From Methylophilus rhizosphaerae (GTDB taxonomy: Bacteria; Pseudomonadota; Gammaproteobacteria; Burkholderiales; Methylophilaceae): a DNA stretch of 64,000 nt. Positions 1-64,000 of this stretch are shown here, in pieces. The notes beneath the pieces were generated by a model. The model did no database searches, was not told the DNA's origin, and saw only the letters and a program-made list of their open reading frames with translations. Numbering within the stretch: position 1 is the first letter of the stretch; each line of letters opens with the position of its first letter. The DNA lies in assembly GCF_900100975.1 (NCBI RefSeq), contig NZ_FNFX01000003.1:310001-374000 (forward strand), written 5' to 3'. A program made the translations under genes and the position numbers.

Positions 1-46
1 TCTCAAATATAATCGCTACTTAACTCTAAAAATCTCAGGTAAATCC

Positions 47-2653
47 ATGCGAACCGAAAACGCTGTTGCACCAAAAACCATTTATCTCAAAGACTACACA
101 CCAGCACCATACCTGGCCAAGCAGGTGAATTTGAGTTTTAACCTGTTGCCGGGAAAAACCATTGTCACGTCTGAAGTGAAGTATGTGAAAAATTCGGCGG
201 GTGCTTCTCATGATTTGGTACTGGATGGTGAAGACCAGACTATTTTGTCCGTGGCAAAGAATGGTCAACCATTGAGCGATTACACCGTGGCTGATGGGCA
301 AATGACCATCGCTAATCCGGGTGATGAGTTCACGCTCACCATCATCAGCGAGATTGACCCAGCAGCGAATACGGCGCTGGAAGGTTTGTACCAATCACAG
401 GGCACGTACTGCACGCAGTGCGAGGCGGAAGGCTTCAGGCGCATTACGTATTACCAGGATCGCCCGGATGTATTGAGCGTGTTTACCGTGCGCATTGAGG
501 CTGATGCCAAGGCGTATCCGGTATTGCTTTCTAACGGCAATTTGCAGGACTCTGGCAAGTTGGCCGATGGCCGTCATTACACCGTCTGGCATGACCCTTT
601 CCCCAAACCTTGTTATTTGTTTGCGCTAGTGGCAGGTGATTTGGAGCGCGTGGCGGATACGTTTACGACCATGACGGGTCGCAAAGTAGATTTGCATATC
701 TATGTGCGTTCGGGCGACGAAAGCCAATGCAGCCATGCCATGGAATCACTGAAAAAGTCCATGAAGTGGGACGAAGAAGTCTATGGCCGCGAATATCAGC
801 TGGAGCTGTTTAATATTGTCGCGGTGAGCGATTTTAATATGGGCGCGATGGAAAACACCTCGCTCAATATCTTCAATACAGCGCTGGTATTGGCGCATCA
901 GGAAACCGCGACCGACAGCGATTTTATGAGTGTGGAAGGCGTGATTGGTCACGAGTACTTCCATAACTGGACCGGTAACCGCGTGACTTGCCGTGACTGG
1001 TTCCAATTGTCACTTAAAGAGGGTTTTACAGTATTCCGCGACCAGGAATTCAGCGCCGATTTGAATTCGCGCGCGGTGTTGCGGATTGATGATGTGAATA
1101 GTCTGCGTCGCTTGCAATTCCCCGAAGATGGCAGCCCGCTAGCGCACTCGGTGCAGCCTGATCAGTTTATCGAGATCAGCAACTTCTACACCAAGACCAT
1201 TTATGACAAAGGCGCCGAGTTGATCCGCATGCAACATACTTTGCTGGGTGCAGAGACTTTCCGCAAAGCCACTGATTTGTATTTTGACCGTTATGACGGC
1301 CACGCTGTGACTTGCGACGATTTTGTGCAATGTATGGCCGATGCGTCTGGTCGCGATCTGTCGCAATTCTTCCGCTGGTATAAACAGGCCGGAACGCCGA
1401 CACTGCAAGTCAGCAGCCAGTATGACGCTGCGCAGCAAAGCTACACCCTGACCTTCAGGCAGTCACAACCGGATACACCGGGGCAAACCGACAAGCAGTC
1501 GCTGCATATTCCTGTCGCGCTAGGTTTGCTGGATGCCAATGGTAAAGAGATTCTGCCAACCCACGTGCTGGAAGTCACTGCACGAGAGCAAACATTCACT
1601 TTCATTGATTTGCCTGGCAAGCCTGTGCCTTCTATCCTGCGTGGTTTTTCAGCTCCTGTGAAACTGGAAACCGATTTGAGTGACGATGATCTGCGTTTAC
1701 TGCAAGTGCATGACACTGACGGCTTTAACAAATGGGAAGCGGGCCAGACGTTGGCCTTGCGCACTATCCAGCGCGTGATGGCTGATTCACAAGCTGATAT
1801 CAGCCAATTTATTGCAGATGTCGGCATCTTGATTGAACAGGGTTTGGCGGGGCGGGGTGATAAAGCCTTGCTGGCACGTGCGCTTAGCTTGCCGATGATA
1901 GGCGTGATCGGTCAGTATTTACCGGTGATTGATCCGGCTGCCATTGATGCAGCACGTACCTCCGTCCTCAAACAGATTAAGAGCGCACATAAAGAGGCGC
2001 TGGCTGCATTGTACGACGCCAACCGAAACACTGGCAGCTTCTCTATTACGCCGGAAGCCATGGGCCGCCGTGCCTTGCAACACGCGGTATTGGAAATCCT
2101 GACAACCACTAACGGTACCGGTTGTGCCTCACGCTCAAAAGCGCATTACGATGCGGCAGATAATATGACAGATCGCGTGACAGCACTGGCTTGTTTATCG
2201 GATAGCGGCCAGCCACAACGTGCAGAGGTATTTGCTGATTTCTATGCGCGCTTCAAAAATTATCCGCTGGTGGTAGATAAATGGTTCTCGCTGCAAGCAA
2301 TTGCCAACCGTGAACAGATCTTTAACGATCTCGCCATGTTGCGTAGTCATCCGGATTTCAATATCAAGAACCCTAATCGTGTGCGTTCGTTGTATACCGC
2401 ATTTGCGATCAACAACCCGGTGAAATTCCACGACCCAAGTGGTAAAGGCTATGCTTTCCTGCGTGATGCCATTATTGAGCTCAATGCGATTAACCCGCAG
2501 ATCGCGGCGCGTATGGTGATGCCATTGCGTGAATGGAAGCGCTACACACCGGCGTTGCAGGCACATATGAAAGCAGCGCTACAGGCCGTACTGGATACGC
2601 CTGATTTATCCAGTGATGTGTTTGAGGTAGTGAGCAAGAGTCTTAACGGCTAG
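47..2653 (+). CDS. pepN: Aminopeptidase N (M1 zinc metallopeptidase)
   Basis: Cytoplasmic zinc aminopeptidase of the M1 family that removes N-terminal residues from peptides. The exopeptidase motif GAMEN is at residues 266-270. The zinc site HEYFH is at 302-306, and the third ligand Glu325 sits exactly 18 residues later, inside KEGFTVF. The length of 868 aa matches the E. coli-type PepN, including the long helical C-terminal half. The ATG at 47 is preceded by a CAGG-like ribosome site. It is monocistronic here: a strong hairpin terminator follows the stop. Only 46 bases of upstream sequence are in the window, so its promoter cannot be judged. Confidence 0.97.
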   Translation: MRTENAVAPKTIYLKDYTPAPYLAKQVNLSFNLLPGKTIVTSEVKYVKNSAGASHDLVLDGEDQTILSVAKNGQPLSDYTVADGQMTIANPGDEFTLTIISEIDPAANTALEGLYQSQGTYCTQCEAEGFRRITYYQDRPDVLSVFTVRIEADAKAYPVLLSNGNLQDSGKLADGRHYTVWHDPFPKPCYLFALVAGDLERVADTFTTMTGRKVDLHIYVRSGDESQCSHAMESLKKSMKWDEEVYGREYQLELFNIVAVSDFNMGAMENTSLNIFNTALVLAHQETATDSDFMSVEGVIGHEYFHNWTGNRVTCRDWFQLSLKEGFTVFRDQEFSADLNSRAVLRIDDVNSLRRLQFPEDGSPLAHSVQPDQFIEISNFYTKTIYDKGAELIRMQHTLLGAETFRKATDLYFDRYDGHAVTCDDFVQCMADASGRDLSQFFRWYKQAGTPTLQVSSQYDAAQQSYTLTFRQSQPDTPGQTDKQSLHIPVALGLLDANGKEILPTHVLEVTAREQTFTFIDLPGKPVPSILRGFSAPVKLETDLSDDDLRLLQVHDTDGFNKWEAGQTLALRTIQRVMADSQADISQFIADVGILIEQGLAGRGDKALLARALSLPMIGVIGQYLPVIDPAAIDAARTSVLKQIKSAHKEALAALYDANRNTGSFSITPEAMGRRALQHAVLEILTTTNGTGCASRSKAHYDAADNMTDRVTALACLSDSGQPQRAEVFADFYARFKNYPLVVDKWFSLQAIANREQIFNDLAMLRSHPDFNIKNPNRVRSLYTAFAINNPVKFHDPSGKGYAFLRDAIIELNAINPQIAARMVMPLREWKRYTPALQAHMKAALQAVLDTPDLSSDVFEVVSKSLNG

Positions 2654-2673
2654 AGCGTTGTAAGGTGTTTAAC

Positions 2674-2697
2674 AAAGGGAGGCAATTGCCTCCCTTT
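2674..2697 (+). terminator. Rho-independent terminator of pepN
   Basis: A 10-bp perfect stem (AAAGGGAGGC / GCCTCCCTTT) with a 4-base AATT loop is followed by TCTTTTG. It lies 21 bases after the pepN stop codon. Confidence 0.85.
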
Positions 2698-2750
2698 CTT
2701 TTGCGTAACGCTTGAGCCGGGTTTGTAATAGCTTGCTTCCTCAAGCGAAT

Positions 2751-2969
2751 TTAAAGACCTTTGAATAAACTCTCAATAGATACATCTAAAGCATTAGCTA
2801 AAATTTCCAGGGCTTTTAAAGTTGGATTTCTAGTTCCACGTTCTATCCCACTTATATACGTGCGATCAAACTCGCATGAGTCTGCAAAATCTTCTTGAGA
2901 TAGCCCCTTAGCTTTACGAAGCTCTCTCATCCTATTACCAAATTTAATTGTTAGGTCAGTTTTATTCAC
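2751..2969 (-). CDS. Small XRE-family regulator resembling a restriction-modification controller (C) protein
   Basis: A 72-aa protein that is almost entirely one helix-turn-helix XRE domain (about residues 8-68, core GLSQEDFADSCEFDRTYISG then IERGTRNPTLKALEIL). The size and the RTYISGIERGTRNPTL block resemble C proteins that autoregulate type II restriction-modification operons. The start is GTG at 2969. An ATG-TGA pair overlaps it out of frame, and the next in-frame ATG (residue 14) is inside the domain. No methylase or endonuclease gene lies nearby, so it would be an orphan. An alternative reading is a generic XRE repressor of the divergent gene. The surrounding DNA is clearly more AT-rich than the flanking genes, which suggests acquisition. 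Confidence 0.8.
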   Translation of the reverse strand: MNKTDLTIKFGNRMRELRKAKGLSQEDFADSCEFDRTYISGIERGTRNPTLKALEILANALDVSIESLFKGL

Positions 2970-2992
2970 ATAGCAATTAAGCTATTTTGAAT

Positions 2993-3026
2993 ACTAATTG
3001 ACCACGGACTAATCGTCACATATTAT
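2993..3026 (+). promoter_or_regulatory. C-box-like operator overlapping a sigma70 promoter
   Basis: On the minus strand this reads GATTAGTCCGTGGTC followed by AATTAGT. That resembles the C-box of restriction-modification controllers, whose spacer around GTCCGTGG is characteristic (from memory of the family, not searched). The repeated ACTAATYG half-sites are 15 bp apart. A plus-strand promoter overlaps it: TTGACC at 2998-3003, a 17-bp spacer, TATTAT at 3021-3026. The regulator could therefore control both itself and the gene at 3050. Confidence 0.55.
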
Positions 3027-3049
3027 ACAAATTTTTATAGGGGGAAATT

Positions 3050-3589
3050 GTGCTGAAGATATTTTTGGGTCTTATCGCAATATTTATTGGATACATTTTA
3101 TTTGGAGAAAATCAGGGATTGCTTGGATTGGCATTCATGGGTTTGGGGGCGTGGTTGATTTGGAGTGGTATCAAAAAAATGAGAAATGAATCAGCCTCTA
3201 CAGATGAATGGCTTAGTTTAATTGCCAATACTCAATACCAATACACCAATAAATCTGATTGCTCAGGAATCGCAATTGATACAAAAGAGAGGGTTTTGCA
3301 TTTAAGGCATCCCAATCTGTTTAAAAGCTACCCGTTTTCAGAAATTAGAAGCTGGCGCTATCACCTAAGCACAGGTGGGCACATCAGAACATACGGCAAT
3401 GTCGGCCTTCAGGCAGGGATGCAAGCTGTAGGTGAAAACATACGCGTTAATCGAGAAAATAAAAAAGCATCTGGATTTTTTGTCACGGTTAGAGATATTG
3501 ATAATCCTGAATGGCGCGCTGGTATGAGTTCTGAAAAAGAGATGAAACGTTGGATGGAAATTTTCGCGCAATTTGTTGGCGAGCAATAA
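3050..3589 (+). CDS. Membrane-anchored protein of unknown function (DUF4755-like)
   Basis: A 179-aa protein. Two hydrophobic helices (about residues 4-18 and 23-41) are followed by a soluble domain that starts near residue 50 and contains IDTKERVLHLRHPN, a Ser-Phe-Ser-Glu-Ile-Arg turn, and a C-terminal WRAGMSSEKEMKRWMEIF helix. I recall this pattern from the DUF4755 family, but the match is unverified. The start is GTG at 3050 with a strong AGGGGG ribosome site 6 bases before. It is headed by the promoter at 2998-3026, which overlaps the C-box-like operator, so the divergent XRE protein may regulate it. AT-rich, unlike neighbouring housekeeping genes. Confidence 0.75.
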   Translation: MLKIFLGLIAIFIGYILFGENQGLLGLAFMGLGAWLIWSGIKKMRNESASTDEWLSLIANTQYQYTNKSDCSGIAIDTKERVLHLRHPNLFKSYPFSEIRSWRYHLSTGGHIRTYGNVGLQAGMQAVGENIRVNRENKKASGFFVTVRDIDNPEWRAGMSSEKEMKRWMEIFAQFVGEQ

Positions 3590-3637
3590 TCCCGTTAATT
3601 AGGTACCTATTTATAACTATTGATTTTTGGGGCTTTT

Positions 3638-4381
3638 ATGAAACAGAATTATTTATTACTAACAGGTGCACTATTTTTAATTGGTGTATCGCAACCAGTT
3701 GTTGCAGAAGATAGCTTTTCTGACCTTCTGGGTAACGCAGTAAATTCCGCAAAAAATGCTGTTTCAAATATTGGGCAGCAAGTGGGTACATCCCAACAAC
3801 AATCTAATAGCAAAGAAATAACAGCAGCTGATGGTTTTAAATATACGGAATCAGAAACACCAGACGGATTCCACTACAAAGTTACCTGGAATAAAAAACT
3901 AAATAAATACTACTGCCGTGGCACAAAAGAATTCTATATTTATATGGATAGAGGCGACGGTAATATTGTGTCAATTCCAGAAGATGAAGCAATCGCAAGA
4001 AAAATTCCTTCTGGCAACGGCAAAACGTGTCGTGAAAATGACGGGTTAGTAGAAGTCAAAAAATCAATTGCAAAACAACCTGTAAATTCTAAATATCAAG
4101 ATGTGGATTTGGTAGACCTTAAGCTTGATATGGCTTCATTTAACAAGAAAAAAGTTTCAGTTGTTGGTGCTTTATCCATCATTGGTGAAATAGGATTACT
4201 TGGCACCAGTAGAAACGATACCTCTACGGTGGGTGTAGATATATCAAAACTCTCACGAGAGAATAGAAAGCTATTACTGACAAACTGTAATAACCGCTGT
4301 GATGGTATTCGTATTGATGGCGTTGTTAGGTTACGTGAAGGTTCTGGCGATATTGTTGCTGAACAAATTTCTATCAACTAA
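3638..4381 (+). CDS. Exported protein of unknown function with an OB-fold-like C-terminal part
   Basis: A 247-aa protein starting at the ATG at 3638, behind a GGGGC ribosome site; an upstream in-frame TTG is less likely because it would extend the signal peptide. Residues 1-23 form a signal peptide with a likely cut after VVA. The middle part contains two cysteines (YYCRGTKEF and GKTCRENDG). The C-terminal 85 residues (VVGALSIIGEIGLLG ... IRIDGVVRLREGSGDIVAEQ) have the alternating pattern of a small OB-fold such as periplasmic NirD/tRNA_anti-like domains; this is inference. It follows the DUF4755-like gene by 48 bases and ends at a strong terminator, so the two may form one unit. Confidence 0.75.
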   Translation: MKQNYLLLTGALFLIGVSQPVVAEDSFSDLLGNAVNSAKNAVSNIGQQVGTSQQQSNSKEITAADGFKYTESETPDGFHYKVTWNKKLNKYYCRGTKEFYIYMDRGDGNIVSIPEDEAIARKIPSGNGKTCRENDGLVEVKKSIAKQPVNSKYQDVDLVDLKLDMASFNKKKVSVVGALSIIGEIGLLGTSRNDTSTVGVDISKLSRENRKLLLTNCNNRCDGIRIDGVVRLREGSGDIVAEQISIN

Positions 4382-4456
4382 CTTGCCCTAGCTCAGACCT
4401 GATCTGACATTACCGAATTTTTAGGATGTCTGTCAGAGATTGAGACTAGTTTATTT

Positions 4457-4482
4457 AAAAAGGAGGCGTTTGCCTCCTTTTT
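4457..4482. terminator. Bidirectional terminator hairpin
   Basis: An 11-bp perfect stem (AAAAAGGAGGC / GCCTCCTTTTT) with loop GTTT. It sits between convergent transcripts and has A and T runs on both sides, so it can serve the islet (plus) and the cys operon (minus). Confidence 0.85.
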
Positions 4483-4502
4483 CTTGATGTTATGTCAGCC
4501 AT

Positions 4503-4883
4503 CTACCATTGCCAAACCTGGTCAACCTGGTGGTAGATATCCACCAGTTGCACCTGATTGATAGACTTGATTGACGGTCTCAGCATGCTGGCATTCAAGC
4601 CGCGCTCTTCCAGTTCGCTATTCAAGACATATACCGGAATATTTTGCGCCAGCATTCTGTCAATATCGCTGGGGATATCGGCGGGTTCCTGTTGTACCCA
4701 GTCGCCAATCTTGATGACAGGTTGCCTGTTTTTCATCACGGCATAATAGACGGCATTACCCGACAACAGCACTTCCACGTTTGCGCCGGCGCCCGCCATG
4801 GACTGGGTTAACCAGAGAATGGTGTCATCCTGTTCTTCAACCAGTGTCCTGAATGCCTGTTCAACAATTTGTAGAATTTTCAT
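4503..4883 (-). CDS. DsrE-like protein without cysteine (last gene of the cys operon)
   Basis: A 126-aa protein starting at the ATG at 4883, one base after the stop of the previous gene. The fold pattern fits the DsrE/DsrF-like superfamily: beta strand, helix, GANVEVLLSGNAVYYAV, then NIPVYVLNSELEERGL, then a final QVQLVDIYHQVDQVWQW. Families of this type relay sulfur on a conserved cysteine, but this protein has no cysteine at all, so it would be a structural or binding partner rather than the sulfur carrier. It is the third DsrE-like gene in a row behind cysJI. The family assignment is from pattern, not from a search. Confidence 0.65.
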   Translation of the reverse strand: MKILQIVEQAFRTLVEEQDDTILWLTQSMAGAGANVEVLLSGNAVYYAVMKNRQPVIKIGDWVQQEPADIPSDIDRMLAQNIPVYVLNSELEERGLNASMLRPSIKSINQVQLVDIYHQVDQVWQW

Positions 4884-4884
4884 A

Positions 4885-5295
4885 TTATCGTGTCCCAATG
4901 ACCAAAGTATTGAATGAGCTGTCAGCATAGCGCCAGAGGTCTGCCGGTGAGCCGCGTTTGCAACCGGGGATACTTTCATTGACGCCGCGCTCATCCACGC
5001 ACAGGCCGCAGTTCACCCAATCCAGTTGCCGGCCCAGTCGCTCGGCCTTTTTCTGTAAAGCTGCTACCCAATCCTTGGTTAGGGGGTGTGCTTCCTGTTC
5101 TGTATCACGGTGGTGTACAGAATTGCCATGGGCTTTCTGCAAAGCGAAGGCCAGGGCTGCGGCGCCTTCATAGGCGAACACCTGTATATCGGCACCGGCA
5201 TCCAGCGCTGCATCTACAAGCCTGAAAAATGTAATTGTTCTTTCGTTTTCGAAAGGCGGGTCCATAAAGGCGAATGTCAGTTTTTTATTTTCCAT
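4885..5295 (-). CDS. DsrE-family protein with cysteine cluster
   Basis: A 136-aa DsrE-like protein: MENKKLTFAFMDPPFENERT, then helix TITFFRLVDAALDAGADIQV, FAYEGAAALAFAL, and a cysteine segment NCGLCVDERG followed by IPGCKRGS, ending FNTLVIGTR. The CxxC-DERG turn sits where DsrE/TusD proteins carry the sulfur-accepting cysteine, and it is the only cysteine-bearing member of the three adjacent DsrE-like proteins. The start is the ATG at 5295 with GGAG eight bases upstream. A trio with one active subunit resembles the DsrEFH/TusBCD arrangement. It is downstream of sulfite reductase, so a role in handling sulfite-derived sulfur is plausible but unproven. Confidence 0.75.
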   Translation of the reverse strand: MENKKLTFAFMDPPFENERTITFFRLVDAALDAGADIQVFAYEGAAALAFALQKAHGNSVHHRDTEQEAHPLTKDWVAALQKKAERLGRQLDWVNCGLCVDERGVNESIPGCKRGSPADLWRYADSSFNTLVIGTR

Positions 5296-5305
5296 GATTA
5301 CTCCA

Positions 5306-5635
5306 TTACCACCATACAACTTTGTCACCGTTCAACATGGCGTCAATCACAATGTTTAGCGGTGCGGGTTTCACAAATTCATTAATGTTATCTGCAGATA
5401 TTTCACGCTGGTTTAAGGACAGCTCATCGGCATAGACATCGATATTGTGCCGGTGCAGATCAGCATACACGGCAGGATTCACGCCTTTTCTTGTGGCCAG
5501 CACGGCATTTTGCACCAGCAGGATACTGACATTTCCTTGCGCTTCGGCCAAGGCAATGGCCAGCTTGTATTGAGTGCTGGTTCTTGCCTCATAAAACAGG
5601 TCCTGGCTTTGAATAAATAAATAGTTCTTCTTCAC
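5306..5635 (-). CDS. DsrE-like protein without cysteine (first of trio)
   Basis: A 109-aa protein: MKKNYLFIQSQDLFYE, a helix RTSTQYKLAIALAEAQ, strand NVSILLVQNAVLATRKG, then INVIDAMLNGDKVVWW-type C-terminus preceded by NIDVYADELSLNQREI. The strand-helix order fits the DsrE/DsrF superfamily. It has no cysteine and, like the third member of the trio, ends in Trp. It lies 15 bases behind cysI with a GGAAGG-like ribosome site, so it is clearly in the cysJI operon. The exact family (DsrF- or DsrH-like) cannot be settled by eye. Confidence 0.65.
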   Translation of the reverse strand: MKKNYLFIQSQDLFYEARTSTQYKLAIALAEAQGNVSILLVQNAVLATRKGVNPAVYADLHRHNIDVYADELSLNQREISADNINEFVKPAPLNIVIDAMLNGDKVVWW

Positions 5636-5650
5636 TTTACCTTCCTTTTT

Positions 5651-7351
5651 TTACGCATGTTCCTTGGCTGATGTAACTTCATCAATTAATGTTGTCCTGA
5701 CCAGAAAATCGCCGAACATTTCTTCTGTATGCGCTAATGATTTGTAGCGCTGCAGCAGGTCGTTGAGAATGCCCAGGATTTTTCCTTCATTGACGTTTTT
5801 CGCATATAGTTTCGCCAGCCTGTTCCCGGTATGGCTTCCTCCCAGATATAAGTTATACAAACCGTGCGCCCTGCCGGTCAGGGCGATTTCTGCGATATAA
5901 GGCCGTGCACAGCCATTGGGACAACCGGTAATGCGCAAGGTGATAGGCAGGTGGCTCAGTTCGTAATTTGCTTTTAGCTGATTGAATTTCTGTAGGAAGG
6001 CCGGCATATAACGCTCCGCTTCCGCCATGGCCAGGCCACAGGTAGGTAATGCCACGCATGCCAGGGTATTGGCTGCCTGCCGGTTGGGGTCTATCAAAAC
6101 ATCCAGTCCCAGATCTGCTAGCCTGGTCTTGAGCTGCTTTAATTCATAATCGTGTATGTCGATCAGTTGCAGGTTCTGGTTGGTTGTCAGTCTGACCCGG
6201 CCACCGAATACCTGGAAAAGTCCGGCCAGTTGATCTCTGAGGGCTTTGTTGACCCTGCCACTTTCAATATAAAGCGTGCATTGCCAGAGGCCGTCATCAC
6301 CGCATTTCCAGCCTAGCTCGTCGCCATTTTGTGTAAATGCAACAGGTTTTGCTGCTGCTAATGGCTTGCCACGGCGCTTTTGCAATTCATCCAGAAACCA
6401 CGGTATGCCAAGGCGATCCAGCGTGTATTTGAAGCGCGCGCGATGCCTGTCCTGGCGGTCACCAAAATCGCGTTGTATTTCCATGCAGATTTCTGCCACT
6501 TCTGCTGCTTCGTCAGCCTGCACAAACCCGATTTCCTGAGCCAGGCGAGGGTAACTATCTTCCCGGGTATCAATCTGGCCCATGCCACCGCCGACACAGA
6601 GGTTGAAGCCCAGCAATTTGCCTTTCTCGACAATGGCAATGAATCCCACATCCTGACCATAGACATCAATATCATTGATGGGAGGAATTACAAAGCCTAC
6701 CTTGAATTTGCGCGGCAAATACAACGGGCCGTACACCGGCTCAGCATTGACAGGCTGCACTGGCGGCTTTTCCTCGTACCATATTTCCTGGTAGGCCGCT
6801 GTTTTGGGAATCAGCCGTTGCGAGGTTTTCTGGGCAAGCTCCTGTACGCTTCTGGAAATACTGGAAATCATGGGGTTGCCGCCACACACCACGCCCCTGC
6901 TGTCATCGCCGCAGGCGGCAATGGTATCCAGGCCAATGTCTCTCAGGGCCTGCATGAACTTTCTTAGCTTGCCTTTTCTGACGCCGTGAAACTGTATGGT
7001 TTGCCGGGTCGTAATCCGCAAACCTCTTTCCGCATATTTTCTGGAAATATCATCCAGCCCCAGCCACTGCTCCCGGCTTAACAAACCGCCGGGAATGCGA
7101 ATACGCACCATGAACTGGTAATTGGGCTCCAGGAATCTTTTCTGCCGGTCTGCCCGCAGATCCCTGTCATCCTGCTGGTAAATACCGTGAAACTTGAGCA
7201 GCAACGTGTCGTTGAATACGACGCTACCGGTCACTGGATCCTGCAAGCTATCGCTAATGCTGCCGCGCAGGTAATTACTCTCGTATTTGACCAGCTCGTT
7301 ACTATTGAACTCATCGAGTCTGTTTACTAGGCTTTCAAATTTATTCTTCAT
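5651..7351 (-). CDS. cysI: Sulfite reductase (NADPH) hemoprotein beta-component
   Basis: Reduces sulfite to sulfide with electrons from CysJ, using siroheme coupled to a 4Fe-4S cluster. At 566 aa it matches the family. The cluster/siroheme cysteines are at residues 432 and 438 (CVALPTC) and 477 and 481 (CPNGC), nearly the same numbering as E. coli CysI. The N-terminal half carries the substrate-side arginines (FMVRIRIPGG, RLTTRQTIQFHG-like). It follows cysJ by 6 bases and is followed by the DsrE trio, so one transcript is likely. No cysH, cysD or cysN gene is in the window. Confidence 0.96.
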   Translation of the reverse strand: MKNKFESLVNRLDEFNSNELVKYESNYLRGSISDSLQDPVTGSVVFNDTLLLKFHGIYQQDDRDLRADRQKRFLEPNYQFMVRIRIPGGLLSREQWLGLDDISRKYAERGLRITTRQTIQFHGVRKGKLRKFMQALRDIGLDTIAACGDDSRGVVCGGNPMISSISRSVQELAQKTSQRLIPKTAAYQEIWYEEKPPVQPVNAEPVYGPLYLPRKFKVGFVIPPINDIDVYGQDVGFIAIVEKGKLLGFNLCVGGGMGQIDTREDSYPRLAQEIGFVQADEAAEVAEICMEIQRDFGDRQDRHRARFKYTLDRLGIPWFLDELQKRRGKPLAAAKPVAFTQNGDELGWKCGDDGLWQCTLYIESGRVNKALRDQLAGLFQVFGGRVRLTTNQNLQLIDIHDYELKQLKTRLADLGLDVLIDPNRQAANTLACVALPTCGLAMAEAERYMPAFLQKFNQLKANYELSHLPITLRITGCPNGCARPYIAEIALTGRAHGLYNLYLGGSHTGNRLAKLYAKNVNEGKILGILNDLLQRYKSLAHTEEMFGDFLVRTTLIDEVTSAKEHA

Positions 7352-7357
7352 ACCGGC

Positions 7358-9091
7358 TCAATATAAGTTTTTATGCAAACGCTTCTCTGCGATCAGCGCA
7401 TCAAAATGGAGTTCCTGCCGGGACTTGGCCCATTCTTTGAGGGACTCTTCGGCTTTGGTCAGGATGGCTTTATCGCCACTGAGATATACATGCGCGCCCT
7501 GGTTTACCCATGCCTTGAAGATATCCTGGTGGTTCTCAATGGTTTCAAAGATTTTGTTTCCACTGTGATCGCCATAGAACACCGGATGCAGATGTTTCAA
7601 AACGCCTGACTGCATCAACTGGATCAGTTCTGACTGGTATAGGAAATCATCCTCGAATACGGCCTCAGAAAATATCAGCCAGCAGTCATGACTTCTTTCC
7701 CCGCATGCAACTTCCTGGAGGAATGCGATGAAGGGGGCAATACCTGTACTGTCTGCAATCAGAATCAACGGTACTTCAGGACTCTCTGGCATGTGGAATC
7801 GCTGGTGTTTATGCGGAAATATTGCCACCGCATCATTTTCATTCAGAGACGCGAGGTAATTTGAACCAACGCCCTGGTAGGTTTCGCTCCCGCTGGCATA
7901 GTGGTACTTTTTGATGCACAGATGCAATTCATCAGGTGACTGCTTCCAGCTGTTGGTCATATCATAAAGCCGCGGTTGCAAGGGGCGTAGCACATCCACC
8001 AGCTGCTGGGCATTCACGGTGACCGGGAACTCTTTCACCAACTGCAACAACGGTTTGCTTTTAAGGAAGTCTTTCTTGCTTTTTTCCGACTCTCCCATCG
8101 CGGCATGAAATGTGCCGGTGGTATCCAGTGACTCCCACAACTGACCGAAATTCCTGCTGGGAATCGTGATGTCCAGTTTGTTCGTGAGCGCGTTTTCCAG
8201 CGTCAGGTTGACGCCGTCCAGGCTCACCATTTGCTCAGGCTTGAGATGCGCATCCTGCAATAATTCTGTCACCATTGCAGCAGGATTCTTGATGAATACC
8301 CCTACGGCATCGCCGACAGATAATGGCAGGGAAACATCTTCCATATCCAGCACCAGGTGATAGATAGCATCTGGCCGCGTAGCCGCCGACAGCCGGATAT
8401 TTTCTATCACTTTGACGCTGACCGGGTTGTTGCGGTCGACCTCTTTTGCATCCGCTTTGCTGATTGCCGGCGTGTAAGTACTCGTTTCACTGGTTGCAGC
8501 CGGTAGTTTGGATAGGAGCTTCTCTATCCAGGGGTCGGCCACTTTCTGGAAGTCCGTGTCGGAGGTTTGTCTTTCCAGTATCCGGCTGGCACCCGCTTTA
8601 GCCAGTTTCTCATCAATATTGATGCCGGTGACACAGAAGTGCTCGTACGAAGAGTCTCCCAGCGCCAGCACGGCATAACGCATATCCTCCAGGGAGAGAG
8701 TGGACGACATCAGGCTATTGTAAAAAGCGGTCATAGGCTCGGGAGGGTCGCCATCTCCGTGCGTGCTGCAAATGATGATGACCTGTTTAAATTTTGCAAA
8801 CTGGCGCAAGGTCATCTGGGCAAGATCGACTACTTTGACCTGGTAACCAAGGCCCAGCATGGTACTTTCCAGCTGCAAGGCGATTTTCTTGGAATTGCCT
8901 GTTTCTCCGCCATGGCATACCACGATTTCACCGGGGTTGCCTGAGTCTGCCGCTGCTGATTCACTATCCACACGCCCGGCTAGGTAACCCGATAGCCAGA
9001 GGCTCTGCGTTTTATCCAGGCGGCTGGTGAGTTCTATAATTTCTTTCCAATGCGCTTCTTTGAATATTTCCGGCCTGCTTTTCACACTCAT
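7358..9091 (-). CDS. cysJ: Sulfite reductase (NADPH) flavoprotein alpha-component
   Basis: A diflavin reductase that passes electrons from NADPH through FAD and FMN to CysI. An N-terminal flavodoxin domain (about residues 54-195) has the FMN loop GGETGNS and the CSTHGDGDPP segment. An FAD-binding domain (about 215-430) and an NADP-binding domain with LILIADSTGIAPFIAFLQE follow. It ends in Tyr, as expected for an aromatic stacking on FAD. At 577 aa it is close to the family length. First gene of a cysJ-cysI-DsrE operon, divergent from a LysR gene. Confidence 0.94.
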   Translation of the reverse strand: MSVKSRPEIFKEAHWKEIIELTSRLDKTQSLWLSGYLAGRVDSESAAADSGNPGEIVVCHGGETGNSKKIALQLESTMLGLGYQVKVVDLAQMTLRQFAKFKQVIIICSTHGDGDPPEPMTAFYNSLMSSTLSLEDMRYAVLALGDSSYEHFCVTGINIDEKLAKAGASRILERQTSDTDFQKVADPWIEKLLSKLPAATSETSTYTPAISKADAKEVDRNNPVSVKVIENIRLSAATRPDAIYHLVLDMEDVSLPLSVGDAVGVFIKNPAAMVTELLQDAHLKPEQMVSLDGVNLTLENALTNKLDITIPSRNFGQLWESLDTTGTFHAAMGESEKSKKDFLKSKPLLQLVKEFPVTVNAQQLVDVLRPLQPRLYDMTNSWKQSPDELHLCIKKYHYASGSETYQGVGSNYLASLNENDAVAIFPHKHQRFHMPESPEVPLILIADSTGIAPFIAFLQEVACGERSHDCWLIFSEAVFEDDFLYQSELIQLMQSGVLKHLHPVFYGDHSGNKIFETIENHQDIFKAWVNQGAHVYLSGDKAILTKAEESLKEWAKSRQELHFDALIAEKRLHKNLY

Positions 9092-9127
9092 TATGGATTT
9101 ATTAAATTAATTGATGGCGCATTATGA

Positions 9128-9167
9128 ACTGAGATAAAATTAATTAATAATGAAATTTAATCTCAGT
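9128..9167. promoter_or_regulatory. Inverted repeat in the cysJ / lysR divergent promoter
   Basis: Arms ACTGAGATAAA (9128-9138) and TTTAATCTCAGT (9156-9167) form an 11-12-bp inverted repeat with one interruption. It lies in the 97-bp AT-rich gap between divergent cysJ and the LysR gene. Placement and symmetry suit a LysR-type operator; not demonstrated. Confidence 0.55.
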
Positions 9168-9188
9168 TAATATGAAAAATATTGATAT

Positions 9189-10037
9189 ATGGATATCACA
9201 CTTGCTAGAACGTTTCTCGAAATCATTCAGTCAGGCAGTTTTATTGCGGCAGCCGAGCGCTTGCATGTCACCCAGACCACCATCACTACCCGTATCAAAA
9301 CACTGGAAGAATTACTTGGCTGCCAGCTCTTTGTGCGTAACCGGAGCGGCGCCAAACTGACAGATAATGGCATCCGGTTTACTGCTTATGCGCAGCAGCT
9401 GGTACAAACCTGGCACGCCGCCAGGCGGGATCTTCCCCTGCCCGAAGGCACGGCCAATTCCATCACCATCGGCGGCGAGATCAGCCTCTGGAATCCGCTT
9501 CTGCTGCAATGGTTTAATTTTTTGCGAGTGGAAATTCCCTCTATTGCCATCCGGGTGGAAGTCAGTGAAGCGGCTACCCTGCATAAGCAACTGGAAGGAG
9601 GAGTGATGGATGCTGCGCTGGTACACAGGCCCGACTATTGGTCTGGCATGCAGATTGAGGAGTTACTTGAGGAAAAGCTGATTATGGTGAGGTCCAGCCA
9701 GAATCCGCAACCCTATATCTATATAGACTGGGGTGATTATTTCAAGCAGCAACATGATTCCGCTTTAGTCGAGTTTACCAAACCTGGCCTGTCGATCAAT
9801 CTGGGGCCTTTGGCCTTGAATCATATCCTGGAACATGGCGGCAGTGGCTATTTCCGCAGCCGTGTGGTGCAAACCTATATTGAAAACGGTGAATTGGAAA
9901 AGGTGGAGACAGCACCGGAGTTCTCTTACCCGATTTACCTGATGTATCCCCGGAATAGTAAAAACGCAGTCATGACACAAGTATTGGCTAAACTCAGGGA
10001 GTCATCGAAAAAAGACTTTGACTGGTCGCAACATTAA
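9189..10037 (+). CDS. LysR-family transcriptional regulator
   Basis: A 282-aa LysR-type regulator. The N-terminal winged helix-turn-helix (residues 1-60) reads SGSFIAAAERLHVTQTTITT then RIKTLEELLGCQLFVR. The effector domain follows (about 90-275), with ISLWNPLLLQWFNFLRVEIP and a second lobe around residues 165-230. It is divergent from the cysJI operon across an inverted repeat, so it probably regulates sulfite reduction, perhaps in response to a sulfur metabolite. It is shorter than CysB (about 324 aa) and not an obvious CysB or Cbl ortholog. Confidence 0.88.
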   Translation: MDITLARTFLEIIQSGSFIAAAERLHVTQTTITTRIKTLEELLGCQLFVRNRSGAKLTDNGIRFTAYAQQLVQTWHAARRDLPLPEGTANSITIGGEISLWNPLLLQWFNFLRVEIPSIAIRVEVSEAATLHKQLEGGVMDAALVHRPDYWSGMQIEELLEEKLIMVRSSQNPQPYIYIDWGDYFKQQHDSALVEFTKPGLSINLGPLALNHILEHGGSGYFRSRVVQTYIENGELEKVETAPEFSYPIYLMYPRNSKNAVMTQVLAKLRESSKKDFDWSQH

Positions 10038-10116
10038 GTAAAGTCCAGATGACAGGGCGGAGGAAAGGGCCGTCTCGAACAGTGGTGGAAATGGAAAAAT
10101 AACAGATGACTGATCT

Positions 10117-10965
10117 TTAATTTCCCATTGCTTCGCCCAGGCGGATAGGTTTGCCTGCATGCCAGCTGGCATTGAAGTCCAGTACGCCCTTTTCAAACAG
10201 CATCACCACGGTAGAGCCTAACAGGAAACGGCCCATTTCCTCACCTTGTTCCAGATGGATATTGCGGTCACTGTAATCCCAATGCACGAGCTTGCCCGGG
10301 CGTGGCGGGTTAATAATGTGGTCTTTGGCATCGTGCCAGACGGTGGCCATACTGCCGACAATCGTCGCACCGACCAGCACCATGACAAACTTGCCGTGCT
10401 GGGCAGATTCAAACGTACACACCACGCGCTCGTTACGCGCAAACAGGCCGGGCACATTGGCGGCAGTCAGCGGGTTCACCGAGAATAAATCGCCCGGCAC
10501 ATAAGTCATATGCAACAGCTTGCCAGCGCAGGGCATATGGATGCGATGGTAGTCCTTGGGACTTAAATACAGGCAGGCAAAAGCCCCATTGTCGAAATTA
10601 GCGGCTAATGCCGCATCGCCACCGACCAGCGTGTGTGCCGTGTAGTGATGGCCTTTGGCCTGGAAAATCTGGCCGTTTGCAATCTTGCCAAACTGGCTGA
10701 TGGCACCGTCTACCGGGCAGACAAAAGCATTATTCTCCAGTGGTCTGGCGTCCGGTTTCAATGGACGGGTAAAGAACAGGTTAAAGCTCGCATAGCTCGC
10801 AATATCGCCATTGAGTGCTTCTTCCATATTGACGTGATACTTGCGCACAAACCAGCCGATAAAGGCGGTGGTCAGGCGGCCAGCTTGCCAGTGCGCCAGT
10901 TTTCCGGCGGCAGCGGTCAGCAATTGTTTGGGGGCGATGTATTGCAGCAGAATGGCGAGTTTCAC
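10117..10965 (-). CDS. psd: Phosphatidylserine decarboxylase
   Basis: Converts phosphatidylserine to phosphatidylethanolamine at the inner membrane. It is a pyruvoyl enzyme made by self-cleavage at the LGST motif, here residues 249-252 with Ser251 as the future pyruvoyl. The Asp-His-Ser triad is visible as Asp86 (VDG), His143 (DYHRIH) and Ser251, with the same D-to-H spacing (57) as E. coli. At 282 aa it is of normal length. It lies downstream of ilvC on the same strand, but a hairpin terminator and 245 bases separate them. Confidence 0.96.
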   Translation of the reverse strand: MKLAILLQYIAPKQLLTAAAGKLAHWQAGRLTTAFIGWFVRKYHVNMEEALNGDIASYASFNLFFTRPLKPDARPLENNAFVCPVDGAISQFGKIANGQIFQAKGHHYTAHTLVGGDAALAANFDNGAFACLYLSPKDYHRIHMPCAGKLLHMTYVPGDLFSVNPLTAANVPGLFARNERVVCTFESAQHGKFVMVLVGATIVGSMATVWHDAKDHIINPPRPGKLVHWDYSDRNIHLEQGEEMGRFLLGSTVVMLFEKGVLDFNASWHAGKPIRLGEAMGN

Positions 10966-11060
10966 TCTGAATATCCTCTTCTAGTCTCAGTCCATTATCA
11001 GGCCTGATCGTCACTCCAGCAAAGGGGGAGTAACGTCTTAATTCAATGATTTAGTTATAA

Positions 11061-11098
11061 AAAAAGCACAGGCGATATTACATCGACCTGTGCTTTTT
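11061..11098 (-). terminator. Terminator of the ilvBHC operon
   Basis: A 12-bp stem (AAAAAGCACAGG / CCTGTGCTTTTT) flanked by an A run that reads as a U run on the minus strand. A second 9-bp hairpin (GTTTCATCA / TGATGAAAC, 11109-11132) precedes it in the direction of transcription. Confidence 0.75.
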
Positions 11099-11210
11099 GC
11101 CTATGGCAGTTTCATCAGAATTTTGATGAAACCGTGAGGCTTTGATTGCTTATCAAAAACAATTCGTTTTTAGATTGAGTCTTTAATTGCCGAGCAATTC
11201 ACCAAAAACA

Positions 11211-12242
<1,032 letters not shown>

Positions 12243-12283
12243 TCAATACAAATGCTTGGGTATATAAGTAAAAATAGTATCAA

Positions 12284-12775
12284 TTAAACTTTGAGGATGC
12301 GGTCGCCACGACCAATGCCGGACGCGCCGGTACGCACGGTTTCCAGAATCGCGCTGCGGTCTAGGGCTTCAATAAATGCATCCAGTTTGCTGCAAGAGCC
12401 GGTAAGCTCAATAGTGTAGCTATTGTCGGCCACATCGATAATACGGCCGCGGAAAATGTCGCACATGCGCTTCATTTCGTCTTTATAAACGCCGGTGGCT
12501 TTCACCTTGACCAGCATCAGTTCGCGCTCAATGTGCTTGCCATCGTTGAGGTCCAGCACTTTGACCACGTCAATCAACTTGTTGAGTTGCTTGATAATCT
12601 GTTCGATCACGTCATCGGAACCCGTCGTCACAATGGTCATGCGCGACAGGGTAGGATCTTCAGTCACGGCGACTGTGAGCGATTCAATGTTGTAACCGCG
12701 GGCAGAGAACAGGCCAGCCACGCGTGACAGCGCGCCGGCTTCGTTTTCCATCAACAGGGAAATAATGTGACGCAT
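12284..12775 (-). CDS. ilvH: Acetolactate synthase small (regulatory) subunit
   Basis: A 163-aa regulatory subunit that activates the catalytic subunit and confers valine feedback. The N-terminal ACT domain begins MRHIISLLMENEAGALSRVA and has the GLFSARGYNIESLTV turn; a second ACT-like domain follows (about residues 80-160). Its ATG overlaps the ilvB stop as TAATG, which indicates translational coupling. Confidence 0.96.
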   Translation of the reverse strand: MRHIISLLMENEAGALSRVAGLFSARGYNIESLTVAVTEDPTLSRMTIVTTGSDDVIEQIIKQLNKLIDVVKVLDLNDGKHIERELMLVKVKATGVYKDEMKRMCDIFRGRIIDVADNSYTIELTGSCSKLDAFIEALDRSAILETVRTGASGIGRGDRILKV

Positions 12776-14538
12776 TATTGTTCCCCTTTCAGGCGGCTGG
12801 TAGACAGTGGGCTGAGTACCATTTCTGACAAGCCTTTGCCGTTCTCAACCATGGGGAATACGTTTTCGCTTTGATCGGTTACAAAATCCATAAACACAAA
12901 TTTGTCTTTTTTATCGAATGCTTCTTTTAGCGCGCCTTCCACATCGGCAGGATTGGTGATGCGCATGCCGACATGGCCATAAGACTCTGCCAATTTGACG
13001 AAGTCGGGCAGGCTGTCCATATAAGACTCGGAGTAGCGGTTTTCGTAGAAGAACTCCTGCCACTGGCGCACCATGCCCAGGTAGCGGTTATTCAGCAGGA
13101 TCACCTTGATTGGCAGGCTGTATTGCGCACAGGTCGACAGTTCCTGGATATTCATCTGGATGCTGCCTTCGCCGGTAATACAGGCCACTTGCGCATTCTT
13201 GTCGGCAAACTGGCAGCCCATGGCATACGGCAAACCTACACCCATGGTACCCAGGCCGCCGGAGTTGATCCAGCGACGTGGCTTGTCAAATTTATAGTAT
13301 TGCGCAGCCCACATCTGGTGCTGGCCTACGTCGGAGGTCACATAGGCTTCCCCCTTGGTGACTTCCCACAGCTTTTGCACCACATATTGCGGTTTGATCA
13401 CGGTGTCCGAGTAAGCGTAATCCAGTGACTGTATACCGCGCCACTCGTTAATCTGCGTCCACCAGTCAGCGGTATCTGTGGTCTGGCTTTCTTCCTGTGC
13501 CAGAATGTCCAGCATGTCGGACAGTACAGACTGAACATCACCGACAATGGGCACATCCACTTTTACGCGTTTGGAGATGCTGGATGGGTCAACATCGATA
13601 TGAATAATGGTGCGCTTCTGGCTGGCAAAATGTTTGGTATTGGCAATCACGCGATCGTCAAAGCGTGCGCCCACCGCCAATAACACGTCACAGTGTTGCA
13701 TGGCCATATTGGCTTCGTAAGTACCGTGCATGCCCAGCATGCCAACAAACTGCCTGTCGGTGGCTGGATAACCACCCAGGCCCATCAAGGTATTGGTGAC
13801 CGGGAAGTTAAGCGCCTTGGCCAGTTTGATCAGCTCTGCTGAACCATTGCCCAGCACTACGCCGCCGCCGGTGTAAATCATCGGGCGTTTGGCATTCAGC
13901 AGCAATTTCACCGCTTTCCTTATCTGGCCACTATGGCCTTTCAGGATCGGGCTGTACGAACGCATCTCTACCGTTTTCGGGTAGATGAAATCTGCCACAT
14001 GCGCGGTAATGTCCTTGGGAATATCCACCACCACAGGACCTGGACGGCCGGTTTTGGCAATAAAAAATGCCTTCTTGATAGTGGGTGCGATATCTTTGAC
14101 ATGCTTCACCAGGAAGTTATGCTTCACACAGGGACGGGTAACGCCGACCATGTCGACTTCCTGGAACGCATCCATGCCAATGGCCGGCACCGGGGCCTGG
14201 CCGCTGATCACTACCAGTGGAATGGAATCCATGTAAGCTGTTGCAATGCCGGTGACGGCATTGGTCGCGCCAGGACCGCTGGTCACCAATGCAACGCCTA
14301 CATCGCCCGTTGCACGGGAGTAGGCGTCGGCGGCATGAACTGCCGCCTGCTCATGGCGCACCAGAATGTGCTTGAAGCCATTCTGCTTGTAGAGCGCGTC
14401 ATAAATATGCAAGACAGCCCCGCCCGGATAGCCAAAGACAAATTTGACTTTTTCTTCATTCAGACAGTTGATGACAATGTCTGCACCAGTCATCGATTTG
14501 GCTTGAGAGTCGGTCGCGGCGTGGGCTGAAGAATCCAT
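12775..14538 (-). CDS. ilvB: Acetolactate synthase large (catalytic) subunit
   Basis: ThDP-dependent synthase that condenses two pyruvates, or pyruvate with 2-oxobutyrate. The 587-aa protein has three domains: N-terminal ThDP Pyr domain with the catalytic Glu in LVRHEQAAVHAADAY, a central FAD-binding domain, and a C-terminal ThDP PP domain with GEGSIQMN ... LLNN. The first residue of that metal motif pair is a conservative Glu where Asp is usual (GDG to GEG). First gene of ilvBHC. An N-terminal extension of about 16 residues precedes the usual TGADIVINCL start. Confidence 0.95.
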   Translation of the reverse strand: MDSSAHAATDSQAKSMTGADIVINCLNEEKVKFVFGYPGGAVLHIYDALYKQNGFKHILVRHEQAAVHAADAYSRATGDVGVALVTSGPGATNAVTGIATAYMDSIPLVVISGQAPVPAIGMDAFQEVDMVGVTRPCVKHNFLVKHVKDIAPTIKKAFFIAKTGRPGPVVVDIPKDITAHVADFIYPKTVEMRSYSPILKGHSGQIRKAVKLLLNAKRPMIYTGGGVVLGNGSAELIKLAKALNFPVTNTLMGLGGYPATDRQFVGMLGMHGTYEANMAMQHCDVLLAVGARFDDRVIANTKHFASQKRTIIHIDVDPSSISKRVKVDVPIVGDVQSVLSDMLDILAQEESQTTDTADWWTQINEWRGIQSLDYAYSDTVIKPQYVVQKLWEVTKGEAYVTSDVGQHQMWAAQYYKFDKPRRWINSGGLGTMGVGLPYAMGCQFADKNAQVACITGEGSIQMNIQELSTCAQYSLPIKVILLNNRYLGMVRQWQEFFYENRYSESYMDSLPDFVKLAESYGHVGMRITNPADVEGALKEAFDKKDKFVFMDFVTDQSENVFPMVENGKGLSEMVLSPLSTSRLKGEQ

Positions 14539-14577
14539 AAAATCTTGATTATTATGCTAATTAATGTTGAACCCTAT

Positions 14578-14606
14578 ACATTAACTTGCTTTACTAATTT
14601 GGTCAA
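14578..14606 (-). promoter_or_regulatory. Likely promoter of ilvBHC
   Basis: On the minus strand: TTGACC (14601-14606), a 17-bp spacer, TAATGT (14578-14583). That leaves a leader of about 33 bases before the ilvB ATG. No leader peptide rich in Leu, Val or Ile codons is visible. Confidence 0.5.
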
Positions 14607-14683
14607 GATTGTCGCGGAAAACGTACACTATTTATAAGGAGTGAAACCGTCGCTTGCCGGATGAAAATAATTTCAAATAAGGG

Positions 14684-14712
14684 TTGACTTAATAAATGAG
14701 AAACATTATCAT
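14684..14712 (+). promoter_or_regulatory. Fur-box promoter
   Basis: The -35 TTGACT (14684-14689) and -10 TATCAT (14707-14712) are 17 bp apart. A Fur-like 7-1-7 site TGAGAAACATTATCA (14697-14711) overlaps the -10; 12 of 14 arm bases match TGATAAT-N-ATTATCA. It should give iron-repressed expression of the gene at 14747. Confidence 0.7.
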
Positions 14713-14746
14713 TTACAAAACTTGATTGAATGAAGGTCAGTCCACA

Positions 14747-15055
14747 ATGCAAGCCGATTTCGCCGTGAAAGAAAGTGATCTGTTTGACCCGGACCTGCCG
14801 ACTGCGAGCGCTGTGCTGGTGTCGCTGAGTTGCGTGGCGACGCGGTATGCGACCAATCCTTCCGAGGATCTGGCGTTACTGGGGTGCAGTCTGGCGCAAA
14901 CATTGACTGCGCCGGAGTATGCGGAAAACGGTTTGATTGAATCGGCGGCCAGGCAGTTGTTGCAGGATTGGCAGGCGTTGTTGCAGGCGCACCGCGAATT
15001 TGCCATGCAGCAGGTAGTGACGGATTTTTTGGAGCCTTCTTCAACCATACAATAA
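14747..15055 (+). CDS. Small protein of unknown function under a Fur box
   Basis: A 102-aa protein with no signal peptide or membrane segment. It starts at the ATG at 14747 (an in-frame TTG at 14726 is less likely). It has a helical look: ASAVLVSLSCVATRYA, LALLGCSLAQTL, and ESAARQLLQDWQALLQAHRE. I do not recognise the family. It sits directly behind a Fur-box promoter and opens an iron-uptake region, so it is expected to be made in iron shortage. The next gene (S4 paralog) starts 80 bases later with no terminator between. Confidence 0.7.
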   Translation: MQADFAVKESDLFDPDLPTASAVLVSLSCVATRYATNPSEDLALLGCSLAQTLTAPEYAENGLIESAARQLLQDWQALLQAHREFAMQQVVTDFLEPSSTIQ

Positions 15056-15135
15056 TGCGTTACAATATAGGGTTTACTGATATTAAGTAGCGAAATATTT
15101 AACTGCAGGATTTTTAAGGAAAGGTTTTAACACAA

Positions 15136-15753
15136 ATGGCAAGAACAACGGGACCAAGACTCAAGATTATGCGCGCTTTAGGCGTAGAGCTGCCAGGCTT
15201 GTCACGCAAATCGATTGAAAATCGTCCAAACCCACCAGGCCAGCATGGCAACCAGGCATCGCGTCGTCGTCGTTCGGACTTTGCCGTGAAGTTGATGGAA
15301 AAGCAAAAAATTCGTTTTAACTATGGCGTGAGCGAAAAGCAAATGCGTCGCTTGATGCTGGAAGCCCGTAAAGGTAGCGAGCCAACCGGTGAAAAATTGA
15401 TGTCTTTGCTGGAGCGCCGCCTCGATAACGTAGTGTTCCGGGCCGGATTTGCACCAACAGGTATTTCTGCCCGCCAGCTGGTTAATCACGGACATATCCT
15501 GCTGAATGGTAAATCGGCCAATATTCCATCCATCCGTTTGCAAGTGGGTGACGTGGTGACCTTGAAAGAGAAAAGCCGCAAGATTCCTATCGTGGTTGAA
15601 GCACTGGCAACACCAAGCCTGACTCAGCCTGAGTGGCTGTCCGTGGATAGCACAACAGCGAGCGTGAAAGTCGGTCACTTGCCTTCGATTGAAGATGTGC
15701 CGTTCCCGCTGGATGTGCAACAGGTGGTTGAATATTACGCTAACCGCGTTTAA
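15136..15753 (+). CDS. rpsD: Ribosomal protein S4, divergent stand-alone paralog
   Basis: A 205-aa S4 protein, a primary 16S rRNA binder. It has the N-terminal S4 region (MARTTGPRLKIMRALGVELP, PPGQHG), EKQKIRFNYGVSEKQM, and the S4 RNA-binding domain (RLDNVVFRAGFAPTGISARQ then LVNHGHILLNGK). In betaproteobacteria the main rpsD is in the alpha operon with rpsM, rpsK and rpoA; none of those are here. The GLSRK...PPGQHG and RFNYG/EKQ features look more like cyanobacterial S4 than the E. coli type, from memory. This looks like a second, alternative S4, possibly co-transcribed from the Fur promoter upstream. Confidence 0.93.
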   Translation: MARTTGPRLKIMRALGVELPGLSRKSIENRPNPPGQHGNQASRRRRSDFAVKLMEKQKIRFNYGVSEKQMRRLMLEARKGSEPTGEKLMSLLERRLDNVVFRAGFAPTGISARQLVNHGHILLNGKSANIPSIRLQVGDVVTLKEKSRKIPIVVEALATPSLTQPEWLSVDSTTASVKVGHLPSIEDVPFPLDVQQVVEYYANRV

Positions 15754-15763
15754 TGCATGAAAA

Positions 15764-15783
15764 AAGCAGCCATCTGGCTGCTT
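15764..15783 (+). terminator. Hairpin after the S4 gene (weak terminator)
   Basis: An 8-bp stem AAGCAGCC / GGCTGCTT with a 4-base loop, 11 bases after the stop. There is no T run on the plus side, so intrinsic termination is uncertain. Confidence 0.45.
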
Positions 15784-15791
15784 GTAAAGAA

Positions 15792-15831
15792 TTTGAGCAA
15801 TGCTCCTAACCCCAACATGTCATTGCTCAAA
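15792..15831. repeat. 11-bp perfect inverted repeat upstream of hemP
   Basis: Arms TTTGAGCAATG (15792-15802) and CATTGCTCAAA (15821-15831) enclose an 18-base loop containing CCTAACCCC. A second small hairpin GGCGT / ACGCC (15834-15855) follows. It could be an RNA structure ahead of hemP or an operator; function unknown. Confidence 0.6.
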
Positions 15832-15946
15832 TAGGCGTTGTTTTATTTAGACGCCAAATACCCCTGGTAAGGGTGTTCCTTGAAATCTGATGCCGCATTG
15901 CTTCTGCATGTAAGTCGGCTTTTTTCTAAGTCTGAATGATATAAGG

Positions 15947-16183
15947 ATGGGTGGCAAATTGCAATCGTTATCAAACGAGACGGACGTAGTGACAAGTGTT
16001 GCACGTGCTGATGTCTCTGTGGTCGATGCAGCCCACCTGTTGGGAGATGCCGGTGAGCTGGCCATTTTGCATGGTGGCGAAACATATAGGTTAACGCGTA
16101 CCAAGCAGAATAAGTTGCTGCTGACAAAATGCCGCAATATCAGCGCATTTGAGAGTACGCATAAGCTTGATCCGCATCCATGA
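15947..16183 (+). CDS. hemP: Hemin uptake protein HemP
   Basis: A 78-aa protein whose second half carries the HemP signature ILHGGETYRLTRTKQNKLLL followed by TK. HemP proteins are small, Fur-linked partners of hemin/siderophore uptake loci, commonly placed before tonB or receptor genes, as here. The N-terminal 35 residues are not conserved in my recollection, and the ATG at 15947 has AAGG directly adjacent (poor spacing), so a downstream start such as GTG at 15989 is possible. It is followed by tonB-exbB-exbD after a 198-base gap with a palindrome. Confidence 0.75.
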   Translation: MGGKLQSLSNETDVVTSVARADVSVVDAAHLLGDAGELAILHGGETYRLTRTKQNKLLLTKCRNISAFESTHKLDPHP

Positions 16184-16326
16184 TTTATCCATGTGCTCCT
16201 GGGGCTGTTTGATGCCCCCGGGCAATTGAATCCGGTTTTGCCGGAAATCTTTACGAAATAATCACTACCTGCCTTTACGAAAGTTATATGAACAATCAAC
16301 AACTGTCGAAAAGAAGTGTAATGAAA

Positions 16327-16350
16327 ATCGTTCACCTTTAGGTGAATGAT
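16327..16350. promoter_or_regulatory. 24-bp palindrome ahead of tonB
   Basis: ATCGTTCACC-TTTA-GGTGAATGAT is symmetric with one mismatch. It is 31 bases before the tonB start and does not match a Fur box. It could be an operator or a short RNA hairpin. Confidence 0.5.
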
Positions 16351-16381
16351 TCCCTAACAGAAATGAGCGAGGTTTGTGCTG

Positions 16382-17242
16382 ATGTTGCCGCGTGAATCAA
16401 TCAATGCGTTGTCGTTAAAGCCTGCTGTGCCACACAGCTCGCCCGTGCCGCCCCTGAGCCTGCATCACAAGCAGCCTGGGCAACTGGCGGGGGCGTTCCG
16501 CTGGTCCGTGCTGGCCACGGAAGAGTGGCTCCTGCAAAACCGGAGCCAGCGCTGGTATGGGGTGGGTATGCTGGCAGTGGTCGCTCTGCATGCTGCACTG
16601 GTATGGTGGGTGTTTGCACATCATGAAGCATTGATTAAACCGCCTGAACTGACGCCGATGACGGTATCTTTGATTACCCTGCCAGCCAAGAAAGAAGAAG
16701 CACCTGCGCCTGAGGTTGTGCCGATAATCAAGCAAAAACCAGTCATTAAACCTGTCGTCAAACCTAAAGAAACCCCGATGAAACCTGTTGAGCGGCCTGC
16801 GCCTGTGGTGGAGCGTATTGTAGAGCCTGCGCCAGACCAGCCACGTTTTGAGGCAAGTACACAATCTTCACCACCACCGATGGAAGCGCCGGCAGCGGCA
16901 TCCGCCACCCCTGCACCAGTCCCGGCAGCGCCACCCAAGCAGGAAGTCGTGGAGGAAAAAGAGGAGCCACCCAAGTTCGGTGTCGCCTATTTAAAGAACC
17001 CCCCACCGGAATATCCGAGATTATCCAGGCGTGCAGGCGAGGAAGGCCGTGTGTTGTTAAAGGTCCTGGTATCCGCTGAAGGCCGCCCGGATTCGGTGGA
17101 AATTTCAAAAGGCAGTGGTTTTGAGCGTTTGGATACGGCTGCCCTGAATGCGGTCAGGCAATGGCGGTTTGAGCCGGCGCGTAAGGGTGGTAAGGCATTA
17201 AGTGCTTTCGTGATTGTGCCACTGACATTCACATTGAATTAA
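16382..17242 (+). CDS. tonB: TonB energy transducer
   Basis: Links the proton motive force, via ExbB-ExbD, to outer-membrane siderophore receptors. Start chosen at the ATG at 16382 because GAGG lies nine bases before; a GTG two codons upstream is possible. The layout is a cytoplasmic N-terminus of about 58 residues, one membrane helix (about 60-78), a Pro/Lys/Glu-rich periplasmic spacer (about 95-195), and the C-terminal TonB domain (YPRLSRRAGEEGRVLLKVLV ... AVRQWRFEPARKGGKALSAF). It is followed by exbB after 26 bases. Confidence 0.93.
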   Translation: MLPRESINALSLKPAVPHSSPVPPLSLHHKQPGQLAGAFRWSVLATEEWLLQNRSQRWYGVGMLAVVALHAALVWWVFAHHEALIKPPELTPMTVSLITLPAKKEEAPAPEVVPIIKQKPVIKPVVKPKETPMKPVERPAPVVERIVEPAPDQPRFEASTQSSPPPMEAPAAASATPAPVPAAPPKQEVVEEKEEPPKFGVAYLKNPPPEYPRLSRRAGEEGRVLLKVLVSAEGRPDSVEISKGSGFERLDTAALNAVRQWRFEPARKGGKALSAFVIVPLTFTLN

Positions 17243-17268
17243 GATTTAACAGGAAAGGAAGTTTTTAC

Positions 17269-18006
17269 ATGCAATCTACGAGCGGTTTGGCATTTATCAC
17301 CGGAGGCGGTGCAGTCTCAGTCATTGTGGCGCTAACGTTGCTGACCATGTCAGTTTTGAGTTGGTATTTTATCCTGGTGAAGGCTTGGCAAGTACTCAAG
17401 AACAAGCGCCAGGTGACAGCCTATGTGCGCCAGTTCTGGCGTAAATCCACCCTGCAGGAAGCTTTGCAGGATGCACAGCTGCAATCTCCGGCATTCAGGC
17501 TGGTACTGACTGCGGTCGAATCCACCCAGCACCACCAGCAATATGCCAGCCAGTCTTTAGGCGCGGCCTGCAGCCAGGATGAATTCATAGCGCGCCAATT
17601 GCGCCGCACGTTGTCACAAGAGCAAGCCGGTTTGGAAAGCGGCTTGTCTGTGCTGGCTTCCGTGGGCAGCGTGGCTCCTTTTGTTGGCTTGTTCGGTACC
17701 GTATGGGGGATTTACCATGCGCTGACTGCGATTGGCCAGTCTGGCGTGGCTACCATTGATAAAGTGGCCGGCCCGGTCGGTGAAGCCTTGATTATGACTG
17801 CGATTGGCCTGGCAGTGGCGATTCCGGCCGTGCTGGCGTATAACGCTTATATCAAGGCCAACCGTAGCGTGATGGCCGAGCTGGAAAGCTTTGCCCAGGA
17901 TCTGCATACGCTGCTGACAACCGGTGCGCCTTTAATGATAAAGCCTGGCCAGAAATCTAACGTGACGGATATCCACGCCAAAGTGATGAGTAAAGGCAAC
18001 GTATGA
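17269..18006 (+). CDS. exbB: ExbB proton-channel protein (MotA/TolQ/ExbB family)
   Basis: A 245-aa inner-membrane protein with three membrane helices (about residues 15-40, 125-150 and 170-195). The conserved segment is SVAPFVGLFGTVWGIYHALT, then GPVGEALIMTAIGLAVAIPA. It forms the pentameric proton channel with ExbD that drives TonB. It is translationally coupled to exbD: its TGA overlaps the exbD ATG (ATGA). Confidence 0.95.
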   Translation: MQSTSGLAFITGGGAVSVIVALTLLTMSVLSWYFILVKAWQVLKNKRQVTAYVRQFWRKSTLQEALQDAQLQSPAFRLVLTAVESTQHHQQYASQSLGAACSQDEFIARQLRRTLSQEQAGLESGLSVLASVGSVAPFVGLFGTVWGIYHALTAIGQSGVATIDKVAGPVGEALIMTAIGLAVAIPAVLAYNAYIKANRSVMAELESFAQDLHTLLTTGAPLMIKPGQKSNVTDIHAKVMSKGNV

Positions 18007-18422
18007 TAGGCAGCAACCCATTCAGCGCGGGTGAGCACACCCAACCGATGAGCGAGATCAACACGACCCCTTTGGTCGATGTCATGCTGGTGCTGCTGGT
18101 TATTTTCATTATTACGGCGCCTTTGTTGACGCATGCAGTCAAAATTGACCTGCCACAAGCCACCTCACAACCGCTGGAAGAGAAGCCGGAAGTGATTGAC
18201 CTGGCCGTGGATGCTGATGGTAAGCTTTACTGGAATGATGTGGAAGTCGCTAACGATGTGCTGGCTGCACGCTTCCAGGATGAGAGCGCCAAACAGCAGC
18301 AACCTGAATTGCAAATCCGTGCCGATAAAAATACCCGCTACCAGGTATTGGCAGACGTGCTGGCAAAAGCGCAAACTGCTGGTATGAAAAAAGTCGGCTT
18401 TGTCAGCCAGCCACAGCCATAA
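18003..18422 (+). CDS. exbD: ExbD biopolymer transport protein
   Basis: A 139-aa protein with one N-terminal membrane helix. It has the family's proton-carrying Asp in INTTPLVDVMLVLLVIFIIT (Asp at about residue 25) and a periplasmic domain ending in KAQTAGMKKVGFVSQP. It overlaps exbB by 4 bases. Confidence 0.95.
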   Translation: MIGSNPFSAGEHTQPMSEINTTPLVDVMLVLLVIFIITAPLLTHAVKIDLPQATSQPLEEKPEVIDLAVDADGKLYWNDVEVANDVLAARFQDESAKQQQPELQIRADKNTRYQVLADVLAKAQTAGMKKVGFVSQPQP

Positions 18423-18446
18423 ATAAATTCGCAGGTAGTCACACAT

Positions 18447-19595
18447 ATGCAACGGAAAACCATCCGGCGCTGGGCATGGGTTCACAAATGGTCCAGCCTT
18501 GTCTGTACCGTGTTCATGCTGCTGTTGTGCCTGACCGGCCTGCCACTCGTTTTCAGTGACGAAATTCATGACTGGGTGGGTGATCATATTGCCACACCCG
18601 AGATTCAGCATACCGGCCCTATGGCCAGCATGGATACCTTGCTGGCGGCTGCAAAATCACGGAATCCTGGCTACGTGCCGCTGTATATGTTCCGTGACGA
18701 AGACGAGCCTTTGCAATGGACCATCAGCATGGGCAAAACAGCCGATGCCACCACTGGCATCCGGTATGTGGTCATGGATGCACGCACTGCGCAGGTACTG
18801 GGTGAGCCGCCGGCAGAGCAAGGCTTTATGTATGTGATGTTCAAGCTGCATACCGATTTATTTGCTGGGTTGCCGGGCATGCTATTTCTGGGGGTAATGG
18901 GGCTTCTTCTGGTGATCGCCATTATTTCCGGTGTGGTGCTGTACGCGCCTTTTATGCACAAACTGTCTTTTGGCGATATACGGCATCAGCGCGGGGAGAA
19001 GCTGAAGCGCCTGGATATCCATAATATGCTGGGCATCGTTACCCTGAGCTGGTTTTTCGTGGTGGGGGCTACCGGTGTGATCAATACCTGGGCAGACCTG
19101 CTGGTGACCTACTGGCAGTCCGACCAGATGGCGCAAATGATTGCGCCTTATAAGAATTTACCGCCACCGACACAGTTTGCATCACTACAACAATCCATGG
19201 ATGTGGCACAAAAAACTGAGCCCGATATGCAACTGGGATTTATTGCATTTCCCGGTACCGGTTATACCAGCCAGCATCATTACGGCATTTTTATGCGCGG
19301 GGATACGCCGTTGACCAAACGCTTGTTCAAACCCGTGTTAATTGATGCACAAACGGCCACATTGACTGACAGCCGACCTTTACCGTGGTACCTGGTGGCA
19401 TTGCTGGTTTCACAGCCTTTGCATTTTGGTGATTACGGTGGCATGTCGTTGAAGTGGATATGGCTGGTGCTCGATATCCTGAGTATCGTGGTGTTATGGA
19501 CCGGCCTCAAAATCTGGTGGAAAAAACGCCATCAGGTCATGCCGGCCATTTATGTTGACAGCATGGCGCACAGGATGCAGCCGCATCAGGGGTAA
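18447..19595 (+). CDS. PepSY-associated transmembrane protein (iron-regulated type)
   Basis: A 382-aa inner-membrane protein of the PepSY_TM family. A first helix follows WAWVHKWSSLVCTVFMLLLC (about residues 15-35). A periplasmic part contains a PepSY-like stretch (RYVVMDARTAQVLGEPPAEQ). Helices then lie at about 145-172, 195-220 and near the C-terminus (LVLDILSIVVLWTGLKIWWK then KR). Such proteins often sit in siderophore loci and are proposed to pass electrons or act in ferric reduction; conserved histidines lie at helix ends (VHKWSS, KLHTD, DIHNM, PLHFGD). It follows exbD by 24 bases and is followed without gap by a small membrane gene. Confidence 0.88.
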   Translation: MQRKTIRRWAWVHKWSSLVCTVFMLLLCLTGLPLVFSDEIHDWVGDHIATPEIQHTGPMASMDTLLAAAKSRNPGYVPLYMFRDEDEPLQWTISMGKTADATTGIRYVVMDARTAQVLGEPPAEQGFMYVMFKLHTDLFAGLPGMLFLGVMGLLLVIAIISGVVLYAPFMHKLSFGDIRHQRGEKLKRLDIHNMLGIVTLSWFFVVGATGVINTWADLLVTYWQSDQMAQMIAPYKNLPPPTQFASLQQSMDVAQKTEPDMQLGFIAFPGTGYTSQHHYGIFMRGDTPLTKRLFKPVLIDAQTATLTDSRPLPWYLVALLVSQPLHFGDYGGMSLKWIWLVLDILSIVVLWTGLKIWWKKRHQVMPAIYVDSMAHRMQPHQG

Positions 19596-19820
19596 ATGAT
19601 CCGTATGAAACATCAATCCCTCACCCAAATATTTTTCTGGCCAGCCGTGATCGCTGTTATTTCACTGGCTGGGCTGATCTTCGCGCTCGTTTATGATGAC
19701 GGCCTGGAAATAGTGGCCAATGCCGCTGTAGCACTGCCCGTTGCCGTGGCTTTTTATTACTATTACTTAAAGCCTGACCGTCAATCAACCCCAAAATCAG
19801 CGCTAAAGAACAGACAGTAA
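19596..19820 (+). CDS. Small two-helix membrane protein of unknown function
   Basis: A 74-aa protein whose ATG begins on the base after the stop of the PepSY gene, so it is the last gene of the hemP-tonB-exbBD-PepSY run. Two hydrophobic segments (about residues 11-30, FFWPAVIAVISLAGLIFALV, and 38-57, ending FYYYYLK) are followed by a basic tail. I do not recognise a named family; small proteins with the FFWPxxIA pattern often accompany PepSY proteins. An internal ATG at 19605 is an alternative start. Confidence 0.65.
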   Translation: MIRMKHQSLTQIFFWPAVIAVISLAGLIFALVYDDGLEIVANAAVALPVAVAFYYYYLKPDRQSTPKSALKNRQ

Positions 19821-19903
19821 GATCGCTTTTTAACCCAGCCAGCCATCGAGTGTTTCACTCCAGTAGCTAGCCAATATTTTCATCTGGACGAAATGGAGAA
19901 ATC

Positions 19904-20377
19904 ATGCGAAAAAAAGTAACACAATGGTCACAAGGGCTGGCAATATTGGCAAGCACAATGTGTCTGATGCAAGCAACCGCACATGCAGCAGACCGCTGTG
20001 ATGTGACAGTAGAAGCCACGGATGCCATGACCTTCAACACCAAAGAAATTTCGGTGCCCAAAAGCTGCAAGGCTTTTACGGTCAATCTTAAGCACACTGG
20101 CAAGATGAGCAAAAACATCATGGGCCATAACCTGGTCATCAGCAAACAAGCCGATGAACAAGCGGTGCTGCAAGACGGCAGTAAAGTAGGCGTTACACAG
20201 TCATTTGTCAAACCACAAGATGCGCGTGTAGTCGCTGCGACGACCATCGTGGGTGGTGGTGAAAGTGCCAGTACCTCATTTGCGCCATCGCAACTAGACG
20301 CCGCCGGTAGCTATGTGTTCTTCTGTTCCTTCCCTGGCCATGCTTCCATGATGAAGGGTACCCTCAAACTCATTTAA
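19904..20377 (+). CDS. azu: Azurin (blue copper protein)
   Basis: Periplasmic type 1 copper electron carrier. The 157-aa precursor has a signal peptide cut after AHA (about residue 28). Copper ligands are His75, Cys141, His146 and Met150; with an offset of 29 these are the standard azurin His46, Cys112, His117 and Met121. The structural disulfide is Cys32-Cys55. GGAG lies 7 bases before the ATG. It sits between the TonB gene set and a siderophore receptor and ends at a strong hairpin. An electron partner is not identifiable from context. Confidence 0.96.
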
Positions 20378-20410
20378 GTCTGATCTGATCATATAAACGA
20401 GATTGAAGTG

Positions 20411-20444
20411 AATGGCCGGCATGGATTTTTCTGTGCCGGCCATT
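20411..20444 (+). terminator. Azurin terminator
   Basis: An 11-bp perfect stem AATGGCCGGCA / TGCCGGCCATT with a 12-base loop, followed by TTGCTTT, 34 bases after the stop. The rest of the 333-base gap before the next gene holds only the Fur-box promoter. Confidence 0.75.
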
Positions 20445-20596
20445 TGCTTTGGGGAGGTGCCACTTCCTTATTAACAATAATGACTATTATTGAATACGCT
20501 GGCCAGTCAGGCTGCCAGCATTGCTTTACGGGGATGTTGCGAATAACAGTACACGTGGCGAATCCATATCAAGACAGTATTTTTGTGTAAAATCGG

Positions 20597-20626
20597 TTGA
20601 TTTCACGAATGATAATTATTATCATT
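20597..20626 (+). promoter_or_regulatory. Fur-box promoter of the siderophore receptor
   Basis: AATGATAATTATTATCATT (20608-20626) is a perfect 9-1-9 palindrome and an excellent Fur box. The -35 TTGATT (20597-20602) and -10 TATCAT (20620-20625) are 17 bp apart, so the right half of the box is the -10. Confidence 0.88.
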
Positions 20627-20710
20627 AAAGTCAATTAGAGCAATTAAATGACTACAAAAATAGTGGCCTTCCTGTTAACCCTGACCTTCAATTGAATGCA
20701 GAGGATCTCA

Positions 20711-22792
20711 ATGACTTTTATCAATAAAAATAAACAATCCGGCACATATTTATTACCCAAGAGAAGTGTAGTGGCGGTGTTACTGGCTTTTGCAGCAAGC
20801 CCGGTACTCGCGGCGGATGCGGAAGCAGAACAAAAAGGAACTGTGACCCTGGATGAGGTGGCTGTCGTCGGGTCAGCAGATAAATCCGGAGACAATTTCA
20901 AATCATCTGCCCAATCTGTTTCTATCATTAATGAGCAAGATATTAGAAGCATTGGTGCCAATAAAAAACTGGATGATTTGCTGGGTTATGAGGCGGGGGT
21001 GCTATCAAAACAGTTTGGTGCTGATAACAAATCCAACTGGTTCCAGGTCAGAGGTTTTGATGCCAATACCACATTAGATGGCACTTCCATATCGAACAAT
21101 GGATTCTTCGTTTGGGAACAGGAAATTTACGGGTTGGAGAAGGTGGAGGTTCTTAAAGGAGCTAACTCTTTCAATTATGGCGCGACGGATGCTGGCGGCA
21201 CTATTAACTTGGTATCCAAGCGTCCTATGACAGATGTTGCAGGTGAACTCAATGTCAGTGTTGGTAATTTCGACAGAAGAACAGTCAGTGGTGATTACAA
21301 TGGCATTATTAATGACTCGGTACGTTATCGCTTAGTTGGTCTCTATTCCAAAGGCGACTTTCCAATCCATTATACTGGGATGGAGCAATTTTATTTTGCA
21401 CCTAGCCTCACTTGGGATATTACAGATCACACTAGCCTCACCGTTTTAGCAAGCATGCTCAAGAAAAAGGGCACGCCGACCAATGGCTTTATGCCAGCTT
21501 ATGGTTCTCTAACTGGAACACCATACGGCAAAATCGGTTACCACACCAATCTTGGGGAACCTGACCGCGATTATTTTGACCGCAAGCAATATTCGCTTGG
21601 TTATGAATTTAGTCACGATTTCGGGCAACAGTTCAAATTTACGCAAAACTATCGCTATGGCAAGATGGATCATGATTTCGTGGGAGTATTTGCCTGGGGG
21701 TCAGATAATGATAGGCTTGCCCATCGCGGTTATTCCTATCTCAATGGGAACTCAACAGTTCATAGTATAGATAATCGCCTAAGCAAAACATTTGCCTTTG
21801 GCGAATTTATAGATACTTTTATGGTCGGGCTTGACTATAAGCGCAGCAAAGCGGACGCAAAGAATAACGGCTTTGGGTTTGTGCCGGATATTGACATGTT
21901 TAATCCTGTTTACGGTGCACCTTTTACCGTTACTGGCAATCCATATGATCTCAGTTTGAAGCAACAGGGTACCTATATATTCAATAAACTAGATTGGAAC
22001 GATACGGTTTTAGTCAATTTAGGTCTTCGACACGATCGCTATGACAATAGCTCCTATATTGGATTAGTGCGTAATGCTGATGACGGCGACAAGAATACTC
22101 ATAATGTCAGCATTATGGTACGCACGCCGCTTGGCTTATCCCCTTATGTTAGTCACTCAACTTCCTTTAACCCACAATTGGGCTCAGATGGATATGGCCG
22201 AGGATACAAACCATTTGAAGGGAAGCAATGGGAAGTCGGGATGAAATATGAGCCCACCTGGATGAAGGCCAGTTTCAATCTGGCATTGTTTGATTTAACA
22301 GAAAAAAATGCCTTGATTGCAGATGCGTCAAATATTCAGATACAAGCAGGTGAGCGACGTAACCGCGGTATAGAACTACAGTCTGATTGGCTGCTTAGTG
22401 ATAGCGTTTCTGCCAGAGTAAGTTATACGCGTAACAATGCTGAACAGGATCTCAGTGTAACCCAAACAGTGAGAGCCCCACTCATCCCTGATAACCAGGC
22501 GGCTGTCAAAATCAGTTATAAGCGCCTTCAGAGCGATATATTGAATGGTCTCAAGTTGACGTTTGGTATTCGCTACAATGGAAGTACCGAGGATCAACGC
22601 TATTATCCTGGTCAGAAAGTACCGTCTTATACCCTGGTGGATGCCATGGCAAGTTATCCAGTTTCACAACACTGGAACTTGCAGGTTAATGCGACTAACT
22701 TATTCAACAAAGAATACCTCAGTGCGTGTGACTTTTATTGCTACTACGGTACTTCCCGTACTGTCGATGCGCAGTTAAGCTATTTGTGGTAA
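20711..22792 (+). CDS. TonB-dependent siderophore receptor
   Basis: A 693-aa outer-membrane receptor, starting at the ATG at 20711 behind GAGG six bases upstream (an in-frame ATG 15 bases earlier has no site). The signal peptide ends at VLAA. The TonB-box region reads TVTLDEVAVVG. The plug (about residues 55-165) includes WFQVRGFDANTTLDG and VEVLKGANSFNYGATDAGGT. The 22-strand barrel ends in LSYLW with C-terminal aromatic. The CDFYCYYGTSR turn is typical of FhuE/FoxA/FpvA-type ferric-siderophore receptors; the substrate is unknown. By eye it is more AT-rich than its neighbours, so recent transfer is possible. Confidence 0.93.
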   Translation: MTFINKNKQSGTYLLPKRSVVAVLLAFAASPVLAADAEAEQKGTVTLDEVAVVGSADKSGDNFKSSAQSVSIINEQDIRSIGANKKLDDLLGYEAGVLSKQFGADNKSNWFQVRGFDANTTLDGTSISNNGFFVWEQEIYGLEKVEVLKGANSFNYGATDAGGTINLVSKRPMTDVAGELNVSVGNFDRRTVSGDYNGIINDSVRYRLVGLYSKGDFPIHYTGMEQFYFAPSLTWDITDHTSLTVLASMLKKKGTPTNGFMPAYGSLTGTPYGKIGYHTNLGEPDRDYFDRKQYSLGYEFSHDFGQQFKFTQNYRYGKMDHDFVGVFAWGSDNDRLAHRGYSYLNGNSTVHSIDNRLSKTFAFGEFIDTFMVGLDYKRSKADAKNNGFGFVPDIDMFNPVYGAPFTVTGNPYDLSLKQQGTYIFNKLDWNDTVLVNLGLRHDRYDNSSYIGLVRNADDGDKNTHNVSIMVRTPLGLSPYVSHSTSFNPQLGSDGYGRGYKPFEGKQWEVGMKYEPTWMKASFNLALFDLTEKNALIADASNIQIQAGERRNRGIELQSDWLLSDSVSARVSYTRNNAEQDLSVTQTVRAPLIPDNQAAVKISYKRLQSDILNGLKLTFGIRYNGSTEDQRYYPGQKVPSYTLVDAMASYPVSQHWNLQVNATNLFNKEYLSACDFYCYYGTSRTVDAQLSYLW

Positions 22793-22797
22793 CTCAG

Positions 22798-22824
22798 AGC
22801 ACCCACCCTACGCAAGTGGGTGCT
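22798..22824 (+). terminator. Terminator of the receptor gene
   Basis: A 9-bp perfect stem AGCACCCAC / GTGGGTGCT with a 9-base loop, starting 6 bases after the stop, followed by TATCTTGGTTCTT. Confidence 0.7.
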
Positions 22825-22849
22825 TATCTTGGTTCTTAGGATAATGTGA

Positions 22850-23197
22850 TTTGCGTTCGTCTTTCTGTTACTGACTGGCTTGATGAGCGCAATCCATTTT
22901 CTTGGTTCATTACATAAACGTCTTTACTATGATGCGACAGATGCGCGGTTTCTGGGGCAGCGCATTCCCTGGCAAGGGACGGCCGGTGATCTTATCGTGC
23001 AGGCGCAGTTCCCGCTACATTCGGGCAGGATTCTTGGGCTGCCGGGGCGTATCCTGATTTCTGTCATGGGCCTGGTCGTGGCCATATTGTCTGTCACAGG
23101 TCTCTATCTGTGGTGGAAGAAGCGCAAAGCCAGAAAGATATCTGCGGCCATGATGTTCTGGCAGGCTGCCAGAAAGAGCACGCCTTTGGTGAAGTGA
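22850..23197 (+). pseudogene. C-terminal fragment of a PepSY transmembrane protein
   Basis: The open frame begins right after a stop at 22847-22849. It reads a short hydrophobic stretch (FVFLLLTGLMSAIHF), then the typical PepSY_TM end: PLHSGRILGLPGRILISVMG followed by LVVAILSVTGLYLWWKKRKA. Full-length relatives have 350-500 residues with several helices; about 105-115 remain here. A TTG/ATG start at 22880-22883 could give a small peptide. I interpret it as a decayed remnant, perhaps of a PepSY gene that paired with the receptor or with the flavoprotein gene that abuts it head-on (stop codons adjacent at 23197/23198). Confidence 0.7.
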
Positions 23198-24718
23198 TTA
23201 GTAGACGTCGCGACGGTAACGGGCAGAAGCTGTTAACGTTGCCATGGTCGCGTCACCCAGTATTTCTAGCAATTGCTGATGGACAGCAGGCGCCATGCCA
23301 CTGGCGCTGCCGCACACGTAAATGGCCGCCCCCTGTTGTACCCATTGCCTGATCTCTCCTGCCAGTGATTTTACCTTATCCTGCACATAAACACGTTCTG
23401 CCTGGTCACGCGAAAATGCCGTGACCAATGTTGTGAGTACGCCTTGTGCCTGCCATTGGCGCAGTTCTTCCTGAAAGTAAAAGTCATGGGCGGCATTGCG
23501 CTCACCAAAAATCAGCATGTTCCGGTGATGGCCTTGTGCAATCCGTGCCTTGAGGTGAGCCCTGAGCCCTGCGATCCCGGTGCCGTTACCGATCAGGATT
23601 AACGGCATATCGGTGGCTGGTGCATGAAACGCACTGTTTTCACGGATACGCAGCGCAACCTCGTTGCCTATGTCCGCATAACTGGTCAACCAGCCTGAAC
23701 CTATGCCTAACCTGCCATCCGGGTAATGTGTCTGCCGAACCAGTAATTCCAGTTGTTGATCCTGCGGGATAGAGGCAATCGAATATTCGCGATGTGGTAG
23801 CCGTTTGAGAGTTTGCACAATGGTCGCAGCATCCAGGCCAGACAGCATTTTCCAGTCAGCCTCGTCATGTGGCAATAATTTATCCAGCAATGCCTCCTTC
23901 AGCGGTAAGCCTTCGCCGTTGACGGGTACATTGCCATCCAGGGGCAGTGTTGCCAGAAACTGCGCGACTGCCTGTGGCGAGTTACGCGGCCCGACTTCCG
24001 CAATATCTCCCGCCTGCCATTGCATGACAGAAGGCTGTGCCGACAAGGTTAAGTGGAACACTGGTGCGCCGGCGCTGCCCGGATTGACCAGTATACGTGC
24101 GGTCAGCGACCATGGCTGGTAAGCCGGTGCTTCCCAGTCCGGCATCTCCGTATTGTGCGCCAGCAAACCCAACTGGTATTGCCAGTGCCGCAGTGCACCA
24201 TCATCCAGGTGGTCGACTTCAATCAGGTCGAATAATGGCATGGCATGCGCATGTTGCAGCCAGGCATCCAGCGCATGGCCAAAGCCACAGAAAAAGCTAT
24301 AGCCAGAATCCCCCAGCGCCAGTATTCCGTATTGCAAGTGAGGGAGCTTGATGTCACTTTGCATCACGCTTTGCTGGAAGTCGGCCGCATTATTCGGTGC
24401 ATCTCCTTCGCCGGTAGTGCTGGCCACAAACAGGATACGGTTGAACGTCTGCAAGGTGGCAGCCTCCATAGCGGAGAGCGGCAATATTTCGGTGTCAACC
24501 CCTGCCGACTTGAGCGATTCGGCAGTTTTCCTGGCAAGCGCCTCGGCGTGACCGGTTTGGCTGGCATAAGCCACCAGCAGGCTGTTGTGATCACGCAAGC
24601 GGTTATCTGTTTGCCCCGTGCCGGAAGCCATGTTTTTCTTCTGATGGCGCCAGAATATCCAGGTGCAAAACAACAGGTAGAGGAAAATAATGCCAAGTGC
24701 TTTTGACGTATGAGTCAT
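23198..24718 (-). CDS. Membrane-anchored diflavin reductase (CysJ-like)
   Basis: A 506-aa protein. One N-terminal helix (about residues 8-24, ALGIIFLYLLFCTWIFW) anchors it, followed by a flavodoxin domain (LLVAYASQTGHAEALARKTA; ASTTGEGDAPNNAADF; ALGDSGYSFFCGFG). An FAD-binding domain follows, with REYSIASIPQDQ, then an NADPH domain with LILIGNGTGIAGLRAHL, ending ARYRRDVY as in CysJ. Similar flavoproteins in siderophore loci are fused or adjacent to PepSY helices and are thought to reduce ferric siderophores or membrane acceptors. It is the last gene of a PepSY-DUF2271-DUF4198-ApbE operon, 58 bases after apbE. Confidence 0.85.
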   Translation of the reverse strand: MTHTSKALGIIFLYLLFCTWIFWRHQKKNMASGTGQTDNRLRDHNSLLVAYASQTGHAEALARKTAESLKSAGVDTEILPLSAMEAATLQTFNRILFVASTTGEGDAPNNAADFQQSVMQSDIKLPHLQYGILALGDSGYSFFCGFGHALDAWLQHAHAMPLFDLIEVDHLDDGALRHWQYQLGLLAHNTEMPDWEAPAYQPWSLTARILVNPGSAGAPVFHLTLSAQPSVMQWQAGDIAEVGPRNSPQAVAQFLATLPLDGNVPVNGEGLPLKEALLDKLLPHDEADWKMLSGLDAATIVQTLKRLPHREYSIASIPQDQQLELLVRQTHYPDGRLGIGSGWLTSYADIGNEVALRIRENSAFHAPATDMPLILIGNGTGIAGLRAHLKARIAQGHHRNMLIFGERNAAHDFYFQEELRQWQAQGVLTTLVTAFSRDQAERVYVQDKVKSLAGEIRQWVQQGAAIYVCGSASGMAPAVHQQLLEILGDATMATLTASARYRRDVY

Positions 24719-24776
24719 TTGAAGAGGGTGTGCATAAAAAATATCAGGATAAACATGCTGCCTGAATGACCGCTAT

Positions 24777-25784
24777 TTATTCCAGCATGGCTTTCAGCGC
24801 CGGGGAAAGGTGTTCTTGCGGACCGTTTGCCTGTTGCTCGGTTAGCAGCGTGGCAATATTGTGCCTGCTGGCGTAATCAAGCGCTGCGGATACGCCCATG
24901 ACCGTGAAAGCGGTGGCTAACGCATCTGCCTGCATGCAGGTATCGTGCATCACTGTGACCGAGATCAGTGCGTTGACACTACGGTCTACCGGATAACCAG
25001 TCCTGGGGTCTATGGTATGCGCGTAATGCTGGTTGTCGTGCGTGAAATAGCGCCGGTAATCACCGGAAGTTGCGACGGCCATGCCATGCAATGCCACAAT
25101 GGATTCCGTGGCCTGTGCTATATCAGGCGGTGTTTCCAGGGCCACCCACCATGGCTGGCCATCTGGTTTGAGGCCGGTTCCATACAACTCGCCACCCACT
25201 TCCACCAGGTAATTTTCTATCCCTGCCTGCCGTAGCGCGTTGGCCACCCTGTCCACGCCATAACCTTTAGCGATACCAGAAAAATCCACATAGGCGTTAC
25301 CTGGCTGCCCCAACCGTTTGCCATCACGATCCAGCTGCAGGCGTCGCCAGCCACAGCGGCTTTGTGTTTCGCTGATCTCGCTGGTATCGGGCGGTACGGT
25401 ACGCTGGCCGTGCGGGCCAAAGCCCCACAAATTCACCAGCGGGCCTATGGTCGGGTCAAAGGCACCGTGGGTGTCTGCCGCGATGCGGAGGGCACAATCC
25501 ATGACCGTAAAAAATGCGTCAGGCAGTGTGTGCCAGGTATCGGCAGCGGCGGTGTTAAACAGGCTCAGGTTTGAATCTGCCTGCCAGGTGCTCATCTGGC
25601 TGACCACGAGATCCAGCTCGTTCTGTATCAGTGCGCGCACTGTTTCTGGCGCGTGCGGCGGTGTATGAATGTAACGGACAGTCCAGGTCGTGCCCATGGA
25701 CTGTCCGCTTAAAGTGGCCTGCTCCCCGCTGGGTAGCGCCGGAGGCAGCGTGTGCAGGTGTGGGGGAATCAGGACACGGCGCAT
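24777..25784 (-). CDS. apbE: FAD:protein FMN transferase (ApbE)
   Basis: A 335-aa ApbE-family enzyme that attaches FMN covalently to Thr/Ser of target proteins. Visible family parts are MGTTWTVRY, a GAFDPTIGPLVNLWGF block, DFSGIAKGYGVDRVA (FAD and Mg binding), NYLVEVGGELYGTG, and AHTIDPRTGYPV with the later DTCMQADALATAFTVMG. There is no lipobox or clear signal peptide at the N-terminus (MRRVLIPPHLHTLPP), which is unusual since many ApbE proteins are periplasmic lipoproteins. It sits 3 bases after the DUF4198 gene, in an operon with PepSY and diflavin reductase, so its FMN acceptor may be in this set. Confidence 0.9.
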   Translation of the reverse strand: MRRVLIPPHLHTLPPALPSGEQATLSGQSMGTTWTVRYIHTPPHAPETVRALIQNELDLVVSQMSTWQADSNLSLFNTAAADTWHTLPDAFFTVMDCALRIAADTHGAFDPTIGPLVNLWGFGPHGQRTVPPDTSEISETQSRCGWRRLQLDRDGKRLGQPGNAYVDFSGIAKGYGVDRVANALRQAGIENYLVEVGGELYGTGLKPDGQPWWVALETPPDIAQATESIVALHGMAVATSGDYRRYFTHDNQHYAHTIDPRTGYPVDRSVNALISVTVMHDTCMQADALATAFTVMGVSAALDYASRHNIATLLTEQQANGPQEHLSPALKAMLE

Positions 25785-25787
25785 TGC

Positions 25788-26588
25788 TTATTGCGGCAAG
25801 ACTTCCAGGGTCAGCACATACGACAAGGTACGCTCTTTGGCGATCTTGTTTGATACATGGCCGTCTTTGAAATCGGCATCCAGCCAGTACATGCCGGCCT
25901 GGTCAAAGGTCACTTTGATTTTGCCGTTTTTGTCTGTTTTGTAGCTTTGTTCTTCCGGATTGTTTCTGTAGCGGATTTGGCCGCGCACAATGGCAACCTC
26001 TACGTCTGCCGTGGGTTTGCCGTCCACCAGGAAGGTCAGCTCTACAGGCTCACCGGTCACCAGGTCATTGGGGTGAGTGCTCGCTACCAGTTCTAGCCCT
26101 TTGTTGGATGGCTTGAGAGCTGACGGTTTCCCCAGCGTAATATAGTTTTCCAGGCGGCTTTCGGTTTCAGAAATATTCAGGTCTTTGGCATCGGCAGGGA
26201 CTTCTTTGGCCAGCGCTTCTGCGGTACCCATAAAGCGTTTGGGCTTGTTGTCGCTGTCTTTCCAGCTGGCACGGAACCCGGAGCGTACCAGTTCCACGCG
26301 ATAAGTGCCTTTTTTGTCGAACTTGGCATCAAACACGGTGCGCAATTCGCCTTTCAGCACATTCACCGGCGTCATCTGGCTGCCATCTGGCGCCAGGATG
26401 ACCAGTCCATCAATCGCCAGCGGGCGATGGTCAATCTGGAACGGTTCGGTGGAAGTGGCGGCATCAAATGTCACAAACTGCGTGGCAGACAATACGGTAC
26501 TGGATGGCATAATCCAGAAACCATGCGCCTGTGCACCAGGCGCGGACATGCCCAGCGCCAGCGAAACTAAAGCAAGCATTTTTTTCAT
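25788..26588 (-). CDS. Periplasmic DUF4198-family protein
   Basis: A 266-aa exported protein starting at the ATG at 26588, behind AGGAAT; an ATG five codons upstream lacks a site. The signal peptide is MKKMLALVSLALGMSAPGAQ then AHGFWIMPS. The HGFWI start of the mature protein and the beta-rich body with carboxypeptidase-regulatory-like repeats (ELVASTHPNDLVTGEPVELT, AGMYWLDADFKD) match DUF4198, found in metal- and siderophore-related loci. The exposed N-terminal His could bind metal; that is inference. It is in an operon with DUF2271, PepSY and ApbE proteins. Confidence 0.85.
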   Translation of the reverse strand: MKKMLALVSLALGMSAPGAQAHGFWIMPSSTVLSATQFVTFDAATSTEPFQIDHRPLAIDGLVILAPDGSQMTPVNVLKGELRTVFDAKFDKKGTYRVELVRSGFRASWKDSDNKPKRFMGTAEALAKEVPADAKDLNISETESRLENYITLGKPSALKPSNKGLELVASTHPNDLVTGEPVELTFLVDGKPTADVEVAIVRGQIRYRNNPEEQSYKTDKNGKIKVTFDQAGMYWLDADFKDGHVSNKIAKERTLSYVLTLEVLPQ

Positions 26589-26620
26589 CGGTGTATTCCT
26601 CATGAGTATTTTTTAATCAG

Positions 26621-26680
26621 GGGTTCAGGGCCCAAGGTTTCAAGGCCCTGGGTTTCAAGACTTAGGGTTTCAAGTCAATG
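26621..26680. repeat. Four imperfect 15-bp tandem repeats over the DUF2271 stop codon
   Basis: Units begin at 26621, 26636, 26651 and 26666, each with a GGTTTCAAG-like core. The last unit is the end of the DUF2271 gene; the other three lie past its stop. On the minus strand they read LKP in the same frame after the stop (DLKP, stop, VLKP, RALKP, WALNP). Confidence 0.75.
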
Positions 26681-27192
26681 ATAATGTCGCCCAACTCCTG
26701 CTGGCCAGCCGCTTTGACCTGCTCTGCTTTTTGTACCGGCCAGGTGAATGGCACGCGCACGATCTCGCGGCCACCTTTTTCACGCGCGGCTTCCACCGCA
26801 ATATTGTATTGGCCTGGCGGCAAGGTTCCCAGCGGGGCCTTGCCTTCCGTGAAAGTCAGTGATTGCTCACCAACTGGCCGGGTCGCACCTGATACGCCAT
26901 CAATCGGCAGCGACTGTTCACGGCCACTTTTGCGCCACCACTGGCGTAAATCTTTCAGCCATTTGTTACCTTCGTCACCGTTGGCCGCTTTTTTCTGGCT
27001 GTACCAGGCTGCCAGGTTTTTCTCTACACTTTGATCCGGTTTCTCAATCCAGATTGCCACGTAAGGACGATGGTATTCTGCAGTATTGATTTGCGGAATT
27101 GTCGCCTTGATATTGATTTCACCGGCGTTTGCCTGGTTGTTGAACAAACCGGCCACCAGTGCCGGAATAAGAGCAGGAACCCACTTGCGCAT
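26662..27192 (-). CDS. Periplasmic DUF2271-family protein
   Basis: A 176-aa exported protein. A signal peptide (about residues 1-23, cut after ANA) precedes a beta-sandwich-like domain: EINIKATIPQ, then RPYVAIWIEKPDQS, WLKDLRQWWRKSGR, DGVSGATRPVGEQSL, and PPGQYNIAVEAAREKGGREI. These are hallmarks of DUF2271 (PepSY-linked). The DGVSGATRP segment recalls the SGAT flavinylation motif (S/T-G-A-T/S) recognised by ApbE, which is encoded two genes downstream; this is inference, but it makes DUF2271 a candidate FMN acceptor. It follows the PepSY gene by 20 bases. Confidence 0.85.
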   Translation of the reverse strand: MRKWVPALIPALVAGLFNNQANAGEINIKATIPQINTAEYHRPYVAIWIEKPDQSVEKNLAAWYSQKKAANGDEGNKWLKDLRQWWRKSGREQSLPIDGVSGATRPVGEQSLTFTEGKAPLGTLPPGQYNIAVEAAREKGGREIVRVPFTWPVQKAEQVKAAGQQELGDIIIDLKP

Positions 27193-27212
27193 TGACGAAT
27201 TCTCCTAATAAC

Positions 27213-27845
27213 TTAATGAATAAATAAAATGACCAACACCAGTGGAATCACAACGCCGAGGCCAACCAGCGGCCAAGTCGATGGCCGGTTACTGGCGTGC
27301 ATGCTCAACATGAACAGGCCTGTGATGGAAAACACGAGTGCAGCCGTTGAAAAAATGTCCAGGAACCAGCTCCAGGCGGTGCCGGTATTGCGACCTTTAT
27401 GCAGGTCATTGAAATAGGAAATCCAGCCGCGGTCAGTTAACTCGTAGTTAACTTCGCCGCTATTGCGGTCTACCACCAGCCAGGCATCGCCACCAGGGCG
27501 GGGGAGCGAGACATACACTTCCGCGTCGGACCATTCGCCCGGAACCCCTGCCAGTTCCACCTGCAAGGCATTGCTTATCCAGTCAGCCGTCGCTTTAGGC
27601 AAGGGCGCCTTGTCGTCAGCCGGTTCGGCCTGGATCTGTTTCAGTAACGGAGCAGGTACCGTAGCCGATTTTTTGGAGACGACTGGCGAAGATTCGATAT
27701 GGCCTGCGTTATTCAGGGTGATGCCGGTCAAGGCAAATAACAGCATGCCAACCAGGCAGGCGGCGGAACTGATCCAGTGCCAGCGATATAAATGCTTGAG
27801 CCAGAATGCCCGGTTGGAATTAAATTGTGTTTGCATCTCTGGCAA
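27213..27845 (-). CDS. PepSY-associated transmembrane protein (short type)
   Basis: A 210-aa membrane protein: N-terminal helix (LYRWHWISSAACLVGMLLFA, about residues 19-42), a periplasmic PepSY-like region (VYVSLPRPGGDAWLVVDRNS; GEVNYELTDRGW), then helices at about 161-185 and 190-209. The short form matches the PepSY-like proteins that head DUF2271/DUF4198/ApbE operons. Histidines near the membrane (LYRWHW, DLHKGRN) could bind heme; inferred. The start could also be the ATG at 27836. A Fur-like site and TATAAT lie upstream. Confidence 0.85.
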   Translation of the reverse strand: MPEMQTQFNSNRAFWLKHLYRWHWISSAACLVGMLLFALTGITLNNAGHIESSPVVSKKSATVPAPLLKQIQAEPADDKAPLPKATADWISNALQVELAGVPGEWSDAEVYVSLPRPGGDAWLVVDRNSGEVNYELTDRGWISYFNDLHKGRNTGTAWSWFLDIFSTAALVFSITGLFMLSMHASNRPSTWPLVGLGVVIPLVLVILFIH

Positions 27846-27913
27846 TGTTGAGTGTGAGCCCGGTTAAATGTGATTGCGGATTAACCAGGCAGTCACAAAA
27901 CAGTCTTTGTGTA

Positions 27914-27935
27914 AATGAGAACCAATATCATTATA
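27914..27935 (-). promoter_or_regulatory. Fur-like box and -10 of the PepSY/DUF2271/ApbE operon
   Basis: TGAGAACCAATATCA (27916-27930) matches 11 of 14 arm bases of a Fur 7-1-7 site. On the minus strand a perfect TATAAT (27930-27935) lies at its edge; the -35 is poor. Binding here would block the operon that starts at 27845. The gap from 27846 to 28048 holds nothing else recognisable. Confidence 0.6.
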
Positions 27936-28048
27936 GCAGAATTAAGGGGTACGCTCACCAGTGAAGACCTGGCGGCTGTGTATCTTTTTGTATCTGCCAT
28001 ACGGTTTGCTGAATCCTGTCTTTGCAAAAAAACGTTGCATTTCGCTGA

Positions 28049-29146
28049 TTAGTCTTTGTTTTCTGCCAATACACCGGGATGAATGGTGTCCAGCGTCTGG
28101 CAACCGGTCAGCGCCATGGCAATTTCCAGTTCTTCGCGCAATAAGCGGATTAAATGCGCCACACCCAGTGCTCCGGCAGTTGCCAGGGCATGAATATAAG
28201 GGCGGCCTATCATCACCGCAGTTGCGCCCAGTGCGCGTGCCTTGAGGATATCAGTACCACGACGGATACCGCCATCGACCAGCACAGGCACTGTACCATT
28301 CACGGCAGCCACTACCTCGCCCAATGCGGAGAGTGTGGCTGGTGCAGAATCCAGTACGCGTCCGCCATGATTGGAAACCACCACGCCTGCAGCGCCGCTA
28401 TCCACGGCTTTCACAGCATCATCAGGGTGCATTACGCCTTTGAACAGTAATGGCAACGATGTTTGACGGATGAGCCAGGCAATATCTTCCCATGTAGGGG
28501 CCAGAGTCATCAGGCCGTCGAAAACCGGGCTCATGTGTTCCTGCAACGCTGGCATGGCGATGGGGGCAACATTGCTTTGCGCCACCGCGGCAGGCACGCT
28601 AAACCCGGCGCGCTGCTCACGGTTGCGCGCACCGGATACCGGTGCATCTACGGTCAGTACCAGTGCATGGTAGCCTGCTGCTTCTGCGCGTTTGACCAGC
28701 GCCAGTGTGGCATCGCGATTGCCTTGCCAGTAGAGCTGGAACCATAACGGGCCTTGTGCCTGGCTGGCAATGTCTTCCAGCGGGAGAGAGGCCTGGGTAG
28801 AAACCACCGCCACGCCGCCCATCACGCTGGCTGCCAGCGTGGTCGCCAATTCGCCTTGCTCGTGGAATAAACGCTGGGTGGCCACGGGGGCCAGGAGAAT
28901 CGGGTGGGCCAGCGTATCGCCAAACAGGGTGCAGCGAGTATGCCCGCCACGCACATCGGTCAGCGCACGTGGCCATAGTTTCAACGCTGGCCAGGCTGCC
29001 AGGTTAGCTTGCAGGGTCAGTTCATCGGCTGCGCCGCCCTGAAGATAGGCCCAGGCCTGTTCTGGCAGGTGTTGCCTGGCATAACGCTCATAGTCGGCGG
29101 CACAGACAATATCTGCCGGAATCGCAGTTAAAGGCGCGGCTGCCAT
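28049..29146 (-). CDS. FMN-dependent alpha-hydroxy-acid oxidizing protein
   Basis: A 365-aa TIM-barrel flavoenzyme of the lactate/glycolate/mandelate oxidase family. Start chosen at the ATG at 29146, whose A overlaps the piuC stop (TGATG), with GGAG six bases before. Visible are the FMN site PILLAPVATQRLFHEQGELA, FQLYWQGNRD, VLTVDAPVSGARNRE, the FMN-binding Lys in LLFKGVMH, the catalytic His in VVVSNHGGRVLD, and VPVLVDGGIRRGTDILKARA then LGATAVMIGR. The substrate is unknown. Its place in a Fur-linked receptor-PiuC operon is uncommon to my knowledge. Confidence 0.9.
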   Translation of the reverse strand: MAAAPLTAIPADIVCAADYERYARQHLPEQAWAYLQGGAADELTLQANLAAWPALKLWPRALTDVRGGHTRCTLFGDTLAHPILLAPVATQRLFHEQGELATTLAASVMGGVAVVSTQASLPLEDIASQAQGPLWFQLYWQGNRDATLALVKRAEAAGYHALVLTVDAPVSGARNREQRAGFSVPAAVAQSNVAPIAMPALQEHMSPVFDGLMTLAPTWEDIAWLIRQTSLPLLFKGVMHPDDAVKAVDSGAAGVVVSNHGGRVLDSAPATLSALGEVVAAVNGTVPVLVDGGIRRGTDILKARALGATAVMIGRPYIHALATAGALGVAHLIRLLREELEIAMALTGCQTLDTIHPGVLAENKD

Positions 29147-29823
29147 CAGCGGCTCCATTGCCTTAACAGGTTATGGTAGTGGCCGGTCAAGGCCACGATT
29201 TCTTCCGAATTGCCAAGCTGGTTACGCAATTTGATCAGCGTCATATCCAGGTTGAACAGCATGCTGCGTTGCCAGGCGTCGGGCACCAGGCTTTCCACCC
29301 AGGAAAAAGCCGCGATACGCTCACCCGCAGTGACCGGTTCCACGCGATGCAGGCTGGAAGAAGGGTAAATAATCGCATCTCCTGCCGGCAGTTTCACTTC
29401 ATGACTGCCGTAAGTATCTTCAATAATCAGGTCGCCCCCTTCATAACTGTCGGGGTCAGACAAAAATACCGTGACCGAAATATCCGTGCGTACCCGCTGC
29501 CCGCTATATTTGTTCAACTGGATGGCATTATCAATATGGTCACCATAGGTGCCGCCATCGGTGTAGCGGTTGAACATGAACGGCAGTATCGACTGCGGTA
29601 ACGCGGCAGAGAGAAATAGCGGATGCCGTTCCAGTGCGGTAGCAGCGGCTTGCGCGAGCGATGGGTATTCAGCCGCTTCGGTGGAAAATTGCAGATTGCG
29701 TTTTGCTTCCGCCGCCAGTGGCCCGGCCGTGACAGCCCCGTCCAGCCACGGCCCGGCCTGTAACGTCTGGCGTAGTGTCTGTACTTGTTCTGGTGTGAAT
29801 ACTTCAGGGATATGTAGCAGCAT
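29146..29823 (-). CDS. piuC: PiuC/YbiX-type Fe(II)/2-oxoglutarate hydroxylase
   Basis: A 225-aa PKHD-type hydroxylase, starting at the ATG at 29823 (MLLHIPEVFTPEQ, the usual family start); a TTG six codons upstream is out. The iron triad is His96, Asp98 (YGDHIDNA) and His159 (SSSLHRVEP), and Arg169 is the 2-oxoglutarate contact. PiuC genes travel with Fiu/PiuA catecholate receptors (E. coli fiu-ybiX), matching the order here. A terminator hairpin lies between the receptor and this gene, so its level may be lower. Confidence 0.95.
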   Translation of the reverse strand: MLLHIPEVFTPEQVQTLRQTLQAGPWLDGAVTAGPLAAEAKRNLQFSTEAAEYPSLAQAAATALERHPLFLSAALPQSILPFMFNRYTDGGTYGDHIDNAIQLNKYSGQRVRTDISVTVFLSDPDSYEGGDLIIEDTYGSHEVKLPAGDAIIYPSSSLHRVEPVTAGERIAAFSWVESLVPDAWQRSMLFNLDMTLIKLRNQLGNSEEIVALTGHYHNLLRQWSR

Positions 29824-29848
29824 GGGTGATCTCGCAACCAATAAAAAA

Positions 29849-29872
29849 GCCCGCCAGAATCAACTGGCGGGC
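29849..29872 (-). terminator. Hairpin between receptor and piuC
   Basis: A 9-bp perfect stem GCCCGCCAG / CTGGCGGGC with a 6-base loop. On the minus strand it is followed by a run of six U, so it should act as an intrinsic terminator or attenuator inside the operon. Confidence 0.8.
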
Positions 29873-29888
29873 GTTTAGTTTAATGCAT

Positions 29889-32108
29889 TTAGAACTTAAT
29901 TTCTGCAGTTGCCATCGCAGCACGTGGCAGGCCCATTTGTACACGGGCACCGCTGTTGTTCATTGTATTGATATATTCTTTATTGAAGATATTGTATACA
30001 TTGAGGCGCAGGTTCACGCTCTTGTTCACGGCATAGGCCAGCATGGCGTCGAATACAGTGTAAGACTGGATTTCCGGCATATTGTTGATAGACGGGTCAA
30101 CCGTGGTCACCAGGCGTTTCTGCTCACCCATATAACGTGCGCCACCACCAATGGTGAAGTTGTTATACGAATATTGTGTCCACAGGGTTGCACTGTATTC
30201 AGGAATCCAGCGTACACCTGTTGAAGTTGATACTACACCTGCATTGTTTTGACTGTTCTGGTCAAGCGCTTTCGCATTCATTTTGGTCAACCCAGCAGAC
30301 ACTTGCCAATACTCGGTCAGGTTACCCACTGCCATCAACTCATAACCGGTGACGCGGGTTTTACCCATTTGCGTGGCTTGGGCGGTCACAGGGTCAAATG
30401 AAGTCTGTTTATCGTTTTCAGTCCTGAATAATGCTGCAGTGACATTCAGCTGGTCGTTCAACAGGTTCCACTTGGTGCCAAGTTCCACATTATCCGTTTT
30501 TTGTGGATCCAGTGCGCCACTGTTCTGGTTATCCGGATCAGCAGATAAAGCAAAGTTTGCACTGGCTGGCGGGGTATATGAACTGCCATAGGCCAGATAC
30601 ACACTGCCGTTAGTCGCTGGCTTATACAATATGCCAGCTTTGTAGCTGCTCAGGTTGTCTGAATCACTGAGGGAAGTTCTGACACCGGTGGCTGCCAATG
30701 CATTCGCTCTTGTATCATAACGCTCAAAGCGCACACCACCATTCACTTGCCATTTATCGGTTAAATCTATTGTATCAAATGCATATGCTGCTATCGTTGC
30801 AGTACGGCCATCGGTTTTAGCCCCTGTTGCCGTAGGTTTGGGCAGGTAATCATTGTCATCAGGATTGTACAAATTAGCTGCTGTGATAGGCGTTGCGGCC
30901 GCAAATGTTCTGTTCTTTTGTTCTTCGTGGATCAGCTCAATACCGCCTGTAAATGAGTTCTTAAAACCACCAATATCAAAAATACTATTCAGGCTGGTCT
31001 GGTTAATCAGAATCTGGTCATCACGGTCAATGCGCTGGCGAGTTCTTGCCACAGTCCATGTACTTGGGTCTGTAGCAACCGCGCCTGACCCTGCCGGATT
31101 GAGCCCATTGATCCCTGTTAAAACCCGGTCAATGGAGGAGCGGCCATAGCGCGTAATATTGCGAACAGTGGTTTTGTCAGACAAGTCATATTCCAGTTTG
31201 GCAGTAAACATATCCGCATCGACGCGCTCGTAGTCATTTTTGCTACCGTAAAAGTTACTGCGGTCTACTTTGCGGCCTGCATTCAAGTTCGCGTTGGAGT
31301 TATAAAAGCCACTCATGCCAATCGAAGGAATACCGCCATCCGGTGTATTGTCCTGACGGATATGCTGACTGTAGAAATAACCACGTGCGTCAGTACCCAA
31401 ACCAAAGGCAATCGAAGGTGCAATCGAGAAGTTCTGGTTATCCACGTTATCGCGTTTCTGGACGTCGCTTTCGGTGATTAAACCGTTCAAGCGCACGGCG
31501 ATAGTATCGCTGAGTGCCTGGTTCATATCAAGGGTGGCACGTTTCTTGTTGCCTGTACCATAACCGGCAGTCGCATAGTTGCTGTTGGTCAAGGTTGGTA
31601 ATTTGGTAATCAGGTTGATATAACCGGACGCTGCACCACGACCGATGTCGCTACCGGCAGGGCCCTTGACCACTTCTACCTGTTCAGTGTTAAACACGTC
31701 TCTTGTCACGGCGCCGAGATCGCGAATACCATCCACGAACAACTGGTTGGAGGCATTGAAACCACGCATGGAGAAAGTGTCGCCGGCGGAGGTGTTGCCG
31801 TTTTCACCCAACTGCATGGTAATACCGGGTGTGTTGCGCAAGGCATCGGTCAGTGTAAATACGCCTTGATCGCGCAGCAGTTCTTTTTTAATCACTTGTA
31901 CGGTTTGCGTGGTATCCAGCAACGGTTTGGTGAATTTGGTGTTGGCAGATTCGTCCGTTTTGAAGCTTTCAACTTCTTTTTTGGATTTGACGGCAACTTC
32001 AGGAAGCTGGGATACCTCATCGGCGGCCATGGCTGTCATGGAAAAAGTGGCAGCTACCAGGGCTGCAATGCGCACGGGGTTGTGCTTGCGACTGCGAATA
32101 TAACTCAC
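29889..32108 (-). CDS. fiu: TonB-dependent siderophore receptor, Fiu-like (catecholate type)
   Basis: A 739-aa outer-membrane receptor. The signal peptide ends near TAMA-ADE. A plug domain follows (about residues 55-170) with QTVQVIKKELLRDQGVFTLT, SMRGFNASNQLFVDGIRDLG and EVVKGPAGSDIGRGAASGYI. The barrel ends in ATAEIKF with terminal Phe. The plug sequence and the downstream piuC match Fiu/PiuA receptors, which take up monocatechol-type ferric complexes; the symbol is by similarity. It is the first gene after a Fur-box promoter on the minus strand. Confidence 0.93.
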   Translation of the reverse strand: MSYIRSRKHNPVRIAALVAATFSMTAMAADEVSQLPEVAVKSKKEVESFKTDESANTKFTKPLLDTTQTVQVIKKELLRDQGVFTLTDALRNTPGITMQLGENGNTSAGDTFSMRGFNASNQLFVDGIRDLGAVTRDVFNTEQVEVVKGPAGSDIGRGAASGYINLITKLPTLTNSNYATAGYGTGNKKRATLDMNQALSDTIAVRLNGLITESDVQKRDNVDNQNFSIAPSIAFGLGTDARGYFYSQHIRQDNTPDGGIPSIGMSGFYNSNANLNAGRKVDRSNFYGSKNDYERVDADMFTAKLEYDLSDKTTVRNITRYGRSSIDRVLTGINGLNPAGSGAVATDPSTWTVARTRQRIDRDDQILINQTSLNSIFDIGGFKNSFTGGIELIHEEQKNRTFAAATPITAANLYNPDDNDYLPKPTATGAKTDGRTATIAAYAFDTIDLTDKWQVNGGVRFERYDTRANALAATGVRTSLSDSDNLSSYKAGILYKPATNGSVYLAYGSSYTPPASANFALSADPDNQNSGALDPQKTDNVELGTKWNLLNDQLNVTAALFRTENDKQTSFDPVTAQATQMGKTRVTGYELMAVGNLTEYWQVSAGLTKMNAKALDQNSQNNAGVVSTSTGVRWIPEYSATLWTQYSYNNFTIGGGARYMGEQKRLVTTVDPSINNMPEIQSYTVFDAMLAYAVNKSVNLRLNVYNIFNKEYINTMNNSGARVQMGLPRAAMATAEIKF

Positions 32109-32412
32109 GGTTCTTTCCTCTATTAAAGTGATATCTCGCTGGCTACAAGGAGTGTCCGTTGGCTTGCTTGATGGATTGTTAATAATGTTTAGATGAATAT
32201 TTATATATTTATCGTGTTGCCTGGTGCATCATTCCGCGTGGGAGGCTGCATCAGCCCCTATTGCTTGCAAATTGTTAATTGGTTTGACTGCTTTCAGCCT
32301 TTTCGGGGGCTGTGATTAATTTGCTACGGTTTGTTTTGTTAGCTAGCACATTGCGGGAAAGTGCAGTTTTTCAAAACGTATCGAAATGTATAAATATGTA
32401 TCAAGGCATGCG

Positions 32413-32442
32413 AATGATAACAGTTCTCATTTATAATTACAA
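32413..32442 (-). promoter_or_regulatory. Fur-box promoter of the Fiu-like receptor operon
   Basis: AATGATAACAGTTCTCATT (32413-32431) has 11 of 14 core Fur arm bases. On the minus strand TTGTAA (32437-32442), a 17-bp spacer and TATCAT (32414-32419) form a promoter, again with the -10 inside the box. It lies in the 424-base gap before the tolC-like gene, where I see nothing else but the next site. Confidence 0.75.
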
Positions 32443-32452
32443 GCCTTCGGTA

Positions 32453-32467
32453 TGATAATTAGTATGA
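32453..32467 (+). promoter_or_regulatory. Second, weaker Fur-like site toward the exporter genes
   Basis: TGATAATTAGTATGA matches 7 of 7 bases in the left Fur arm and 5 of 7 in the right. It lies 66 bases before the tolC-like start, so iron could also govern the exporter operon. Weak on its own. Confidence 0.4.
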
Positions 32468-32532
32468 TATGAATTTGCAGCTGGCGTGATTGCGCTGGCT
32501 GTTTTAGCGTTTAACAGGGTGAATAAGTTTAA

Positions 32533-33990
32533 ATGAACAAGCGTTTGCGTTTAATTGCCATGCTGTGCCAATGGCTGTGTCTTGGCTTGTGCCTTGAGTT
32601 ATCTCTGGGCGCACAAGCTGCGGAATCGCTTTGGTATAAGGATGGTGATCCATTGGATACCGGGCTGGAGACGATGCCGCGGATTCCTGATGGTTACCGT
32701 GGTCTGGGGTCGCCGTGTGCACAACTTGACCTGGGTAAACCGTTGACACTGGCAGAGGTGGCAGATGCCAGTTTGTGCCATAACCCGCAAACCAGTGAAG
32801 TCTGGGCGAGTGTACGCGTGCAGGCTGCACAACTGGGCGTTGCCAAATCTGCCTACCTGCCGACGGTGACGGATAATGTCTCTACCAGTTTTAATGTATT
32901 GCATCCGGAATCCGCCACGCGCGGGAATCCTTCCCTGAATTTGGGCAACAGCCTGGTGGCCAGCTATCTGTTGTATGACTTTGGTAACCGCCGGGCCAAC
33001 CTGGAAAATGCGCGCCAGTTACTGCTATCCGCCAGCGCCAGCCAGAGTAGCGTGATACAGAATGTGTTGCTGAATGCGACGGTGGCTTATTACCAGGTGC
33101 AGGCCAATATCGCGGCCCTGAATGCGGCGCGTGAAACCGAGCGCGCGGGGGAAGAGAGTTTCAAGGCGGCGAGTGCGCGTTACCGCGCCGGTGTGGCGAC
33201 GCCGGCAGACATGTTGCAGGCACAAACTGCCTTTGCGCAATTTACGCTGGCACGCATTACCAGCGAGGGCAATTTGCAGATCGCCTATGGCAACCTGGGG
33301 AACGTGATGGGCCTGCCCGCACAGCAAAAAGTCGAAGTGGTCAACACTGCGCATGAGGCGCCGCCATCCATCCTGGAAGATGTCAGCCTGCTGATTGAGC
33401 AGGCCGGGATGCGCAGGCCGGACCTGGTAGCGAGCGAAGCACAGGTGAAAGCCGCACAGGCCAGCATTGATGCCAGCAAGGCGGCGACGAAACCGACTAT
33501 TTCTGTCTCCATGTCGAATAGCGTACAGGATGGCTCACAACTCAGTTCCAGCAATAGTTCTACCGTGGGGTTCACGGTATCCATTCCGCTATTTGCCGGT
33601 TATGCGCCGACTTACCGCATCCGGGCGGCAGAAGCCACAGCAGATTTACGCGCAGCGCAGCGTGACCAGTTACGCTTGCAGATTTCACTGGATGTCTGGA
33701 ATGCTTACCAGAGTTTACGCACGGCCTTGCAGTCGATTACCGCGACCAAAGTGTTGCTGGACAGCGCAGAGCAGTCTTATCGCGTGGCATTGGGGCGTTA
33801 TAAAGCGGGCGTGGGCAATATTATTGATACGCTGAATGCACAAAGCGCACTGGCTACCGCACGCCAGCAACATATCCAGGCCGCACTGGGCTCCAACATT
33901 GCGCGCGCGACGCTGGCGCAGGCCATGGGGGCTTTGGATAATGCCATGATCCAGTCCTTGCCTAACGCTACCGCCTCATCCAACAATTAA
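32533..33990 (+). CDS. TolC-family outer-membrane efflux protein
   Basis: A 485-aa outer-membrane factor. The signal peptide (about residues 1-29) ends at AQAA. Two repeated helical hairpin modules follow, with PLTLAEVADASLCHNPQTSE then VWASVRVQAAQLGVAKSAYL in the first and RRPDLVASEAQVKAAQASID and VALGRYKAGVGNIIDTLNAQ in the second. It forms the trimeric exit duct for the MacA-MacB genes that follow 41 bases later. The Shine-Dalgarno site is weak (AGGGTG, 12 bases away). Confidence 0.92.
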   Translation: MNKRLRLIAMLCQWLCLGLCLELSLGAQAAESLWYKDGDPLDTGLETMPRIPDGYRGLGSPCAQLDLGKPLTLAEVADASLCHNPQTSEVWASVRVQAAQLGVAKSAYLPTVTDNVSTSFNVLHPESATRGNPSLNLGNSLVASYLLYDFGNRRANLENARQLLLSASASQSSVIQNVLLNATVAYYQVQANIAALNAARETERAGEESFKAASARYRAGVATPADMLQAQTAFAQFTLARITSEGNLQIAYGNLGNVMGLPAQQKVEVVNTAHEAPPSILEDVSLLIEQAGMRRPDLVASEAQVKAAQASIDASKAATKPTISVSMSNSVQDGSQLSSSNSSTVGFTVSIPLFAGYAPTYRIRAAEATADLRAAQRDQLRLQISLDVWNAYQSLRTALQSITATKVLLDSAEQSYRVALGRYKAGVGNIIDTLNAQSALATARQQHIQAALGSNIARATLAQAMGALDNAMIQSLPNATASSNN

Positions 33991-34031
33991 ACCGAACATT
34001 CAGCAACTCAACAGAACGCCCGACTTTCATT

Positions 34032-35369
34032 ATGAAACTACTCAGAAAAATTATTGTGTTCATTGTAGTGGCGGCCGCAGCTGCAGGCGCTTATTACTAT
34101 TACCAGAAAACGCATCAGCTCAAACCGGAGGATATGTATCGGCTGGATGTGGTGACGCGTGGCGATATTGAGCAGTCGGTGTCAGCCAATGGCACGCTGA
34201 ACCCGGTCAGCCTGATCAGCGTGGGTACGCAGGTGTCCGGCATTGTGCGCAAATTGTATGTGGATTTTAATGACCAGGTGAAGAAGGACCAGGTGCTGCT
34301 GGAACTGGATAGTGCCCTGTTCAATGCCCAGATCACCCAGTCGCAAAGCAGCGTACGCAATAACCAGGCCAGTCTTGAGCTGGCGGTGGCCAATGAAAAA
34401 CGCATGCGTGAACTGTATGAACAGGATTATGTTTCAAAGCAGGAGCTGGATACCGCCGTGCAGGTGCTGAAGTCGGCCAAGGCACAACTGGAAAGTGCGC
34501 GCGGCTTGCTGGCGCGTGACCAGACCAACCTGAACTTCACCATTATCCGTTCACCTGTATCCGGCGTGGTGGTCAACCGCGTGGTGGATGTGGGGCAAAC
34601 CGTGGCCGCCAGTTTCCAGACCCCGACCTTGATCCAGATTGCGCAGGATTTATCCAAAATGCAGATTGATACCAGTTTTGCCGAGGCGGATATCGGCAAA
34701 ATCAAGGAGGGCCAGCAGGTCAGCTTTAATGTGGATGCCTTCCCCAGCCGTAATTTTGAAGGTGTGGTGAAACAGGTGCGCCTGAACTCAACCAATACCT
34801 CGAATGTGGTGACTTACAACGTGGTGGTATCCGTTAATAACGAGGACCTGACATTGCTGCCTGGTATGACGGCCTATGTGAATATTGCGGTGGAGCAGGC
34901 GAAACATGCCTTGCTGGTGCCGAATGCCGCCTTGCGCTACAAGCCGAAACAGGCGGTGGATACTGGCAAGGAAGAACAGTCAAAAGATAATGCAGGTGAT
35001 AGCAAAGCGAAAGCAGGTGCGGCCGATGAAAAACACGGCCCTCGTAGCGAAGGGCGCGGTAACTGGAATGGTGCCCGTCGTGGTGACCATGCCAGCGGAA
35101 ATGGCGGAGAGCATACCGGCGCAGAAGCTGGCAAAGGCCAGCGACGCGGGCCACGTGCCGGCGGCGGCAATATGGGCAAAGTGTATGTGCTCAGGGATGG
35201 TAAACCCGTGCTTGTCAGTGTGCGCGTGGGGATTACGGATGGCCGCTCAACTGCCATTCACAGCCGCGACCTGGCTGAAGGAGATAAAGTGATCGTCAGC
35301 GAGTTGCTGCCGGGCAGCCCGGTCGATGCGGGTGGCAATAATAACCGCCGTGGTCCGAGAATGTTCTAG
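34032..35369 (+). CDS. macA: MacA-type periplasmic adaptor (HlyD family)
   Basis: A 445-aa membrane-fusion protein. One N-terminal helix (about residues 7-24) anchors it. A biotinyl-lipoyl half-motif (LISVGTQVSGIVRKLYVDFN), a long helical hairpin (about 95-165), a second lipoyl half and beta-barrel follow, typical of MacA. Unusual is a hydrophilic Gly/Arg/Lys/Glu-rich insert at about residues 306-381 between LRYKPKQ and GKVYVLRDGKP, and a GPRMF end rich in Asn and Arg. It links the TolC-like duct with the ABC transporter behind it. Confidence 0.92.
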   Translation: MKLLRKIIVFIVVAAAAAGAYYYYQKTHQLKPEDMYRLDVVTRGDIEQSVSANGTLNPVSLISVGTQVSGIVRKLYVDFNDQVKKDQVLLELDSALFNAQITQSQSSVRNNQASLELAVANEKRMRELYEQDYVSKQELDTAVQVLKSAKAQLESARGLLARDQTNLNFTIIRSPVSGVVVNRVVDVGQTVAASFQTPTLIQIAQDLSKMQIDTSFAEADIGKIKEGQQVSFNVDAFPSRNFEGVVKQVRLNSTNTSNVVTYNVVVSVNNEDLTLLPGMTAYVNIAVEQAKHALLVPNAALRYKPKQAVDTGKEEQSKDNAGDSKAKAGAADEKHGPRSEGRGNWNGARRGDHASGNGGEHTGAEAGKGQRRGPRAGGGNMGKVYVLRDGKPVLVSVRVGITDGRSTAIHSRDLAEGDKVIVSELLPGSPVDAGGNNNRRGPRMF

Positions 35370-35377
35370 GGCATGCC

Positions 35378-36097
35378 ATGACACAGAAAAGTGTGATTGA
35401 GGTCAGCCACCTCTACAAAGCCTACCAGACGGCCGCAGGGCCGTTTCCGGTGCTGAAAGATGTCAACCTGCGTATCAACCAGGGGGAATATGTCGCCATC
35501 ATGGGGCCGTCAGGGTCAGGGAAATCCACCTTTATGAATATCCTGGGTTGCCTGGATATGCCTACTTCCGGCACCTATGTGCTGGATGGGCATGCGGTTG
35601 CTGGTATGGAAGCGAATGCGGTTGCCGGCGTGCGCAACCAGACCATAGGCTTTGTGTTCCAGGGCTTTAACCTGCTGGCACGTTCCAGCCTGCTGGATAA
35701 CGTGGCCTTGCCGCTGGTGTATTCGCGCATTGAAAAAGCCGAACGGCATGCGCGCGCCAAAGTGCTGCTGGAAAAAGTGGGGCTGGGCAGGCATTTGCAT
35801 TCCCATCCCAACCAGATTTCCGGTGGCCAGCAGCAACGCGTCGCCATTGCGCGTGCGCTGGTGAATAACCCGCGCCTGATCCTGGCAGATGAACCGACCG
35901 GTAACCTGGACAGTGTGACCAGTGAAGAAATCATGGCGCTGTTTGGCCAGTTGAATAAGGAAGGGATCACCATTGTGCTGGTCACGCATGAACATGACAT
36001 CGCCGACCATGCCAAGCGGCAGGTACGGTTCCTGGATGGTGAGATTGTGCAGGATACGCTGAGCGCTGCAGTGCCAGTGGATGGGGTGGCGCAATGA
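35378..36097 (+). CDS. MacB-type ABC transporter ATPase
   Basis: A 239-aa LolD/MacB-class ATPase. Walker [10 protein letters not shown] at residues 43-51, signature ISGGQ at 147-151, Walker B LILADE at 167-172, and the switch His in LVTHEHD. It powers the permease encoded 69 bases downstream. In E. coli MacB the ATPase and permease are one chain; here they are separate genes. AGGG precedes the ATG at 35378. Confidence 0.94.
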
Positions 36098-36166
36098 CAG
36101 ATTTCATGAAGGATGGGCAAAATTGCCATCGCGGTGAATTACCGTTGGACATAGCAGGAGTTCGCC

Positions 36167-37390
36167 ATGTTTAGCGCCATGTTAGGGGAAGCCTGGCATG
36201 CCATGGGCGCCAATCGCCTGCGCACCTTTTTGACCATGCTGGGCATGGTGATCGGGGTAGGGGCTGTGGTGCTGATGATGGCGATTGGCCAGGGGGCCGA
36301 AGCCTCGGTGAAACGTTCCATCAGTGCCATGGGCAGTAATCTGTTTGTGGTGCTGTCCGGCCCGCCGCGAGTGGCCGGTGTACGCTCGGCGACCGGCAAT
36401 GCGCCTTCGCTCAATGTGAAAGATGCCGACGCGATTGCCGAGCTGAATGATGTGGCGGGCGTAGCGCCTGTCACCATGGGCAAGGCGCAGATTGTGTATG
36501 CCAGCAATAACTGGAACACGGATATTATCGGTACCACGCCTAGCTACTTTGATGTGCGTTCGTGGAGTGTGACGGCAGGATACGCATTTTCCGATTCTGA
36601 CGTGCGCTCTGCCACCCGCGTCGCCCTGGTCGGCAAAACGGTGGTGCAGAATGTCTTTGGCGATGATGTGGACCCGGTCGGCCAGACCATCCGTATCAAC
36701 CAGCGGCCTTTCGTTGTGCTGGGCGTGCTGGCAACCAAAGGCCAGACGCTGGATGGCCGCGACCAGGATGACACCATTATCGTACCGTTGACGACCGCGC
36801 AGCGGAAACTGTTTGGCAACCAGTTGCCCGGCAGTGTGCGGCAGATCATTGTGCAGGCCAGTTCGGATAAAGTGATGGGTATGGTGGAAGAGGCCATGAA
36901 TGGCTTGCTGAACCAGCGGCACAATATCCGCGAAGGCACTGACAGTGATTTCTCGGTACGTAACCTGACTGCGATTGCCAATTCGGCGGCGGAAACCGCC
37001 CGCACCATGTCGTTGCTGCTGGGGGCGATTGCATCGGTATCATTGCTGGTTGGTGGCATCGGCATCATGAATATCATGCTGGTTTCGGTGACCGAACGTA
37101 CACGCGAAATCGGTATCCGTATGGCAATTGGTGCCCGCGAGCGCGATATCCTGCTGCAGTTTCTACTGGAAGCGGTGATGATTTCCATCGTCGGTTGTTT
37201 GATCGGTATTGTGATTGGCGTGGGTGGTGCGATCCTGGTGAATTTCCTGACGCAGGCGGAAATCATTGTCTCCACTGATTCGATGCTGATTGCTTTTAGC
37301 GTTGCGGCCACGATAGGTATTTTCTTCGGCTTTTACCCGGCCAGGAAAGCGGCCAAACTTAACCCGATTGAAGCGTTACGCTACCAGTAA
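36167..37390 (+). CDS. macB: MacB-type ABC transporter permease (FtsX-like)
   Basis: A 407-aa permease with the MacB topology: one helix near the N-terminus (RTFLTMLGMVIGVGAVVLMM), a large periplasmic MacB_PCD domain (about residues 45-265), and three C-terminal helices in an FtsX domain (GAIASVSLLVGGIGIMNIML, then VSVTERTREIGIRMAIGA with the coupling ERTREIGIR segment). GGAG lies 6 bases before the ATG. With the adaptor and TolC genes it makes a tripartite exporter; the substrate (drug, peptide or siderophore) is not determined by sequence. Confidence 0.94.
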   Translation: MFSAMLGEAWHAMGANRLRTFLTMLGMVIGVGAVVLMMAIGQGAEASVKRSISAMGSNLFVVLSGPPRVAGVRSATGNAPSLNVKDADAIAELNDVAGVAPVTMGKAQIVYASNNWNTDIIGTTPSYFDVRSWSVTAGYAFSDSDVRSATRVALVGKTVVQNVFGDDVDPVGQTIRINQRPFVVLGVLATKGQTLDGRDQDDTIIVPLTTAQRKLFGNQLPGSVRQIIVQASSDKVMGMVEEAMNGLLNQRHNIREGTDSDFSVRNLTAIANSAAETARTMSLLLGAIASVSLLVGGIGIMNIMLVSVTERTREIGIRMAIGARERDILLQFLLEAVMISIVGCLIGIVIGVGGAILVNFLTQAEIIVSTDSMLIAFSVAATIGIFFGFYPARKAAKLNPIEALRYQ

Positions 37391-37425
37391 CTGATAATTG
37401 AACCCCTTGCCGGGAAGTCGAGTTA

Positions 37426-39258
37426 TTAGTCCATTTCCAGTGGAGGGGCGACTTTTAACACTTCCTCCACCGTGGTCAGCCCGGCAGCCACTTTTTCTGC
37501 ACCATTCAGCATCAATGGCTGCATACCCGCCTGGGTGGCGGCCTGGCGCAGTTGCAGCAAATCCGTCTCCGGCGTAATCAACTTGCGGATTGCCGATGTC
37601 AGCGTCAGCATTTCATAAATGCCGGTACGGCCACGATAGCCGGTGTGACGGCATTCCTGGCAGCCAACGGCTTGCATGACTTTAGCTGGCTTGGTGGCCT
37701 TGAACGGGCGCGTGACGCTGGCCCACTCAGCGTCTGAAATTTCTGCTTCGGTTTTGCAATGCGGGCACAGGGTACGCACCAGGCGTTGCGCCATAATCCC
37801 CAGCAGGCTGGAGTGAATCAGGTAGGCCGGCACACCCAGGTCCAGCAAACGGGTGATAGCGGAAGGCGCATCATTGGTATGCAGGGTAGACAGTACCAGG
37901 TGGCCGGTCAAGGCTGCCTGGATCGCCATATCGGCCGTCTGCTGGTCGCGGATCTCACCCACCATGATGATGTCAGGGTCCTGGCGCATTAGCGTGCGTA
38001 TACCCTCGGCAAAGCCCAAACCTATGTTTTGCGTCACCTGCATCTGGTTGAAAGCAGGTTCTATCATTTCAATCGGGTCTTCCACGGTGCAGACGTTGAC
38101 TTCGCTGGTCGCTAACTGCTTGAGCGTGGTGTACAAGGTCGTGGTTTTACCGGAGCCGGTCGGACCGGTGACCAGGATGATGCCATTCGGCTGGTGCGTC
38201 CATTGCGACCATTGTTCACTCTGGCGTTTGGAAAACCCCAGCAACTGGAAATCCTGCACCAGGATATCCGGTTTGAAAATCCGCATCACCAGTTTCTCGC
38301 CAAAGGCGGTCGGCATGGTGGAAAGGCGTAATTCGATTTCCTTGCCATCACTGCTGACGGTTTTGATACGGCCATCCTGCGGACGGCGTTTTTCTACCAT
38401 ATCCATACGTCCCAGCAACTTGATACGGCTGGTGATGGCGTTCATGATATTGCCGGGTAGCTGGTAGACCTGGTGCAATACGCCGTCGATGCGGAAACGC
38501 ATCAAGCCCAGGCTGCGGCGTGGCTCCAGGTGGATATCGCTGGCGCGTTGTTCAAACGCATATTTAAACAACCAGTCGACAATATTGACCACATGCTGCT
38601 CATTGGCGTCTAGCTGGCGGTCTTTGCCCAGCTCAATCAGCTGTTCAAAATTCTGTACGCCGACAATCTGCCCGGCCTTGGCGGCATTGGCAGACTGGAT
38701 GGCAGCAGAAAGCTGGTAAACCTCCGGCAGGTAGCGCTGTAAATCCAGCGGATTCACCATTACCACCTGAATGCGCAATTTCAGCATGCGCTCCAGGTCT
38801 GGCAACCATTCCTGGTGAAACGGATCGGCTGTTGCAATGGTCGCCACGCCGTCTTTCACGGTAATTGGCATAATGCGCAAACGTTCGGCATATGCCTGCG
38901 ACATGATTTGCGCCGCCGTGCTGAAATCCAGTTTCAGCGGGTCAATCTGGTAATAAGGCACATCCGCCTGTTCGGCAACGAACCGGCTTAATGACTCCAC
39001 CGTCAGCAGTTGCGTTGGCGCTTGCAGGTCTGGCCATTTTTGTTCTGCCACGATCACAATCGGGTGAATTCTGGAAGTGTCGCGCTTGCGGTCCTGATGC
39101 AGTTTTTCTGCCAGGGATTTGTCTACACGGCCATGGGTGAGCAGCAGGCGCAGCAGGTCTGACAAGCGTAGCGTGTGTATGGTTTTTGGCAGTGGGAATT
39201 GGCTAGGGGTGTTCATGGCATATATGGGCAGGGAGTTTGGGGATGATGCAAAACTCAT
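37426..39258 (-). CDS. Type II secretion / type IV pilus assembly ATPase (GspE/PilB family)
   Basis: A 610-aa secretion ATPase; a start at the ATG at 39216 (MNTPSQFPLPKTIHTLRLSD) is equally possible. An N-terminal T2SSE_N domain (about residues 90-200) precedes the ATPase: Walker A GPTGSGKTTT, Asp box and His box (GLGFAEGIRTLMRQDPDIIM then VGEIRD; TGHLVLSTLHTNDA), and the zinc site CPHC ... CQECRHTGYRGRTGIYE. No other gsp or pil genes are near, so it is a solitary copy; which machine it serves cannot be told. Confidence 0.9.
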   Translation of the reverse strand: MSFASSPNSLPIYAMNTPSQFPLPKTIHTLRLSDLLRLLLTHGRVDKSLAEKLHQDRKRDTSRIHPIVIVAEQKWPDLQAPTQLLTVESLSRFVAEQADVPYYQIDPLKLDFSTAAQIMSQAYAERLRIMPITVKDGVATIATADPFHQEWLPDLERMLKLRIQVVMVNPLDLQRYLPEVYQLSAAIQSANAAKAGQIVGVQNFEQLIELGKDRQLDANEQHVVNIVDWLFKYAFEQRASDIHLEPRRSLGLMRFRIDGVLHQVYQLPGNIMNAITSRIKLLGRMDMVEKRRPQDGRIKTVSSDGKEIELRLSTMPTAFGEKLVMRIFKPDILVQDFQLLGFSKRQSEQWSQWTHQPNGIILVTGPTGSGKTTTLYTTLKQLATSEVNVCTVEDPIEMIEPAFNQMQVTQNIGLGFAEGIRTLMRQDPDIIMVGEIRDQQTADMAIQAALTGHLVLSTLHTNDAPSAITRLLDLGVPAYLIHSSLLGIMAQRLVRTLCPHCKTEAEISDAEWASVTRPFKATKPAKVMQAVGCQECRHTGYRGRTGIYEMLTLTSAIRKLITPETDLLQLRQAATQAGMQPLMLNGAEKVAAGLTTVEEVLKVAPPLEMD

Positions 39259-39369
39259 GCCATTGGGAAGTGGCAGAAATGGTCACTTAACCAGTGAACT
39301 TTTGGTTTTTGGTAAGGGTGAACTGTGAAGTGGGGGAGGATATGAGATTTTAGTGATTTTATGTGGAGA

Positions 39370-39600
39370 TTTGTTTCGCCTTTAGGCGACCATTCTTTCT
39401 TATGCTTGTCCATAAGAAAGAAGGCAAAGAACAAGACACCCCAACTTCCGCTTGTTTCCTGTGCTACTCGGCTTGCCGGGCGTCCATCGGAACTCGCCCT
39501 GGCAGCTTGCACACACCGCAAGCTGCTGCGGAGCTCAAACAAGCGATGGCCGAAAACTCCCGTCAACCCTGCGTTGCTCGGCGCGGCAGATGGGGACCCC
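39370..39600 (+). repeat. Interspersed repeat, copy A
   Basis: About 230 bases starting at TTTGTTTCGCCTTTAGGCGA, with several hairpins (TCGCC-TTTA-GGCGA; TTCTTTCTTATG / CATAAGAAAGAA; GCAGCTTGC/GCAAGCTGC). It is homologous to the copy at 39705-39921 in opposite orientation and to the head at 56861. Open frames across it (such as 39361-39612) are probably not genes. The 39259-39990 gap holds only these repeats. Confidence 0.75.
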
Positions 39601-39704
39601 AAACACCAATGAGCGCCACGGTTAGTGCTTTTAATAAACCATTTTGCTTTTTGAACTGATTAAATTTCTGCGCTGCTGGTTAGATGAGACAAATCCCATC
39701 CCAT

Positions 39705-39921
39705 CACGCTGAGTAGCGGAAACAAAGTAAGGAAGAAGGGAGCGACTGTCTGAGTTCCGCAGCAGCTTGCGAAGTGTGCAAGCTGCTAGGGCGAGTTTCG
39801 TGACCGCTTACTTTGTTGAGCAACGCAAGGCAGCTGCAGGCCGTGATGGTGGGTGTCCTCTTCTTTGGTGACTTTCTGGGGGACAAGCACCAGAAAGTCA
39901 CTCGCCGAGAGGCGAAACAAA
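39705..39921 (-). repeat. Interspersed repeat, copy B (inverted)
   Basis: Read on the minus strand it starts TTTGTTTCGCCTCTCGGCGA and continues with the same blocks as copy A, including a near-identical core AACTCGCCCTAGCAGCTTGC with the following ACAC. It is inverted relative to copy A about 100 bases away, making a large imperfect inverted repeat between gspE-like and nadC. Confidence 0.75.
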
Positions 39922-39990
39922 GCGTCCCTTAAAAATACGCATTTACATTCACCCGCTAATGTATTTAGCAATAACAATTTAGTTTGATGA

Positions 39991-40863
39991 TTACAAAATC
40001 ATCTGAATCCGCATACTAAAATCTGTCGCTTGTATATGCTTGGTCAACGCCCCCACTGAAATACGATCCACGCCCGTCTCTGCAATTGCCCGGACCGTGG
40101 TCAGGGTCACATTGCCGGATGCTTCAAGCAAGGCACGTTTCTGATTGATGGCAACGGCATTGCGCAGTTCATCCAGGGTAAAGTTATCCAGCAAGATGCT
40201 TTTTGCCCCTGCCTCCAGCGCCTGCTGTAACTCATCCAGGGTTTCGACTTCAATCTGGATATTATCGGTTTGCTGCATGGCAAATGCGGCCTTGAGAACG
40301 GCAGCAATCGAACCGGCGGCAGCAATATGGTTTTCCTTGATCAGGATGCCATCATAAAGCGCCAGCCGCTGGTTGGCACCGCCGCCTGCCAGGACGGCAT
40401 ATTTCTGTGCCAGTTTCAGCCCCGGCATGGTTTTGCGGGTATCCAGTATTTTTGCGGGCAAACCGGTGATGGCATCGACATAGCGGCGCGTATGCGTGGC
40501 AACTGCCGATAGAGTCTGGATAAAGTTGAGTGCAGGACGTTCTGCGCTGAGCATGGCGCGCGCATCGCCATCAATGGTGACCAGCGTTTGGTTCGGCTGG
40601 AGGCGGTCGCCGTCTTTGACCTGCCAGTGCAATACAACGCCTGGGTCCAGTTGCTCGAAGCATTGCTGTACCCAGGCGTAGCCGCACACAATGGCTTCTT
40701 CACGGCTGATAATGGTGGCGGAGGCACGCGTGCCAGCGGGAATCAGGGCAGCGGTGAGGTCGCCTTTGCCAATATCTTCAGCCAAAGTGGCTTTGACCTG
40801 TTCGGCAATCTGGCTGGCGGTTAAATAGGCGGGCAGGCCCTGGTAGAGTGTTGATTGAGTCAT
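39991..40863 (-). CDS. nadC: Nicotinate-nucleotide pyrophosphorylase (carboxylating)
   Basis: A 290-aa quinolinate phosphoribosyltransferase of NAD synthesis, starting at the ATG at 40863 (MTQSTLYQGLP); the frame is open further upstream but without conservation. Family landmarks are LAEDIGKGDLTAALIP near residue 30, ERPALNFIQTLSAVATHTRR, ILDTRKTMPGLKLAQKYAVL and AGGGANQRLALYDGILIKEN, then EVETLDELQQALEAGAKSIL. Monocistronic; no nadA or nadB nearby. Confidence 0.95.
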   Translation of the reverse strand: MTQSTLYQGLPAYLTASQIAEQVKATLAEDIGKGDLTAALIPAGTRASATIISREEAIVCGYAWVQQCFEQLDPGVVLHWQVKDGDRLQPNQTLVTIDGDARAMLSAERPALNFIQTLSAVATHTRRYVDAITGLPAKILDTRKTMPGLKLAQKYAVLAGGGANQRLALYDGILIKENHIAAAGSIAAVLKAAFAMQQTDNIQIEVETLDELQQALEAGAKSILLDNFTLDELRNAVAINQKRALLEASGNVTLTTVRAIAETGVDRISVGALTKHIQATDFSMRIQMIL

Positions 40864-41012
40864 CCGGTTGTCTGCATGATTAAAAATTCTGCATGTGCCA
40901 CTAAGCCCATGCCAAAAGCTATTATAATAAATAGTGCCCCCGGACATCAGCTTTTCGTTGCGGGGCATTTTTTCGGAACAAGTAACCCCTTCATTCTGGC
41001 TAACATCACACT

Positions 41013-41636
41013 ATGCAGCTTCTTTATACGGTCAACAGTCCTTATGCGCGCAAAGTCCGCATTGTCGCTATTGAAAAACACATTGATCTCACGTTGACTG
41101 AAGTGGTGCTGTCGGCGGCGGATTGTCCCGTGAATCAGCACAATCCGCTGGGCAAAGTGCCTGTGCTGGTGCTGGATGATGGTGAGGATTTGTACGATTC
41201 ACGCGTGATTGTGGAATATCTTGACCACCGTACGCCGGTGGCGCATTTAATCCCACAGGATCATTCTGCCAAAATTAAAGTGCGTCGCTGGGAAGCGCTG
41301 GCGGATGGCGTGTGTGATGCGGCGGTAGCCGTGATGCAGGAACAGCGTAAACCGGAAGCGCAGCAATCTGCTGCATGGATTGAAAAGCAGATGGCCAAGG
41401 TAACGGCTGGTTTGACGGTGCTGGACAATGACCTGCTCAAGAAAAAGTGGTGTGTGAATGAAACTTTCAGCCTGGCGGATATCGCACTGGGCACGACCCT
41501 GGGTTATATCGACCTGCGCTTCAAAAGTGCGCAATGGGATGGCAAATACTGGCAGGAGAAATTTCCCAACCTGGCCAAGCACTATGGCGTGCTGGTCAAG
41601 CGGCCCAGTTTCAAGCAAACCATGCCGCAACCCTGA
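41013..41636 (+). CDS. Glutathione S-transferase family protein
   Basis: A 207-aa cytosolic-type GST. The thioredoxin-like N-terminal domain (MQLLYTVNSPYARKVRIVAI) has Ser-Pro-Tyr-Ala-Arg where the active Ser/Cys lies, and a cis-Pro/glutathione site LGKVPVLVLDDGEDLYDSRV. An all-helical C-terminal domain follows, with NETFSLADIALGTTLGYIDL. It resembles the YibF group of bacterial GSTs. The substrate is unknown. It converges with a small gene 3 bases past its stop. Confidence 0.9.
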   Translation: MQLLYTVNSPYARKVRIVAIEKHIDLTLTEVVLSAADCPVNQHNPLGKVPVLVLDDGEDLYDSRVIVEYLDHRTPVAHLIPQDHSAKIKVRRWEALADGVCDAAVAVMQEQRKPEAQQSAAWIEKQMAKVTAGLTVLDNDLLKKKWCVNETFSLADIALGTTLGYIDLRFKSAQWDGKYWQEKFPNLAKHYGVLVKRPSFKQTMPQP

Positions 41637-41639
41637 TTC

Positions 41640-41972
41640 TTAAAGCGGTGTGACGTCATCGTCTCCCAGCAGGCTGTGCAGATTGTTTTTGTGGCGTAGC
41701 GTTTGGCGTTCGTTCAGGCGTTTCTGTGCCGCGCTGGGGAAGTCGGTAAAGCTGATCAGGCTGCGGTCAATCAGGATGCCGATTAAATCCTCCAGCACCC
41801 GTGCCAGCTGGATATCACTCTCGCGAAAAGTGTGGTGTTTTTTCAACTCCTCATCCAGAAAATTCAGATAGTCCGTATCCGTATTTTCTATCAGCTCCCA
41901 CTCGTCGGAGACTGGTGTATCCGGGCTGGCTGCAATAATTGTCCCTTGTTTATTTTTTAAGATGTAGGCCAT
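41640..41972 (-). CDS. Conserved hypothetical protein
   Basis: A 110-aa soluble protein: MAYILKNKQGTIIAASPDTP, then a helical centre (TDYLNFLDEELKKHHTFRES; DIQLARVLEDLIGILIDRSL) and ISFTDFPSAAQKRLNERQTL. Betaproteobacterial relatives are, from memory, sometimes labelled tryptophan synthase subunit beta-like, a name without clear functional basis. No catalytic motif can be seen. It lies convergent with the GST gene and downstream of mnmA (77-base gap). Confidence 0.75.
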   Translation of the reverse strand: MAYILKNKQGTIIAASPDTPVSDEWELIENTDTDYLNFLDEELKKHHTFRESDIQLARVLEDLIGILIDRSLISFTDFPSAAQKRLNERQTLRHKNNLHSLLGDDDVTPL

Positions 41973-42048
41973 CAGGTGTCATTCCTTGTCACTTTGCGTG
42001 AGTATTGTCTTTATCAGGCAAGCGCAAGCAATAACCATGCCTCAGGGG

Positions 42049-43143
42049 CTAAATTGCCCCGTTGATAATGCCGCCACCCAAACAGACGTTGCTTTCATAC
42101 ACCACCACACTTTGGCCGGGCGTAATGGCCCACTGATGCTGGCCAAAACGGATGGTGACTTCTTCGTCATCAATCGCATCGACTTCACATGGCGCATCCG
42201 GCTGGCGGTAGCGCGTTTTTGCGGCATAGACCCAGTTGGTACGCGGTTGCTCCCCACTGATCCAGTGCAGTTGCCCTGCTTTCAGGCCATCACTTTTCAG
42301 CAACGGATGGTCGTGGCCCTGCACCACAATCAGTTCATTGCTCGCCATATGTTTGGCGGCGACAAACCAGGGCTCGCCATTACTATCGCGGCTGCCACCG
42401 ATTTTCAGGCCCTGGCGCTGACCTAAGGTGTAGTACATCAGTCCTTCGTGTTCGCCGACCACTTTGCCTTCCGGTGTGCGCATGATGCCGGGCTGGCGTG
42501 GCAGGTAGCGTTGCAGGAATTCCTGGAACGGCCGTTCGCCGATAAAGCAGATGCCGGTGGAGTCCTTTTTCTCGGCATTGATCAGGCCATGCTCGCGTGC
42601 AATCTCACGCACTTCGCGTTTGAGGTATGTGCCCAGCGGAAACAGCGTTTTTGACAGTTGCGCCTGGTTCAGGCGGGACAAAAAGTAACTCTGGTCCTTG
42701 CTGCCATCATCGGCTTTCAGCAACTGGTAATTACCTGGTTGAATCGGGTTTTCACGCACTTGTGCGTAATGGCCGGTTGCAATCAGGTCTGCACCCAGGC
42801 TCATGGCATGATCCAGGAACGCCTTGAATTTGATTTCGGCATTACACAGGATATCCGGGTTGGGTGTGCGTCCGGCCTGGTACTCCTGCAAGAAGTTGGT
42901 GAATACGCGCTCTTTGTATTCTTCGCTGAAATTCACGGCTTCGATATCAATACCGATTTTATCTGCGACAGAAACCGCATCAATCAAATCCTGCTTGGAA
43001 GAGCAATACTCATCAGTATCATCATCTTCCCAGTTTTTCATAAACAGACCGGTGACGTGATAGCCTTGCTGCTTCAACAGCAAGGCGGTGACGGAGGAAT
43101 CAACACCGCCGGACAACCCGACGATGACATGTGGCTTACTCAT
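42049..43143 (-). CDS. mnmA: tRNA 2-thiouridylase MnmA
   Basis: A 364-aa enzyme that puts sulfur on C2 of U34 in Glu, Gln and Lys tRNAs. The PP-loop GLSGGVDSS is at residues 9-17 (start at the ATG at 43143). The two catalytic cysteines are in [13 protein letters not shown] (about 99) and [13 protein letters not shown] (about 195). The ATG overlaps the stop of the NUDIX gene (ATGA), so the two are coupled, an arrangement common in this class. Confidence 0.96.
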
Positions 43144-43625
43144 AATGCTTGGCCCAAATGCTTCAAAATATCTAAAGGATAACGTTTTCCCGCCAGGTAA
43201 TCCTGCACGCACAACAAGACCTGCGGGCTGCGCATCAGCTCACCTTCAGTGGCGATCTCTGTTTCGGTTTTCCATACCGTGCGGATAATGCCCGTATCCA
43301 GCGCGCGTTCGGCATGATGTGCCCCCAGTATGCCGCTAAAGGCAAAACGCAGGTAAGTCACGCCATTCAGCGGATGTTGCCAGTGGTAAATGCCGACCAG
43401 GGCTTGCGGGGTGAAATCATAAGCGGTTTCTTCCAGCGTTTCGCGGATGGCTGCGTCGATAATCGTCTCGCCTTCTTCCAGGTGTCCGGCTGGCTGGTTG
43501 AAACGGTTGCCCCTATCGGTGGTTTCTTCCACCAGCAGGAATTTGCCATCCTGCTCAATGATGGCAGCGACGGTGACGTTTGGTTTCCAGTGTCGGGAGG
43601 CGGTAGAAGAGGCAGATGTATTCAA
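43140..43625 (-). CDS. NUDIX hydrolase (NudJ-like)
   Basis: A 161-aa pyrophosphohydrolase. The NUDIX box is [20 protein letters not shown] followed by TA, with all metal-binding glutamates; the final Gly of the consensus is Ala. The N-terminal strand [20 protein letters not shown] and the order next to mnmA fit NudJ (phosphatase/thiamine pyrophosphate hydrolase). Coupled to mnmA by ATGA. Confidence 0.92.
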
Positions 43626-43725
43626 AATAACGGGTTTCAGTAAAAACGCTATTTTACCGCTAAGTGATTGATTGGGGAAAAGATCGTTTTTTAAAAGGGA
43701 TATGCGGCGCCCGGCGGAAGTGGCT

Positions 43726-44364
43726 TCAGGCTGCTGCCAGTTGCGGAAATAACCCTGTCAATCCATGTGCAATAAACTCTACTGACATCGCCGCCAGCAC
43801 CAGCCCCATCAGGCGCGTGACGACGTTGATGCCTATGGTGCCTAGGTAGTGGGTAATGCCATCGGCTAACTGCAGCAAGGCCCAGATAAACAGTGAAATC
43901 AATGCCACCGGAATTACCAGGCTGATATGCCCCCAGAACCCGGGATGTTGCTGCGCAGTAAGAATCATGCTGGAAATCGCACCAGGGCCGGCCAGCAGCG
44001 GAATACTGAGCGGCACAATGGCAATGACTTCGCGTTCAGCCATGTCATGTGCTTCTTCAGCCGTCTGGCGGGTACCGCCCTGTTTACCGTGCATCATGGA
44101 GATGGAAATCAGTAACAGCAAAATGCCGCCACCCACCTGGAAGGAGGGAATGGTGATGCCGAAGAAGTTGAGGATACTCTCACCGATAAAGGCTGACACG
44201 CTTAATACAATCAGCACGGTAATTGCGACCGTGCGTGCGGTACGCGCGCGCTCTGCTTTTTTCCAGCCACTGGTTGCACTCATGAAGATAGGCAGGCAGC
44301 CAACCGGGTTGACAATCGCAAGCAGGGCGATGGCGACTTTGAGCAGGTAGGTGTATTCAGTCAT
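43726..44364 (-). CDS. MarC-family integral membrane protein
   Basis: A 212-aa membrane protein starting at the ATG at 44364 (MTEYTYLLKVAIALLAIVNP) with six predicted helices. MarC family landmarks are NPVGCLPIFMSATSG near residue 20, FGITIPSFQVGGGILLLLIS and IVPLSIPLLAGPGAISSMIL. The function of this family is not established; it was once linked to multidrug resistance without support. It lies 72 bases after rlhA on the same strand, possibly one unit. Confidence 0.92.
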   Translation of the reverse strand: MTEYTYLLKVAIALLAIVNPVGCLPIFMSATSGWKKAERARTARTVAITVLIVLSVSAFIGESILNFFGITIPSFQVGGGILLLLISISMMHGKQGGTRQTAEEAHDMAEREVIAIVPLSIPLLAGPGAISSMILTAQQHPGFWGHISLVIPVALISLFIWALLQLADGITHYLGTIGINVVTRLMGLVLAAMSVEFIAHGLTGLFPQLAAA

Positions 44365-44435
44365 GTTTGCGTCCAGTACGACAGGCTCCAGCTTGCCTGA
44401 AAAGAGCGGCCCTGGCAATTCCAGGTCAGGCTGAA

Positions 44436-46370
44436 CTAGGCGGGGCGTTTATCAAAGAAAGCGATGGGTTGCGGAGGCGGCATCTGCAGGATATGTTTGC
44501 GTACCTTGCCCATCACATGCATTTCACACGGTTTGCAGTCGAATTTGAGCGTGTATCTGTCGTTGCCGCTGATCAGTGTCATTGGTTCGGCAGTCACCGT
44601 GCCTTGCACGCCAATCACGCCTTTTGCTTCCTTGGGGCACAAGCCATGGCTGAAACGCAGGCAGTGCTTGGTGATCATCACGGGCACTTCGTCCAGTTCC
44701 TCGTTCGCTTCATAGGCGCTGGCAATCAGTTTTACGCCGTGTTTGTGGTAGAAATCACGCGCTTTCTGGTTATAGACATTGGCCAGGTAGCTCAGGGTGT
44801 CTTGCGGATAAATGGCGGCTGGTTCCGCAGCCGCACGTAATGCGGGACGCTCATAACCCAGTGTCCGGACTTCGGTTAATTGTTCTATCGCATCACGACG
44901 CAGTTGATTGACGACAGAGGCTGGTAAAAACCAGAATTGCGTCAGTTCCAGGCTGGTTTCACGCGCGACAAAATCGGTATTGCCAAGTTTGGCCAGGTTT
45001 TCCCTGAGTGAAGCTTCCGCTTTTTGCACATCATTGGCTGGTTGTTTCTCTGCCGCGATTTGTGCTGTGGCGCTAAACCCCTGCTCATCGGTCAGCGTCA
45101 GTGCAAATCCATCAGGTGTTTCATACAACACGGCATCCAGCACGATTTTGCGTGAAGCCGAATCTTTCTCCAGCAAGCGCATAAATGCATGGTCACGGTT
45201 GCGGTACAGCTGCGTGTTATTGCGGATATCGGCCGGCATTTCGTTCGGGAACAGGCGCTGGGTATGCATATCCAGTTTCTGCACGGTATTGATACGCAAG
45301 CCGACCAGCTCTTTGTGCACATCAAAAAAGCACACGCCATCTCCGTTGTGCAGCTCAATATCCGTCGCGACATCGATAAAGTCTTTGCCGACCTTGCGTA
45401 CTTTCCCCAGCGCCTCCCCCGAAAACTTCGGTGTATCAAATGCGCCAATATCGGCCTGGCGGCCATTGGCAAAATAATCTGTCGCACTGCGGTTAAAGGT
45501 TTTTTCCGGCTGTGGCGTAAACGTGTAACTGGCATGTCCGGCGGAGGATTTGGCGTATTCCGGTAACTCTTCCAGAATCTCATCCAGCAACTGCCGGTAA
45601 TGCGCGGTGGCGTTTTTCACATAGGGCAGGTCTTTGTAGCGGCCTTCAATCTTGAAGCTGCTGACACCTGCCGCAATCAATGCGCGCAAATTGGCACTCT
45701 GGTCATTATCTTTCATGGACAGGTAATGCTTGTCTTTGCCGATAATGCGGCCTTTCTGGTCTTCCAGCGTATAAGGCAGGCGGCATTCCTGCGAACATTC
45801 ACCGCGGTTGGCGCTGCGACCGGTATGCGCATGGCTGATAAAGCACTGGCCGCTGAAAGCGACGCACAACGCACCGTGGATAAAGTATTCCAGGTTGGCG
45901 GTGGTGGCATCGGCGATTTTCTTCACCGTGGCAATATCCAGTTCGCGCGCCAGCACGATCTGGCTAAAGCCAACCTGATCCAGGAATTGTGCTTTTTGGG
46001 CAGTCCGGATATCGGTTTGCGTACTGGCATGCAGTTGAATCGGTGGCAGATCCAGTTCCAGCAAACCCATATCCTGCACAATCAGTGCATCGACGCCGCT
46101 GTCGTAAAGCTGGTGCACGAGCTGGCGCACGCCTTCAAGCTCGTTGTCATGAAAAATGGTATTCAGCGCCACAAACACTTCAGCATGGAACCTATGCGCA
46201 TGTTGCACCAGGCGCGCAATATCCTGCACGGTATTCGGTGCCTTGGCACGCGCACCAAAGGCCGGGCCGCCGATATACACGGCATCGGCGCCGTGATTGA
46301 TGGCCTCAATGCCGTAATCGGCATTTTTGGCGGGGGCGAGCAGTTCGAGGTGTTTGCGGTTTTTTTGCAT
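44436..46370 (-). CDS. rlhA: 23S rRNA C2501 hydroxylase RlhA (U32 family, YdcP-like)
   Basis: A 644-aa U32-family protein. Length and sequence follow E. coli RlhA/YdcP (653 aa) rather than the shorter TrhP/YegQ (about 450). Matches include LELLAPAKNADYGIEAINHG, ADAVYIGGPAFGAR, LHASTQTDIRT, the cysteine segment FIHGALCVAFSGQCFISHAH with SANRGECSQECRLPY, and SMKDNDQSANLRALIAAGV. The DUF3656-type region and a C-terminal MITKHCLRFSHGLCP ... FDCKPCEMHV cysteine set follow. RlhA hydroxylates C2501 of 23S rRNA using prephenate-derived oxygen chemistry (known for E. coli). Confidence 0.92.
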   Translation of the reverse strand: MQKNRKHLELLAPAKNADYGIEAINHGADAVYIGGPAFGARAKAPNTVQDIARLVQHAHRFHAEVFVALNTIFHDNELEGVRQLVHQLYDSGVDALIVQDMGLLELDLPPIQLHASTQTDIRTAQKAQFLDQVGFSQIVLARELDIATVKKIADATTANLEYFIHGALCVAFSGQCFISHAHTGRSANRGECSQECRLPYTLEDQKGRIIGKDKHYLSMKDNDQSANLRALIAAGVSSFKIEGRYKDLPYVKNATAHYRQLLDEILEELPEYAKSSAGHASYTFTPQPEKTFNRSATDYFANGRQADIGAFDTPKFSGEALGKVRKVGKDFIDVATDIELHNGDGVCFFDVHKELVGLRINTVQKLDMHTQRLFPNEMPADIRNNTQLYRNRDHAFMRLLEKDSASRKIVLDAVLYETPDGFALTLTDEQGFSATAQIAAEKQPANDVQKAEASLRENLAKLGNTDFVARETSLELTQFWFLPASVVNQLRRDAIEQLTEVRTLGYERPALRAAAEPAAIYPQDTLSYLANVYNQKARDFYHKHGVKLIASAYEANEELDEVPVMITKHCLRFSHGLCPKEAKGVIGVQGTVTAEPMTLISGNDRYTLKFDCKPCEMHVMGKVRKHILQMPPPQPIAFFDKRPA

Positions 46371-46407
46371 GCCAGAAGGTATATTCGTATAACAACTTGA
46401 TTTAAGA

Positions 46408-46454
46408 CGCTATTTTAAACGAAGCGTGTAGTTTGCGCTTGGTTTAAAATAGCG
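46408..46454. promoter_or_regulatory. Perfect 13-bp inverted repeat abutting the bioA start
   Basis: Arms CGCTATTTTAAAC (46408-46420) and GTTTAAAATAGCG (46442-46454) enclose 21 bases that carry an inner AAGCG / CGCTT stem. The right arm ends 2 bases before the bioA ATG, and no Shine-Dalgarno site is visible. It resembles neither a BirA site (spacing 19 rather than about 15) nor a terminator. Confidence 0.7.
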
Positions 46455-46456
46455 CT

Positions 46457-47773
46457 ATGAGTGAAAGTCAGGATTTATTGCAACGCAGTTTGCACAGCGT
46501 GTGGCACCCTTGCACACAAATGAAACATCATGAACGTTACCCTCTGGTGCCTATCACACGCGGCGAAGGTGCCTGGTTGTTCGATAGCGAAGGTAAAGGC
46601 TATCTGGATGCGGTCAGTAGCTGGTGGGTTAATTTGTTTGGACACAACCAGCCAGACATTAAAAACGCGATTAAAGCTCAGCTCGACCAGCTGGAACACG
46701 TCATGCTGGCCGGATTTACGCATGAACCAGTCGTAGCGTTGTCGGAAAAGCTTTCTGTTTTGACGGGTTTGGGTCATGCGTTTTACGGTTCCGATGGGGC
46801 CAGTGCGACCGAGATCGCACTCAAGATGAGCTTTCATTACTGGCGCAATATCGGGCAGCCGCAAAAAACCAGGTTTATCAGCCTGCAGAACAGTTACCAC
46901 GGTGAAACATTGGGTGCGCTCAGTGTGACGGATGTGGCCATTTTTAAAGATATGTACGCACCGCTGATTTTGCAGTCGGCACAAATGCCTAGCCCGGATA
47001 GCCGTCTGGCTGAGACGGGTGAATCAGAAGAAGCTTATGCCTTGCGCTGTGCGGCGGCATTGGAAACTTATATCGCACAACATCATGCGGAATTGGCTGC
47101 ATTTATTATCGAACCGCTGGTGCAGGGCGCGGCAGGCATGGCGATGTATCACCCAGTGTATTTACAGCGTGCGCGCGAGATTTGCAGCCACTACCAGGTA
47201 CATTTAATCGCTGATGAAATCGCGGTTGGTTTTGGCCGTACCGGTACCCTGTTTGCGTGTGAGCAGGCTGGCGGGAGAGTCAGTGATATTGCCGATTTTA
47301 TTTGCCTGTCCAAAGGTATTACCGGCGGTTATTTGCCATTGTCTGTCGTGCTGACGACGGACGAGGTGTATCAGGCGTTTTACCATGACCAGACCGTGAA
47401 AGGTTTCTTGCATAGCCACAGTTACACCGGTAATCCGCTGGCCTGTAGCGCGGCACTGGCAACGCTTAATTTATTTGAAGCGTCTGATGTATTAGGCCAT
47501 AACCAACAGATTGCGCAGCAGCTTTGGTCAACTGTGCAGGCATACGACCTGCCGCTAAAGTATCTGCGCCAGCGCGGCATGATTACCGCTTTTGAGGTGG
47601 AAACGGTTAATCCGCAATTCGCACGTGATTGTTATGCAGCCGCCTTGAAGCATGGTTTATTGTTGCGGCCAATTGCTAATGCCGTGTACTGGATGCCGCC
47701 GTACTGTTTAAATGAAGCCGATATTGCGCATTTAACGAAAGCGACGTACATGGCTGTTGCGGAGAGTATGTAA
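46457..47773 (+). CDS. bioA: Adenosylmethionine-8-amino-7-oxononanoate aminotransferase
   Basis: A PLP enzyme of biotin synthesis that uses S-adenosylmethionine as amino donor to make 7,8-diaminopelargonate. The 438-aa protein has WHPCTQMKHHERYPLVPITR (BioA start signature), DAVSSWWVNLFGHNQP, the PLP Asp253 (LIADEIAVGFGRTG) and the Schiff-base Lys286 (CLSKGITGGYLP). No other bio genes lie here. Its stop overlaps the dacB start (TAATG). A perfect inverted repeat abuts its ATG. Confidence 0.96.
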   Translation: MSESQDLLQRSLHSVWHPCTQMKHHERYPLVPITRGEGAWLFDSEGKGYLDAVSSWWVNLFGHNQPDIKNAIKAQLDQLEHVMLAGFTHEPVVALSEKLSVLTGLGHAFYGSDGASATEIALKMSFHYWRNIGQPQKTRFISLQNSYHGETLGALSVTDVAIFKDMYAPLILQSAQMPSPDSRLAETGESEEAYALRCAAALETYIAQHHAELAAFIIEPLVQGAAGMAMYHPVYLQRAREICSHYQVHLIADEIAVGFGRTGTLFACEQAGGRVSDIADFICLSKGITGGYLPLSVVLTTDEVYQAFYHDQTVKGFLHSHSYTGNPLACSAALATLNLFEASDVLGHNQQIAQQLWSTVQAYDLPLKYLRQRGMITAFEVETVNPQFARDCYAAALKHGLLLRPIANAVYWMPPYCLNEADIAHLTKATYMAVAESM

Positions 47774-49182
47774 TGCGCTGGCTGCTATCTGGCTTGTTTT
47801 TGTGTGTATCACTGGCACACGCGGCTTTGCCGGCTTCCCTGCAGGAAGCGCTCACCAAGGCGCAATTGCCCGCTGAGAGTGTGGCGATTGTGATTCAACC
47901 ACTGGACGGCAACGTACCGCTGATCAGTCACAATGCCAGCAAGCCCATGAATCCGGCCAGTGTGATGAAGGTGGTCACCACTTATGCCGCACTGGAAGCA
48001 TTGACGCCGGCCTATCGCTGGAAAACCGAGGTATATCGCAACGGGCCGGTCAGCCAGGGCGTGCTGGATGGCGATATTATCCTTAAAGGCTATGGTGATC
48101 CTTCACTCAATGTCGCTGAGTTCTGGCAACTGCTGCAACAGGTGCAGCAGCAGGGCATTCGCCAGATCAAGGGCAATCTGATACTGGATACCTCGGTGTA
48201 TGCACCTGAAGTCAGCCAGCGCCCGGTGCTGGATGATGAGCCATGGCGTGCCTATAACGCGAATCCCAATGCCTTGCTGATTAATGGCCGTCATACCAGT
48301 TTCCGGTTCGGTGTATCCACAACGAGCATCAAGCCTGCCGTCAACATTGCGCAGGAATTTGAGTTGTCACAAATCAGCATTGTGAACTTGATGCAGGTGC
48401 GTAAAGGCGCCTGCGGAGACTGGCGCAGTGATTTGCGTTATGCCGTGTCGCCCACGGCAGAAGGCGCTACTGTCACATTTAGCGGGACTTTGCCGGAGCA
48501 ATGTGATGAACGCTATTTAGAGTTGAGTGTACTCAATGACACGCAATACACCTTGTTTACTTTTGGAAAACTGTGGGCACAGTTGGGCGGGCAGTTTAAC
48601 GGCCAGGCTGCCACTGGCGTAACGCCCCCCAATGCCAATTTGGTCACTACCTGGTGGTCAGCGCCGCTGGATGCGGTCATCCGCGACCTTAACAAATGGA
48701 GTAATAATGTCATGGCGCGCCAGGTCATGCTGACCATCGGGCTGGAAGCAGGGCTGGCACCAGTGGATGAAAACGCTGCGGCACTGGCACTGAAAAATAC
48801 CTTACGTATGCGCGGGTTATCTTTTCCCGAACTGGTACTGGAGAATGGCTCCGGATTGTCGCGCAACGAGCGTATCAGTGCGGAACATCTGGCACAGTTA
48901 CTCGTCACAGCCTATCAGCGCCCGGTGATGCCGGTGTTGATGGCGTCGTTGCCGATTCTGGGCCTGGATGGCACGCTGAAAAAGCGGTTGCCGGAGCCTC
49001 CCAGCCAAGGCATGGCGTATTTGAAAACCGGCTCACTGGAAGGTGTCAGCAGTATTGCCGGCTATGTGCAGGACCGGCAGGGAAAACGCTATGTGCTGGT
49101 CATGATGGTGAATCATCCGCATGCCTCAGCCGCGCGCGCCGTGCAGGACGGCTTGATTAAAGGTATTGTCGAAGGCCGCTGA
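47773..49182 (+). CDS. dacB: D-alanyl-D-alanine carboxypeptidase/endopeptidase (PBP4 class)
   Basis: A periplasmic class C penicillin-binding protein of 469 aa that trims or cleaves peptidoglycan crosslinks. The signal peptide ends at AHAA (about residue 18). The SxxK motif is Ser63-Val-Met-Lys66, the SxN motif is SNN in DLNKWSNNVMARQ, and the KTG motif is in MAYLKTGSLEGVSS. The long insert between the first two motifs is typical of DacB. It is translationally coupled to bioA (TAATG). Confidence 0.95.
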   Translation: MRWLLSGLFLCVSLAHAALPASLQEALTKAQLPAESVAIVIQPLDGNVPLISHNASKPMNPASVMKVVTTYAALEALTPAYRWKTEVYRNGPVSQGVLDGDIILKGYGDPSLNVAEFWQLLQQVQQQGIRQIKGNLILDTSVYAPEVSQRPVLDDEPWRAYNANPNALLINGRHTSFRFGVSTTSIKPAVNIAQEFELSQISIVNLMQVRKGACGDWRSDLRYAVSPTAEGATVTFSGTLPEQCDERYLELSVLNDTQYTLFTFGKLWAQLGGQFNGQAATGVTPPNANLVTTWWSAPLDAVIRDLNKWSNNVMARQVMLTIGLEAGLAPVDENAAALALKNTLRMRGLSFPELVLENGSGLSRNERISAEHLAQLLVTAYQRPVMPVLMASLPILGLDGTLKKRLPEPPSQGMAYLKTGSLEGVSSIAGYVQDRQGKRYVLVMMVNHPHASAARAVQDGLIKGIVEGR

Positions 49183-49251
49183 GTGGCGGTTGAATCAGGC
49201 ATTTTTAATAAAAAACGCGTATCATAACGGGCGTTTTCAAGGAGAGCACAA

Positions 49252-49716
49252 TTGAAATTCGGAATCAGGAAACTCAGCCTGGGCATGCTATTACTGCTGG
49301 CGATTGCCGGTTGCCAGGCGCAATCAAATGCTACCAATGCAAAGGAAAATACACAGATGTCTGCCAATGTCACCGAACTGCAAAAAATTGATACCGTGGT
49401 GGGTGAAGGCCGCGAAGCCGAGATCGGATTTAACGTGACCGTGCATTACACCGGCTGGTTATATGATGCCAATGCCAAAGATCACAAAGGCAAAAAGTTT
49501 GACAGCAGCCTGGATCGCAACTCCCCATTCAATTTCTTTCTCGGAGGCGGCCAGGTGATCCAGGGTTGGGACGAAGGCGTGCAGGGCATGAAAATCGGTG
49601 GTAAACGTACGCTGATTATCCCTTCCGAACTGGGTTATGGCGCGCGTGGTGCTGGTGGCGTGATTCCACCGAATGCGGCGCTGGTGTTTGATGTTGAACT
49701 GCTGAACGTCAAATAA
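49252..49716 (+). CDS. FKBP-type peptidyl-prolyl isomerase lipoprotein
   Basis: A 154-aa protein. The start is TTG at 49252, supported by AAGGAGAG seven bases upstream and by the basic start KFGIRK needed for the signal peptide; the next ATG would remove it. The lipobox LAIAGC puts the lipidated Cys at residue 21. The FKBP domain (about 55-154) has FNVTVHYTGWLYDANAKDHK, GGGQVIQGWDEGVQGMKIGG, and LGYGARGAGGVIPPNAALVF. It probably aids folding in the periplasm. A small hairpin (AAAACGC / GCGTTTT, 49212-49237) precedes it. Confidence 0.92.
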   Translation: MKFGIRKLSLGMLLLLAIAGCQAQSNATNAKENTQMSANVTELQKIDTVVGEGREAEIGFNVTVHYTGWLYDANAKDHKGKKFDSSLDRNSPFNFFLGGGQVIQGWDEGVQGMKIGGKRTLIIPSELGYGARGAGGVIPPNAALVFDVELLNVK

Positions 49717-49794
49717 ACGTTATTCATCAGGGGCAGTTAAGTGCTGCGCCCAACAGATTTTTTAATGAATTAAATCATTGATTGGAAAGTCACG

Positions 49795-50220
49795 ATGCAA
49801 GTCAAAGTGAAATGGATAGACGGCGTCAGTTTTGTCGGTGAGTCTGAGACTGGTCATGCTGTCGTGCTGGACGGCGCACCTGAAAATGGCGGCCGCAATA
49901 TTGGCATGCGCCCCATGGAAATGCTGCTGATCGGCATGGGTTCATGTACTGCGTTTGATGTGGTGACCATTCTTAAAAAAGCACGCCAGCCGATTGTGGA
50001 TTGCGTGGCCGAGATATCTGCCGAGCGCGCCGATACCATTCCCAAGGTATTTACCAAAATACATGTGCACTTCGTGGTCACTGGTGAAGGCCTGAACGAG
50101 TCACAAGTAGAGCGCGCGGTGAAACTGTCGGCGGAGAAATATTGCTCGGCCAGCATCATGCTGCAAAAAGCTTGTGAAATTACGCATGATTTTGCCATTC
50201 AGGCACCCAGTTTCGAATAA
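49795..50220 (+). CDS. OsmC-family peroxiredoxin-like protein
   Basis: A 141-aa OsmC/Ohr superfamily protein with the two redox cysteines at residues 51 (GMGSCTAFDV) and 117 (AEKYCSASIML). The RPMEMLLIGMGSCTAFDVVT pattern fits the YhfA-like subgroup rather than classic Ohr, so a thiol-peroxidase role is plausible but unproven. It precedes a VOC protein by 18 bases, and the two probably share a transcript ending at the hairpin at 50686. Confidence 0.92.
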   Translation: MQVKVKWIDGVSFVGESETGHAVVLDGAPENGGRNIGMRPMEMLLIGMGSCTAFDVVTILKKARQPIVDCVAEISAERADTIPKVFTKIHVHFVVTGEGLNESQVERAVKLSAEKYCSASIMLQKACEITHDFAIQAPSFE

Positions 50221-50238
50221 TGTGGTTGAGGGGTTGAG

Positions 50239-50661
50239 ATGTCGGAGCAAATGCAGACAAGTATTCCGGCAGGCATGATAGGCATCCGCCATGTGGCCTT
50301 GTTTATCAAAGACCTGGAAGCGGCGATCGATTTTTACACACGGATTGTCGGCATGCATATTGAATGGCAGCCGGACCCGGATAATGTCTATTTAAGCAAT
50401 CATGGCGACGTATTTGCACTGCACCGTGTGAATTACCAGGCTGATCCTTTGCAGCGCCTGGATCATATTGGCTTTGCCTTGACTGACGAAAAAGCAGTCG
50501 ATGGCTGGTATGCACATATGATGGAGAATGGTGTGCGGATTACGGAGGCCCCTAAAACGCACAGGGATGGCTCGCGCGGGTTTTATTGCCTGGACAGTGT
50601 CGGGCATTTGCTGGAGTTCATTTATCATCCGCCTATCGCCCGGCACCTGGAAGCTTCATAG
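50239..50661 (+). CDS. VOC-family (glyoxalase/bleomycin resistance-like) protein
   Basis: A 140-aa protein with two beta-alpha-beta-beta-beta units of the VOC fold: GIRHVALFIKDLEAAIDFYT and RLDHIGFALTDEKAVDGWYA. Candidate metal ligands are His18, His76 and Glu126 (HLLEFIYHP). Such proteins can be lyases, isomerases or dioxygenases; the substrate cannot be named. It follows the OsmC gene and ends at a strong terminator. Confidence 0.88.
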   Translation: MSEQMQTSIPAGMIGIRHVALFIKDLEAAIDFYTRIVGMHIEWQPDPDNVYLSNHGDVFALHRVNYQADPLQRLDHIGFALTDEKAVDGWYAHMMENGVRITEAPKTHRDGSRGFYCLDSVGHLLEFIYHPPIARHLEAS

Positions 50662-50685
50662 CGGGAATATCGCGCATGAAAAATT

Positions 50686-50711
50686 AAAGCCTCCATCACG
50701 GAGGCTTTTTT
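50686..50711. terminator. Bidirectional terminator
   Basis: A 9-bp perfect stem AAAGCCTCC / GGAGGCTTT with loop ATCAC and six T after it. It lies between the VOC gene (plus) and the convergent gene at 50732 (minus). Confidence 0.85.
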
Positions 50712-50731
50712 GTTTGGGTAAAGTAATTTAT

Positions 50732-51049
50732 TTACTCGGTCACCACTTTCATGGAAAGCGTTTGCTCCCTGTCCAGCACATTGAGCAGGCGGTCTATGTT
50801 CGGGTGCTTGCCCGGATGGTTCTCGGCATCTTCGGTGTGTTCCGCATACAGCGCCAGGCCTTCCACTGCGGCATCACTGTTGATTTCGCCATAGACCTTG
50901 AACAGATGGTGGTAGACCTTGATGGAACCCTGTGTACCGGGTTTGTTTTCAAGGACACCGGCTGACTGATGTTTTTCATCATACAGTTCAATGCGTTTCA
51001 CATGATCGGCACTGTCCAGCGCGAGTAAGTTGTCACTAAATTTTTGCAT
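50732..51049 (-). CDS. Conserved hypothetical protein
   Basis: A 105-aa soluble acidic protein, MQKFSDNLLALDSADHVKRI then ELYDEKHQSAGVLENKPGTQ, SIKVYHHLFKVYGEINSDAA and EGLALYAEHTEDAENHPGKH. It is His-rich for its size, and the family is not recognised. It follows coq7 by 25 bases on the same strand and ends at the bidirectional terminator, so it may be transcribed with coq7 and the protease gene. Confidence 0.75.
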   Translation of the reverse strand: MQKFSDNLLALDSADHVKRIELYDEKHQSAGVLENKPGTQGSIKVYHHLFKVYGEINSDAAVEGLALYAEHTEDAENHPGKHPNIDRLLNVLDREQTLSMKVVTE

Positions 51050-51074
51050 GGTTGACTCTAGGTTACTACAAATC

Positions 51075-51728
51075 TTACAAGTGATAGGCTGTTTGCGTCA
51101 TCACTTTGGAAGCAAGCCGCATCGCCAGCCTGACTGGGGCAGGCAAGGCTGCGCCGCCAAGTTGTTCAGCCGTGCGGGCATGCTGCTCTTCATCTTCCTT
51201 CATTTGCGCCACGATAGCACGAGATGCGTGATCCTGTGCAGGCAGCTGCTGTAAATGGCTATTCAGGTGTGAAGATACCTGGTGTTCGGTCTCGGCCAGA
51301 AACCCCAGGTTCCACTTGTCACCCAGCAGGCCGGCGGTGACCCCCAGGCCAAAGCTTGCCCCGAACCACAAAGGATTAAGCAGGCTTTTGCGGCCGCCTA
51401 GTTCGGTCATGCGCCTTTCACACCAGGCCAGGTGATCTACTTCTTCGCGGGATGCCTGTTTCAATGCTTCTACATTGGGGGGGTCACGCGATACCAGTGC
51501 CTGGCCGCTGTACAGGGCCTGGGCACAGACTTCACCAACATGGTTGATACGCATCAGTGCGGCCGCATGCCTGCGCTCCTGCTCGGACAATGTTGTGTCC
51601 GTGCTTGCAGCGGGTGTTTCGGGTCGGGGATAGGGACGGCTGGCCACGGCCGGGCTGAATACTGTACGCAAGCCCATATCTATGACGGCAATTACCTTGT
51701 CCAGGGTCAGTGGCGGTAGTGTCAACAT
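51075..51728 (-). CDS. coq7: 2-Polyprenyl-3-methyl-6-methoxy-1,4-benzoquinone monooxygenase (Coq7 family)
   Basis: A 217-aa di-iron hydroxylase of the next-to-last step of ubiquinone synthesis. The start is the ATG at 51728 behind GGGAG six bases upstream. The iron ligands lie in [48 protein letters not shown] and [16 protein letters not shown], the family's repeated E-x6-ExxH pattern. It replaces UbiF in many betaproteobacteria. Confidence 0.95.
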
Positions 51729-51795
51729 TGTGTGCTCCCTGTGAAACACCCCTGGCTGCCGTTAACGGTTAATCGTGCAGACAGGGGGGAATGCA

Positions 51796-53223
51796 TCATG
51801 GTTTTACTGCCTCGCTTACTTTAGCGGTTTCAGGTACTTTTTGCACTGGCAAGCCTTTAAGCTGGTTCATGGCTTGCTGGAACTGGAAGTCATCTTTGCT
51901 GGTTGGCTCAATCGGGCCTTTGGTTTCCGCAAACTTTTCATCTTTGGCCTTCTCGCCGCCCACACGTGCTTTCGCCTCTTCGGTCGCTTTATCGGCATTT
52001 GCTTTGGCATCATTCGGATTGGATAAATGACGCTTCAGGTCCGCTTCATGCAGGCTCAAGCTTGGATCCGAACCATCATCCACCGTAATGTCAGGCACAA
52101 TACCTTTTGCCTGGATAGAGCGGCCATTAGGCGTGAAGTAGCGTGCTGTCGTCAATTTAATGGCACTACCGTTGTTCATTGGCAGGATGGTTTGCACAGA
52201 CCCTTTACCAAAACTCTGGATGCCCATAATGGTCGCGCGTTTGTGGTCTTGCAATGCGCCAGCCACGATTTCTGAAGCAGAAGCAGAGCCTGCATTAATC
52301 AGTACCACAATCGGCACCGATTTGAACTCTTCCGGCAGGTCTTTCAGGTAGTCGGACTTGCCGCGGCGGGCGTAATCCATGGGCGTCGCGGTCAGGCGCA
52401 TTTTCGAATCGGCGACGCGGCCTTCGGTATACACCACCAGATCATCCTTAGGCAGGAAAGCTGCAGAAACACCCACCGCTGCATCCAGCAGGCCACCAGG
52501 GTTGTTGCGCAGGTCCAGCACCAGGCCTTTGAGCGGGCCTTTGTTTTCGGCACGCAGGCTTTTCAGTGCTTTGGCCAGGTCTTCCCCGGTGCGTTCCTGG
52601 AACTGAGTAATACGCACATAGCCATAGTTCTGTTCAATCCATTTGTTTTTCACGCTTTGTGCTTTGATAATGGCGCGGGTCAGCGTGAATGTCAGTGGCT
52701 TGTCTTCACCTTTGCGCAATACGGTCAGTGTGATGTTGGTGTCAGGTGTGCCGCGCATGCGTTTCACTGCGTCGTTCAATGTCATGCCACGTACCTGGGC
52801 GTCATCCAGTTTCATGATCAGGTCACCGGATTTCAGGCCAGCCTTGTAAGCGGGGCTGTCTTCAATCGGCGTGACGACTTTTACCAGGCCGTCTTCCATG
52901 GCCACTTCTATGCCCAGGCCACCAAATTCGCCTTGTGTACCGGCTTGCAGTTCCTTATAAGCATCGGCATCCATAAAGGTGGAGTGCGGATCCAGGCCTT
53001 GCAACATGCCGGCCAGGGCTTCATTAATCAGCTTCTTGTCTTCCACCGGTTCGACGTAGTCGGATTTGACCTTGGCAAATACTTCGGCGAACACACGTAA
53101 TTCGTCAATCGGCAACTGGGATACAGAAGTCCTGTCTGCCCAGGCAGAGATATTGATGCTAACCAGAATGCCAACAAAGATGCCTGCAGCAAGCAAGCTG
53201 AATTTTTCTAATTTGGAGCGCAT
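51796..53223 (-). CDS. ctpA: S41 carboxy-terminal processing protease
   Basis: A 475-aa periplasmic tail-specific protease, starting at the ATG at 53223 with AAGG upstream. The signal or anchor helix is at residues 6-29 (KFSLLAAGIFVGILVSINIS). A PDZ domain (about 95-175, FGGLGIEVAMEDGLVKVVTP) precedes the catalytic core, with the nucleophile Ser in NAGSASASEIVAGAL and the Lys base in QSFGKGSVQTILPM. A Lys/Glu/Ala-rich tail follows. It processes envelope proteins or peptidoglycan hydrolases in related bacteria. Confidence 0.95.
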   Translation of the reverse strand: MRSKLEKFSLLAAGIFVGILVSINISAWADRTSVSQLPIDELRVFAEVFAKVKSDYVEPVEDKKLINEALAGMLQGLDPHSTFMDADAYKELQAGTQGEFGGLGIEVAMEDGLVKVVTPIEDSPAYKAGLKSGDLIMKLDDAQVRGMTLNDAVKRMRGTPDTNITLTVLRKGEDKPLTFTLTRAIIKAQSVKNKWIEQNYGYVRITQFQERTGEDLAKALKSLRAENKGPLKGLVLDLRNNPGGLLDAAVGVSAAFLPKDDLVVYTEGRVADSKMRLTATPMDYARRGKSDYLKDLPEEFKSVPIVVLINAGSASASEIVAGALQDHKRATIMGIQSFGKGSVQTILPMNNGSAIKLTTARYFTPNGRSIQAKGIVPDITVDDGSDPSLSLHEADLKRHLSNPNDAKANADKATEEAKARVGGEKAKDEKFAETKGPIEPTSKDDFQFQQAMNQLKGLPVQKVPETAKVSEAVKP

Positions 53224-53401
53224 AAAATGCCTTGTGTGATCGATAAAGCGATATTTAAGGATGGTGTGTATTAGAGCCAAAAAAGCTTCTATTGAGGTTA
53301 ATCTGTTTTAGAGAGTAGGCAATATTACCTTAAGTTCATTTTCCGCTATTTCGGTAAAATTGACTATACTTTTCATACAAATTTAACGGAAGAATGAGTA
53401 G

Positions 53402-53698
53402 ATGCCAAAGCCTATCGTAGAAATTGAATTTTGTACACAATGTCGCTGGTTATTGCGTGCTGCATGGCTGGCGCAGGAGCTGTTGACGACGTTTGAAGCC
53501 GATCTGGGATCAGTGAACCTGGTGCCGGGCACCGGCGGCATCCTGGAGGTACGCTGCAATGGGGTCGTGATTTTTTCCCGCAAACAGGCCGGGCGTTTTC
53601 CTGAAGCCAAAGAGTTGAAACAGCTCATCCGGGATTTGATCGACCCTGAACGCTCACTGGGGCACAGTGATAGTCCGGTCAAGGGAGCAGGTGGGTAG
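53402..53698 (+). CDS. Rdx/SelT-SelW-SelH-family redox protein
   Basis: A 98-aa thioredoxin-like protein with the family's CxxC redox motif at Cys11-Thr-Gln-Cys14 (VEIEFCTQCRWLLRAAWLAQ), and a later GTGGILEVRCNGVVIFSRKQ segment with EAKELKQLIRDLIDP. Animal relatives carry selenocysteine in the second position; this one has Cys. Its role in bacteria is unknown. Confidence 0.92.
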   Translation: MPKPIVEIEFCTQCRWLLRAAWLAQELLTTFEADLGSVNLVPGTGGILEVRCNGVVIFSRKQAGRFPEAKELKQLIRDLIDPERSLGHSDSPVKGAGG

Positions 53699-53710
53699 AG
53701 TGCTATTCGC

Positions 53711-54259
53711 TTAGTTGCCTGCTTCGGCTTCCAGGCGTTTGGCACCGTTATAGCGCGTCTTCCAGTAGCGCTCATCCATGCTTTCTACGCGTACTTTGGA
53801 TCCGGCACGCGGTGCATGGATAAACTGGTTGTTGCCGACATAGATGCCGACATGCGAAAACGTGGATTTCAGCGTGTTGAAAAAAACCAGGTCGCCAGGC
53901 TGCAAGTCTTCCCGTTTGACGGCATCGCCCATCTCACTAATGGTGCGCGCGGATGGTGGCAGGGAAATCTGCGCTGCATGCTTGAACACATATTGCACAA
54001 AACCGCTGCAGTCAAAGCCGGTTTCAGGGCTGCGGCCGCCATATTTGTAGCCAACGCCAGTCAGGCTGAGCGCGCGAATCATGATCTCTTCCACTTTCTC
54101 TGACCATGTATCAGCAGGTTTTTCCTGCGCCTCTGGCTGAGAGAGCGTATAGGTTGTTTGCAAACGGTTATCATCGGTAGGCGCAGCCATGCTTTTGTAT
54201 GGAAAAAGCAGTACGCTGATTGCTAATGCAGCAATTTTAATCACTGATTTATTCATCAT
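53711..54259 (-). CDS. NlpC/P60 (C40) peptidoglycan endopeptidase
   Basis: A 182-aa exported hydrolase. Its ATG is at 54259 or 54256; a TTG further up is unlikely. The signal peptide ends at SMA (about residue 25). The catalytic triad is Cys84 (GFDCSGFVQYVF), His in TFSHVGIYVGNN, and His in QFIHAPRAG. The GYKYGGRSPETGFDCSGF entry matches Spr/MepS-type gamma-D-Glu-Dap endopeptidases. No lipobox is present, so it would be soluble in the periplasm. Confidence 0.93.
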   Translation of the reverse strand: MMNKSVIKIAALAISVLLFPYKSMAAPTDDNRLQTTYTLSQPEAQEKPADTWSEKVEEIMIRALSLTGVGYKYGGRSPETGFDCSGFVQYVFKHAAQISLPPSARTISEMGDAVKREDLQPGDLVFFNTLKSTFSHVGIYVGNNQFIHAPRAGSKVRVESMDERYWKTRYNGAKRLEAEAGN

Positions 54260-54438
54260 AATCAAAAGGTTGGTTACTAAATGGGCGGTTGCATGGACGA
54301 CGGCGACCTAAACCTTGCCATATTTTAACGGCAGATGCAAGCATAGACGCCATTCTGAGGCCGATGAACGTGCCAGATTAGCAGAAAGCTGCCGGTTTTG
54401 TCGCTGTACTTTGTATGCGGACATGGGATAATTGCCGG

Positions 54439-56394
54439 ATGTCTTTAGTGCAGCAAGTCAGTTCAGCATTTTCAGAAAACGGGTGCCTGGTACAGGCCAT
54501 GCCTGATTTCAGGAGCCGCCCGCAACAACAAGCCATGGCGCAGGCGATTGCCGAAGCCATCAATAGCCAGCAGCAACTGGTGGCCGAAGCAGGCACGGGC
54601 ACAGGTAAAACCTACGCTTACCTGGTGCCTGCGTTGTTGTCCGGCGGTAAAGTCATTATTTCGACCGGCACCAAGACCTTGCAGGACCAGCTGTATCAAC
54701 GTGATTTACCCGCCGTACGTGAAGCACTCAAGGTGCCGGTTTCGGTAGCGATGCTCAAGGGGCGTGCCAATTACATTTGCCACTACCACTTGCAACGTGC
54801 CAGCCAGGAAGGTCGCTTCCAGTCACGGGAAGATGCGCAATATATCCCCATTCTGCAAAGCTTTGCCGAAAATAGCCAGTCCGGCGATAAAGCCGAACTG
54901 GTGGAAGTGCCGGAACAGGCCACGGTCTGGCAGCAGGTGACTTCCACCCGCGATAATTGCGTCGGCCAGGATTGCCAGTTTTACAAGCAATGCTTTGTCA
55001 TGGAGGCACGCAAGCAGGCACTGGCAGCCGATGTGGTGGTGGTCAATCATCACCTGTTTTTTGCTGATGTCATGTTACGTGATGAAGGGGTGGCAGAGCT
55101 GCTGCCCAGTGCCAACACGGTGGTGTTTGACGAGGCGCATCAACTACCGGAAGTGGCTGGCCTGTTTTTCGGTGAAGATATTTCCACTTCGCAATTGATG
55201 GACCTGGCACGAGATAGCCAGATGGCTTACCTGACGCTGGCCAAAGATTGCGTCGCACTTAGCGAAGCAGTACCGCCACTGGAAAAGGCCTGTCGCGATT
55301 TTCGCCTGGTTTTCCAGTTTGAAGGTTCGCGTATGCCCGCGCAGAAAGCGCTGGCATTGAAAAACTTCAACGAAGCCTATCAGCGCATGCTGGAAACGCT
55401 GGAGGTATTGGCCAAAGTGCTGGAAACCCAGGCCGGGCGCGATCCCATGCTGGAAAAGTGCTGGCAGCGCGGTGAAAGCCTGCTGATGCTGCTGGCGGCC
55501 TGGCTTAAGGGCGATCATGCCAACCTGGTACGCTGGGTGGAAGTGTTCAGCCAGAGCGTGCAATTGCATGCCACACCACTCAGCGTGGCCGATGGCTTTG
55601 GCAAGCAGTTAAGTGCGCAGCCGCGCGCCTGGATTTTCACCTCGGCGACATTGGCAGTCAAAAGTGATTTCAGTCATTACCAGGGGCAAATGGGTTTGCT
55701 GGCAGCCGAAACCAGGCATTGGCAAAGTCCGTTCGATTACGGGCAGCAAGCCCTGCTGTATGTACCGGAAGGCATGCCGGAACCCAATAGTATTGCTTAT
55801 CCGGCCGCTGTTGCCGCCGTGGCATTGCCGGTATTGCAAGCCAGCCGCGGCCGCGCATTTGTGTTGTGCACTTCGCTGAAAGCGATGCGCGAAGTGCATG
55901 CCTTGTTGAAACAGGCGTTTGAAGAGCAGGGTATGGATTATCCTTTGCTCATGCAGGGAGAAAGTAACCGTACCGAATTGCTGGATAGGTTCCGTACCCA
56001 CGGCAATGCGGTACTGGTCGGCTCGCAAAGTTTCTGGGAAGGCGTGGATGTACGCGGCGAAGCACTTTCCTGTGTCATTATCGATAAATTGCCGTTTGCA
56101 CCGCCAGATGATCCGGTACTGGCTGCCCGCATCGACAAAATGAATGCCGAAGGCAAAAATGCTTTTATGGAATACCAGTTGCCGTATGCCGTCATTACCC
56201 TGAAACAGGGTGCAGGACGCTTGATCCGAGATGAACGCGATTCCGGTGTACTGATGATCTGCGACCCTCGATTGGTGGATAAACCTTACGGCAGGCGCAT
56301 CTGGCAAAGCCTGCCTCCCTTTAAACGCACACGAAAACTGGATGAGGTGCAGGCATTCTTTCAGCATGCCGACGAGAGCAGTGCATCACTTTAA
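54439..56394 (+). CDS. DinG/YoaA-family ATP-dependent helicase with 4Fe-4S cluster
   Basis: A 651-aa XPD-like superfamily 2 helicase. Start chosen at the ATG at 54439 (MSLVQQVSSAFSENGCLVQA). Walker A AGTGTGKT is at residues 51-58, the DEAH box at 231-234 (VVFDEAHQLPEV), and four cluster cysteines at 114, 174, 179 and 185. The C-terminal helicase motifs include SQSFWEGVDVRGEALSCVII and QGAGRLIRDERDSGVLMICD. Length and sequence suit YoaA, which works in DNA repair. arfB follows 9 bases later. Confidence 0.93.
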   Translation: MSLVQQVSSAFSENGCLVQAMPDFRSRPQQQAMAQAIAEAINSQQQLVAEAGTGTGKTYAYLVPALLSGGKVIISTGTKTLQDQLYQRDLPAVREALKVPVSVAMLKGRANYICHYHLQRASQEGRFQSREDAQYIPILQSFAENSQSGDKAELVEVPEQATVWQQVTSTRDNCVGQDCQFYKQCFVMEARKQALAADVVVVNHHLFFADVMLRDEGVAELLPSANTVVFDEAHQLPEVAGLFFGEDISTSQLMDLARDSQMAYLTLAKDCVALSEAVPPLEKACRDFRLVFQFEGSRMPAQKALALKNFNEAYQRMLETLEVLAKVLETQAGRDPMLEKCWQRGESLLMLLAAWLKGDHANLVRWVEVFSQSVQLHATPLSVADGFGKQLSAQPRAWIFTSATLAVKSDFSHYQGQMGLLAAETRHWQSPFDYGQQALLYVPEGMPEPNSIAYPAAVAAVALPVLQASRGRAFVLCTSLKAMREVHALLKQAFEEQGMDYPLLMQGESNRTELLDRFRTHGNAVLVGSQSFWEGVDVRGEALSCVIIDKLPFAPPDDPVLAARIDKMNAEGKNAFMEYQLPYAVITLKQGAGRLIRDERDSGVLMICDPRLVDKPYGRRIWQSLPPFKRTRKLDEVQAFFQHADESSASL

Positions 56395-56403
56395 GTCATT
56401 GAA

Positions 56404-56805
56404 ATGGTGATGATTCCCGAGTATGAGTACACCCTGACAGCCATCCGTGCGCAAGGCGCAGGCGGCCAGAACGTCAATAAAGTCTCTTCCGCCATTCACC
56501 TGCGTTTTGATATCCGGGCTTCCAGCCTGGGTGAGTTTATTAAATCCAGATTGCTGCATAGCAAAGATCAGCGCATTACCGCGGAAGGTGTGCTGGTGAT
56601 CAAGGCCCAGCAATATCGTACGCAGGAAGCCAATAAACGGGATGCCATTGCCAGATTACATGCCATTGTGGAAGCTGCCGGGGAAGTGCATGCGGTGAGG
56701 TATGCGACCAGGCCGACGTTAGCGTCCAAGAAACGTCGTGTGACAGGGAAGATGCAGCGAGGAGTGATTAAGCGGGGACGCGGGAGAGTGGTGGGGGATG
56801 AGTAG
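56404..56805 (+). CDS. arfB: Alternative ribosome-rescue factor ArfB
   Basis: A 133-aa peptidyl-tRNA hydrolase that frees ribosomes stalled on mRNA without a stop codon. It has the GGQ catalytic motif (RAQGAGGQNVNKVSSAIHLR), and a basic C-terminal tail (ASKKRRVTGKMQRGVIKRGR) that enters the empty mRNA channel. It lies 9 bases after the helicase gene. Confidence 0.96.
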   Translation: MVMIPEYEYTLTAIRAQGAGGQNVNKVSSAIHLRFDIRASSLGEFIKSRLLHSKDQRITAEGVLVIKAQQYRTQEANKRDAIARLHAIVEAAGEVHAVRYATRPTLASKKRRVTGKMQRGVIKRGRGRVVGDE

Positions 56806-56860
56806 GAGAGGAGCTTTTAGGTTTTGAGAGCTTGGCGGATGCTTGTGTTTTGATGTGGCG

Positions 56861-56937
56861 TTTTGTTTCGCCTCTCGGCGAGTCACTTTCTGGTGCTTGT
56901 CCATAAGAAAGTAACCAAAGAGAGGCGAAAAGGAGCG
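56861..56937 (+). repeat. Interspersed repeat, partial copy C
   Basis: The head of the repeat family (TTTGTTTCGCCTCTCGGCGA, then TCACTTTCTGGTGCTTGTCC). It ends with AGAGGCGAAA, which pairs perfectly over 10 bp with TTTCGCCTCT at its start. It lacks the GCAGCTTGC core of copies A and B. It sits between arfB and argJ and may serve as a terminator for argJ. Confidence 0.75.
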
Positions 56938-56961
56938 TAATTTCAACGCACTAAAATTTAT

Positions 56962-58188
56962 TTATGACCTGTAGTCCGCATTAATCTTCACATAATCATA
57001 CGAGAAGTCACAAGTCCAAACTGTCGCATTGGCCGCTCCGCGATTCAGCACCACCCGCACCAGAATATCACTTTCTTTCATGACTGCCGCACCTTGCTCT
57101 TCGACATAGCTGGCGGCACGGCCACCTTTTTCCGCCACCAGTACATTGCCCAGGTAAAGCTGCATGGTGTTCACATCCAAATCTTCAATGCCTGCATAGC
57201 CAATCGCCGCCAGAATGCGGCCAAGGTTAGGGTCAGAAGCGAAGAAGGCAGTTTTAATCAGAGGTGAATGCGCAATTGCGTAAGCCACTTTACGGCACTC
57301 TTCTTCATCCTTGCCAGCTTCTACCTGGATAGTCATGAATTTGGTGGCGCCTTCGCCATCGCGCACAATTGCTTGCGCCAGTTCAATGGCGACCTCTGTC
57401 AATGCGTCACGCAGCGCAACAAAACCAGCACTTTTCTCGTCAATCTGCGTATTGCCCGCCTGTCCAGTCGCCATCAGGATCAGGCTGTCATTGGTGCTGG
57501 TGTCGCCATCGACCGTGATGCAGTTAAAAGATTTATTCACGGCGTGCTGAATGATGGCGTCGAGTGCGGATTGCGCAATTGCCGCGTCGGTAGCGATATA
57601 ACCCAGCATGGTGGCCATGTTGGGGTGAATCATGCCGGAGCCTTTGCTGATGCCGGTAATGGTGATGGTTTTGCCATCAATGGTTAGTGTGCGTGAGGTG
57701 CCTTTCGCTACGATGTCGGTGGTCATGATGGCTTCCGCCGCATTCAGCCAATTGTCGGTTTGCAGATTGGCCACCGCGGCAGGAATGCCCGCCAGTAATT
57801 TTTCCATAGGCAAGGTTTCCAGAATCACGCCGGTGGAAAACGGCAGCACTTGTTCGGGACTGATGTTCAATGCCTGTGCCACGGCTATGCAGCTGGCGCG
57901 TGCATCGTCCAGGCCTTGCTGGCCTGTGCCTGCATTGGCACAGCCGGTGTTGACGAGTAGCGCGCGTATGCCTTTGCCTTGTTGCAGGTGTTCCTTACAC
58001 ACGGTCACGGGTGCGGCGCAGAAACGATTCAGGGTGAATACGCCGGAAACGCTGCTGCCTTCGGGCAAAGTCATGACCAGCACATCTTTGCGGTTAGGTT
58101 TGCGAATGTGCGCTTGCGCGTACCCCAGTTGTACGCCTTTGACAGGCAGTAATGTTTCGGCAGCGGGAGCAGACAATTTGACGGGCAT
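56962..58188 (-). CDS. argJ: Bifunctional ornithine acetyltransferase / N-acetylglutamate synthase
   Basis: A 408-aa arginine-synthesis enzyme that recycles acetyl groups from N-acetylornithine to glutamate. It cleaves itself before the nucleophile Thr193 in [14 protein letters not shown]. Other landmarks are [55 protein letters not shown] and [15 protein letters not shown]. Monocistronic. Confidence 0.96.
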
Positions 58189-58248
58189 CCGTTTTCCTTT
58201 GATTTTTAAATTGTTATTTCAATGTATGACTATGAGATGGGGAATACT

Positions 58249-59610
58249 TCAGGCGCGGCGCCAGGTCGTGCCTTGTGGCGTATCTTCCAGCACTATACCG
58301 GCATCAGCCAGTGCTTGGCGGATACGGTCAGCTTCAGCGTAGTCCTTGGCTTTTTTGGCTGCAATACGCGCGGCAATCAGGACTTCGATATCCAGTCCAC
58401 CTGCGCTGGTTTCGCCATGCATAAAGCTTTCCGGGTCACGCTGTAACAGGCCTACAATACCGGCCAATTGTTTCAGCAGTGCGGCAGTGGTCGGGGATTT
58501 ATCCCTGTTCAACTCGCTGGCCAGTTCAAACAGGATAGCTAATGCCTCGGCGGTATTGAAGTCATCATCCATGGCTGCCTGGAATTTGGCTGCATGCGGG
58601 TCCTGCCAGTCGATGGCAATTTCAGGGCTGCCTACACCTCGCAATGCGGTATACAAGCGCGTTAACGATGCCTTGGCATCATCCAGGTGTTTGTCCGAAT
58701 AATTCAGCGCGCTACGATAATGGGCACGCAGAATAAAGAAGCGCACCACTTCCGGATCGTATTTTTCCAGCACTTCACGGATGGTGAAAAAGTTGCCCAG
58801 TGATTTGGACATTTTTTCGTCATCCACGCGCACAAAACCGTTATGCATCCAGTAGTTGGCCATGGTGCAGCCATGCGTGGCTTCGGATTGTGCGATTTCG
58901 TTTTCATGGTGCGGGAACTGCAGGTCCTGGCCACCGCCATGAATATCAAAATGTTCACCCAGCTGTTCGGCGCTCATGGCTGAACATTCGATGTGCCAGC
59001 CTGGGCGGCCATTGCCCCACGGCGATTCCCAGTAAGGTTCGCCGGGTTTGGCCGATTTCCACAGCACAAAGTCCAGCGGGTCCTGCTTGTGGTTATCGAC
59101 ATCCACCCGTTCCCCTGCGCGCAGGTCATCCAGGCTCTTGCCCGAGAGTTTGCCGTAATCGCTGAAGCTGCGTACCTTGTAAAACACGTCGCCATTGCCG
59201 GCCTGGTAGGCAAAGCCTTTTGCGACCAGTGTGCCGATCATATCCAGCATGCCCTGTATATGTTCGGTCGCACGTGGCTCCAGATCCGGCCGGATAATGC
59301 CGAGTTTGGCGGAATCCTCATCCATGGCGGTAATAAAACGCTGGGTCAAGCTCTGGATGGATTCGTTGTTTTCCTGGGCACGTTTGATGATTTTGTCATC
59401 AATATCGGTGATGTTTCGCACATAAGTGACGTCATAGCCACTGGTGCGAAGCCAGCGGGCGACCATGTCAAATACCACCATCACGCGGGCATGCCCCAGA
59501 TGGCAAAAGTCGTAGACTGTCATGCCGCAGACATACATGCGCACTTTATTCGGTTGGATGGGCTGGAAATCTTGTTTGCTGCGGGTCAGGGTATTGTATA
59601 GTTTTAACAT
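58249..59610 (-). CDS. cysS: Cysteinyl-tRNA synthetase
   Basis: A 453-aa class I synthetase that attaches cysteine to tRNA-Cys. The HIGH motif is HLGH ([20 protein letters not shown]), KMSKS is in [16 protein letters not shown], and zinc ligands include the Cys of [10 protein letters not shown] and WHIECSAMS with [10 protein letters not shown]. The DALR-type helical domain and C-terminal tail are present, so it is full length. Confidence 0.96.
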
Positions 59611-59864
59611 GCTAATAAAGATGTGGATTAATGCGTGATAAAATTAGCAGAAGTAGTGTAATGATTGACGAATGTGAAGGTGATGCTGTCAATAGCTGGC
59701 GGCTGGTCGTGATGAATCCGAATTATTGGTTGTCAGGTAACTGCTGTAAAACGCACATTGATATGCAAATCATTGCGTAATATTCACCTAATTATGTACG
59801 CTCTCTTGTACAATCCAAGTATAACATATTGCTAAAAATCAACGATTGCTCAGGTCATAAACTC

Positions 59865-60944
59865 ATGAACGCAACATTAAAAAAATATTTGCTGGTTTTA
59901 GGTGTCATTTTCACTCAGGCTGCGCTCCCCCACATGGCAATCGCCGAACAAACAAACGTCGAGTTGCGCGAAATCAACCAGCTGTCGGAACAGGGTAATC
60001 AGGCAGCGGCACTGGACAAAATTAACAGCTATCTGTCGGCCAATCCCAAGAATGCGGAAGCGATGTTCATGCGTGGCGTGATCCTGGTCGAACTGGGCAA
60101 GCGTGATGACGCAATTAAAGCCTTTACCGACCTGACCGAGAAGTTCCCGAATTTGCCGGAGCCTTACAATAACCTGGCTGTGTTGTATGCAGACCAAGGC
60201 CAGTATGACAAAGCCAGAAAAGCGCTGGAAGCCGCGATTAAAACACATCCAAGCTATGCGACAGCGCATGAAAACCTGGGCGATATTTATGCCCGCCTGG
60301 CTTCGGAAGCATATGACAAGGCATTGAAACTGGATACCTCCAACAGCCGTGCGCAAAATAAACTGGCAATGATTACCGATCTGTTTGGCGGCAAGCGAAC
60401 TGTTTCCCAATCCGTGGCGACGGGGGCATTAAGCTCTCCAGCAACAACGATGCCGGCAACCCCGCCAGCAACCACGCCGCCTGCTACTTCTACACCGCCA
60501 GCCGTGGAAGCGAAAAAACCGGCGACGGTAGAAAGCAAACCCGCAGAGGCCAAGCCAGCGGAAACCAAAATCGCTGAATCCAAACCTGCGGCCGACAATC
60601 AGCAGCAAGCGGTGACGGATGCCGTGAATGCCTGGGCAAATGCCTGGGCTGCACAGAATGTAGATCGCTATCTGGCGAGTTATGCCAAAGACTTCAAGAC
60701 ACCAGGCGGTGAGTCCCGCAAGCAATGGGAATCTACCCGCCGTGATCGTGTGAGCAAGCCATCCAAAATTTCGGTGACCTTGAATAATATGGTCGTGAAG
60801 ATGGAAGGCGACAATGCGGCGAAGGTGACTTTCCGGCAAGTCTATAAAGCCACGGGCCTGGATGCCAACTCCAACAAGACATTGAATATGGTCAAGGAAG
60901 GTTCGCGCTGGCTGATCAAGCAGGAGCGCGTTGGCAAGTTTTAA
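59865..60944 (+). CDS. Exported TPR protein with C-terminal NTF2-like domain
   Basis: A 359-aa protein. Start chosen at the ATG at 59865, which gives a signal peptide cut near AIA-EQ; an in-frame TTG 36 bases earlier is unlikely. Three TPR-like repeats follow (about residues 35-165, with PKNAEAMFMRGVILVELGKR, PEPYNNLAVLYADQGQYDKA and YATAHENLGDIYARLASEAY). A Pro/Ala/Thr/Lys linker lies at 190-246. The C-terminal domain at 250-359 (AVNAWANAWAAQNVDRYLAS; YAKDFKTPGGESRKQWESTR) is NTF2/SnoaL-like and is related to the C-terminus of the next gene's product. Probably an envelope or cell-wall partner; the exact role is unknown. An intergenic stretch of 254 bases upstream shows no clear feature. Confidence 0.85.
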   Translation: MNATLKKYLLVLGVIFTQAALPHMAIAEQTNVELREINQLSEQGNQAAALDKINSYLSANPKNAEAMFMRGVILVELGKRDDAIKAFTDLTEKFPNLPEPYNNLAVLYADQGQYDKARKALEAAIKTHPSYATAHENLGDIYARLASEAYDKALKLDTSNSRAQNKLAMITDLFGGKRTVSQSVATGALSSPATTMPATPPATTPPATSTPPAVEAKKPATVESKPAEAKPAETKIAESKPAADNQQQAVTDAVNAWANAWAAQNVDRYLASYAKDFKTPGGESRKQWESTRRDRVSKPSKISVTLNNMVVKMEGDNAAKVTFRQVYKATGLDANSNKTLNMVKEGSRWLIKQERVGKF

Positions 60945-61004
60945 TCTGCTTCATCTGGATGGCGCCGTTGCTAAAAAGGGGTGGAGTGGCGGCACAGGGT
61001 TTGA

Positions 61005-62261
61005 TTGAAACAAATGTATAATATGGGTATGAGAAGTTTGAGAAAATACTGCTGTATTGCATTTGTCAGCATGGCATTACTGCCCTGGAATGCCACAGCG
61101 GTTAACCAGGATGCGTTAACCGCCCGGTTGTTTGTGCAAAATAAAAACACCAACGCGGTTGAGCGCATGCTGGTGCAAACCCTGGAAGCCATTAAGGAAG
61201 GGCGCCTGCAACAGGCGCTGGATTATGTCAATCAATTACTGACGATTTCCCCCAATTTTGCACTGGCGCACTTGATTCACGGCGATCTGTTGTCTGCCAA
61301 AACGCGTATCCTGCATGGATTCGGTGATGTGAATGCCGCAGATGTGACCAGGATCCAGGATTTCAAGGATGAAGCGGAAACCCGTATCCGCAATTACTTC
61401 GACCGTAATCGCGGCCTGACTCAGCCTAACCTGCTGGTCGAGCTGTCTGAAAAGCAAAATCATGTCCTGTTTGTCGATACTGCGCGCTCCCGCCTGTATG
61501 TATATGAGAAAAGCCAGCGGGATACATTGAAATATGTTGCCGATTATTATGTCACCATTGGCAAAAACGGCACTGGCAAAAAGGACCAGGGTGATAAACG
61601 TACGCCGATAGGTGTTTATTTTGCTGCCCGCAAACTCAATCGTCCTTTGCCTGATTTGTATGGGGATGCGGCTTATCCGCTCAATTACCCGAACGAAATC
61701 GACAGCTATGAGCGCAAAACCGGTTCCGGTATCTGGATTCATGGCACTCCGCGCGATACCTACAGCCGCCCGCCACGCGCCAGCGATGGATGCGTGGTCT
61801 TGTCCAACCCGGATGTCCAGGCCTTGCAGAATATCCTGCAAACAGGGGGCACGCCGGTGGTGATTGGGGTCAATTTCCAGTGGGTAGGGGCCGATGCACT
61901 CAAACAGCAGGCGCAAACCAAGGCTGAACTTTCAAATGCGCTGGAAAGCTGGCGCAGGGACTGGGTATCGCAGAATACGGATGCATACCTGTCGCATTAC
62001 ACCCGTGACTTTTTCTATTCGGAAGGCGACCTGGCCAAGTGGTCCAGTTACAAGCGCCAGATACAGGCAGCCAAACCCAAGGTGAGCATTAACCTGGCCG
62101 ACATCAGCATGTTCACTTACCCCAATGCCAAACAGAACATGGTGGTGGTCGATTTCGAACAGGAATATATCAGCCCTGCCTTACGCAATGTAATGAAAAA
62201 ACGCCAGTACTGGGTGCAGGAAAACGGGCAATGGAAAATTTTATACGAAGGATCAGCTTGA
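61005..62261 (+). CDS. L,D-transpeptidase (YkuD) with C-terminal NTF2-like domain
   Basis: A 418-aa envelope enzyme. TTG at 61005 is the start best placed behind AGGG; ATGs at 61014, 61023 and 61029 are alternatives, and all give a signal peptide ending at ATA. A helical region with a TPR-like turn (about residues 55-100) precedes the YkuD domain (about 150-285), with His246 (SGIWIHGTPRDTYSR) and nucleophile Cys263 (ASDGCVVLSN). The C-terminal domain (308-418, LESWRRDWVSQNTDAYLSHY; TRDFFYSEGDLAKWSSYKRQ) matches that of the TPR protein upstream, as in the LdtA/Cds6 family. It crosslinks peptidoglycan or attaches proteins. Its stop overlaps ppiA (TGATG). Confidence 0.92.
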   Translation: MKQMYNMGMRSLRKYCCIAFVSMALLPWNATAVNQDALTARLFVQNKNTNAVERMLVQTLEAIKEGRLQQALDYVNQLLTISPNFALAHLIHGDLLSAKTRILHGFGDVNAADVTRIQDFKDEAETRIRNYFDRNRGLTQPNLLVELSEKQNHVLFVDTARSRLYVYEKSQRDTLKYVADYYVTIGKNGTGKKDQGDKRTPIGVYFAARKLNRPLPDLYGDAAYPLNYPNEIDSYERKTGSGIWIHGTPRDTYSRPPRASDGCVVLSNPDVQALQNILQTGGTPVVIGVNFQWVGADALKQQAQTKAELSNALESWRRDWVSQNTDAYLSHYTRDFFYSEGDLAKWSSYKRQIQAAKPKVSINLADISMFTYPNAKQNMVVVDFEQEYISPALRNVMKKRQYWVQENGQWKILYEGSA

Positions 62262-62830
62262 TGAAATTATTGACATGGGCCATCGGCGCGAGCATGTTGC
62301 TGGCGGTATCGGCAGCCAATGCCGCGACCCAGGTAGCATTTGAAACCAACCAGGGCAGTTTTACGGTGGAAGTTTACGCCGATAAGGCACCCAAGACGGT
62401 GGAGAACTTTCTGCAATATGTGAAAGACGGCTTTTATACCAATACCATTTTCCACCGCGTGATTGGTCGCTTCATGATCCAGGGTGGCGGATTTGACCGT
62501 GAACTGAATGAGAAGCCAACCCGCGCCGCCATTATCAATGAATCTAATAATGGCCTGATCAACCAGACCGGTACCATTGCCATGGCACGTACGCCGGACC
62601 CTAACTCGGCCACTGCACAGTTTTTTATCAACGTGGCGGATAACCAGTTCCTGAATTACACCAGCCCGGAGCCGGACATGATTGGCTACTGCGTGTTCGG
62701 CAAAGTCATTTCCGGCATGGATGTGGTGTTCAAAATCAGTAACCTGCCGACCAATACTCAGCGTGGCATGTCTGATGTACCGATTCGTAGCGTGATCATC
62801 AAACGCGCCACCATTGTCAGCGGTAAGTAA
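62261..62830 (+). CDS. ppiA: Periplasmic cyclophilin-type peptidyl-prolyl isomerase
   Basis: A 189-aa cyclophilin with a signal peptide ending at ANAATQ. The start at the ATG at 62261 overlaps the stop of the transpeptidase gene (TGATG) and follows AAGGA. The core includes APKTVENFLQYVKDGFYTNT, IFHRVIGRFMIQGGG and TGTIAMARTPDPNSATAQFF. It helps fold periplasmic proteins. It precedes the cytoplasmic cyclophilin ppiB, so the two are probably an old tandem duplication. Confidence 0.95.
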   Translation: MKLLTWAIGASMLLAVSAANAATQVAFETNQGSFTVEVYADKAPKTVENFLQYVKDGFYTNTIFHRVIGRFMIQGGGFDRELNEKPTRAAIINESNNGLINQTGTIAMARTPDPNSATAQFFINVADNQFLNYTSPEPDMIGYCVFGKVISGMDVVFKISNLPTNTQRGMSDVPIRSVIIKRATIVSGK

Positions 62831-62862
62831 TTTTTGCAGTCCTTAAATAAACGGAGAATGTT

Positions 62863-63357
62863 TTGGTAAAACTCACGACCAATTTTGGCGATATCACTAT
62901 CGAACTGTATGCGGATAAAGCCCCAGTGACCGTAGCCAACTTTTTGAGCTATGTGGAAAAAGGTTTTTATGATGGCGTGATTTTTCATCGCGTCATCAAC
63001 GACTTCATGATCCAGGGCGGCGGTTTTGATGCCAATATGAAGCAAAAGGCGACTGATGCGCCAATCAAGAATGAAGCCGACAATGGCTTGTCCAACGACA
63101 AATACACGCTTGCCATGGCGCGTACCATGATCCCGGATTCTGCTTCTGCCCAATTCTTTATCAATGTGAAAGATAATGACTTCCTCAACTTCACTGCCCC
63201 CACCACGCAAGGCTGGGGCTACTGTGTGTTTGGTAAAGTGGTGGAAGGAACTGAGGTAGTCGATAAGATCAAGGCCGTGGCGACGACCAGCCGTGCGGGT
63301 CACCAGGATGTGCCTGTTGATGCGGTCATCATTGAAAAAGCGGTTGTTGTCGCTTAA
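62863..63357 (+). CDS. ppiB: Cytoplasmic cyclophilin-type peptidyl-prolyl isomerase
   Basis: A 164-aa cyclophilin without signal peptide: [20 protein letters not shown], then [15 protein letters not shown] and [20 protein letters not shown]. The start is TTG at 62863, six bases after GGAG; the nearer ATG at 62858 is in another frame and stops after three codons. It follows ppiA by 32 bases, and lpxH starts 3 bases after its stop, as is common (ppiB-lpxH). Confidence 0.95.
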
Positions 63358-63360
63358 GGC

Positions 63361-64000
63361 ATGACCACCTGGATCATTTCCGATCTGCACTTGTGTGCGC
63401 AAAGGCCTGCGGTAACGCAGGCTTTTTTGCATTGGCTGGAAACCGAAGCCAGCCAGGCAGAAGCACTGTATATCCTGGGCGATTTCTTTGAAGCCTGGGT
63501 AGGGGATGATGTACTGGGCGACGCGCAGTATGGCGCTGAGTACCAGTCTGTGGTGCACGCCTTGCGCACATTGTCAGACAGCGGTGTCAGGCTTTATTTC
63601 ATGCATGGCAACCGGGATTTCCTGATTGGCGAACGGTTTGCACAGGCTTGTGGCTTGCAGCTACTGGCTGATCCAACCATGCTGGTCTCAGGTAATAAAC
63701 GCATTCTCCTGGCGCATGGCGATGCGCTATGTACTGACGATATTGCTTACCAGCAGTTCCGCCAACAGGTACGCGATCCACAATGGCAGCAAGCATTTCT
63801 GGCACAATCCCTGGCTGCGCGTATTGCCTTTGCCGAACAGGCGCGCAGTCAAAGCGCAGAAAATAAAGCCATGCAATCCATGGAAATTATGGATGTGAAT
63901 GCACACGCTGTTGCAGCGCTGATTCGGGATAATGGCTATCCTGAAATTCTGGTGCATGGACATACGCATAGGCCATATATCCATACACTGGAGATTGACA
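63361..64000 (+). CDS. lpxH: UDP-2,3-diacylglucosamine diphosphatase LpxH (partial, runs off the window)
   Basis: Fourth step of lipid A synthesis: hydrolysis of UDP-2,3-diacylglucosamine to lipid X at the inner membrane. 213 codons are visible from the ATG at 63361, of about 240 expected. Metal ligands are Asp8 and His10 (ISDLHLCA), Asp41 (YILGDFFEAWVGDD), the Asn of HGNRD (84), His119 (LLAHGDAL), and the HGHTHRP motif (199-205). It lies 3 bases behind ppiB. Confidence 0.95.
   Translation, partial: MTTWIISDLHLCAQRPAVTQAFLHWLETEASQAEALYILGDFFEAWVGDDVLGDAQYGAEYQSVVHALRTLSDSGVRLYFMHGNRDFLIGERFAQACGLQLLADPTMLVSGNKRILLAHGDALCTDDIAYQQFRQQVRDPQWQQAFLAQSLAARIAFAEQARSQSAENKAMQSMEIMDVNAHAVAALIRDNGYPEILVHGHTHRPYIHTLEID

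Follow-up and report, generated by a model that had tools for sequence, protein, structure and literature searches.

The S4b locus and its Fur box

The window analysed here, a 64,000-nucleotide stretch of the Methylophilus rhizosphaerae genome, contains an open reading frame (15136..15753, + strand) encoding an intact, full-length bacterial uS4 of 205 aa, which we call S4b and which matches the rpsD profile TIGR01017 over its full length (227.5 bits; cut-off 177.2) as well as PF00163 and PF01479, both above cut-off. The search for S4 in the source genome (2.76 Mb, 99.99% complete) yielded two PF00163 matches (E<=0.001), S4b and a gene on contig 9 that is flanked by rpsK and rpoA and represents the alpha-operon S4, hereafter S4a. 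The initial annotation had described the window gene as an S4 paralog outside the alpha operon, which proved right, and S4b is not the only S4 gene in its genome. What that annotation overlooked is the main contrast between the two proteins, namely that the resident S4a has the cysteines of a metal cluster, arranged near its start as CxxC...CxxxxC (the C+ pattern), while S4b contains no cysteine. In addition, PGQHG begins at residue 34 in S4b and at residue 40 in S4a, S4b having six residues fewer.

The occurrence of a second, cysteine-free S4 is as such a published phenomenon. Chen, Roberts and Luthey-Schulten (2009; PMC3087516) defined C+ and C- forms of S4 and described C-(IV) S4 as encoded outside the alpha operon, with Nitrosomonas europaea possessing both S4 forms and Methylobacillus flagellatus only C-(IV), in two identical copies within a 140-kb repeat. 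Compared with their description, the profile matches, the tree and the cysteine count assign S4b to the C-(IV) type, as it combines zero cysteines with the absence of the seven-residue insert, the presence of PGQHG and a leucine at position 15, where L or F is expected. Like the C-(IV) proteins described there, S4b lacks the zinc-finger cysteines, has a shorter N-terminus and is placed near Cyanobacteria, and its gene lies outside the alpha operon, either beside a C+ S4 or as the sole S4. Unlike in the zinc-centered discussion of these authors, S4b has iron genes as neighbours and a conserved Fur box in front of it. Thus, the protein class of S4b is already known, while its regulatory setting and the reading proposed below are new.

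S4b does not stand alone, as had been annotated initially, but probably forms an operon with ORF1 (14747..15055, + strand), which comes first and encodes a small protein of 102 aa from its ATG, with a TTG start also possible at 14726. No family was found for ORF1 in Pfam, and none in NCBIfam at E<=0.001 (one sub-cut-off NCBIfam match had an E-value of 0.049), and its single-sequence AlphaFold model was helical but poor (mean pLDDT 55.7). Elsewhere in the genome, a perfect Fur box precedes a group of small ORFs that includes a paralog of ORF1 (L053:3337-3633, - strand; L077). A putative sigma-70-like promoter of the ORF1-S4b operon, TTGACT-17-TATCAT (14684..14712, + strand), agrees with the consensus at 10 of 12 positions; because the promoter scan overall was no better than shuffles (2 promoter-like sites versus a shuffle mean of 2.3, i.e., no excess), this call rests on its position and on the overlapping Fur box. 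The latter, AATGATAATGTTTCTCATT (14695..14713, - strand), lies over the spacer and the -10 element, matches the 17-mer Fur core without mismatch and the 19-mer pattern with 0-1, and ends 33 bp before the start codon of ORF1.

A scan for Fur-type boxes gave 7 matches to the 17-mer core (<=2 mismatches) in the window compared to 0.43 expected, and 25 matches to the 19-mer pattern (<=2 mismatches) at 16 places in the whole genome compared to 2 for the reversed pattern. Ten places carry a box with 0-1 mismatch: one at the S4b operon, one before the TonB-dependent receptor of the window, three before ECF sigma genes, one before a PepSY gene, one before the operon of the ORF1 paralog, one that separates a receptor-like ORF from a gene for outer-membrane efflux, one downstream of a ferritin-like gene, and the unassigned site L082. 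Two further boxes in the window, each with 1 mismatch, are located at 27914-27932 and 32413-32431, one before a PepSY gene and one between a receptor-like ORF and an outer-membrane efflux gene. Two Fur-family proteins are encoded in the genome, with scores of 161 bits and, more weakly, 34 bits. Downstream of S4b and on the same strand follow hemP for a hemin uptake protein (15947..16183; PF10636, 51.8 bits), tonB, exbB and exbD (16376..18422; PF03544, PF01618, PF02472), and genes for a PepSY_TM protein (18447..19595; PF03929), an azurin-type cupredoxin (19904..20377; PF00127) and a TonB-dependent receptor (20696..22792; PF00593, PF07715), the last preceded by a palindromic Fur box with 0 mismatches on both strands (20608..20626). 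S4b is hence a predicted member of the Fur regulon, as judged from the box over its promoter, and the iron context suggested in the initial annotation is corroborated by this box and by its conservation in related genomes.

Distribution of S4a, S4b and the Fur box within the family

Among 120 genomes of the family, S4b was detected in 50 (65-100% identical), 42 of which also contain S4a and eight of which do not; 62 genomes gave only weaker S4 matches of the S4a type, and eight gave no match at E<=1e-10. A swap between the two forms is thus not essential, as the 62 genomes have S4 matches but no S4b. Three of these 62 (G094, G098 and G104) have another second S4, which in G094 (L072; G094:C5) is 59% identical to S4a, sits on a contig of 6 kb in a genome of 81% completeness, and may be a contamination. 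With three further genomes containing both S4s (G120, G122 and G127), 53 genomes with 54 S4b copies were examined. All 53 S4b rows are devoid of cysteine in the first 45 residues, and S4b was free of internal stops in all 50 carriers among the 120 genomes. The CxxC...CxxxxC motif was in turn found in 70 of 70 S4a sequences of the family, derived from 26 genomes without S4b and from all but one of the 45 with both forms, the S4a of G127 having been left out of this count as a fragment at a contig edge.

Of the 45 genomes with both S4s, 44 had a Fur box with at most 2 mismatches to the 19-mer within 700 bp upstream of S4b (0 mismatches in 25 genomes, 1 in 16 and 2 in three), a result that was reached by only 0.11% of 900 shuffles under the same criterion. 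ORF1 adjoins S4b, on the S4b side of the box, in 44 of these 45 genomes. The one exception, G011, lacks ORF1 as well as any box in the 700 bp before S4b; its nearest boxes are found about 4 kb (2 mismatches) and about 7 kb (1 mismatch) upstream, and its S4b forms the end of a cluster, read by eye as tonB-exbB-exbD-receptor, with the boxes at the cluster head. The order ORF1-S4b-hemP-tonB occurred in at least one genome of seven of the 12 genera with S4b, many of the stretches being too short for the whole cluster.

A different situation is found in the eight genomes with S4b and without S4a, in which rpoA directly follows rpsK in every case (8/8) and S4b, 70-71% identical to the window copy, is the only S4, so that it must be the ribosomal S4 there. 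These orthologs can therefore do the ribosomal job, and the window copy, by extension from them, is probably able to do so too. For the nine S4b copies in these genomes, the 700 bp upstream contain no box (the best sites have 5-7 mismatches), and none of the copies adjoins ORF1 (0/9); one of the genomes, G016, carries an atypical site with 1 mismatch 966 bp before S4b. In seven of the eight genomes a 15-mer box with 1 mismatch is located at +734 to +808 from the S4b start, before tonB-exbBD, whereas G001 has no such box between S4b and tonB-exbBD. With a box before tonB and none upstream of S4b, tonB has kept its Fur box and S4b has not. Repeated losses of S4a and of the box were considered and rejected, since all eight genomes belong to one clade and require one change on the tree; the absence of the box is one evolutionary event and not eight. 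One of the eight, G062, carries S4b twice, at a distance of 143 kb, and resembles Methylobacillus flagellatus in this respect. The clade without S4a represents a natural complementation.

Relatives of S4b and a probable second capture

Cyanobacterial affinity of S4b had been suggested in the initial annotation, and a tree of 83 rows (a quick build with SH-aLRT as the only support measure and several long end branches) agrees with it. S4b falls inside a 29-row clade (SH-aLRT 96) alongside S4s from other betaproteobacteria, Myxococcota, Bdellovibrionota and further groups, and this clade forms, together with 13 Cyanobacteria and one long-branched MAG (L268), a group of 43 with support 99 whose internal branching is not resolved, such that S4b stands beside the Cyanobacteria and is not nested within them. 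The 14 four-cysteine S4s of the family and the order are separate from this group (100); the window S4 is accordingly not placed with the ordinary S4s of its family or order. A transfer of C-(IV) S4 from Cyanobacteria was proposed earlier by Chen et al. (2009; PMC3087516). A plastid-like character of S4b was not favored by the nearest solved structures, as the first chloroplast entry ranked only 26th of 44 PDB sequences by E-value; the cyanobacterial claim therefore rests on the tree.

Outside the family, S4b was found in 10 genomes among 399 genomes of the order, eight of which also have a second, S4a-type match (with the four-cysteine motif in 4 of 4 checked), the other two being only 78% and 64% complete. 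Within 1400 bp upstream, a 15-mer box with at most 1 mismatch was present at four of the order-level loci (G250, G426, G236 and G480, in the latter two about 1.2 kb upstream) and a 2-mismatch box at two (G132 and G459), while none was present at G340, G354 and G398 (1400 bp) or at G508 (864 bp). In a further family, f21, S4b occurred in 42 of 150 genomes, and a box lay within 700 bp at nine of 30 loci inspected when at most 1 mismatch was allowed (compared with 0 of 600 shuffles) and at 13 when at most 2 were allowed (1.3% of shuffles), leaving 17 of 30 without a box of <=2 mismatches in 700 bp. The corresponding numbers for 28 control S4s from the phylum search were 0 and 1 (shuffles 0.4% and 4.6%). 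At eight of the 30 f21 loci, tblastn with the window proteins detected exbBD, a TonB receptor or hemP within flanks of about 1.5 kb. In Methyloversatilis universalis, a box with 1 mismatch precedes S4b by 455 bp, and eight other loci read alongside it (L261-L268) have none with <=1 mismatch. Pfam matches of hand-picked neighbours, a list that does not represent a count and beside which a number of loci showed no iron gene, comprised hemP (G236, L381, L387), TonB receptors (G340, L365, L368), FTR1 (L369), ferritin-like proteins (L261, L387), PepSY (L229, L230) and MotA/ExbB (L237, L372). S4b is thus accompanied by boxes and iron genes outside its family as well, though with a patchy distribution. 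The similar-looking small ORFs next to S4b at loci of other families were not classed as ORF1 homologs, since an ORF1 profile gave 0 matches at E<1 and 0 in four rounds. Other neighbours include PEP-CTERM proteins downstream of S4b in L371 and L374, and a DUF2325 protein after S4b in Uliginosibacterium (L261:5707-7017), with look-alikes by appearance beside S4b in L228, L235, L382 and L385.

Another S4 without the four-cysteine motif, termed S4c, was detected in nine genomes out of 187 from the family (65-100% identical to the G104 copy); the nine belong to a single other genus, whose genomes are small. S4c is about 41% identical to S4b and has one cysteine among its first 45 residues. In the tree, it clusters with S4s from distant families of the phylum (support 100), which are tentatively regarded as alphaproteobacterial, a guess based on a sequence motif. 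In eight of the nine genomes a 15-mer box with 0-1 mismatch lies 549-585 bp upstream of S4c, the G895 locus having no box in 727 bp upstream, and an ORF of about 160 aa precedes S4c in eight of nine (absent in G891), box and ORF occurring together in seven. G104 and G098 retain a four-cysteine S4a beside S4c. A cupredoxin-type ORF closely follows S4c in seven of nine genomes (PF00127 in a Pfam run on one of them, G104) and an azurin-type cupredoxin lies between the PepSY gene and the TonB receptor in the window, as if copper carriers replaced iron ones.

A proposed iron-dependent exchange of S4 and its alternatives

The reading that we favor, with a probability of roughly two in three, is that S4b is a working, cofactor-free S4 that is derepressed by Fur and replaces an Fe-S-containing S4a during iron starvation. 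In Thermus uS4, an Fe4S4 cluster is bound by the 'Zn-finger', as confirmed by long-wavelength X-ray data (Rozov et al., 2019, crediting the Steitz group; PMC6555806) and likewise stated in PMC10450194. Iron in S4a is predicted from the likeness of its four cysteines to those of Thermus uS4, and in a mesophile the motif may hold zinc instead. If S4a is like Thermus uS4, a cysteine-free S4 under the control of Fur would provide what is required for an iron-sparing swap. When iron is sufficient, Fe-Fur would occupy the box over the ORF1-S4b promoter and S4b would be off; when iron falls, Fur would leave and S4b would be made together with the hemP, TonB and ExbBD uptake functions, so that new 30S subunits would assemble with S4b. 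Ribosome assembly could then proceed without Fe-S maturation, saving up to four iron atoms per ribosome. A failed S4a maturation, by comparison, would stop ribosome building, because 30S assembly cannot begin without S4 (PMC3087516). Binding of Fur, induction of S4b at low iron and its incorporation into ribosomes are here predicted from the genomes.

That the exchanged metal is zinc and not iron, with S4a holding zinc and S4b serving as a zinc-free backup under Zur like the L31 and S14 paralogs, would fit with the classification of S4 into zinc and non-zinc forms by Chen et al. (2009; PMC3087516) and with the second, weaker Fur-family gene, possibly a Zur. We nevertheless consider it unlikely, since the conserved box is of the Fur type, the cluster of Thermus uS4 contains iron (PMC6555806), and Zur-like GTTATANTATAAC upstream of S4b, searched with one simple consensus in the 45 genomes with both S4s, was no better than shuffles (best 3-6 mismatches); Chen et al., who thought of zinc, likewise found no Zur site near S4 paralogs (PMC3087516). 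It is similarly improbable that a redundant S4b simply came into an iron-uptake operon without any adaptive swap. Although the gene order with hemP-tonB-exbBD is often kept, so that the neighbours could account for box conservation, and many genomes do without S4b, the gene remains intact in its carriers, S4b and S4c, which are unrelated to each other and both lack the four cysteines, are found behind Fur boxes with different neighbours, and in the clade with S4b as sole S4 tonB has a box whereas none is left within 700 bp upstream of S4b.

A role of S4b in tuning the speed or accuracy of translation, or outside the ribosome, under iron stress, with the lack of cysteines being incidental, appears still more improbable. 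S4 is an accuracy and mRNA-binding protein (PMC3087516), and two S4 paralogs of Myxococcus xanthus change differently during development (PMC6791715), but the orthologs in the eight S4a-less genomes work as a general S4, and cysteines are missing from all 53 S4b rows of the family where the cluster would be. An extra accuracy or extra-ribosomal role is not needed to explain S4b, although S4b may have one. Concerning earlier reports on the iron-responsive S4 exchange favored here, the accessible text of a Fur study in N. europaea (PMC3050691) reports no S4 induction and contains no word beginning with 'ribosom', and no paper connecting Fur or iron to an S4 paralog was found among the matches listed in a literature search, which were mostly titles and beginnings of abstracts, with subscription journals and preprints thinly covered.

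The proposed iron-dependent exchange has parallels in known systems. As in the Zur-controlled paralogs of L31, S14 and L33, a metal-free paralog of a metal-binding ribosomal protein would be kept off by a repressor of the Fur superfamily when the metal is plentiful; unlike in these cases, the regulator and metal would be Fur and iron instead of Zur and zinc, and the exchanged S4 is a primary 30S assembly protein carrying the motif that holds [4Fe-4S] in Thermus. Fur-controlled, iron-sparing isozyme swaps are represented by FumC for Fe-S fumarase and MnSOD for FeSOD. S4b resembles these in that an iron-free isoform would be derepressed at low iron, but the part swapped is a core ribosomal protein and not an enzyme.

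On a wider scale, we lean towards a scenario in which several betaproteobacterial lineages captured a cluster-free S4, at least twice and from different donors, and put it under Fur to obtain iron-sparing ribosomes, and in which the spare replaced the original for good in one clade and left the Fur regulon. If the iron-sparing reading is true, metal-dependent ribosome remodelling would be extended from zinc to iron, the puzzling Fe-S cluster of bacterial uS4 would gain a testable physiological role as a liability in iron starvation, and the repeated capture of cluster-free S4 genes would be explained.
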